NCBI GenBank assembly: GCA_012838865.1
Contig: DUOK01000292.1
Coordinates: forward strand, 1 to 32,112
DNA length: 32,112 bases
From: Bacteroidales bacterium
GTDB taxonomy: Bacteria; Bacteroidota; Bacteroidia; Bacteroidales; Marinilabiliaceae
Direction: 5' to 3'
The notes beneath the pieces were generated by a model. It saw nothing but the letters and a program-made list of their open reading frames with translations. It was not told where the DNA came from and did no database searches. Position 1 is the stretch's first letter. Every line of letters begins with the position of its first letter. The translations under genes and the position numbers were made by a program. This document shows, one piece after another, positions 1-32,112 of this stretch.

Positions 1-176
1 GCCCCGTTCAGCGCCACATTAACGATGTGGTAGAGCGTGACCTGACCGCAGTCGACATCGACCTGAAGCAAATGGGCTTAGGGGGTGACACCAGCTGGGG
101 GGCATGGACCCACACCCAGTATCGTCTGACCGAAAAAGCCTACAGTTATGGCTTTACCATCGCTCCGGCCAAATAA
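1..176 (+). CDS. Beta-galactosidase (GH2), C-terminal fragment
   Basis: Only the last 57 or so codons are in the window; the gene begins upstream. The reading frame is open from base 3 to the TAA at 174-176. The translated tail contains the segment MGLGGDTSWGAWTH followed by Y-R-L and an aromatic-rich FTI-A-P ending. This matches the C-terminal beta-sandwich (small chain domain, domain 5) of LacZ-type GH2 beta-galactosidases, where a GxGGDxSWG segment helps form the active-site loop. The enzyme would hydrolyse terminal beta-D-galactosides. Whether it is secreted cannot be judged because the N-terminus is missing. A terminator hairpin follows 30 bases later. The family call rests on this short motif-rich tail. 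Confidence 0.8.
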   Translation, partial: PVQRHINDVVERDLTAVDIDLKQMGLGGDTSWGAWTHTQYRLTEKAYSYGFTIAPAK

Positions 177-206
177 GCCAGGTGACTCAGCAATAATTAG
201 ATAAAA

Positions 207-238
207 AAAGAGGCTGCCCAATTAGTGGCAGCCTCTTT
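207..238. terminator. Bidirectional intrinsic terminator
   Basis: There is a 12-bp perfect stem: AAAGAGGCTGCC at 207-218, an 8-nt loop at 219-226, and GGCAGCCTCTTT at 227-238. A-runs flank the left arm and T-runs the right arm, so it can act on both strands. It would end the beta-galactosidase transcript (+) and the tRNA-Arg transcript (-). Confidence 0.85.
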
Positions 239-242
239 ATTG

Positions 243-314
243 TGATCCCGACGGGACTCGAACCCATATCGCTGGAACCGGAATCCAGTATTCTATCCAT
301 TGAACTACGGGACC
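243..314 (-). tRNA. tRNA-Arg (anticodon CCG)
   Basis: Read on the minus strand, the sequence folds into a full 72-nt cloverleaf. The acceptor stem is GGTCCCG with CGGGATC, with a discriminator A. The anticodon stem is CTGGA/TCCAG around the loop TTCCGGT, giving anticodon CCG (reads Arg codon CGG). The T arm is ATGGG/CCCGT with loop TTCGAGT. No CCA is encoded: the bases after the discriminator do not read CCA. It is transcribed away from leuS and towards the terminator at 207-238. Confidence 0.95.
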
Positions 315-330
315 GTTCAATTTGCGACTG

Positions 331-363
331 CGAAAATAAGCAAAATTCTCAAACTCCCGCCAA
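331..363 (-). promoter_or_regulatory. Candidate promoter for tRNA-Arg
   Basis: On the minus strand a TTG (361-363) is followed after 22 bases by TATTTTCG (331-338). That is one mismatch from the Bacteroidota -7 consensus TAnnTTTG. It lies about 17 bp upstream of the tRNA 5' end. The spacing is a little long, so this is a weak call by eye. Confidence 0.3.
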
Positions 364-522
364 AAACCCGCCACAATTATTGCCCCTGTCCATAGGGATG
401 CGCTCCTTTCTCCAGCTGCCGACTGTTCCGGCACGAAGCTGCCGTGCAGCCCTCGCCATTCAAAAACTTTTCTTAATTTCGCAGTTTGAACAGAAACAAG
501 ACAATCTACTAGATACGCGGTT

Positions 523-3312
523 ATGGAATACAATTTTAACGAAATTGAAAAGCGCTGGCAGCAATACTGGATCGACCACCAAACTTACAAGGTGAGCATC
601 GACCCCGACAAGCCCAAATTTTATGTGCTCGATATGTTCCCCTATCCTTCGGGAGCGGGCCTCCACGTTGGTCACCCCCTGGGCTACATTGCTTCAGACA
701 TCTACAGCCGCTACAAACGTCTGAATGGCTTTAATGTGCTGCACCCCATGGGCTACGACGCCTACGGTCTGCCGGCCGAGCAGTACGCCATTCAAACCGG
801 GCAGCACCCGGCCATTACCACCGAAAAAAACATTGCCCGCTACCGCGAGCAGCTCGATAAAATTGGCTTTTCGTACGACTGGGACCGGGAGGTGAAGACC
901 TGCGATCCGGACTACTACCACTGGACCCAGTGGGCTTTTATTCAGATGTTCAACCACTATTACGACAAGCAGGCCGATAAGGCGCTGCCCATTGAGCAAC
1001 TGCTGGCCCGTTTCGAAAAGCAGGGAACGGAGGGCCTCGAAGCCGCTGAGACGGAGGCCCTGAGCTTCAGCGCAGCCGAGTGGAAGCAGAAGTCGGAGCG
1101 CGAACAACAGGAAGTTTTGTTGAATTACCGCCTGGCCTACCTGGCCGACACCATGGTCAACTGGTGCCCGGCCCTGGGTACCGTGCTGGCCAACGATGAA
1201 GTGAAGGACGGCTTCAGCGAACGGGGCGGTCACCCCGTAGAACAAAAACGCATGCGCCAGTGGTTGCTGCGCGTCTCGGCCTATGCCGAGCGTCTGCTTA
1301 AGGGCCTCGACACCATCGACTGGAGCGACTCCCTCAAAGAGATACAGCGCAACTGGATCGGTCGCAGCGAAGGGGCAGAAATGAACTTTCCGGTGAAGGA
1401 TTCGGAGGTGGAAATGAAGATTTTCACCACCCGTGCCGACACGGTTTTTGGCGTTACTTTTATGGTCTTGGCGCCCGAAAGTGAGCTGGTACAACAGCTG
1501 ACCCGGCCCGAATACCGTGCCGAAGTGGAAGCCTACCTGGAAAAGACGAAGAAGCGGACTGAGCGGGAGCGCCAGACCGAAGTCAAGAAAATGACCGGGG
1601 TATTTACCGGGGCCTACGCCATCAATCCCCTGAGCAAGGAGGAAATCCCAGTTTGGGTGAGCGACTATGTGCTGGCCGGCTACGGCACCGGCGCCATCAT
1701 GGCCGTACCGGCTCACGACAGTCGCGACTTTGCTTTTGCACGCACCTTTGACCTGCCCATTCCGCAGGTGGTCGTCCCCAAGGGCGAAGCACCGGGCGAC
1801 ACCAGCACCTGGAAGGACTCGATAGATTCTAAGGAGGGTACGATGATCAATTCGGGCTTTTTGGACGGACTGAGTGTGCCTGAGGCCATTGAACGCACCA
1901 AGCAACACCTGGTGGAGACCGGCATCGGCAATGTTAAAGTAAATTACCGCTTGCGCGACGCCATTTTCAGTCGCCAGCGCTATTGGGGTGAGCCCTTCCC
2001 GGTGTATTATAAGGACGGTCTGCCTCATATGCTGCGTGAAGACGAGCTGCCGCTGCCACTGCCGGAAGTGGACAAGTACCTGCCCACTGAAAAAGGGGAA
2101 CCGCCTTTGGCACGTGCCAAAGGCTGGACCACCAAAGAGGGCTACCCGCTTGAAGTGAATACCATGCCGGGCTTTGCGGGTTCTTCGGCCTACTACCTGC
2201 GCTATATGGACCCCAAAAACAGCAAGGAATTGGTAAGTCCCGAAGCCAACAATTACTGGCAGGATGTGGACCTCTATATTGGTGGAACCGAGCACGCCAC
2301 GGGGCACCTGGTGTATTCCCGCTTCTGGAACAAGTTCTTGTTCGACCTGGGCAAGGTGTGCAAGGATGAGCCCTTCAAGAAACTGGTGAACCAGGGTATG
2401 ATTCAGGGTCGCTCCAACTTTGTGTACCGGGTAAAGGGCAGCAACACCTTTGTGTCGCTGAACCTCAAGGAGCAGTACGACACCATGGAAATTCACGTAG
2501 ATGTAAATATGGTGCACAACGACGTGCTGGATATTGAGGCCTTCCGCGCCTGGAATCCCGAATACAAGGACGCCGAATTTGTGCTGGAAGACGGCAAGTA
2601 CCTTTGTGGCTGGGCAGTGGAAAAAATGTCCAAGTCGATGTTCAACGTAGTGAATCCCGACACCATTGTGGCGCAGTACGGAGCCGACACCCTGCGCCTC
2701 TACGAAATGTTTTTGGGCCCATTGGAGCAGAGCAAGCCCTGGGACACGAACGGCATCGACGGGGTGCACAAATTCCTCCGCAAGGTATGGCGCCTCTTTG
2801 TCGACAAAGAGGGACAACTGGTGGTCAGCGACGCGCAAGCCACGGCCGAGGAGCTGAAGGTCCTGCACCGCACCATCAAAAAGACCTCCGACGATGTGGA
2901 GCGCTTCTCATTCAACACGGCGATAAGCTCCTTCATGATTTGTGTCAACGATCTGAACGACCTGAAATGCAACAAAAGGGCCATTCTGGAGCCCCTATTG
3001 GTACTGCTGGCGCCCTTTGCCCCCCACCTTTGTGAGGAGTTGTGGCACAAACTGGGTCATGAAGGCAGCATCTGCGATGCCCAATGGCCCGCTTTCAATG
3101 CCGACCATCTGGTGGAAAGCAGCATTCAGTACCCGGTTTCCTTCAACGGCAAAATGCGCTTTAAACTCGAACTGCCCGCCGACATGCCGCCCGCCGAAGT
3201 TGAAAAAGCGGTATTGGCCGATGAGCAGGCGCAAAAGTGGATCGCGGACAAGGAGGTGAAAAAAGTCATTGTTGTTCCCGGGAAAATAATCAACATTGTG
3301 GTCGCCGGATAA
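523..3312 (+). CDS. leuS: Leucyl-tRNA synthetase
   Basis: The 929-residue class I aminoacyl-tRNA synthetase charges tRNA-Leu with leucine in the cytoplasm. Visible landmarks are the HIGH-type signature HVGH at residues 48-51, within [16 protein letters not shown]; the CP1 editing domain, with a T-rich segment (TTRADTVFG) and the [15 protein letters not shown] loop carrying the Asp that normally recognises the amino group in editing; and KMSKS at residues 701-705. The anticodon-binding and C-terminal domains follow. The start ATG at 523 gives the usual N-terminus, with [13 protein letters not shown] directly before the catalytic fold. The protein is longer than E. coli LeuRS (860), with extra sequence around residues 155-200 and before KMSKS, as is usual in Bacteroidota (family knowledge). 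The next gene starts 12 bp downstream, so they are probably cotranscribed. Confidence 0.98.
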
Positions 3313-3324
3313 ACGGAGCACGCA

Positions 3325-4185
3325 TTGAATACAACAAACATTAAAAAGGAAATCCTGTCGTATCTGTTTATAACGATAGGACTGGTGGTGGGCACCCTGG
3401 GCTGGGCCGGCTTCATCATTCCCTCCGAGGTGGTGGGCGGAGGCGTAACGGGTATTGCAACCGCCCTGCACTTTGTTACCGAAATGGATATCGGGGTGAT
3501 GGCGCTGAGCATGAATGCCATCCTCATCATCTTGGCCATGCGCATCATCGGAGCGTCCTTTGGCATAAAAAGTATTTACGCCATAGCTGTATTTTCCACC
3601 CTGCTGTCTTTCATCAGTTATTACGTCAAGGAGCCCCTGGTGAGCGACCGCTTCATGGCCACGGTAACCGGGGCCATCCTGGCGGGGACCGGCAGCGGCA
3701 TTGTTTTTCTGAACGGGGGCAGCACCGGCGGCTCCGACATCATTGCCCTCATCATCAACAAGTACCGCAACATCACCCTGGGACGGGTGCTGTTGTATGT
3801 TGATGCGGTGATTATCGGCTCCTCCTTCCTGATTTTTCGCTCCATAGAAACCATGATTTTTGGTTTCGTGACCATGGCCATCTTCTCCTACACCATTGAT
3901 GTTATAATAAGTGGTACCAAGCAGACGGTTCAGTTCTTTATTTTTTCGGAAAAACACGAGGAGCTGCAGAAGGAAATCATTCACGGCGCCAAGCGCGGAT
4001 TAACGGTATTGCCGGGTCAGGGCGGATACTCAGGCAAGGATGTTAAAGTATTGATGGTCACTGCTCGTAAAAGCGAATCGCAAATTATTCTTCGCCTGGT
4101 TAAAAAAATCGATCCCAACGCCTTTATTACCATGGGCAGCGTGATGGGCGTTTACGGGCAAGGCTTCGACAGCATCAAAAACTAA
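3325..4185 (+). CDS. YitT family membrane protein (DUF2179 C-terminal domain)
   Basis: This is a 286-residue integral membrane protein. About five hydrophobic segments are readable in the first 200 residues (for example YLFITIGLVVGTLGWAGFII and the run around GSGIVFLNGGSTGGSDIIAL). A soluble C-terminal DUF2179 domain of about 80 residues follows (VTARKSESQIILRLVKKIDPNAFITMGSV). The segment GGSTGGSD and the glycine-rich first loop are typical of the YitT/YvjA family, whose transport substrate is not established. The start is a TTG at 3325, supported by GGAG at 3315-3318, six bases upstream. The first in-frame ATG comes some 50 codons later and would delete the first membrane segment. It sits 12 bp after leuS, so it likely shares that transcript; no functional link to leucine charging is evident. 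Confidence 0.9.
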   Translation: MNTTNIKKEILSYLFITIGLVVGTLGWAGFIIPSEVVGGGVTGIATALHFVTEMDIGVMALSMNAILIILAMRIIGASFGIKSIYAIAVFSTLLSFISYYVKEPLVSDRFMATVTGAILAGTGSGIVFLNGGSTGGSDIIALIINKYRNITLGRVLLYVDAVIIGSSFLIFRSIETMIFGFVTMAIFSYTIDVIISGTKQTVQFFIFSEKHEELQKEIIHGAKRGLTVLPGQGGYSGKDVKVLMVTARKSESQIILRLVKKIDPNAFITMGSVMGVYGQGFDSIKN

Positions 4186-4203
4186 GGGCGCAAGGGAAAG
4201 AAC

Positions 4204-4234
4204 TTGCAAAAGGGTCGGCACCTTCTTATATTTA
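4204..4234 (+). promoter_or_regulatory. Candidate promoter for the M23 peptidase-like gene
   Basis: TTG at 4204-4206 is followed after 20 bases by TATATTTA at 4227-4234, one mismatch from TAnnTTTG. A transcript would start near 4240, giving a leader of about 28 nt before the ATG at 4268. This fits the 82-bp gap after the YitT gene, but it is only a pattern match. Confidence 0.45.
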
Positions 4235-4267
4235 CGGCTTCTAACGGAAAAACGCCCCGCTTGCAAT

Positions 4268-5581
4268 ATGAAAAAAGCACTGATCGCCCTCCTCGTTGTC
4301 CTCATTCTGGCCGTTCCGGCATCTATTTACATATATCAGTGGCGACTGGCCAACGACGTGTCGGTGGTGCAGGACTCTCTGCTTATAGAAGATTTTCCGG
4401 AACCCCCTCCGCCCCGTATGCTGTATGGTCTGGCCGAAGATTCCTTTTATACCGAACGCTATTCCGTAGCCCGCAACCAAAACCTGGCCGCCATTCTTCT
4501 GGCCCAGGATGTGAATTATGCTACCATCCACCAGCTCGCCGAAAAGAGCAGGGAGGTTTTTGACGTTCGACGCATGCGAACCGGAAATCCCTATACCATA
4601 TTTTACAGTCGCGATACCCTGCGCAACCCGGAGTGGTTCGTCTATGAAATCGACCATACCGACTACCTGGTTATGCAGCTGAGCGACTCCCTGCAAAAGA
4701 TTTATGTGGACAGCAAGCCCCTGGAGCTGGTGCGCAAAGCCGGATCGGGTATTATCGAATCTTCCTTATGGAATACCGCGCACGACAACAAGCTGAATCC
4801 GCTTCTGGCCATTGAGCTGTCGGAAATTTATGCCTGGACGGTCGACTTTTTCGGCATCGAAAAAGGCGATAATTTCCGGGTCATTTACGACGAACAATAT
4901 GTTGACAGCACCGCCATCGGCATCGACGCCATCCATGCGGCGCACTTTCAGCATAAGGGGCGTGACTATTATGCCTTTCGCTACCGGGAAGACAGCACCT
5001 TCAGTTTCTTCGACGAGGAAGGCAACAGTTTGCGCAAAGCCTTCCTGAAAGCCCCCTTGAAATTCTCACGCATCAGTTCGCGTTTCAGTCATTCCCGTTT
5101 TCACCCCGTACTTAAAATCCGACGTCCCCACCATGGCGTTGATTATGCAGCACCTTCCGGCACCCCGGTCTATGCCATAGGCGATGGTACCGTGACTCAC
5201 CGCGGCTGGGACCCTAAAGGAGGCGGAAATTACATTCGCATTCGCCACAACAGCGTCTACACGACCGTGTACATGCACCTTCAGGGCTTTGCCAAAGGCA
5301 TCAGCAAGGGGCAGTTTGTGCAACAGGGCCAGCTCATTGGCTATGTGGGCAGCACCGGGCTGTCAACAGGGCCTCATCTCGATTTCAGGGTGTATCGCAA
5401 CGGTTCTGCCGTGGACCCGCTTAAAATTGAAGCCCCGCCGGTAGACCCCATTGCACAGGAAAACATGGCCGCTTACCTGGAATACATTGCGCCGCTGATG
5501 GATGAACTATTAAATTTGCAACAAAAGCCTTTGGAGAAACCGGCTATGGACGCCCCTGTTGTTGCAGCAGCTCCTCAATAA
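4268..5581 (+). CDS. M23 family peptidase-like envelope protein (Csd3/OapA-like layout)
   Basis: The 437-residue protein is probably a peptidoglycan endopeptidase or a regulator of one. Residues 4-23 form an N-terminal hydrophobic segment (signal anchor). A middle region of about 220 residues carries the pattern 'AQDVNYATIHQLAEKSREVFDVRR, then GNPYTIF', as in the N-terminal domains of Csd3/OapA-type M23 proteins. The LytM-like M23 domain occupies about residues 270-390. Metal and catalytic positions are H288 and D292 (HHGVD), H337 (YMHL) and H370. The canonical second His of the HxH motif is replaced: the sequence reads GPHLDF, with D372 where a zinc-binding His is usual. The site could still bind metal through Asp, or be altered in activity (inference). 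The C-terminal 45 residues are Pro/Ala-rich. The 3' end overlaps purN on the opposite strand by 38 bp. Confidence 0.88.
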   Translation: MKKALIALLVVLILAVPASIYIYQWRLANDVSVVQDSLLIEDFPEPPPPRMLYGLAEDSFYTERYSVARNQNLAAILLAQDVNYATIHQLAEKSREVFDVRRMRTGNPYTIFYSRDTLRNPEWFVYEIDHTDYLVMQLSDSLQKIYVDSKPLELVRKAGSGIIESSLWNTAHDNKLNPLLAIELSEIYAWTVDFFGIEKGDNFRVIYDEQYVDSTAIGIDAIHAAHFQHKGRDYYAFRYREDSTFSFFDEEGNSLRKAFLKAPLKFSRISSRFSHSRFHPVLKIRRPHHGVDYAAPSGTPVYAIGDGTVTHRGWDPKGGGNYIRIRHNSVYTTVYMHLQGFAKGISKGQFVQQGQLIGYVGSTGLSTGPHLDFRVYRNGSAVDPLKIEAPPVDPIAQENMAAYLEYIAPLMDELLNLQQKPLEKPAMDAPVVAAAPQ

Positions 5582-6128
5582 CACGCGGAAAGTGTTCGTA
5601 CTCCAGGGCATGCACCTTTTGAGCCACCTGCTCGGCACTATCGCCCGGAGCAACAGGGCAACGGGCCTGGAAAATCACCGCCCCCTCATCGTAACGGGTA
5701 TTTACATAGTGAATGGTAATGCCCGTTTCCCCATCTCCGTTGGCCACCACCGCCTCATGCACCTTGGCCCCATACATACCCTTCCCGCCGTAGGCCGGCA
5801 ATAAAGCAGGATGTATATTTATGATGCGTTGCGGAAAAGCCTCCACCAGCGCAGCAGGCACCAACCAAAGAAAACCAGCCAAAACAATCAAATCGGGTTG
5901 ACAAGACCGCAAAAAATCCAGAACTTCATTGTTGTCGTAAAAAGCGGTACGATCAAACACTTTCGTGCTCACCCCCAAACGCTTAGCCCGCTCCAACACA
6001 TAGGCATCGGAACGATTGGTGAGCACATGGCTCACCCTTACCCCTTCCCTCCCGGCAAAGTGTTGGATGATGTTTTCGGCATTGCTGCCTGAGCCTGAAG
6101 CCAATATGATTATATTTCTCATTTTCAT
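5544..6128 (-). CDS. purN: Phosphoribosylglycinamide formyltransferase (GART)
   Basis: The 194-residue enzyme transfers a formyl group from 10-formyl-tetrahydrofolate to GAR in step 3 of purine synthesis. Diagnostic sites are the N-terminal nucleotide-binding loop ASGSGSN (residues 10-16), the catalytic N104 and H106 in INIHPALLP, and the conserved D147 in TRYDEGAVIFQ. Length is normal for the family. The start at 6128 gives MKMRN; a second ATG two codons later (6122) is equally possible. The gene is divergent from acpP, with 167 bp between them, and convergent with the M23 gene, whose last 38 bp it overlaps. No other purine genes are in view. Confidence 0.96.
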   Translation of the reverse strand: MKMRNIIILASGSGSNAENIIQHFAGREGVRVSHVLTNRSDAYVLERAKRLGVSTKVFDRTAFYDNNEVLDFLRSCQPDLIVLAGFLWLVPAALVEAFPQRIINIHPALLPAYGGKGMYGAKVHEAVVANGDGETGITIHYVNTRYDEGAVIFQARCPVAPGDSAEQVAQKVHALEYEHFPRVIEELLQQQGRP

Positions 6129-6190
6129 AATGTTAACTTAATGCAAAATTCGCAAAGCAAACCCTAAAATTATAAAAAAAGGGCCCCTCA

Positions 6191-6203
6191 AACGAATTTC
6201 GTT
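6191..6203. promoter_or_regulatory. Inverted repeat upstream of acpP-fabF
   Basis: Perfect 6-bp arms AACGAA and TTCGTT surround a single central T. It lies 10 bp upstream of the predicted acpP -33 element, in the divergent purN/acpP region. It is a possible operator, but no known regulator site is recognised. Confidence 0.3.
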
Positions 6204-6213
6204 GCAGGAATAT

Positions 6214-6244
6214 TTGATTTATTTTGGGCAAATCTTTTTCTTTG
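6214..6244 (+). promoter_or_regulatory. Candidate promoter for acpP-fabF
   Basis: TTG at 6214-6216 (within TTTG), a 20-bp spacer, then TTTCTTTG at 6237-6244 followed by C. This is one mismatch from the Bacteroidota -7 element TAnnTTTG. It would give a leader of about 45 nt, AT-rich and without a Shine-Dalgarno sequence, which is usual for highly expressed genes in this phylum. Confidence 0.4.
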
Positions 6245-6295
6245 CACAGTAATTTTTAAAACTAAAACTGAATTATTAACTAAAAATTTAAAGCT

Positions 6296-6532
6296 ATGTC
6301 AGACATTGCATCAAGAGTTAAGGCAATTATTGTAGACAAGTTGGGAGTTGACGAATCAGAAGTTACTCCAGAGGCTAGCTTCACCAACGACCTGGGTGCT
6401 GACTCTCTTGACACTGTTGAGCTGATCATGGAATTCGAGAAAGAATTCAACATCGCTATTCCGGATGATCAGGCTGAAAACATCGGCACAGTAGGTGATG
6501 CAATTGCATACATCGAAGAAAATGCCAAGTAA
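6296..6532 (+). CDS. acpP: Acyl carrier protein
   Basis: The 78-residue acidic helical protein carries growing acyl chains on a 4'-phosphopantetheine arm. The attachment site is S37 in [10 protein letters not shown], the classic DSL motif, followed by the acidic helix that docks onto fatty-acid synthase enzymes. Helix 1 ([15 protein letters not shown]) and the C-terminal [11 protein letters not shown] segment are also typical, and length is exactly that of the family. It is followed 32 bp later by fabF with no terminator between, the usual acpP-fabF pairing of type II fatty-acid synthesis. Confidence 0.98.
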
Positions 6533-6564
6533 GACAATCACTTAGTATCACTGAAAACTTTTTT

Positions 6565-7815
6565 ATGGAGTTAAAAAGAGTAGTTGTAACGGGACTTGGA
6601 GCGATTACTCCTCTGGGCAACTCGGTAGAGACCTACTGGGAAAACCTGATTAAGGGAGTAAGCGGAGCCGGACCCATTACTCGATTTGACGCCACCAATT
6701 TCAAGACTAAATTTGCTTGCGAGGTAAAGGATTTTGATCCTACAGAATACCTTGATCGTAAAGAGGTAAGAAAAATGGACTTGTTTGCTCAGTACGCCAT
6801 GGGTGCGGCTGAGCAGGCAATCCAGGATTCCGGATTGAACCTGGAAACACTGGACCCCGACGAAGCCGGGGTCATCTGGGGAGCCGGTATTGGTGGGATC
6901 ATCACTTTCATGGATGAAGTTAAAGCCTATGTAGAAGGAAATGGCACACCACGTTTTAGCCCCTTCTTCATACCCAAGATGATATCCGACATTGCTGCCG
7001 GACACATCTCTATGAAGTACGGTTTCAGAGGCCCGAACTATGCCACTGTTTCCGCTTGCGCATCTTCATCTCATGCCATAGCCGACGCTTTTAACCATAT
7101 TCGTATGGGAAAAGCAAAAGTATTCATTACAGGAGGTTCCGAAGCCGCCATCAACGAAGCAGGAGTTGGCGGTTTTAATTCAATGCAGGCAATGTCGACC
7201 TTTAACGAAGACCCGTGTCGCGCATCCCGTCCGTTTGACAAGGAGCGCGATGGTTTTGTTATAGGAGAAGGTGGCGGAGCACTCATCCTGGAAGAATACG
7301 AACATGCCGTTGCCAGAGGTGCTAAAATTTACTGTGAAGTGGCCGGTGCGGGAATGACCGCCGATGCCCATCACCTGACTGCTCCACATCCCGAAGGATT
7401 GGGCGCAGCCAAAGTAATGCAGGCGGCTTTGAAAGACGGCAACATTGACATGAAGGACGTCGATTACATCAATGTACACGGAACCTCAACCCCCAGAGGG
7501 GACATTGCTGAGATTCTGGCCATTGAAAAAGTATTTGGCGACCATGCTTTTGAACTCAACATCAGTGCAACCAAATCAATGACCGGTCACCTCCTTGGAG
7601 CGGCCGGAGCCATTGAATCGATTGCAGCAATACTAGCCATTAAGTACGGCATCGTACCTCCTACCATCAACCACAGCACGCCCGATCCGGAGATCAACAG
7701 CGAGTTGAATCTCACCTTGAACAAGGCCCAGGAGCGTAAGGTTAAGGTAGCCCTGTCCAACACCTTTGGGTTTGGCGGACACAATGCCAGTGTGGCCTTT
7801 AAAGCTATAGAATAA
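6565..7815 (+). CDS. fabF: 3-oxoacyl-ACP synthase II (KAS II)
   Basis: The 416-residue condensing enzyme elongates acyl-ACP with malonyl-ACP in fatty-acid synthesis. The catalytic triad is visible: C165 in VSACASSSHA, H305 in NVHGTSTPRGD and H342 in TKSMTGHLLGAAG, with the conserved K337 nearby. The glycine-rich C-terminal FGFGGHNASV is also present. The length matches FabF; the Cys-His-His set excludes FabH-type enzymes. It is cotranscribed with acpP upstream. rnc begins only 3 bp after its stop codon. A hairpin with a T-run just inside rnc (7845-7879) may end part of the acpP-fabF transcripts. Confidence 0.97.
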   Translation: MELKRVVVTGLGAITPLGNSVETYWENLIKGVSGAGPITRFDATNFKTKFACEVKDFDPTEYLDRKEVRKMDLFAQYAMGAAEQAIQDSGLNLETLDPDEAGVIWGAGIGGIITFMDEVKAYVEGNGTPRFSPFFIPKMISDIAAGHISMKYGFRGPNYATVSACASSSHAIADAFNHIRMGKAKVFITGGSEAAINEAGVGGFNSMQAMSTFNEDPCRASRPFDKERDGFVIGEGGGALILEEYEHAVARGAKIYCEVAGAGMTADAHHLTAPHPEGLGAAKVMQAALKDGNIDMKDVDYINVHGTSTPRGDIAEILAIEKVFGDHAFELNISATKSMTGHLLGAAGAIESIAAILAIKYGIVPPTINHSTPDPEINSELNLTLNKAQERKVKVALSNTFGFGGHNASVAFKAIE

Positions 7816-7818
7816 ACT

Positions 7819-8568
7819 GTGTTCAGACATTTACTAATAGCATTAAAACTTCTTCCCCCTGAGGGGAAGGAGTTTTTTTGTTTGATTGAAAAAATCACGG
7901 GGCTGCGGCCACGTGACACCCAACTGTATCAGCAGGCTTTGTGCCACAAGTCGCTGATGCGAAAAACCGAAGCGGGACATCCACTCAACAACGAACGTCT
8001 CGAATACCTTGGTGATGCCATCCTTGGGGCCGTTGTTGCGGATGAACTCTACAAACGCTTTCCCGAAAAGGATGAAGGCGCACTCACCAAGATGCGGGCA
8101 CGCATTGTGAACCGCAGCCACCTCAACCGCCTGGCCATGGAAATGGGACTGGGCGAACTCATCCAAACCCAGCCCTTAAGCGATATTGCCCAAACCCACA
8201 TACCGGGAGACGGCCTGGAAGCACTTATCGGAGCCATTTACCTCGATCACGGCTACCGAAAAGCCCGCCAGTTTATTCTTAAACGTGTATTTTTACCCGA
8301 TCCGCAACTCGAACAAGTATTTAAAAAAGACTCCAATTTCAAATCGCTACTGATCGAATGGGGGCAAAAGCGACGTTGCGACATCCACTTTGTAACTGAA
8401 GAGTATCCCGACTTCGACTGTTGTGAGCCCATTTTTATTGCGCAGGCCTATGTCAATAAGCAAGCCATGGGCGAAGGTAAAGGCAGCACAAAAAAAGAGG
8501 CCCAACAAAAAGCCGCCTGCGAAGCACTCGAACGCGTCAGCCATGAAGCCGGGAAAGTTTTAAGTTGA
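7819..8568 (+). CDS. rnc: Ribonuclease III
   Basis: The 249-residue double-strand-specific endonuclease acts in rRNA processing and mRNA turnover. The catalytic signature NNERLEYLGDAILG supplies E59, E62 and D66. A second acidic pair, D131 and E134, lies in DGLEALIGAIYLD. A double-stranded RNA-binding domain spans about residues 175-245, ending in GKGSTKKEAQQKAACEAL. Two starts are possible. GTG at 7819 gives an N-terminal extension like that of Bacteroidota RNase III proteins. TTG at 7882 has a good AAGGAG (7867-7872) nine bases upstream and still leaves an intact catalytic domain. I prefer the GTG for family length. A 14-bp hairpin with a T-run covers codons 9-20 of the longer form. fabF-rnc-(acpP) clustering is common in bacteria. 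Confidence 0.95.
   Translation: MFRHLLIALKLLPPEGKEFFCLIEKITGLRPRDTQLYQQALCHKSLMRKTEAGHPLNNERLEYLGDAILGAVVADELYKRFPEKDEGALTKMRARIVNRSHLNRLAMEMGLGELIQTQPLSDIAQTHIPGDGLEALIGAIYLDHGYRKARQFILKRVFLPDPQLEQVFKKDSNFKSLLIEWGQKRRCDIHFVTEEYPDFDCCEPIFIAQAYVNKQAMGEGKGSTKKEAQQKAACEALERVSHEAGKVLS
7845..7879 (+). terminator. Terminator-like hairpin inside the 5' end of rnc
   Basis: The left arm at 7845-7858 pairs along 14 positions (one T-G wobble) with the right arm at 7863-7876 around the 4-nt loop CTGA. The G+C-rich upper part is CTTCCCC/GGGGAAG. Seven Ts at 7873-7879 complete an intrinsic-terminator shape for the acpP-fabF transcript. The right arm also contains AAGGAG, which would be hidden when the hairpin forms. 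It may act as an attenuator, or as a structure controlling rnc translation or RNase III self-cleavage (inference). Confidence 0.6.
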
Positions 8569-8742
8569 GCCCTATTCTGCCCTCTCGCTGCTTGGTTTTA
8601 CGAAGAAAGATCCCTATTTTAACCGGGATAAAAAAAACAATCATTATATGCTCCACATCAGAAATGCTACAGAAAGCACTGATTTACAGAGAAATGTAGT
8701 TAATTAATGTTAAACAAATAAGGGGTTAACACTTAAGCAGTT

Positions 8743-8750
8743 ATTTTTGT
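8743..8750 (+). promoter_or_regulatory. Exact -7 element just ahead of the sensor kinase gene
   Basis: TATTTTTG is an exact match to TAnnTTTG, but it ends only four bases before the ATG at 8755. If used, the transcript would be leaderless or would start at the initiation codon. No TTG lies at the right distance upstream, so this may be chance in an AT-rich gap. Confidence 0.3.
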
Positions 8751-8754
8751 AGGT

Positions 8755-10347
8755 ATGAGCAGAAGGTTTATTCAACTCCTGATAGTGGTGGTCACCATTA
8801 CCCTTATTGGCTTGATTTATATTCAAATGCTGTGGATCAGAAATGCCACAAGCATTAAGGAAGATCATTTCGACCAATTGGTACGGCAGGCCCTTGATCA
8901 GGTCGTACATCGCCTGGAACTGAATGAAACTTCCTACTTTGGTGCCCAGCTCGACCTGGACCCCGCTCTGAGTCTCCCGCCCCAGCTGCGCAATGAAAAC
9001 CGTTACTTTTCGGGTAAAAATCAGTTCAGGGAGGACAAAAACAGAATGAAATACGACATTTCCCTGGATTTTTCGCTCACCGGAACCCACTTAAGCACAC
9101 GTTTCTACCAGAGCGACTCCCTGGTTTACAGTCACCAGGAGTGGACGCCTATGGAGTACAATCCACAAAGCAAAGCAGATCCTCTATCGTACGCCCTCAA
9201 CAATTTTCAGTCGCAACTGCGCTCAAAAATTGCCGAACAGGAAGCCCGCCTGATGAAAGGATTTTTCAGCGACCGCCCCATTCAGGAAAGGGTTACCCAC
9301 GAAATGATGGACGTTACGCTGATGCAGGCCTTCTTTGAAAGAGGTATTTCACTTCCCTTCGAATTTGGCATCTACAATTCCCGTGGAGAGTTGGTCAATG
9401 CCACCAGCAAATTTGATCGGGAAGAATCTTCTGTCAGTTATCAGAAACATTTATTCCCCAACGACGTACACCCCAAACCGAACTACCTCTTGGTTTACTT
9501 TCCCAAAAGACCCAATTTTATCATGGATTCGATGGGAATGGTATTGCCAACAGTGATTTTCACCCTGGTCATGATTTTCATGTCCATATTGACCATGGTC
9601 ATTATTGTACGCCAGAAACGTCTGGACGAAATCAAAAATGATTTCATCAACAATATGACGCACGAGTTTAAAACGCCAATTTCCTCTATTTCGCTGGCCT
9701 CTCAAATGCTGAAAGACGGAAGCATCAGTAAAACACCAACTGTCCTGCAGCACATTTCCGGGGTAATTCAGGATGAAAGCAAACGCCTGGGCTTTTTGGT
9801 TGAAAAAGTCCTGCAAATGGCTATCTTTGACAAAGGTACGTCTCCCATGAAGTTCAAACGTACCGATCTTAACGAACTCGTACAAAACGCGGTAAACACT
9901 TTTCGCCTGAAAGTGGAGAATGAAGGCGGAAGACTGAATGAAAAAATTGAAGCAAAAAGCCCTTTTGCCGAGGTTGATGAGGTGCATTTTACAAATGTTA
10001 TTTTTAACTTGCTGGACAATGCGCTCAAATACAGAAGGGGAAAACCCAACATACAGGTAAAGACCTGGAACCGGCCCACCGGGTTGGTCATTAATATTGA
10101 AGACAATGGTCTGGGAATTTCAAAGGAAAACCTGGATCGCATCTTTGAAAAATTCTATCGCGTTCCTACCGGGAACGTACATAACGTTAAGGGTTTTGGT
10201 CTGGGTCTGGCCTATGTTAAGAAAATCGTAGAAGATCACGGAGCCGAAATAAAAGTAGAGAGTGAATTAAATGTAGGAACAAAATTCGAAATATTTATAC
10301 CCCTTAAAAGCAATAAGGAATGGAAAAAGAATATAAAATTCTCCTGA
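8755..10347 (+). CDS. rprX: Sensor histidine kinase, RprX-like
   Basis: The 530-residue inner-membrane kinase has a first membrane segment at about residues 6-26 and a second at about 263-285. They enclose a periplasmic sensor region of about 235 residues with no recognised domain. The cytoplasmic part has a HisKA dimerisation box with phospho-acceptor H303 (NNMTHEFKTPISS). The HATPase_c domain follows, with its N box (NLLDNALKY), G1 box (EDNGLGI), F box (FEKFYRV) and G2 box (GFGLGLAYVKKIV). The gene overlaps the response regulator gene by 28 bp, so the two form a translationally coupled pair. The layout and partner resemble RprX-RprY of Bacteroides, implicated in envelope and stress responses. 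The orthology is an inference from overall form, and the signal sensed cannot be read here. Confidence 0.85.
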   Translation: MSRRFIQLLIVVVTITLIGLIYIQMLWIRNATSIKEDHFDQLVRQALDQVVHRLELNETSYFGAQLDLDPALSLPPQLRNENRYFSGKNQFREDKNRMKYDISLDFSLTGTHLSTRFYQSDSLVYSHQEWTPMEYNPQSKADPLSYALNNFQSQLRSKIAEQEARLMKGFFSDRPIQERVTHEMMDVTLMQAFFERGISLPFEFGIYNSRGELVNATSKFDREESSVSYQKHLFPNDVHPKPNYLLVYFPKRPNFIMDSMGMVLPTVIFTLVMIFMSILTMVIIVRQKRLDEIKNDFINNMTHEFKTPISSISLASQMLKDGSISKTPTVLQHISGVIQDESKRLGFLVEKVLQMAIFDKGTSPMKFKRTDLNELVQNAVNTFRLKVENEGGRLNEKIEAKSPFAEVDEVHFTNVIFNLLDNALKYRRGKPNIQVKTWNRPTGLVINIEDNGLGISKENLDRIFEKFYRVPTGNVHNVKGFGLGLAYVKKIVEDHGAEIKVESELNVGTKFEIFIPLKSNKEWKKNIKFS

Positions 10348-11003
10348 CCGAAGACGATGAAAACCTGGGCATGTTGCTTCGGGAATATTTGGTAGCTAAA
10401 GGTTACGAAACAGATCTTCTGCCCGACGGTGAGGCGGGCTACGACGCCTTCATGAGCAAGAAATACGACGTCTGCATTTTTGACGTCATGATGCCTAAAA
10501 AGGACGGCTTTACGCTGGCAAAGGAAATACGCATGGTCAACACCGAGGTGCCCATTATTTTTCTCACCGCAAAGTCCATGAAGGAAGACATCTTCCAGGG
10601 TTTTAAAATTGGTGCTGACGATTACCTGACCAAGCCCTTCAGTATGGAAGAGCTTTTGTTCCGTATCGAAGCCATTTTGCGCCGTACCAAGGGTACACTT
10701 GGAGGACAGGATGTATTTCAGATTGGCAAGTACAAATTCGACACCCAGAAGCAGCAATTGATCGATGGGGAGAAAGTGGTAAAACTGACCACCAAGGAGT
10801 CTGAGCTCCTCAAATTGCTCTGCAACAACGCCAACAAAGTATTGGAGCGTAATTTTGCCCTGAAAACCATTTGGGTGGACGACAACTACTTCAATGCCCG
10901 AAGCATGGACGTTTACATTACCAAACTGCGTAAACACCTCAAAGACGAGCCCGCAGTAGAAATTCTGAACGTACACGGTAAAGGCTACAAGCTGGTTATG
11001 TAA
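10320..11003 (+). CDS. rprY: OmpR-type response regulator, RprY-like
   Basis: The 227-residue DNA-binding regulator is the partner of the upstream kinase. The receiver domain (residues 6-120) shows the acidic pocket at E11-D13, phospho-acceptor D55 in CIFDVMMPKKDGF, T83 in FLTAKS and K105 in TKPFS. The OmpR/PhoB winged-helix domain covers about 130-227, ending in VHGKGYKLVM. The segment GADDYLTKPFSMEELLFRIEAILRR is close to my memory of RprY from Bacteroides/Porphyromonas; that symbol remains an assignment from recall, not a search. The start ATG lies inside the kinase gene (28-bp overlap). A strong bidirectional terminator follows 33 bp after the stop, so this is the last gene of the unit. 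Confidence 0.87.
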   Translation: MEKEYKILLTEDDENLGMLLREYLVAKGYETDLLPDGEAGYDAFMSKKYDVCIFDVMMPKKDGFTLAKEIRMVNTEVPIIFLTAKSMKEDIFQGFKIGADDYLTKPFSMEELLFRIEAILRRTKGTLGGQDVFQIGKYKFDTQKQQLIDGEKVVKLTTKESELLKLLCNNANKVLERNFALKTIWVDDNYFNARSMDVYITKLRKHLKDEPAVEILNVHGKGYKLVM

Positions 11004-11036
11004 GCCCGGGCGCTAAGGTCCAATACATAATAACAT

Positions 11037-11072
11037 AAAAAAAGAGAGGCCTGCCAGGCACTCTCTTTTTTT
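11037..11072. terminator. Bidirectional terminator between rprY and the outer-membrane protein gene
   Basis: AAAAAAAGAGAG (11037-11048) pairs with CTCTCTTTTTTT (11061-11072). A smaller GCCT/AGGC stem sits inside, with one bulged A. A-runs and T-runs on both sides make it work in both directions, for the two convergent transcripts. Confidence 0.88.
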
Positions 11073-11120
11073 ATATCACGAAGTCCTATCCGAATCCGAA
11101 CAACAGGCCCCTCTTCTGCT

Positions 11121-11723
11121 TCAGTTCTTTTCCCGGGCCGACCAGCTGAAAATCAAGCCAAACTCCATCCAGGTGGTCCACAAATTATCAACACGGGTAC
11201 TGTTGGAGTGTAAATTATTGGCGTAGCGGCCCTCCAGAGCCAAATCCCAGGTGCCAATGGGAACAACAAATTCGAGGCCTCCGGCGATGCCAAACAAGGC
11301 CGAACGCTCATTGACCACCGGAGTGTCACTTTCACTTACAAACTGCACATAGGAACCCAGATTAAAGACCACCGCGGTCTGTCTGATCGGGACGCGTACT
11401 TTGGTCATAAAAGGCACCTGAAAATAACTGTAAGCCAAACTTCCATATTCTTCGTCACTCCGCGCCAGGCGACTGTAATTTACTTCTGCCATCAGGCCCA
11501 GGTGTTTTTCTCCGAAAAAAACAAAACGTCCGCCGAAATAGGGTCCGCTAAAATCTTCACCGGCATTACGATCTACAACATAGGACGAGGCCAGCGCATA
11601 ACCGCCTCGGGCACCCCACTCAGAATAAGATTCAAAATTATTCTGTGCCAACAAGGTGCCGGAAACCAAAAGACCAAAAACAAAAAGCAAGGGGCGTTGT
11701 AGTCCCCCGGTATAAGCACGCAT
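11121..11723 (-). CDS. Small outer-membrane beta-barrel protein
   Basis: The predicted precursor has 200 residues. A signal peptide (about residues 1-27, core PLLFVFGLLVSGTLLAQ) leads into alternating hydrophobic/polar strands rich in Gly, Tyr and Phe (for example GPYFGGRFVFFGEKHLGLMAEVNY and WDLALEGRYANNL). The C-terminus ends in strands with W and F, consistent with an 8- to 10-stranded barrel of the OMP_b-brl (PorT/OmpW-like) class. The open frame extends upstream to 11792, but that start would overlap lepA by 50 bp. The ATG at 11723 directly precedes the signal peptide and leaves a 19-bp gap after lepA, so I chose it. It probably rides on the lepA transcript and ends at the terminator at 11037-11072. 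The function is unknown. Confidence 0.8.
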   Translation of the reverse strand: MRAYTGGLQRPLLFVFGLLVSGTLLAQNNFESYSEWGARGGYALASSYVVDRNAGEDFSGPYFGGRFVFFGEKHLGLMAEVNYSRLARSDEEYGSLAYSYFQVPFMTKVRVPIRQTAVVFNLGSYVQFVSESDTPVVNERSALFGIAGGLEFVVPIGTWDLALEGRYANNLHSNSTRVDNLWTTWMEFGLIFSWSAREKN

Positions 11724-11742
11724 AAGCCACGATTTAGATCTG

Positions 11743-13536
11743 TTAATCCAGTTTAAGCACAGCCAGAAAGGCCTTCTGAGGCACTTCCACATTACCCACC
11801 TGCTTCATCCGTTTCTTACCCTTCTTCTGCTTCTCCAGCAATTTACGTTTACGACTGATATCGCCACCGTAACACTTCGCAGTAACATCCTTCCGCAGCG
11901 CTTTTACAGTCTCCCGGGCAATAATTTTAGCGCCAATGGCGGCCTGAATCGCGACGTCAAATTGCTGACGCGGAATCAGCTCTTTCAGCTTCTCACACAT
12001 GCGTTTGCCCATCCCATAGGCATTATCGACATGCGTTAGCGTGCTCAGTGCATCTACATTTTCACCATTCAACAAGACATCCAGTTTTACCAACTTAGAG
12101 CTACGAAAGCCCGTCGTTTGGTAGTCGAAGGAAGCATAGCCCTTTGAAATGCTCTTCAACTTATCGTAGAAATCAAACACAATTTCGGCCAGCGGCATAT
12201 TAAAAACCAATTCCACCCTGTCGGTGGTCAAATAATGCTGTTTCACCAACTCACCGCGCTTACCGAGACAAAGCGCCATAAGATTACCTATGTAATCCGA
12301 ATGGGTGATGATTTGGGCCGAAATATAAGGTTCTTCCACATAGTCGATCAAACCAGGCTCGGGCAAACCAGAGGGGTTGTGCACTTCCACCACTTCACCT
12401 TTGTTCGTATAAGCCAAATAAGGGACGTTGGGCACCGTAGTAATTACATCCATATTGAACTCCCGGTCGAGTCGCTCCTGCACAATTTCCATGTGCAGCA
12501 GGCCCAGAAAACCGCAACGGAAACCAAAACCCAGGGCTGCAGAAGATTCCGGGATGAAGGTCAGGGAAGCATCGTTCAACTGCAGTTTTTCCATGGCAGC
12601 CCTCAAATCCTCGTAATCTTCCGTATCGATGGGGTAAACCCCTGCAAAAACCATGGGTTTAACTTCCTCAAAACCGGAAATAGCCTTGGCACAGGGTCGT
12701 TTCACATGGGTAACCGTGTCGCCCACCTTCACCTCTTTGCTCGTTTTGATGCCTGAAATGATGTAGCCCACATCTCCTGTTTTCAAAACGTCCCGTGGCA
12801 CCAGGCCCAATCCGAGCACACCCACCTCATCGGCATAGTACTCCTTCTCGGTATTAAAAAACTTCACGTAATCGCCCTTACGGATCTCCCCGTTCACGAT
12901 CTTAAAATAAGCTATGATGCCCCGGAAGGAATTGAAAACCGAATCAAATATAAGTCCCTGAAGGGGCGCCTCCGGATCGCCTACCGGAGGAGGCACCAGC
13001 TCTATAATGGCCTGCAAAATTTCCTCAATACCCATCCCGGTTTTACCGCTGGCATGAAGAATCTCACTGCGTTTGCATCCGATCAAATCGATGATTTGAT
13101 CTTCCACTTCTTCGGGCATGGCATTGGGCATGTCCATTTTATTCAGCACCGGAATTATGGTCAAATCATGATCCACCGCCTGATAAAGATTGCTGATGGT
13201 CTGCGCCTGAATCCCCTGCGTAGCATCCACAATCAGCAAAGCTCCTTCACAGGCTGCAATCGAACGCGACACCTCATAGGCGAAATCCACGTGCCCGGGC
13301 GTATCAATGAGGTTCAGGGTATAATCCACGCCCTCATAATCGTACCGCATTTGTATGGCCTTACTCTTTATGGTAATTCCTCGCTCCCGCTCCAAATCCA
13401 TACTGTCGAGCGTCTGCGACTGTAGTTCCTTATCGGTAACAGTCTTGGTATATTCCAGCAGACGATCGGCCAGGGTACTCTTCCCGTGATCAATGTGCGC
13501 TATGATGCAAAAATTCCGGATATTCTTCATCGGCAT
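11743..13536 (-). CDS. lepA: Elongation factor 4 (LepA)
   Basis: The 597-residue translational GTPase acts on stalled or mis-translocated ribosomes. The G motifs are in order: AHIDHGKST at residues 13-21 (G1), the effector RGIT (G2), DTPGH (G3) and NKMD (G4). EF-G-like domains II, III and V follow. The LepA-specific C-terminal domain ends in [25 protein letters not shown], the family's signature stretch, which separates it from EF-G. Start: [10 protein letters not shown] at 13536, or the second Met at 13530, which matches the usual MKNIRNF N-terminus. A promoter-like element lies 45-75 bp upstream, between this gene and the groL terminator, so it seems to have its own transcript. Confidence 0.97.
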
Positions 13537-13580
13537 TATCGGTTTCGTTACTTACAGAACATTGGCCCCTTGCGGGTTTG

Positions 13581-13610
13581 CAAAGATATTGAATTAGAAG
13601 GAAATTAAAA
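13581..13610 (-). promoter_or_regulatory. Candidate promoter for lepA
   Basis: On the minus strand TATCTTTG followed by C (13581-13588) matches TAnnTTTG exactly. A TTT, in place of TTG, lies 19 bases upstream (13608-13610). The -33 part overlaps the end of the groL terminator. The leader would be about 40 nt. Confidence 0.5.
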
Positions 13611-13638
13611 AGGGCCGGCAACCTTGCCGACCCTTTTT
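13607..13638 (-). terminator. Intrinsic terminator after groES-groL
   Basis: Arms AAAAAGGG (13607-13614) and CCCTTTTT (13631-13638) pair. The inner GC-rich CGGCAA/TTGCCG pairs around a tight loop, with one wobble on the minus-strand transcript. It lies 24 bp past the groL stop codon, with a T-run in the minus direction. Confidence 0.85.
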
Positions 13639-13662
13639 ACTGAGATTATTATAAGATGACTC

Positions 13663-15306
<1,644 letters not shown>

Positions 15307-15324
15307 TCAATTTAAGTGTTCTAA

Positions 15325-15603
15325 TTAAGCAATGTACAAAATGTCACTCTGCGAAATCAACAGATAGTCTTCCCCGTCAATGTTCAACTCGGTACCGGAA
15401 TACTTTCCGTACAACACCACATCTCCGGCCTTCACCTCCATAGCTTCGTCCTTTTTAGCGGCACCAGTCAGAACCACCTCACCTTTCAGAGGCTTCTCCT
15501 TGGCAGAATCAGGAATAATGATACCGCTGGAGGTCTTCTCTTCCGCTGCCTCAGGTTTAACCAAAACCTTACCGGCAAGAATCTTTCCTTTTAAAGTTGA
15601 CAT
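15325..15603 (-). CDS. groES: 10 kDa co-chaperonin GroES
   Basis: The 92-residue protein caps the GroEL ring. The sequence shows the N-terminal strand GKILAGKVLVKPE, the mobile loop with EEKTSSGIIIPDSAKEKP (the GroEL-binding hydrophobic tripeptide III is intact), and the C-terminal EDYLLISQSDILYI. Length is typical. It is the first gene of the groES-groL pair. The 520 bp upstream contain no gene but hold a candidate promoter and the duplicated four-hairpin repeat. Confidence 0.98.
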   Translation of the reverse strand: MSTLKGKILAGKVLVKPEAAEEKTSSGIIIPDSAKEKPLKGEVVLTGAAKKDEAMEVKAGDVVLYGKYSGTELNIDGEDYLLISQSDILYIA

Positions 15604-15661
15604 TTCTAATATTGATTTAATTGTTAAACATTATAAGCTTATCACGACTACTTCCATTTCA

Positions 15662-15692
15662 CAAAGTATGCCAAAGCCAAAACAGAGCAAAA
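15662..15692 (-). promoter_or_regulatory. Candidate promoter for groES-groL
   Basis: On the minus strand a TTTTG (15688-15692) is followed after 19 bases by TACTTTG (15662-15668). This is close to the -7 element TAnnTTTG but one base short. It would give a leader of about 50 nt. A heat-shock-specific site cannot be recognised. Confidence 0.35.
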
Positions 15693-15767
15693 CCTGCCAC
15701 CCCACCTGCCATTTTTACAGCCCACACGCCCCCTGCCAGCCAGCACCGGCCTATCTCTAACAAAAAT

Positions 15768-15872
15768 GGCGACAACGTCGCCATGCGGGTTTCAACCCGC
15801 TTTCCAGAGCCAGCGCGAAGCGCTGACCCATCCCTCTCAATAATAACCCAGGACTTCAGTCCTGGGACTATA
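15768..15872. repeat. Four-hairpin repeat unit, copy 1
   Basis: Four perfect inverted repeats in a row. A: GGCGAC/GTCGCC at 15768-15782 (loop AAC). B: GCGGGT/ACCCGC at 15785-15800 (loop TTCA). C: CAGCGC/GCGCTG at 15811-15825 (loop GAA). D: CCCAGGAC/GTCCTGGG at 15847-15866 (loop TTCA). The unit recurs 151 bp downstream with about three substitutions and no indels. Short GC-rich palindromes of this kind resemble REP/BIME elements moved by RAYT transposases, but no transposase gene is in the window, so the class is an inference. Confidence 0.85.
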
Positions 15873-15918
15873 ACACACTATGCCCCAGACCCCAGACAAA
15901 CCTCAACCCAAAAAAAAA

Positions 15919-16023
15919 GGCGACAAAGTCGCCATGCGGGTTTCAACCCGCTTTCCAGAGCCAGCGCGAAGCGCTGACCTATCCCTCCCAATAATAACCC
16001 AGGACTTCAGTCCTGGGACTATA
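15919..16023. repeat. Four-hairpin repeat unit, copy 2
   Basis: The same order as copy 1. A at 15919-15933 (loop AAA instead of AAC), B at 15936-15951, C at 15962-15976, D at 15998-16017. All stems are intact; the differences from copy 1 fall in a loop and in the linker between C and D. A 46-bp A/C-rich spacer (15873-15918) separates the copies and is not repeated. Confidence 0.85.
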
Positions 16024-16123
16024 CACTACATCCACTCGCTCCATCGAGAGCTCTCCTCTCACTCCCTCCAGGACGGCACCCCAGTCTCCCGGGCGCTCCC
16101 TGCCACTATGGCAGCAAGTGTCC

Positions 16124-16492
16124 TTACTCAGCCACCTCTTCCGAGTCGGAAGCTGCAGGTGCAGCCTCTTCCTCCACATCGGCACCAATGGAAAAACCGG
16201 GCATGGCAGACTCTGTGGGCTGCATGTTTTGCATCTGGCTGTCGATAACCGACTGGCGACCCAACTCGTGCTTAGGAATAACCATTACAGCCACAAAAGA
16301 AAGTACCAACAAGGCTCCGGCAAGCGTCCATGTTGCCTTTTCAAGAAAGTCGGTGGTTTTCCGAACACCCATCACCTGATTGGATGAGGCAAAATTAGAG
16401 GCCAAACCCCCTCCTTTTGAATTCTGTACCAAAACAATCAATATCAAAAGAATACTGGCCAAGATTACCAGAACGGAAACAAATTCGTACAT
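16124..16492 (-). CDS. secG: Preprotein translocase subunit SecG
   Basis: The 122-residue inner-membrane subunit of the SecYEG channel has two membrane helices: FVSVLVILASILLILIVLVQ near the N-terminus and WTLAGALLVLSFVAVMVI after it. Between them is the SecG cytoplasmic signature NSKGGGLASNF. The acidic Glu/Ala-rich tail (EEEAAPAASDSEEVAE) is a common variable end in Bacteroidota. The open frame extends to 16549, but the ATG at 16492 gives the family N-terminus MYEFVSVL and sits 4 bp after the upstream gene's stop codon. It is the last gene of a four-gene minus-strand run with the sigma-54 activator, lptE and a TPR-tail protein. Confidence 0.93.
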   Translation of the reverse strand: MYEFVSVLVILASILLILIVLVQNSKGGGLASNFASSNQVMGVRKTTDFLEKATWTLAGALLVLSFVAVMVIPKHELGRQSVIDSQMQNMQPTESAMPGFSIGADVEEEAAPAASDSEEVAE

Positions 16493-16496
16493 ATCT

Positions 16497-17462
16497 TTAC
16501 TTATTACTGTTATTAATATCTTCTTCCAACGCTTTGATTCGACGCGCAAAGTAAACGCTTTTTTCGGGATATTTCAAACGCAGACGATCGAATATATCCA
16601 TCGCCTTTGAAAAATGCCCCTGCTTAATGTAAATACCCGCAAGCGTCTCGGTCATCAAATCGTCACGCTCCTGCAAACTGGCTGCAGAAATATCCACATT
16701 TTCGGTTGTTGTTGAGGGCGCGGAAGGCAAGCGGCGCTTTTTGCGGCCTCCTTCCAAAAAATCATCAATCAAAGAACGCTTCTTTTGCACCGGCTCCGGC
16801 AGAGGAGCGGCAGCTGTCGCCTCCCGCTGCAAAACCGGCTGCTGTTTAAGCACCTTCAACCAGTCCGAAAACGAGCGCGCCTCATCGGCTGTCGCTTTCC
16901 CTTCCTCCTCAAGCCGATACGCACTAACCGTCCCTTCATCAAAGCCCAGAAAATCGGCACTCGGTAAAACTATGTTGTCCGGATTGTTTTCTGCACCGGC
17001 CCCGAAAGTCAGCACCCCTCCCGAAGGCAGTTCAAATTCATCGGAGGCTCCCAGGTAATCGTCAACAGCAGGCTGAGCATCCTGCTCATTCTCCCCGGGG
17101 ACTGCTTTTACAAAGTCGGCCGATTCCTGTTCCAAAGGCTGGGACTTCACCGGAGACGCTGTTGACAGCTCAGGAGCTGCCGCTGTTTGTGACCCGCTTG
17201 GCTGGTCCACTTGCTCTGCTTCCACCCGGGCAGGGGCATGAATCAAAGCAAAGAGTTGCGCCCGGTCGGCAATATGCGCGGCAGCCAGCTTCAACTCATT
17301 GTTGTAACGAATGTGACCCAGCAAATGCAAATTTTTAACCCACAGCATCCTTCCTGCTTGAAAAAAGGGATACTCTTCCAACAGGAGTTTTAAACCATCC
17401 AGACTTTGTTCGTCCAGACCGTTTGGATTTTGTAGTGCTTGAGCAATTTGCTGTTTGTGCAT
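16497..17462 (-). CDS. Conserved protein with C-terminal TPR-like motif, function unknown
   Basis: The 321-residue soluble protein has no signal peptide. Residues 1-80 are helical (LDGLKLLLEEYPFFQAGRMLWVKNLH). Residues 80-240 are low-complexity and probably disordered, rich in Ala, Pro, Glu and Ser. Residues 240-321 carry LIDDFLEGG, a basic KKRR patch, and then one TPR-like hairpin: TLAGIYIKQGHFSKAMDIFDRLRLKYPEKSVYFARRI. This tail, ending in LKYPEKSxYFA, recurs in uncharacterised Bacteroidota proteins encoded near lptE and secG (my recall). It starts 28 bp after lptE and ends 4 bp before secG, suggesting a shared transcript and possibly an envelope-related scaffold role. I do not recognise an enzyme here. 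Confidence 0.82.
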   Translation of the reverse strand: MHKQQIAQALQNPNGLDEQSLDGLKLLLEEYPFFQAGRMLWVKNLHLLGHIRYNNELKLAAAHIADRAQLFALIHAPARVEAEQVDQPSGSQTAAAPELSTASPVKSQPLEQESADFVKAVPGENEQDAQPAVDDYLGASDEFELPSGGVLTFGAGAENNPDNIVLPSADFLGFDEGTVSAYRLEEEGKATADEARSFSDWLKVLKQQPVLQREATAAAPLPEPVQKKRSLIDDFLEGGRKKRRLPSAPSTTTENVDISAASLQERDDLMTETLAGIYIKQGHFSKAMDIFDRLRLKYPEKSVYFARRIKALEEDINNSNK

Positions 17463-17490
17463 AATCTTGAACGTTGGGACGGCCTATCGA

Positions 17491-18000
17491 CTACCAATCT
17501 GAAAAAGCTCTGTTAAAAATATTTTCGGTCAGCTGATCCACAATATCGCGCACCAACTGTTCTTCAATAGCGGTAATGTTCTGACTGCTCTCAAAATCAG
17601 AAAAGGCAGAAAAAGACGACTCCCAATTTTGCTGAGGGTTTTTAAAATTCCGAAACCGGACCCGCACGGTAATCGTCATACGCGTTTCGGCCGACACCGC
17701 ATTGGCCTGTATGGCCATAGGACGCAAATCGTAACCCGTAATCTCTCCGGAGAAATCCACATCGCCCATTTCATCATTAATAATCAGACGCGATTCGGAA
17801 GTAATCCGGTCCTTCATCGACTCGGTGAAGGTCTGACTGAGCAAGGGGTTGATAAGTGGCGCCCGGTTTTGAAACAATTGCACCGATGCCGTCTGTACAT
17901 TCTCGGGAACCGAAGAGCCGCGCATCGTCATCTGCACAGAGCAGGCGCTACAGGTCAGTAAAAAAAGTAAGGCCAGCGCCCCGACTGTTGTCTTAACCAT
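17491..18000 (-). CDS. lptE: LptE-like lipoprotein (LPS assembly)
   Basis: The predicted precursor has 169 residues. It starts with a Lys-containing N-region and a hydrophobic core ([12 protein letters not shown]), followed by [28 protein letters not shown]. That spacing is typical of Bacteroidota LptE, the outer-membrane lipoprotein that plugs LptD and helps insert LPS. The lipid-bearing cysteine is ambiguous: C17 is preceded by Thr, and C20 by C-S-A. The conserved [13 protein letters not shown] helix and the beta-strands [14 protein letters not shown] support the fold. The frame runs upstream to 18066, but the ATG at 18000 directly precedes the signal sequence and overlaps the upstream gene by 8 bp, which fits translational coupling. 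Confidence 0.82.
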
Positions 18001-19237
18001 TGATTGCATATTCTTTGATCTTACGGTATAAGGTTCGCTCCGAAATGCCCAGCTCCTGAGCCGCATTTTTCCTGCGCCCCCCGTGCTTCTCCAAAGCCTT
18101 CTCTATCAACTCCTTTTCCTTATCTTCCAGGGAAAGCGACTCCTCCACAAACTCCTCCGTATCCTCAATGGCATGTTCATCATGCCTTGAAGCATAAGCC
18201 ATCGGGGCTGGTGCAGCCGAGGGTTTAATCAATTCACTTTCGCCGTTGTACAGATTCCGGATAATCTGAGCATTCTCTCCTTTCAGGTTCAAGTCCCCAC
18301 CATCCTGCAGCATATCCAGGACCAACTTCTTCAGATCGTTCATGTCCCGCTTCATGTCAAACAGCACCTTGTACAAAATTTCCCGCTCATTGGAAAAATC
18401 ACTGTCCGAGCGATGCTCACTTCCGGGGACGAGGGCCGGAAGGTTCCCACCCGACATCGCCGGAAGGTAAGCTTCCAGCTCCGAAGCCGACAAAATGCGT
18501 TGTTCCTGCAGTACCGATATCTGTTCGGTAATGTTTTTCAATTGTCGCACATTACCCGGCCAGCGATATTTCTCCAGAATCAAACGCGCCCCTTCGTCCA
18601 AACGAATGGCCGGCATACGGTAGCGATCGGCAAAGTCCTGCGCAAATTTTCTAAAAAGCAAATTAATGTCCTCCACCCGCTCGCGCAAGGGCGGGATCTT
18701 TATGGGCACCGAATTCAGGCGATAAAACAAATCCTCTCTAAACTTGCCGTCCTCAATAGCCTTTTCGAGCTGAACATTGGTAGCGGCTACAACGCGCACA
18801 TTGGTCTTTATTATTTTTGAAGACCCCACACGAATAAACTCGCCCGTCTCCAACACCCTAAGCAGACGCACCTGGGTGGCCAAAGGCAATTCACCGATTT
18901 CATCCAGGAAGATGGTCCCCTCGTTGGCCTCCTCAAAATAACCTTTTCGATCGCTCAAGGCACCCGTAAAAGAACCCTTTTCGTGACCAAACAATTCCGA
19001 ATCGATGGTTCCTTCGGGAATGGCTCCACAGTTTACAGCAATATAGGGCCCATGCTTACGGGCACTGTGCTGATGAATAATCTGAGGAAAGACTTCCTTT
19101 CCGGTTCCGCTTTCACCGGTGATTAAAACCGACAAATCGGTGGGCGCCACCTGTACGGCAATATCAATGGCCCTATTGAGGCCGTAGGAGGACCCAATAA
19201 TACCAAAGCGTTGCTTTATTTGCTGAACATCCTTCAT
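17993..19237 (-). CDS. Sigma-54 interacting transcriptional activator (AAA+ / Fis HTH), no sensor domain
   Basis: The 414-residue regulator would use ATP hydrolysis to open promoters held by RpoN polymerase. The AAA+ domain starts almost at the N-terminus: Walker A GESGTGKE at 41-48, the sigma-54 contact loop GSFTGA at 88-93 (Ser in place of the usual Ala), Walker B GTIFLDE at 107-113, and the arginine-rich [11 protein letters not shown] variable region of about 110 residues follows. A Fis-type helix-turn-helix then ends the protein ([20 protein letters not shown]). No receiver, GAF or PAS domain precedes the AAA+ part, so control is probably by expression level or a partner. The frame extends to 19342; the ATG at 19237 was chosen because upstream residues look non-coding. 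It overlaps lptE by 8 bp. Confidence 0.92.
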
Positions 19238-19291
19238 AAGCCAAACTGCACTGAAATCAAGAGACTCCTGCAAAAATAACAGGTCAACTGA

Positions 19292-19322
19292 CAAAGTTAC
19301 AATTTTAGCGCTAAATACACAG
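19292..19322 (-). promoter_or_regulatory. Candidate promoter for the sigma-54 activator-lptE-secG run
   Basis: TAACTTTG on the minus strand (19292-19299) matches TAnnTTTG exactly. A CTG, near the TTG consensus, lies 20 bases upstream. The leader would be about 48 nt. The spacer contains the palindrome at 19304-19315. Confidence 0.45.
19304..19315. promoter_or_regulatory. Perfect 12-bp palindrome within the promoter spacer
   Basis: TTTAGCGCTAAA reads the same on both strands. It sits between the predicted -33 and -7 elements of the sigma-54 activator gene, in the 156-bp region shared with divergent kdsB. A dimeric repressor bound here would block RNA polymerase. The regulator is not known. 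Confidence 0.35.
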
Positions 19323-19393
19323 CGGCCCTCCCTTATTTCCACCCAATTTTCGTAACTTGGTCATCCAGATAGACCACGATTCAAGACAATAAA

Positions 19394-20152
19394 ATGAACA
19401 AAGACACCATTGCAGGCATCATACCGGCACGCTACGGTTCTACACGCTTTCCGGGCAAACCCCTGGCCGACCTCAAGGGCAAGCCCATGATTCAACGGGT
19501 TTACGAACAAGCCTCCAAAGCCCTCTCTCAGGTATATGTAGCCACCGACGACGAGCGCATAGCCGCTGCAGTCCGACAGTTCGGCGGCAAGGTGGTCATG
19601 ACCAGTCCCGACCACCAAAGTGGCACCGACCGCTGTGCCGAAGCCCTCGATTTGATTGAGGCTGAAACCAAAAAGACCTTCGATGTAGTCATCAACATCC
19701 AGGGCGACGAGCCTTTTATCGAGCCGGAATTACTGGAAACCCTGGCCTGTTGCTTCCACAGCTCCATGACAGAAATTGCCACCCTGGTTAAACCCCTCAA
19801 AACCCCGGACGACCTGTGGGACGCCAACAAGCCCAAAGTGGTCATCAACAGCGACTACCAGGCGCTGTATTTTTCGCGTTCTCCCATCCCCTATCTGCGC
19901 CACTATCCCAAGGAGGAATGGCACTTGCATCACAAATATTTTTTGCACATAGGTTTGTATGCCTACCGCAGCGACATTCTCCGTGAAATCACCAACTTAC
20001 AACCTTCCCTATTGGAGACGGCCGAATCGCTGGAACAACTGCGCTGGCTGGAGAACCAGTACACCATTAGTGTACGCACCACCCGCCACGAGAGCATCGG
20101 CATTGATACACCGGCCGATCTCGAACGGGTTTTGCAAGCCGGTCTGCTTTAA
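19394..20152 (+). CDS. kdsB: 3-deoxy-manno-octulosonate cytidylyltransferase (CMP-Kdo synthetase)
   Basis: The 252-residue enzyme activates Kdo with CTP for LPS inner-core synthesis. The N-terminal nucleotide-binding signature IIPARYGSTRFPGKPL (residues 9-24), the metal/substrate loop NIQGDEPFIEPE, and the C-terminal IGIDTPADLERV are characteristic. Length is typical. The ATG at 19394 gives the family N-terminus. It diverges from the sigma-54 activator gene, whose neighbour is lptE, so LPS synthesis and LPS export genes face each other. glgB follows 27 bp later on the same strand and may be cotranscribed, though the pathways differ. Confidence 0.97.
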   Translation: MNKDTIAGIIPARYGSTRFPGKPLADLKGKPMIQRVYEQASKALSQVYVATDDERIAAAVRQFGGKVVMTSPDHQSGTDRCAEALDLIEAETKKTFDVVINIQGDEPFIEPELLETLACCFHSSMTEIATLVKPLKTPDDLWDANKPKVVINSDYQALYFSRSPIPYLRHYPKEEWHLHHKYFLHIGLYAYRSDILREITNLQPSLLETAESLEQLRWLENQYTISVRTTRHESIGIDTPADLERVLQAGLL

Positions 20153-20179
20153 TCAGCTCCCAACCAACACCACCTGCCC

Positions 20180-22186
20180 ATGAAAATCATCGACTACGAT
20201 CCATGGCTGCGAAATTTTAGGCCGACCTTGGAAAAAAGACGTCTCCGCTTTAAGGATGAAGCAGAATGGATTCGCAACCAATGGGGCTCCCTGAAGGACT
20301 ACGCCTCCGTACACCATCAACAGGGCCTGCACTTGCGGGGCAATTGCTGGCACCTTTGCGAATGGGCCCCTCACGCCAGGGGCTTGTGGCTTGTAGGTGC
20401 CTTCAGCGGCTGGAAACCCACCGATGCTTATCGTTTGCAACGGCGGGAGGGGGGACTCTGGGAAGGGACCTTTCCGCTTGAGCTCTTGAAGCACGGCGAC
20501 CATTACAAAATTTGGGTAGAATGGGAAGGCGGAGCCGGAATGCGCATTCCGGCCTGCGCCACCCGTACGGTACAAGACCCGGACACCCTCATTTTCAGCG
20601 CCCAGGTCTGGCAGCCCGAAGCATTTACGTGGAGCGACCATAACGTCGCCTTTACACAGGAGGCTCCCCTGATTTACGAAGCACATACGGGCATGGCCCT
20701 GGAGGAAGAACGCGTGGGCAGCTACCGTGAGTTTGCCGATCAGATACTGCCGCGCATCAAGGCAGCCGGTTACAATGTGCTGCAGCTGATGGCGGTTCAG
20801 GAACACCCCTACTACGGCAGCTTCGGCTATCACGTCTCCAATTACTTTGCGCCTTCGAGTCGTTTTGGCACACCGGAGGACCTCAAATACCTGGTTAACC
20901 AGGCGCACCTGATGGGCCTGAGAGTCATTATGGATCTGGTGCATTCCCACTCGGTAAAAAATGTGGAAGAGGGACTCAGCAGACTGGACGGGAGTGAGGA
21001 CCTGTACTTTCATGGGGGAGATCGCGGACTGCATCCGGCCTGGGACTCCCGCTGTTTCAACTATGGGAAGGAGGAAGTGCGGCGCTTTCTGTTGTCGAAC
21101 TGCCGCTATTGGATCGAGGAATTTCATTTCGACGGCTTTCGCTTCGATGGGGTGACCAGTATGCTCTACTTGCATCACGGACTGGGAAAAGACTTTGTTT
21201 CTTACGAGGACTATTTCAATGGCCAGGAAGATGAAGATGCCCTGCTCTACCTGGCCCTGGCCAATGCCCTCATTCACGAAATTAAGGAAGGCAGCCTCAG
21301 CATTGCAGAAGAGATGAGTGGAATGCCCGGCACCACCCTGCCGGGAGAGGAAGGCGGACTGGGTTTTGATTTCCGCTTATCCATGGGCGTTCCCGATTTC
21401 TGGATCAAGATCATCAAGGAAAAACGGGATGAGGACTGGGAGGTGGGACAGTTGTTCCACGAATTAACCCAACACCGGCCCGAAGAGCAGGTTATTTCCT
21501 ACGCGGAATCGCACGACCAGGCCCTGGTGGGCGACAAGACCATCATTTTCAGACTGGCCGATAAGGAGATGTACGATTTCATGGCCAAAGACCGCAGCAA
21601 CCTCATCATAGACCGGGCCATCGCCCTGCACAAAATGATACGGCTGCTGACCCTCTCCACGGCCCAAGGCGGCTACCTCAACTTCATGGGCAATGAGTTT
21701 GGTCACCCGGAGTGGATCGACTTTCCCCGCGAGGGCAACCAATGGTCGTACCGCTACGCCCGTCGGCAATGGTCGCTCTACGACAATGAGCTGCTGCGTT
21801 TCAGGGACCTGGGCCTGTTCGACCGGGCCATGATTGAACTGGCGCGCAATTGGCAGCTGACGGCGCTGAAAGACACGCGCCTGTTGGTGGCCCAAAACAA
21901 CGATCAGGTGTTGGCCTTTGAAAGAGGACCGCTTCTCTTCGTATTCAACTTTAATCCCGCCACCTCCTTTACCGACTATGGCTTGCCGGTTCCCGCCGGA
22001 AAGTTTAAACTGCTGCTCTCCACCGACGAGGCACGCTTTGGGGGCTTCGACCGGGTGGACCACAAAATGACCTATTTCAGTCGACCTTCAGGCTCCGGAA
22101 AAAGCCAACACCATCTCCCCTTGTACCTTCCGGCACGCATGGCGATGGTGTTGAAACGTTTGCCGCTGAAAAGCGTCTTCGACTAA
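20180..22186 (+). CDS. glgB: 1,4-alpha-glucan branching enzyme (GH13, eukaryotic-like type)
   Basis: The 668-residue enzyme introduces alpha-1,6 branches into glycogen. An N-terminal CBM48-like beta domain (about residues 45-140, with WAPHARGLWLVGAFSGW) precedes the (beta/alpha)8 catalytic domain. Catalytic residues are the nucleophile D323 in GFRFDGVTSM, acid/base E377 in IAEEMSG, and D446 in AESHDQALVGDKT. GFRFDGVTSMLY and AESHDQALVGDKT are the forms found in eukaryotic branching enzymes (GH13 subfamily 8) rather than in E. coli GlgB. The C-terminal beta-sandwich ends the protein. Its stop codon lies 11 bp from that of the convergent synthase-phosphorylase fusion, with no hairpin between them. 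It completes the glycogen set encoded on the other strand. Confidence 0.95.
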   Translation: MKIIDYDPWLRNFRPTLEKRRLRFKDEAEWIRNQWGSLKDYASVHHQQGLHLRGNCWHLCEWAPHARGLWLVGAFSGWKPTDAYRLQRREGGLWEGTFPLELLKHGDHYKIWVEWEGGAGMRIPACATRTVQDPDTLIFSAQVWQPEAFTWSDHNVAFTQEAPLIYEAHTGMALEEERVGSYREFADQILPRIKAAGYNVLQLMAVQEHPYYGSFGYHVSNYFAPSSRFGTPEDLKYLVNQAHLMGLRVIMDLVHSHSVKNVEEGLSRLDGSEDLYFHGGDRGLHPAWDSRCFNYGKEEVRRFLLSNCRYWIEEFHFDGFRFDGVTSMLYLHHGLGKDFVSYEDYFNGQEDEDALLYLALANALIHEIKEGSLSIAEEMSGMPGTTLPGEEGGLGFDFRLSMGVPDFWIKIIKEKRDEDWEVGQLFHELTQHRPEEQVISYAESHDQALVGDKTIIFRLADKEMYDFMAKDRSNLIIDRAIALHKMIRLLTLSTAQGGYLNFMGNEFGHPEWIDFPREGNQWSYRYARRQWSLYDNELLRFRDLGLFDRAMIELARNWQLTALKDTRLLVAQNNDQVLAFERGPLLFVFNFNPATSFTDYGLPVPAGKFKLLLSTDEARFGGFDRVDHKMTYFSRPSGSGKSQHHLPLYLPARMAMVLKRLPLKSVFD

Positions 22187-22197
22187 AAGACTATAGC

Positions 22198-25100
22198 CTA
22201 CAGCCAGCGTACCAAACCGAAGTCTTGCTTGTGGGGCAATGCTTCATGTTTGGGAAACATACGGATACCAAACTTGTAGGATCCGGGGAGGTTCAGTTTG
22301 TAATCGAGTCGGTATCGAACCTGACTGCCCTCCCGCTTTTCTTCCTTGAAGGGCTCCACGTGCAAAATGGGCGGAAACTCATCGTCCCCCGGTTCAGCAA
22401 TCACCATTTCCAGTCCCAGCTCCACGCCAGCCAGGCGCTGTAAGTCAAGCAGGACTTCCACCACATAATGCTCGCCAATGCCCAATTCCTTATGCGCAAT
22501 ATCGGGCATGTTGCAGGAAAGCACCTGCACCGACGACCAACCGGCATAAACCCTGCGCTTCCAGCCGGCCAATTCGCGAACCAAACGGCAGTCTCCCGCC
22601 TTCAGGTTTTTCAACCGCTCAAACATCGGCTGGTAAAAGCGATCGCCGTAATCGTTAATCATCCTGCGTGTGGTAAACTCCGGCGCAATGCGTGCAATGG
22701 AGTTTTTGACGTAGGCCACCCAACCGGTAGGAACCCCCAACTCATTCTTCTCGAAAAAGCGGGGAATGATCTCGTTCTCCAGAATGCTGTATATGGTCGT
22801 AGCATCCAGGTCGTCCTGAAACACCTGATTCTCGAAGGTCCGCTTGTCGGTCAGTGCCCAACCGGCCTCCTCCTTATAACCCTCGTACCACCAGCCATCC
22901 AGCACACTAAAATTCAACACGCCATTGAGCTCGGCCTTTTCGCCACTGGTGCCGGAAGCCTCCAGGGGCCGGGTTGGCGTATTGAGCCATACGTCCACTC
23001 CGCTGACCAGGCGCTTGGCCAATTCCATGTCGTAGTTCTCCAGGAAAATTATTTTCCCTATGAACTCAGGCCTCCGTGAAATTTCCACAATGTGCTTGAT
23101 GAGTCCCTGTCCCGCGCCATCGGCCGGGTGCGCCTTTCCGGCAAAAATAAACTGCACCGGACGCTTGGGGTCGTTGACGATGCGCGACAGGCGCTCCACA
23201 TCATTGAACAGGAGGTGGGCCCGCTTATACGTGGCAAAGCGCCGGGCAAAACCTATGGTCAGAGCATCCTCGCGTATGGTATCCAGCACATCCACGATGT
23301 GGGTCGGGTCTTCGTGGCGCTCCACCATCCCCGAACCCATCCGCCAGCGAATGTAATCGATCAGTCTTTTGCGCAGAGCCACCCTGGCCTGCCACACCCG
23401 TTCATCAGGTACGTCGTAAATTTTTTCCCAACGCTGCTTGTCCGACACGTCATTCAAAAAGTCGTCGCCAAAGGTGCTTTCGTACAATTGCCTGAATTCC
23501 TTCGCGGTCCACGTACCGTAATGCACCCCGTTGGTAACATACGAAATATGCAACTCCTCAGGGAAATAGCCCTTCCAAAGATGGCGGAACATTTTCTTGC
23601 TCACCTCTCCATGCAACCAGCTGACGCCATTCATTTCCTGGGAAGTTTTGGCTGCCAGCACACTCATGGAGAACTTCTCGTGCACTTCGGTCCCTTCCCT
23701 GCCCATGTCCATAAACTCCTCCCAGCTGATGTTCAACTTCTCCGGAACATGGCGCAGATAAACCCGCAGCAGGTCCTCGTCGAACTTATCGTGACCGGCG
23801 GGAACGGGCGTATGGGTGGTAAAAAGGGAGGAGGCCTTAACCAATTCCAGGGCCTCAGCAAAACTGTATTTTGCTTCCACCAAATCCACCAGACGTTCCA
23901 CATTTATTAAGGCTGCGTGTCCCTCGTTGCAATGATAAAGATCAATCGGAGTATTCAGCTCTTCTAAAAAGCGGATGCCGCCAATACCCAGCAGAATCTC
24001 TTGTTTCAACCGGTTCTCCCAATCGCCCCCGTATAATTTGTGGGTAATTTCGCGGTCCTGTACGCTGTTCTCCGGAATATCGGTATCCATCAGGTAAAGT
24101 GGAATCCTTCCCACCTGTGCCTTCCAAACCACCGCCTGCAACTCCCTGCCCGGCAAATCGATATGCACCTTAAGGGGCTGGCCGTCGGCGCCCCGAACCT
24201 CCTCCAGGGGGAGACTGGCAAAGTCTTGCATCTCATAGCGGGCAGTCTGTTCGCCATTCACCGTAAGTGCTTGTTTAAAATAGCCGTAACGATAAAGCAA
24301 GCCGACCGCCATAATGTTCACACCCTTATCACTGGCCTCCTTCAGATAATCACCGGCCAAAATACCCAGTCCGCCACTGAAAATTTTCAGCACATCACTC
24401 AGGCCGTACTCCATACTGAAGTATGCAATGGAGGGGCCCTCCAGCATGGGCTGTTCCATGTATCTGCAATAAAGGGCGTATACGGCATCCAGCCGCTCCG
24501 TGAAATCGGCATCCCCGGCCAGGCGACTTAAATCCTCGTAGGAGACTTTCTCGAGCAATTGAACAGGATTCTTGTGGACCTCCCCCCACAACTCGGGATC
24601 AATCGACTCGAACAACTCCGTGGCCTGATAGTTCCAACTCCACCAAAGGTTACGGGCCAATTCATTGAGCACGGCAATGCGTTCGGGCAGTTTCGACTTA
24701 ACCACCAGCTTCTTCCATTGCGGTGCGGCACCGCTTACAGGCACCATACGCACCCGCTGTTCCGACTGCTGCAGGGCACTGAACTCCTCTCTGCGGTTGT
24801 TCACCTTATTCAGGGCAATGTCGTAAGCCTGGTAATAATACTTAATCAGATTGTCCCACTCCAAAGCGCCAGCCATAGCCCGGCACTTTTCCCGGGCTGC
24901 AGTCAATTGCGCTTCCCCGGCCTCTGAAAAAGAGCGAATAATACCGGCAATCTGCTCCACCGTTTCGCGGTGGTTGCTGTCGTTCCGCTGCACCACGGCC
25001 ACTCCGTCAAAAACCGAAGCAGAGCGTTCAGCTGCCCAAATACCAAAGCCGGCCAAAGAAGAGGTCAGCGTAGGAATACCAAAGGCAATACTCTCCTGAG

Positions 25101-26433
25101 GCGTATAACCCCAGGGCTCGTAATAAGATGGAAACACGGTCAGGTCCATTCCTATGAGCAGATCGTAGTAGGGCAGATTAAAAATACCGTCGTTTCCATT
25201 GAGGTAACTGGGCACAAAAATCAATTTTACCCGTTCTGCAGCATCGTTGTTCAAGTGAATATCCTGAATCTTATTGATGATGGGGTCGTAGCCCAAATCG
25301 TTCAATCCGTGGGTCAAAAAGGGATTGGGCAAAGGCTCCGAACAATCGCCCTGTTTCAATCGCTCCATCAAGTCCTTACGGGGCCCATAAGTATTGGCGG
25401 GTATCAGGAAGAAAAAAATCATCTCCCGCTTCAAATCGTCGCCATTGTTCAGCAACTGTAAGGCATCCAGAATGACATCGGCCCCCTTGTTTCGGAATTC
25501 ATAACGACCACTGCTGGCCACCAGCAGACTGTCGTCGCCCACCTGGTGTCCGAGCACACAGGAGGCCACCTTGCGCAACTGCTCCCGTGCCGCCTTCCGC
25601 TTTTCATCGTATTTTGTGCCCTCCGGCACAAAATCATTCTCAAAACCATTGGGCGTAACCACATCCACGCTCCGTTTCAAAAAATGCGCACACTCATTGG
25701 CCGTAATGTCCGACACCGTGGTAAAACAATCCACGTTGGCCGCCGCCATTTTTTCAAGGGAGTGCTTAGCCACCACCCCCAATTCCTGCGCCTTCAAATC
25801 GGCATCGTAACCGGCCATCTCATCGTACACCGGAAATCCGTTGCCGGCCAGCGAACGCCCTACAGTAGTCGCATGCGTCGTAAATAAAGTGGCGACCTGC
25901 GGCAACTTATCGCGCAAATACAGTGCGCCGCTGCCCGTCATCCACTCATTAAAGTGCGCCACCACCTTATCGGCTGCCGTCAGGTGAAACTTGTAAAAAC
26001 TCTCGACCACCACACCGGCCGCGTAGCCAAAAAGCAAGGATTCCACATAATCCCACTGCCCCGAAATACTGTCCACCTTGTAAGTCTCCCAGAGGTAGGA
26101 AAGAATTTCGTTCTTCTGCGCCATATATGGCGAGAAATCGACCAAAAACACCAGGGGACTCCCATGCACCTTCCAGCGTCCAACTTTCAGGCGGATGCCC
26201 TCAAACTGCAGGACCGCCTGCCAGTCGGCATAGGCCTTCTCATCGGGAATAAATTCCGGATTGCGTTGGGGGCCCCGCCAAACATCGGGTCCAATAAAAA
26301 TAAGCTTGTCCTGAAACTGCTGCACCAGCGTATGTGCCCGGGAGGCCAGCACCGTGTGAATGCCGCCCATCTTATTGCATACTTCCCAACTTGCCTCAAA
26401 CACATAGTCGGGCTTCAAATAACTGTCTACCAT
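22198..26433 (-). CDS. Glycogen synthase (GT3-like) - alpha-glucan phosphorylase (GT35) fusion
   Basis: This is a 1411-residue two-enzyme protein. Residues 1 to about 560 resemble eukaryotic-type glycogen synthase: EASWEVCNKMGGIHTVL at the N-terminus and the retaining E-x7-E pair E439/E447 in PSYYEPWGYTPQES. After a short linker, a DUF3417-type segment (about 575-690, NLWWSWNYQATELF) leads into alpha-glucan phosphorylase. That part includes YFSMEYGLSDVLKIFSGGLG and the pyridoxal-phosphate lysine K1166 in EASGTSGEKAELNG. One half would extend alpha-1,4-glucan from nucleotide-glucose; the other would release glucose-1-phosphate. Both active-site motif sets look intact. Fusions of this kind occur in Bacteroidota (recall), often annotated only as phosphorylase. 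It starts 28 bp after the GH57 gene and is the last gene of the operon. Confidence 0.92.
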   Translation of the reverse strand: MVDSYLKPDYVFEASWEVCNKMGGIHTVLASRAHTLVQQFQDKLIFIGPDVWRGPQRNPEFIPDEKAYADWQAVLQFEGIRLKVGRWKVHGSPLVFLVDFSPYMAQKNEILSYLWETYKVDSISGQWDYVESLLFGYAAGVVVESFYKFHLTAADKVVAHFNEWMTGSGALYLRDKLPQVATLFTTHATTVGRSLAGNGFPVYDEMAGYDADLKAQELGVVAKHSLEKMAAANVDCFTTVSDITANECAHFLKRSVDVVTPNGFENDFVPEGTKYDEKRKAAREQLRKVASCVLGHQVGDDSLLVASSGRYEFRNKGADVILDALQLLNNGDDLKREMIFFFLIPANTYGPRKDLMERLKQGDCSEPLPNPFLTHGLNDLGYDPIINKIQDIHLNNDAAERVKLIFVPSYLNGNDGIFNLPYYDLLIGMDLTVFPSYYEPWGYTPQESIAFGIPTLTSSLAGFGIWAAERSASVFDGVAVVQRNDSNHRETVEQIAGIIRSFSEAGEAQLTAAREKCRAMAGALEWDNLIKYYYQAYDIALNKVNNRREEFSALQQSEQRVRMVPVSGAAPQWKKLVVKSKLPERIAVLNELARNLWWSWNYQATELFESIDPELWGEVHKNPVQLLEKVSYEDLSRLAGDADFTERLDAVYALYCRYMEQPMLEGPSIAYFSMEYGLSDVLKIFSGGLGILAGDYLKEASDKGVNIMAVGLLYRYGYFKQALTVNGEQTARYEMQDFASLPLEEVRGADGQPLKVHIDLPGRELQAVVWKAQVGRIPLYLMDTDIPENSVQDREITHKLYGGDWENRLKQEILLGIGGIRFLEELNTPIDLYHCNEGHAALINVERLVDLVEAKYSFAEALELVKASSLFTTHTPVPAGHDKFDEDLLRVYLRHVPEKLNISWEEFMDMGREGTEVHEKFSMSVLAAKTSQEMNGVSWLHGEVSKKMFRHLWKGYFPEELHISYVTNGVHYGTWTAKEFRQLYESTFGDDFLNDVSDKQRWEKIYDVPDERVWQARVALRKRLIDYIRWRMGSGMVERHEDPTHIVDVLDTIREDALTIGFARRFATYKRAHLLFNDVERLSRIVNDPKRPVQFIFAGKAHPADGAGQGLIKHIVEISRRPEFIGKIIFLENYDMELAKRLVSGVDVWLNTPTRPLEASGTSGEKAELNGVLNFSVLDGWWYEGYKEEAGWALTDKRTFENQVFQDDLDATTIYSILENEIIPRFFEKNELGVPTGWVAYVKNSIARIAPEFTTRRMINDYGDRFYQPMFERLKNLKAGDCRLVRELAGWKRRVYAGWSSVQVLSCNMPDIAHKELGIGEHYVVEVLLDLQRLAGVELGLEMVIAEPGDDEFPPILHVEPFKEEKREGSQVRYRLDYKLNLPGSYKFGIRMFPKHEALPHKQDFGLVRWL

Positions 26434-26461
26434 CTTTCCAAAGTATTAATTCATCCTAAAA

Positions 26462-27811
26462 CTACGCTGTTGGTCCTGCCTTTTTACGGGCGGCAGGCAC
26501 TGCCTTTACCGAAGTGCGCCGTTTGCGCAACTTCCTGATTTCATCCTCCATTTTTCTGATTTTCTCCTCCCGGGCAGCCAATACTTCCGTCAGGTTGGCC
26601 AGTTCCTGATCCACATCGGACCGGGGCACCGCCGCATTCAAACGGATGCTGAAATCGCTGAGCACATTCATGTAATTGATGAAGGCCTCGTAGGGCGTTT
26701 CATAGGGATTGAAATAGGCATGTACATCGCCATCGGAGAAAAACTTGGTACACATATAATAAAAATGATCGCTCGTCTGCAGGTAATTCCACTCCTTGAG
26801 CAAACGCTCGTCCTTACACTGACTGATTTTTGGCAGAAGGGCATAGAGCTTGTCGAAAGCTTCCTGCTGCATTTCGTTGCCCAACCAGGCCGTAACATCC
26901 CTTTCCTCATCGGCCCAACTGATGGGGTAGGGCACATGCACCGCAGCTACCGGCTGCAGTGCCTCAGCCAGCTCCGAAGGCGTCGCAAAGGCCAAGCCTT
27001 TGTGCTTCAACACCTCTGCCGGCAAAGCCTCCATAAAGGCAAAAATGCCGGTCGACTTATCCTGGTGCTCCCCAAAGGTCTCGTAATCCATAAACAAATT
27101 CACCACCTCCTCGCGTTTATCGCCGGCCCGCAGCCAGTCCACAAACTTTGGGGCAGTCAGGGGCCACTCGCACCAATTGCGATTGCCAAAACGAAAGGCC
27201 AAATCATCGCTGAGTTTGAAATTCTTCAACAAGACCTTCAAGCGGGGATTGATGCTGTTGCAATAAAGATAGTTGGGACTCTTCCAGCCCAATATGTGTT
27301 TGGCCCCTTCGGTGAGCATGGCCTTAAAACCCATATCGGCCACCATCTCGCCCAGCTGATCGGAGTAAATCAACTCCGTATTTCTAAATACCGTTGGCCG
27401 TTGCCCAAAACTTTCCTCCATCAAGCGGGCGTGGCTCTCGACCTGCTCCACAAAGGCCTCCCGATTTCTCAGCGACACCAGTGAGTGGGCATAGGTTTCG
27501 GCCAGAAACTCTACGTGTCCGGTAGCCGCCAGGGCCTTAAAACTCTCCAAAACTTCTGGCGCATAAAGGCGAAACTGCTCCATAGCCATCCCCGAAATGG
27601 AAAAGGCCACCTTAAACTTCCCCTTGTGCTTCTTAAGCAACTTCAGCAGCATGGCATTGGCCGGAAGGTAGCAACGTTCCGCCACCTTGGTCATAATCCG
27701 CTCGTTGGTGTAATCGTCGAAATAATAATGGTCGTTGCCAATGTCGAAGAAGCGGTAGCGCCTAAAACGAAAGGGTTGGTGCACCTGAAAGTAGAAACAT
27801 ATGGTCTTCAT
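26462..27811 (-). CDS. GH57 family glycoside hydrolase (alpha-amylase-like)
   Basis: The 449-residue protein has no signal peptide, so it is probably a cytoplasmic alpha-glucan hydrolase or transferase. GH57 conserved regions are present: HQPF at residues 11-14, FSISG at 70-74, the AETYAHSL segment with the putative nucleophile E105, and MDYETFGEHQ with the putative acid/base D242. A Lys/Arg/Glu-rich coiled coil occupies about the last 50 residues (LAAREEKIRKMEDEIRKLRKRR). The frame extends to 27862, but the ATG at 27811 gives MKTICFYFQVHQPF, the normal GH57 N-terminus, and leaves a 53-bp gap after the glycosyltransferase gene. It likely trims or remodels glycogen with its operon partners; the exact specificity cannot be read. 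Confidence 0.92.
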   Translation of the reverse strand: MKTICFYFQVHQPFRFRRYRFFDIGNDHYYFDDYTNERIMTKVAERCYLPANAMLLKLLKKHKGKFKVAFSISGMAMEQFRLYAPEVLESFKALAATGHVEFLAETYAHSLVSLRNREAFVEQVESHARLMEESFGQRPTVFRNTELIYSDQLGEMVADMGFKAMLTEGAKHILGWKSPNYLYCNSINPRLKVLLKNFKLSDDLAFRFGNRNWCEWPLTAPKFVDWLRAGDKREEVVNLFMDYETFGEHQDKSTGIFAFMEALPAEVLKHKGLAFATPSELAEALQPVAAVHVPYPISWADEERDVTAWLGNEMQQEAFDKLYALLPKISQCKDERLLKEWNYLQTSDHFYYMCTKFFSDGDVHAYFNPYETPYEAFINYMNVLSDFSIRLNAAVPRSDVDQELANLTEVLAAREEKIRKMEDEIRKLRKRRTSVKAVPAARKKAGPTA

Positions 27812-27864
27812 AAAGCAGTATTTTAGTTTTGAATAATCCTTCCTTGAATAAAAGCACCGCAATC

Positions 27865-29154
27865 TCAGGCGCCCAGGGCCTGTTCATAGACCGCCTTAAC
27901 ATGTAAAGCCGAATTTTCCCATTTCAGTGCATCCACTTCAGCTCTTCCATGTGCCTTAAACATCTTAGCCATGCCCGGGTAATTCAATACCCCATAAATG
28001 GCATCGGCCATGGCATCCACATCCCAGAAATTGGTTTTAATGGCATAGGTCAGAATCTCGGCTACGCCCGACTGATGGGAAATCAGCACCGGAACATTGC
28101 TCTGCATGGCTTCGAGGGGACTGATGCCGAAGGGTTCCGACACCGAAGGCATCACATACAAATCACTCATGCTCAACATATCAAACACATCCTCCCCCCG
28201 CAAAAAACCTGTAAAGTGAAACCGGTCACTGATCTTCAGCTGGGCCGCCCGGCGAATCATGGGTTCCATCATATCGCCACTGCCAGCCATCACAAAACGC
28301 ACATTCTCCATTCGCTGCAACACTCTGTGCGCAGCTTCCACAAAGTATTCCGGTCCCTTTTGCATGGTAATGCGTCCCAAAAAAGTCACAATCTTTTCCT
28401 TCACCCCTTTTCGTGCCGGCTCCGCGCCATGGTTGTCGTGCGGCTCCACCGCATTGTACACGGTCACCACTTTATCGGCGGGAATACCGTACTTTTCGAT
28501 CACGATCTTCCGGGTTAGGTTACTCACCGTAATCACCATATCGGCTGCCTCCATACCCCGCTTTTCGATATCGAAAACAGCCGGATTCACACTGCCGCCA
28601 CTTCGGTCAAAATCGGTCGCATGCACATGAACCACCAGGGGCTTACCCGTAGCCTCCTTGGCAGCCATGCCGGCCGGATAGGCCAGCCAGTCGTGGGCAT
28701 GGATAACATCAAAGGCATAATCCTGGGCAATAACATTAGCTACCAGGGCATAAGCCCTGATTTCCTGCAACAAATTGGCGCCGTACTTGCCGGAAAACTC
28801 CACCAAACCCGCCTCGTTGACATTCAAAAACTCAAGCTGCTTCAACTTTTCACGTCGCGTATGCGCCCAAAACTCCTCCGGCTCCATATAAGGCACCAGC
28901 TTAGAACCCACCTCAATGTAATCGAGGGTCCGACTGAAATGCTTCAACTGCAACTGTCGGTGTTTCACAGGAATTTGATTGGCGCCCACCAGACGCATGG
29001 CCGACTGATCCTCGTCGCCATAGGCCTTAGGCACCACAAAAAGCACCTGAACATCCGGGATCTGTGACAAGCCCCGGGTCAAACCGTAGCAGGCAGTACC
29101 CAGGCCCCCGGATATATGGGGTGGAAACTCCCACCCAAACATAAGTACCCTCAT
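27865..29154 (-). CDS. Glycosyltransferase, glycogen/starch synthase-like (GT4/GT5 type)
   Basis: The 429-residue GT-B fold enzyme begins with MRVLMFGWEFPPHISGGLGTA. The GGLG loop (16-19) is the nucleotide-sugar loop of starch/glycogen synthases and GT4 enzymes. The C-terminal domain carries the retaining E-x7-E pair E340/E348 in SEPFGISPLEAM, preceded by VTFLGRITMQKGPEYFVEAA. No membrane segment is present. The start is separated by only 3 bp from the debranching enzyme stop, so the two genes are translationally close. In this context it probably elongates or primes alpha-glucan, which makes it a second synthase besides the GT3-like domain of the fusion. The donor nucleotide (ADP- or UDP-glucose) cannot be decided. 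Confidence 0.9.
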   Translation of the reverse strand: MRVLMFGWEFPPHISGGLGTACYGLTRGLSQIPDVQVLFVVPKAYGDEDQSAMRLVGANQIPVKHRQLQLKHFSRTLDYIEVGSKLVPYMEPEEFWAHTRREKLKQLEFLNVNEAGLVEFSGKYGANLLQEIRAYALVANVIAQDYAFDVIHAHDWLAYPAGMAAKEATGKPLVVHVHATDFDRSGGSVNPAVFDIEKRGMEAADMVITVSNLTRKIVIEKYGIPADKVVTVYNAVEPHDNHGAEPARKGVKEKIVTFLGRITMQKGPEYFVEAAHRVLQRMENVRFVMAGSGDMMEPMIRRAAQLKISDRFHFTGFLRGEDVFDMLSMSDLYVMPSVSEPFGISPLEAMQSNVPVLISHQSGVAEILTYAIKTNFWDVDAMADAIYGVLNYPGMAKMFKAHGRAEVDALKWENSALHVKAVYEQALGA

Positions 29155-29157
29155 AGC

Positions 29158-31098
29158 CTAATTGTATTTTTCTATCAATTTAATAATCCGGATAACTGCA
29201 GCCACATTCCAGGCCATGCTCACCGCCCCCTTACCCAGGTGGGGCGGATTGCCGTTGTAACACTCCGACAAAGTGCTCATACAGTGATTGCCCAACTCTT
29301 CTTCAAATCCCTCCACCATGCGTTTAATAAAAGGCAAGCCGCCCCTCTTGTGAATATTCAAATAAGCCTCGGCAAAAAAGCCCGCCAGCCAGGGATAAAC
29401 CGAGCCCTGGTGCAGAGCCAGGTCCCGCTCCCGCTGATTGCCTTCCAACACCCCCAAATATCTTGGGTCAGAAGGCGATAAAGTACGCAGGCCCCGTGAA
29501 GTCAGCAACTCCTTTTTCAACACATCCACCACCGACTTCGCCTTTTCGGCGTCGAGCGCCGAAAAACGCAGGGCTACTGCCAACACCTGGTTGGGGCGAA
29601 TGGAAGCGTCTTTTTCCTCCCCATCCACATAATCGTACAAACAGCCCTCCTCCTCATTCCAAAACACCTCCGCGAAGGACTGCTCCACCCTGGCTGCCAA
29701 ATCGGCAACCTGCTGCCGCTCCTCCTTGCGTCCGTGGCGCTTGCACAAAGTAGCATAATAACGCAGCGCATTGTACCACAAGGCATTGATTTCCACTGCC
29801 AATCCCGGTCGCCAGGTAACCGGCTGCCCATCCACCACCGCATCCATCCAGGTCAAAGGCCGCCCCTCTACCCGGGCATAGAGCAAGCCCGAGGCTTCAA
29901 TTCTGACACAACCATCTTTCAGACGCATATAATGCTGCAAAATCTCCACCATAGTAGCCCCATAGCGACTGCAAACATCCAAATCCGGGAACTGCAGCTC
30001 CAATTCCTGAATGGTGTAGAACACCCAAAGCGGCACATCCACATCCTTGGCCTCGGGCCGCAGCCCCAGGTTGTTCTCCGCAATATAAATCCGCCGGACC
30101 TCCGCCACAGCGTGGTCCAAAATGGCCAAAAAATCTTCCCGACGTCCTGAATACGCCATCAGTCCGGGCAGCGCCACCAGCGTATCGCGCAATCGTTCCT
30201 GATACCAATGGTAGCCGGCCAGCAATTTGATGCGTCCCTCCCTGCGCTGAACAAACTGTTCGGCAGCATTCAACAAGCTGTGCAACATGGTATCGCGCGG
30301 AATGCGCTTCTTCACCTCTTTGGTAAAGCGCGTTTTGAGTCCCCCCGGCTTCACCGGAAAAGTCCCCGCAGAAAAAACCAGCGACTCTCCCTTCTTGATC
30401 TCCATTTCAAAATAACCCGGAGCAAACAGGTCTTCCTTAAAAGGATAACCCCGGTTCTGTTCCTTAAAATACTCCATGCCCCGGTACCAATCGGGCAGGG
30501 CCAAAAACTCCCCTGCCTTACTTACCTGTAAGTGTAAGTGCGGGAATCCTTCATACATTTGCAGACGAATGCCGTTGGGCACTTCCTCGTAGCGGGTATT
30601 GGCCACCATATTTTGCTGAGTCAGCTCATGCACACTCCTGAAAGCCAGAAAGGGTTTAAAGCGAATGAGCGTAGGCGAATGCGCCTCCTCCAGCGTCACC
30701 CGCAGCAAGACCTGATCTTCCTCCTCCACCAAAAGAATTTCCGTACTCAATACCATTCCGCCCACCCGGTATACCCTCCGGGGGGTTACCTCCATGTCGT
30801 AACTCTCCAGATATTTGTGCCCCTTGGGTTCGTAGTGGCTGCCCTGGTACTTATGTATGCCCAAATTAAACACCTGCTGATGCTGCACCAGCGACAAGTC
30901 GAGCGACGAAAGCAAAACAAAGCGCCCTCCCCCAAAATGGGCTACGGGACAAACCAACATTCCGTGGTACTTTCGGGTGTTGCAGCCAATAACCGTTGTG
31001 CTGCAATAGGAGCCGGCACGATTGGTGCGCAACACCTCGCGATGCAGCGAATACTCCAAATTCACCAACTTGGTCTTGTCAAGCTTGAGATAAGTCAT
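29158..31098 (-). CDS. Glycogen debranching enzyme (amylo-alpha-1,6-glucosidase, GH133)
   Basis: The 646-residue protein is the first gene of the glycogen operon. An N-terminal GDE_N-type domain (about residues 15-230, with NTRKYHGMLV) precedes an (alpha/alpha)6 amylo-1,6-glucosidase domain. The conserved segment TWMDAVVDGQPVTWRPG (around D419 and D423), followed by VEINALWYNALRYY, is the GH133 signature. The enzyme would remove alpha-1,6-linked glucose at branch points. The open frame runs to 31227, but the upstream part looks like a chance hydrophobic stretch. The ATG at 31098 gives the usual MTYLKLDKTKLVNLEYSLHREW-like start. It is followed after 3 bp by the glycosyltransferase. Confidence 0.93.
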   Translation of the reverse strand: MTYLKLDKTKLVNLEYSLHREVLRTNRAGSYCSTTVIGCNTRKYHGMLVCPVAHFGGGRFVLLSSLDLSLVQHQQVFNLGIHKYQGSHYEPKGHKYLESYDMEVTPRRVYRVGGMVLSTEILLVEEEDQVLLRVTLEEAHSPTLIRFKPFLAFRSVHELTQQNMVANTRYEEVPNGIRLQMYEGFPHLHLQVSKAGEFLALPDWYRGMEYFKEQNRGYPFKEDLFAPGYFEMEIKKGESLVFSAGTFPVKPGGLKTRFTKEVKKRIPRDTMLHSLLNAAEQFVQRREGRIKLLAGYHWYQERLRDTLVALPGLMAYSGRREDFLAILDHAVAEVRRIYIAENNLGLRPEAKDVDVPLWVFYTIQELELQFPDLDVCSRYGATMVEILQHYMRLKDGCVRIEASGLLYARVEGRPLTWMDAVVDGQPVTWRPGLAVEINALWYNALRYYATLCKRHGRKEERQQVADLAARVEQSFAEVFWNEEEGCLYDYVDGEEKDASIRPNQVLAVALRFSALDAEKAKSVVDVLKKELLTSRGLRTLSPSDPRYLGVLEGNQRERDLALHQGSVYPWLAGFFAEAYLNIHKRGGLPFIKRMVEGFEEELGNHCMSTLSECYNGNPPHLGKGAVSMAWNVAAVIRIIKLIEKYN

Positions 31099-31215
31099 AC
31101 AATACTGAATTACAAAAGATAAAAAACCCATGGTCGCACACACAGCATGCCGACAAAAGGTTAAAACAGGAATCAACAAAAACAGTGGTAAAAAAGTACG
31201 TTTGGTTCTGAGAGT

Positions 31216-31245
31216 CAAATTAGGCAAAAAGCCTCAAAACAACAA
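31216..31245 (-). promoter_or_regulatory. Candidate promoter for the glycogen operon
   Basis: On the minus strand TTG (31243-31245), a 20-base spacer, then TAATTTG (31216-31222), one base short of TAnnTTTG. A small GGC/GCC hairpin lies in the spacer. The leader to the ATG at 31098 would be about 110 nt. Weak pattern match. Confidence 0.3.
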
Positions 31246-31321
31246 GAGCGCTGTACCAATAAATTCAAACACTCGTGTAATTTAACGGAAATTAAACATT
31301 GGCTCGAAAATTCAAACCAGC

Positions 31322-32112
31322 CTACTGCTGCACAAGCCCTTCCAAAGATCTAAATTCAAGATTCGGATAGCGTTTGACCAAATCAGCGATTTTTTGCGCT
31401 GTTTTTTTTCGAAAAGATTCAAAAGAAAGTGCGCCCGGATGGAGCGGGCGGTGCCTCAGGGCCCCCAAAATATGCTGCACCTCACGATAAAAAGCAAGCG
31501 CCTCCTCGTTAAGCCAGGCCCCGGAAAAACGATCCCAGATAAAATCCACTGCCTGCGCCGAAGGATGCAACATATCGTCGGCATAAAAACGGTAGTCGCG
31601 CAATTCGTCCATCATCAACTCGTAGGCAGGAAAATAAGCGTTACGCCCATCCTGCTCCACCAATTCCTCCACAGCCAGCAAAAGCACCGCCTTCGACAGC
31701 TGGTTGCCGTGGGCCCCATCCTTCCAGTGCCTGACGGGACTCACCGTAAAAATCACCTGCAAATCAGGATTCACCTGCCGCAAGGCCACCAGCAAGCTTT
31801 GCCAGCGTTCAACTACAGCCCGTACCGATAAACGATAGCGCTGAAAATCCCTGGCCGGAAACTTGTGACAATTCGCCACCACCTGTTGCGCCTCGCCAAG
31901 GGCATAGACCCAGGCCGTTCCAAAAGTCACCACCAAACAACGGGCCTCCTTTAAAAACGAATGCCCCTTCAGGGTAGCTGCATTGATGGCCTGCACCACC
32001 TTCCCGGCATCGGGTCCACTGAAACTGCCGTGGTGCTGAAAGCTGTGCCACAATCCGTCCCGCTCCACCAAGTCGCCCAAACCCACCTGCCGGTTCTCCA
32101 GAAAAGCCTCCA
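31322..32112 (-). CDS. GSCFA family protein, 5' end beyond the window
   Basis: About 263 codons are visible, and the frame is open to the window edge, so the N-terminus, including the GSCFA motif itself, is missing. The visible part has the family's features: LENRQVGLGDLVERDGLWHSFQHHGSFSG, LVVTFGTAWVYAL, ANCHKFPARDFQRYRLS, the block IFTVSPVRHWKDGAHGNQLSKA, and YRFYADDMLHPS. The DxxH (D-M-L-H) near the end and the VSPVRH block are compatible with an SGNH-hydrolase-like fold, so an esterase role is possible but unproven. The function of the family is unknown. It runs in the same direction as the glycogen operon, 223 bp upstream, and is probably separately transcribed. Confidence 0.88.
   Translation of the reverse strand, partial: EAFLENRQVGLGDLVERDGLWHSFQHHGSFSGPDAGKVVQAINAATLKGHSFLKEARCLVVTFGTAWVYALGEAQQVVANCHKFPARDFQRYRLSVRAVVERWQSLLVALRQVNPDLQVIFTVSPVRHWKDGAHGNQLSKAVLLLAVEELVEQDGRNAYFPAYELMMDELRDYRFYADDMLHPSAQAVDFIWDRFSGAWLNEEALAFYREVQHILGALRHRPLHPGALSFESFRKKTAQKIADLVKRYPNLEFRSLEGLVQQ

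Follow-up and report, generated by a model that had tools for sequence, protein, structure and literature searches.

A dispersed multi-hairpin repeat with a probable link to a single-copy Y1 transposase gene in Geofilum

The closest described systems to the repeat discussed here are the REP and REPIN elements with their RAYT transposase genes ("REPtrons"), and the TnpA-Y1 transposases related to them. REPs have been divided into GTAG- and CGTC-tagged families, according to the accessible text of PMC3733652. The accessible portions of the classification by Quentin et al. 2018 (PMC6006769) list TnpA-Y1 subclass 1.2 with "no" under REP and without typical IS ends, IS200 transposases being its close relatives. 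A third point of comparison is Acido-Lenti-1 (RF01687), which the relevant part of PMC2864571 lists among probable RNAs whose function is not known, and whose matches downstream of protease genes have been taken as possible regulators (PMC13298647, in the section concerned).

The locus described here shares features with each of these systems. We consider it fairly likely that it belongs to a REP-like, non-autonomous multi-hairpin element which is dispersed in the genome and tied to a single-copy Y1/HUH tnpA gene, by whose product it would be mobilised.

Two tandem copies between secG and groES

The window is the whole stretch of DNA analysed, 32,112 nucleotides in length. The ORF listing gives two minus-strand ORFs in the region, which we take from their sequences to be a secG-like gene upstream (16124..16549) and groES downstream (15325..15603). 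Between them a repeat search of the window found two plus-strand copies, at 15759..15872 and 15910..16023, each of 114 nt and 96% identical to one another. They are spaced 151 bp start to start, with 37 bp between them, and each holds four hairpins (A-D) with perfect stems, as the original prediction stated. Its further claim that the differences between the copies spare every stem also holds, the changes being confined to a loop, the linkers, and the A-run ahead of hairpin A. The 105-nt units, when folded as single-stranded DNA, have z scores of -8.3 and -7.9, and none of 200 shuffles was as good. Elsewhere in the window Rfam identifies an ordinary tRNA gene (243-314, minus strand).

Copy 1 begins with hairpin A (GGCGAC/GTCGCC; 15768..15782), which by repeat search and folding extends to 15766-15784. 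It is followed by hairpin B at 15785..15800 (GCGGGTT-TC-AACCCGC, the allele found elsewhere being GCGGACT-TC-AGTCCGC) and by hairpin C (CAGCGC/GCGCTG; 15811..15825), the stem sequence of which differs among copies. The linker (15826..15846) ends at its 3′ side in CAATAATAA, conserved ahead of D in the alignment, and hairpin D, CCCAGGACTTCAGTCCTGGG (15847..15866), forms the outer end of the element. In copy 2 the corresponding hairpins are A at 15919..15933, here taken on the minus strand, B at 15936..15951, C at 15962..15976, and D at 15998..16017, the last recovered by the D pattern scan as well as by the repeat search.

We take the sister genome (G021) to be Geofilum rhodophaeum (HF401) and the window genome to be another Geofilum species. 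The two give a 95% alignment over the whole 2.3 kb region, with both copies at the same site and a D-to-D spacing of 155 bp in the sister. The duplication is therefore not recent, one of the options originally considered. Within a genome, 5 and 3 positions separate the two copies, as against 11-13 when copies of different genomes are compared. The pair thus evolves in concert, and we take it for an ancient tandem duplication in which conversion has maintained the likeness. The groES-secG alignment gap is 253-302 bp in the four relatives compared at this site (G022, G023, G024, and G001, all without D copies) as against 481-584 bp in the window genome; the array is thus an addition.

A dispersed family of hairpin units

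The exact D hairpin pattern was found 52 times in the window genome and 58 times in the sister genome, and in none of the other 69 among the 71 family genomes scanned, three of which belong to the same genus. The reversed pattern, used as a control, is absent from all 71. BLAST of the unit against its own genome returned 63 pieces at E <= 10 and 47 at E <= 0.004, window copies included. The palindromes, for which the original prediction had allowed that they might occur nowhere else in the genome, recur widely in it. No D cluster (0/38) lies inside a long ORF in the window genome, and a crude ORF caller flagged 3/36 in the sister.

Aligned copies share one architecture: a variable hairpin, a core hairpin, a second variable hairpin, a linker, and D. 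The four stems had been thought mutually unrelated; genome-wide, hairpins B and D instead draw on the same two interchangeable cores, GGACTTCAGTCC or GGGTTTCAACCC, and D swaps between these as a whole (27/52 and 22/52). The linker of aligned copies ends in AATCATAA, directly followed by D, and AT[AG][AG] is conserved immediately ahead of D in 46 of 52 copies. B-C-D recurs in fixed order as a single unit, which speaks against the suggestion of a composite of several REP families.

A perfect hairpin at the C position is kept in 47/52 units of the window genome and 52/58 of G021, and when C stems are swapped between copies the inner five bases match in 22% of cases for the window genome and 20% for G021. 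These values were obtained by counting hairpins copy by copy and exchanging arms among copies, for the window genome on the 52 units in the fetched loci; this procedure replaced pair counts from a structural alignment in which MAFFT had set the C stems of two module types out of register. Window-genome copies carry at least nine truly different C stems (13 strings were obtained, several of them length variants of one stem), and eight units lack one or both inner hairpins. On this count it is the hairpins that are conserved, and not their letters.

Similarity among copies ceases just past D. At several loci (L036, L037, L039, L040, and L042) two arms stand head to head and a D closes off either end; the C stem is of the window type in one arm and of another type (GTGCCCC), here called the second, in its partner. 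The L042 dimer (247 nt) folds with a z score of -11.6 under RNA parameters, its arms pairing with each other. Short tandem repeats are found beyond D in 15/30 and 18/37 window-type arms, in 1/17 and 2/15 second-type arms, and in 107 of 2000 random window 80-mers, which served as the baseline.

Some further observations concern the surroundings of the units. GC-rich short tandem repeats often begin right past D in window-type arms, with lengths that differ between the two species (for instance L032:4165-4200, L040:922-960, L207, and L213). Whole elements are amplified in tandem, with periods of ~247, 254, and 125 bp, at L123, L131, and L140 (G021:C14:34980-35474; C34:129.2-130.2 kb; C78:53.1-53.6 kb). 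Two neighboring units at L041:560-860 correspond to one fused hairpin in the sister (L125:8920-9080), as if deleted between shared GGACTTCAGTCC cores.

Most of the element loci compared are common to both species, and the differences between the species are mainly deletions between shared cores, losses of half a dimer, and changes in tail length. Clean insertion sites were sought in 14 locus pairs and by two targeted searches, and these revealed neither a target-site duplication nor a base-precise empty site. At L040 a dimer with its tail is absent from the sister genome (query 683-968 is missing, with 22 bp instead); the site in the sister differs in sequence, so that it is not base-precise, and the gap is shorter in G022 too. 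The L048 element is present in the sister in decayed form. Judged as MITEs, the dimers have inverted D ends, with no target duplication identified at L040, the sole presence/absence site and not a clean one. As that site is unclean and most loci are held by both species, we have no clean case of recent movement, and movement driven by TnpA is something we infer, given that no target duplication was seen and that L040 is not base-precise.

The tnpA gene and its hairpin arrays

The Y1_Tnp profile has one match in the whole window genome, a single-copy IS200-like tnpA of 153 aa with the motifs DHVH, WQ, and YIKYQKQHH. The protein scores 62 bits against the NCBIfam IS200 model NF033573 (cut-off 55) and 19.5 bits against the RAYT model NF047646 (cut-off 80); by motif it would fall in TnpA-Y1 subclass 1.2. 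A phmmer protein search against solved structures gave 0 matches. Between the two Geofilum species tnpA has a dN of 0.036 and a dS of 0.45, and it is under purifying selection.

Module arrays lie on both sides of the gene. The upstream array ends ~270 bp from it, and in Geofilum the downstream (right) array starts beyond one oxidoreductase gene that lies after tnpA. A Pfam scan of 20 ORFs around tnpA found housekeeping or unknown genes and no mobile gene besides tnpA itself. The proposal that the unit is mobile and non-autonomous, or REP-like, and that an IS200-like Y1 gene should have these hairpins on either side is borne out insofar as the hairpins are genome-wide and the sole Y1 gene sits between arrays. 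That this gene would be of the RAYT type is not, in view of its score under the RAYT model and of the lack of a constant GT[AG]G guide.

A close ortholog of this tnpA is present in exactly two of the 71 family genomes (window genome, 100%; G021, 92%), the next best match being 40%; some relative of the gene is found in 42/71, and the best other match in a 296-genome sample of the phylum is 42%. The close tnpA and the D repeats thus co-occur in the same two genomes of 71, although within the genus this amounts to 2 genomes with and 3 without, the two being sisters.

Of the 58 D copies in G021 (56 listed), 12 fall within C6:68.0-104.0 kb and a further 12 within C14:29.3-40.7 kb, and among those listed the remainder of the two contigs has none. 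As C10, the contig that carries tnpA in the window genome, bridges the ends of C6 and C14 in alignment, 24/58 of the G021 D copies surround tnpA within ~50 kb. Grouped by hand, 14/38 clusters are near tnpA as against 0.76 expected (Poisson 1e-13). The region counted, which was picked once the data had been seen, takes in a set length of 40 kb to one side and all 42.5 kb of the contig to the other, and uniform placement is assumed. This hotspot could be a tolerant region.

We extended the comparison to 77 distant tnpA loci, comprising 48 from the family, the Geofilum pair being left out, and an independent set of 29 from other families. Hairpins were required to have a perfect stem >= 7, a GC content of at least half, and a loop of 2-6, and to lie <= 700 bp from the gene. 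The motif Y---Q--HH is present in 49/51 family tnpA rows. Hairpins on both sides accompany 23/48 family tnpA loci versus 1/262 control genes of the same genomes, and 8/29 versus 4/149 in the independent set. Left-right direct repeats on the same strand are found at 31/48 tnpA loci versus 6/262 controls (family) and at 16/29 versus 2/149 (independent). Hairpin density per intergenic kb is 3.04 versus 0.26 in controls for the family, and 1.80 versus 0.61 for the independent set. No hairpin at all was present within 700 bp on either side of 14/48 family and 13/29 independent tnpA loci. The distant tnpA genes at L067, L071, L070, L056, and L065 each have multi-hairpin direct repeats of their own in both flanks, the stems of which do not resemble the Geofilum ones.

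Searched against their own genomes, the flank arrays of three distant tnpA genes matched twice in G051, seven times in G014, where two matches fell on a different contig, and six times in G016, all of these six adjoining tnpA. Eight contrast genomes per query, namely six others and the Geofilum pair, gave few and weak matches: the G051 query had 2 in G042, the G016 query 1 in G014, and the G014 query none. That the flank arrays are mainly two-sided and local in these three genomes speaks against a REP-like dispersal everywhere, and wide dispersal is so far special to Geofilum.

Matches to RF01687 at E <= 0.001 were obtained in 61/296 genomes of the phylum, 28 of these exceeding the cut-off. 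A tnpA (E <= 1e-12) is present in 43/61 of the positive genomes versus 85/235 of the others (Fisher 2e-6, in a test that ignores relatedness and genome size). When the best RF01687 locus was taken from each of 30 genomes, 7 of these loci had tnpA within ~1.5 kb, as compared with 0/57 control 3-kb stretches. In the opposite direction, an Rfam scan of 40/77 distant tnpA loci gave four weak RF01687 matches at three loci (three in L054 and L073, and one in L222), all below the gathering score; 60 kb of control sequence had 0. Subclass 1.2-like tnpA genes with an RF01687 match within ~1.5 kb are those at L270, L277, L281, L287, L288, L293, and L295, and at L277 hairpins occur every 66 bp beside tnpA.

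It is possible, and we advance this only tentatively, that subclass 1.2 Y1 proteins form a system, mobile or domesticated, which extends through the phylum and has hairpin rows, two to four hairpins long and with lineage-specific stems, as its DNA substrates, the rows reaching >50 copies in Geofilum. The Acido-Lenti-1 "sRNA" would then be, in this phylum at least, one form of such a DNA substrate and not an RNA gene.

Origin of the element and its place among known systems

In the reading that we favor, the unit is one arm of the element. An arm runs from a variable hairpin (A) through a constant-core hairpin (B), a variable hairpin (C), and the conserved linker to the constant hairpin D, which is outermost; in several elements two such arms face one another head to head, each terminating in its D. 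TnpA would bind the hairpins in single-stranded DNA, cut at the D end, and move arms or dimers in trans, and the element has probably been spread or mobilised by TnpA as single-stranded DNA. This mode of action is inferred; observed are the dispersal, the pairing that persists as stems change, the joint occurrence with a single tnpA ortholog, the clustering about that gene, and comparable flanks, with hairpins or direct repeats on either side, at many distant subclass 1.2 genes. Intact copies may later have been homogenised, and shortened, via recombination between shared cores. The two tandem arms between secG and groES would be old survivors, in which hairpin A probably serves in addition to terminate secG transcripts.

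The last point touches on an alternative, which we hold to be unlikely, in which the repeat is a structured RNA or an mRNA 3′-end element, the hairpins acting as terminators or exonuclease barriers in transcripts and TnpA being incidental. On the secG strand a T-rich tail comes after hairpin A in both copies, with nine T in copy 2 (15918-15910), and the A-runs by hairpin A are also found in the sister genome. Hairpin A thereby has the predicted form of an intrinsic terminator, a GC-rich hairpin and then a T-run on the transcript strand. Four terminator-like matches occur on the secG strand versus 0.7 expected by shuffling, which favors this alternative, as does the strong folding of the units and of the dimer. 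Clusters also lean toward convergent gene ends (12/23 and 16/32 of those classed versus 9/56 background pairs; Fisher 0.002 and 0.001), in a comparison that depends on a crude ORF caller, which wrongly called the window's own cluster convergent, and on a background that includes element-bearing loci. Against an RNA function stand the absence of a plus-strand T-run at hairpin D and the retention of B-C-D in most copies whatever the neighbor. The inverted dimers, the tandem amplification, and the concentration near tnpA suit a DNA element, and confinement to 2/71 genomes would be unusual if the hairpins had a general role as RNA. The mRNA 3′-end role first proposed for the secG run is possible as a side effect at this site, where hairpin A precedes T-runs.

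Less probable again is that some other activity (another recombinase, slippage, or gene conversion) mobilises the arrays and that tnpA is a passenger in a hotspot. Recombination and slippage could explain why most loci are present in both species and differ by core-to-core indels or tandem tails, and D copies do amplify in tandem (247-bp spacing at G021:C14:34980-35474). Recombination does not, however, scatter one unit over dozens of loci (38 hand-grouped clusters), and the two-sided pattern is repeated at distant subclass 1.2 genes in unrelated neighborhoods. A purely local duplication of an old terminator region, to which the two near-identical tandem copies and their shared position in the sister genome might point, is rejected in view of the 47 BLAST pieces here and elsewhere, the 52 D copies, and the shorter groES-secG gap of the four D-less relatives (~250-300 bp versus 480-585).

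We return to the REP-like element tied to tnpA as the preferred reading. Counting against it are the unclean L040 site and the many loci common to both species, the sister relation of the two genomes that have both tnpA and repeats, the oxidoreductase gene that separates tnpA from its right-hand array, the mainly local arrays of the three distant genomes, and the distant tnpA loci with no hairpin. With the REP/REPIN and RAYT systems the element shares dispersed short intergenic palindromes, single and inverted-dimer forms, and a single-copy Y1 gene among the copies. It differs in its unit of four hairpins (~105 bp), in having AT[AG][AG] ahead of D (46/52) in place of a constant GT[AG]G guide, and in a transposase that lies off the RAYT model (19.5 bits, cut-off 80). 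GT[AG]G within 0-2 nt 5′ of the hairpin was found at D in 0/52 on either strand, at H1 in 0/47, and at H2 (C) in 14/47 on the minus strand only. A classical REP with RAYT is rejected on the missing guide at D and H1 and on the RAYT score, and hairpin D fits neither of the two tags given for REPs in the accessible text of PMC3733652. An IS200/IS605 insertion sequence (subclass 1.1) is likewise rejected, there being a single tnpA and multi-hairpin arrays here, and not near-identical copies with one subterminal hairpin per end.

Over its full length the minus strand of hairpin D can be aligned to the first hairpin of the Acido-Lenti-1 model, including the CUGA loop and GGCUA 3′ flank. Unlike true members, the element scores 24.5 bits in both window copies and at best 29.1 bits in the genome, below the gathering score of 37, and membership in this family is rejected. 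The present case hints that this Rfam family, for which no function is known, may represent a DNA repeat associated with transposases; if so, matches such as those discussed in the relevant section of PMC13298647 would be read differently.

The TnpA-Y1 proteins of subclass 2.6 and class 3, for which the accessible text of PMC6006769 mentions "atypical secondary structures", likewise come with non-canonical hairpins, both close to the gene and at other genomic sites. Their proteins differ in having the Y-motifs YIH[QN]NP and YV..EQ, and neither a multi-hairpin order nor dimers are described in that text. In the open-access literature we found no report of subclass 1.2 repeats or of a link between Acido-Lenti-1 and a transposase, PMC6006769 being the only paper found on subclass 1.2. 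With that subclass, as presented in the accessible part of PMC6006769, the Geofilum protein agrees in its 153 aa, its motifs DHVH, WQ, and Y---Q--HH, and its single copy, and differs in the hairpin arrays that flank its gene. Going by the same text, subclass 1.2 has been without a known substrate since 2018, and the element described here, from a species pair in which tnpA and the repeats coincide, offers a concrete and testable candidate.
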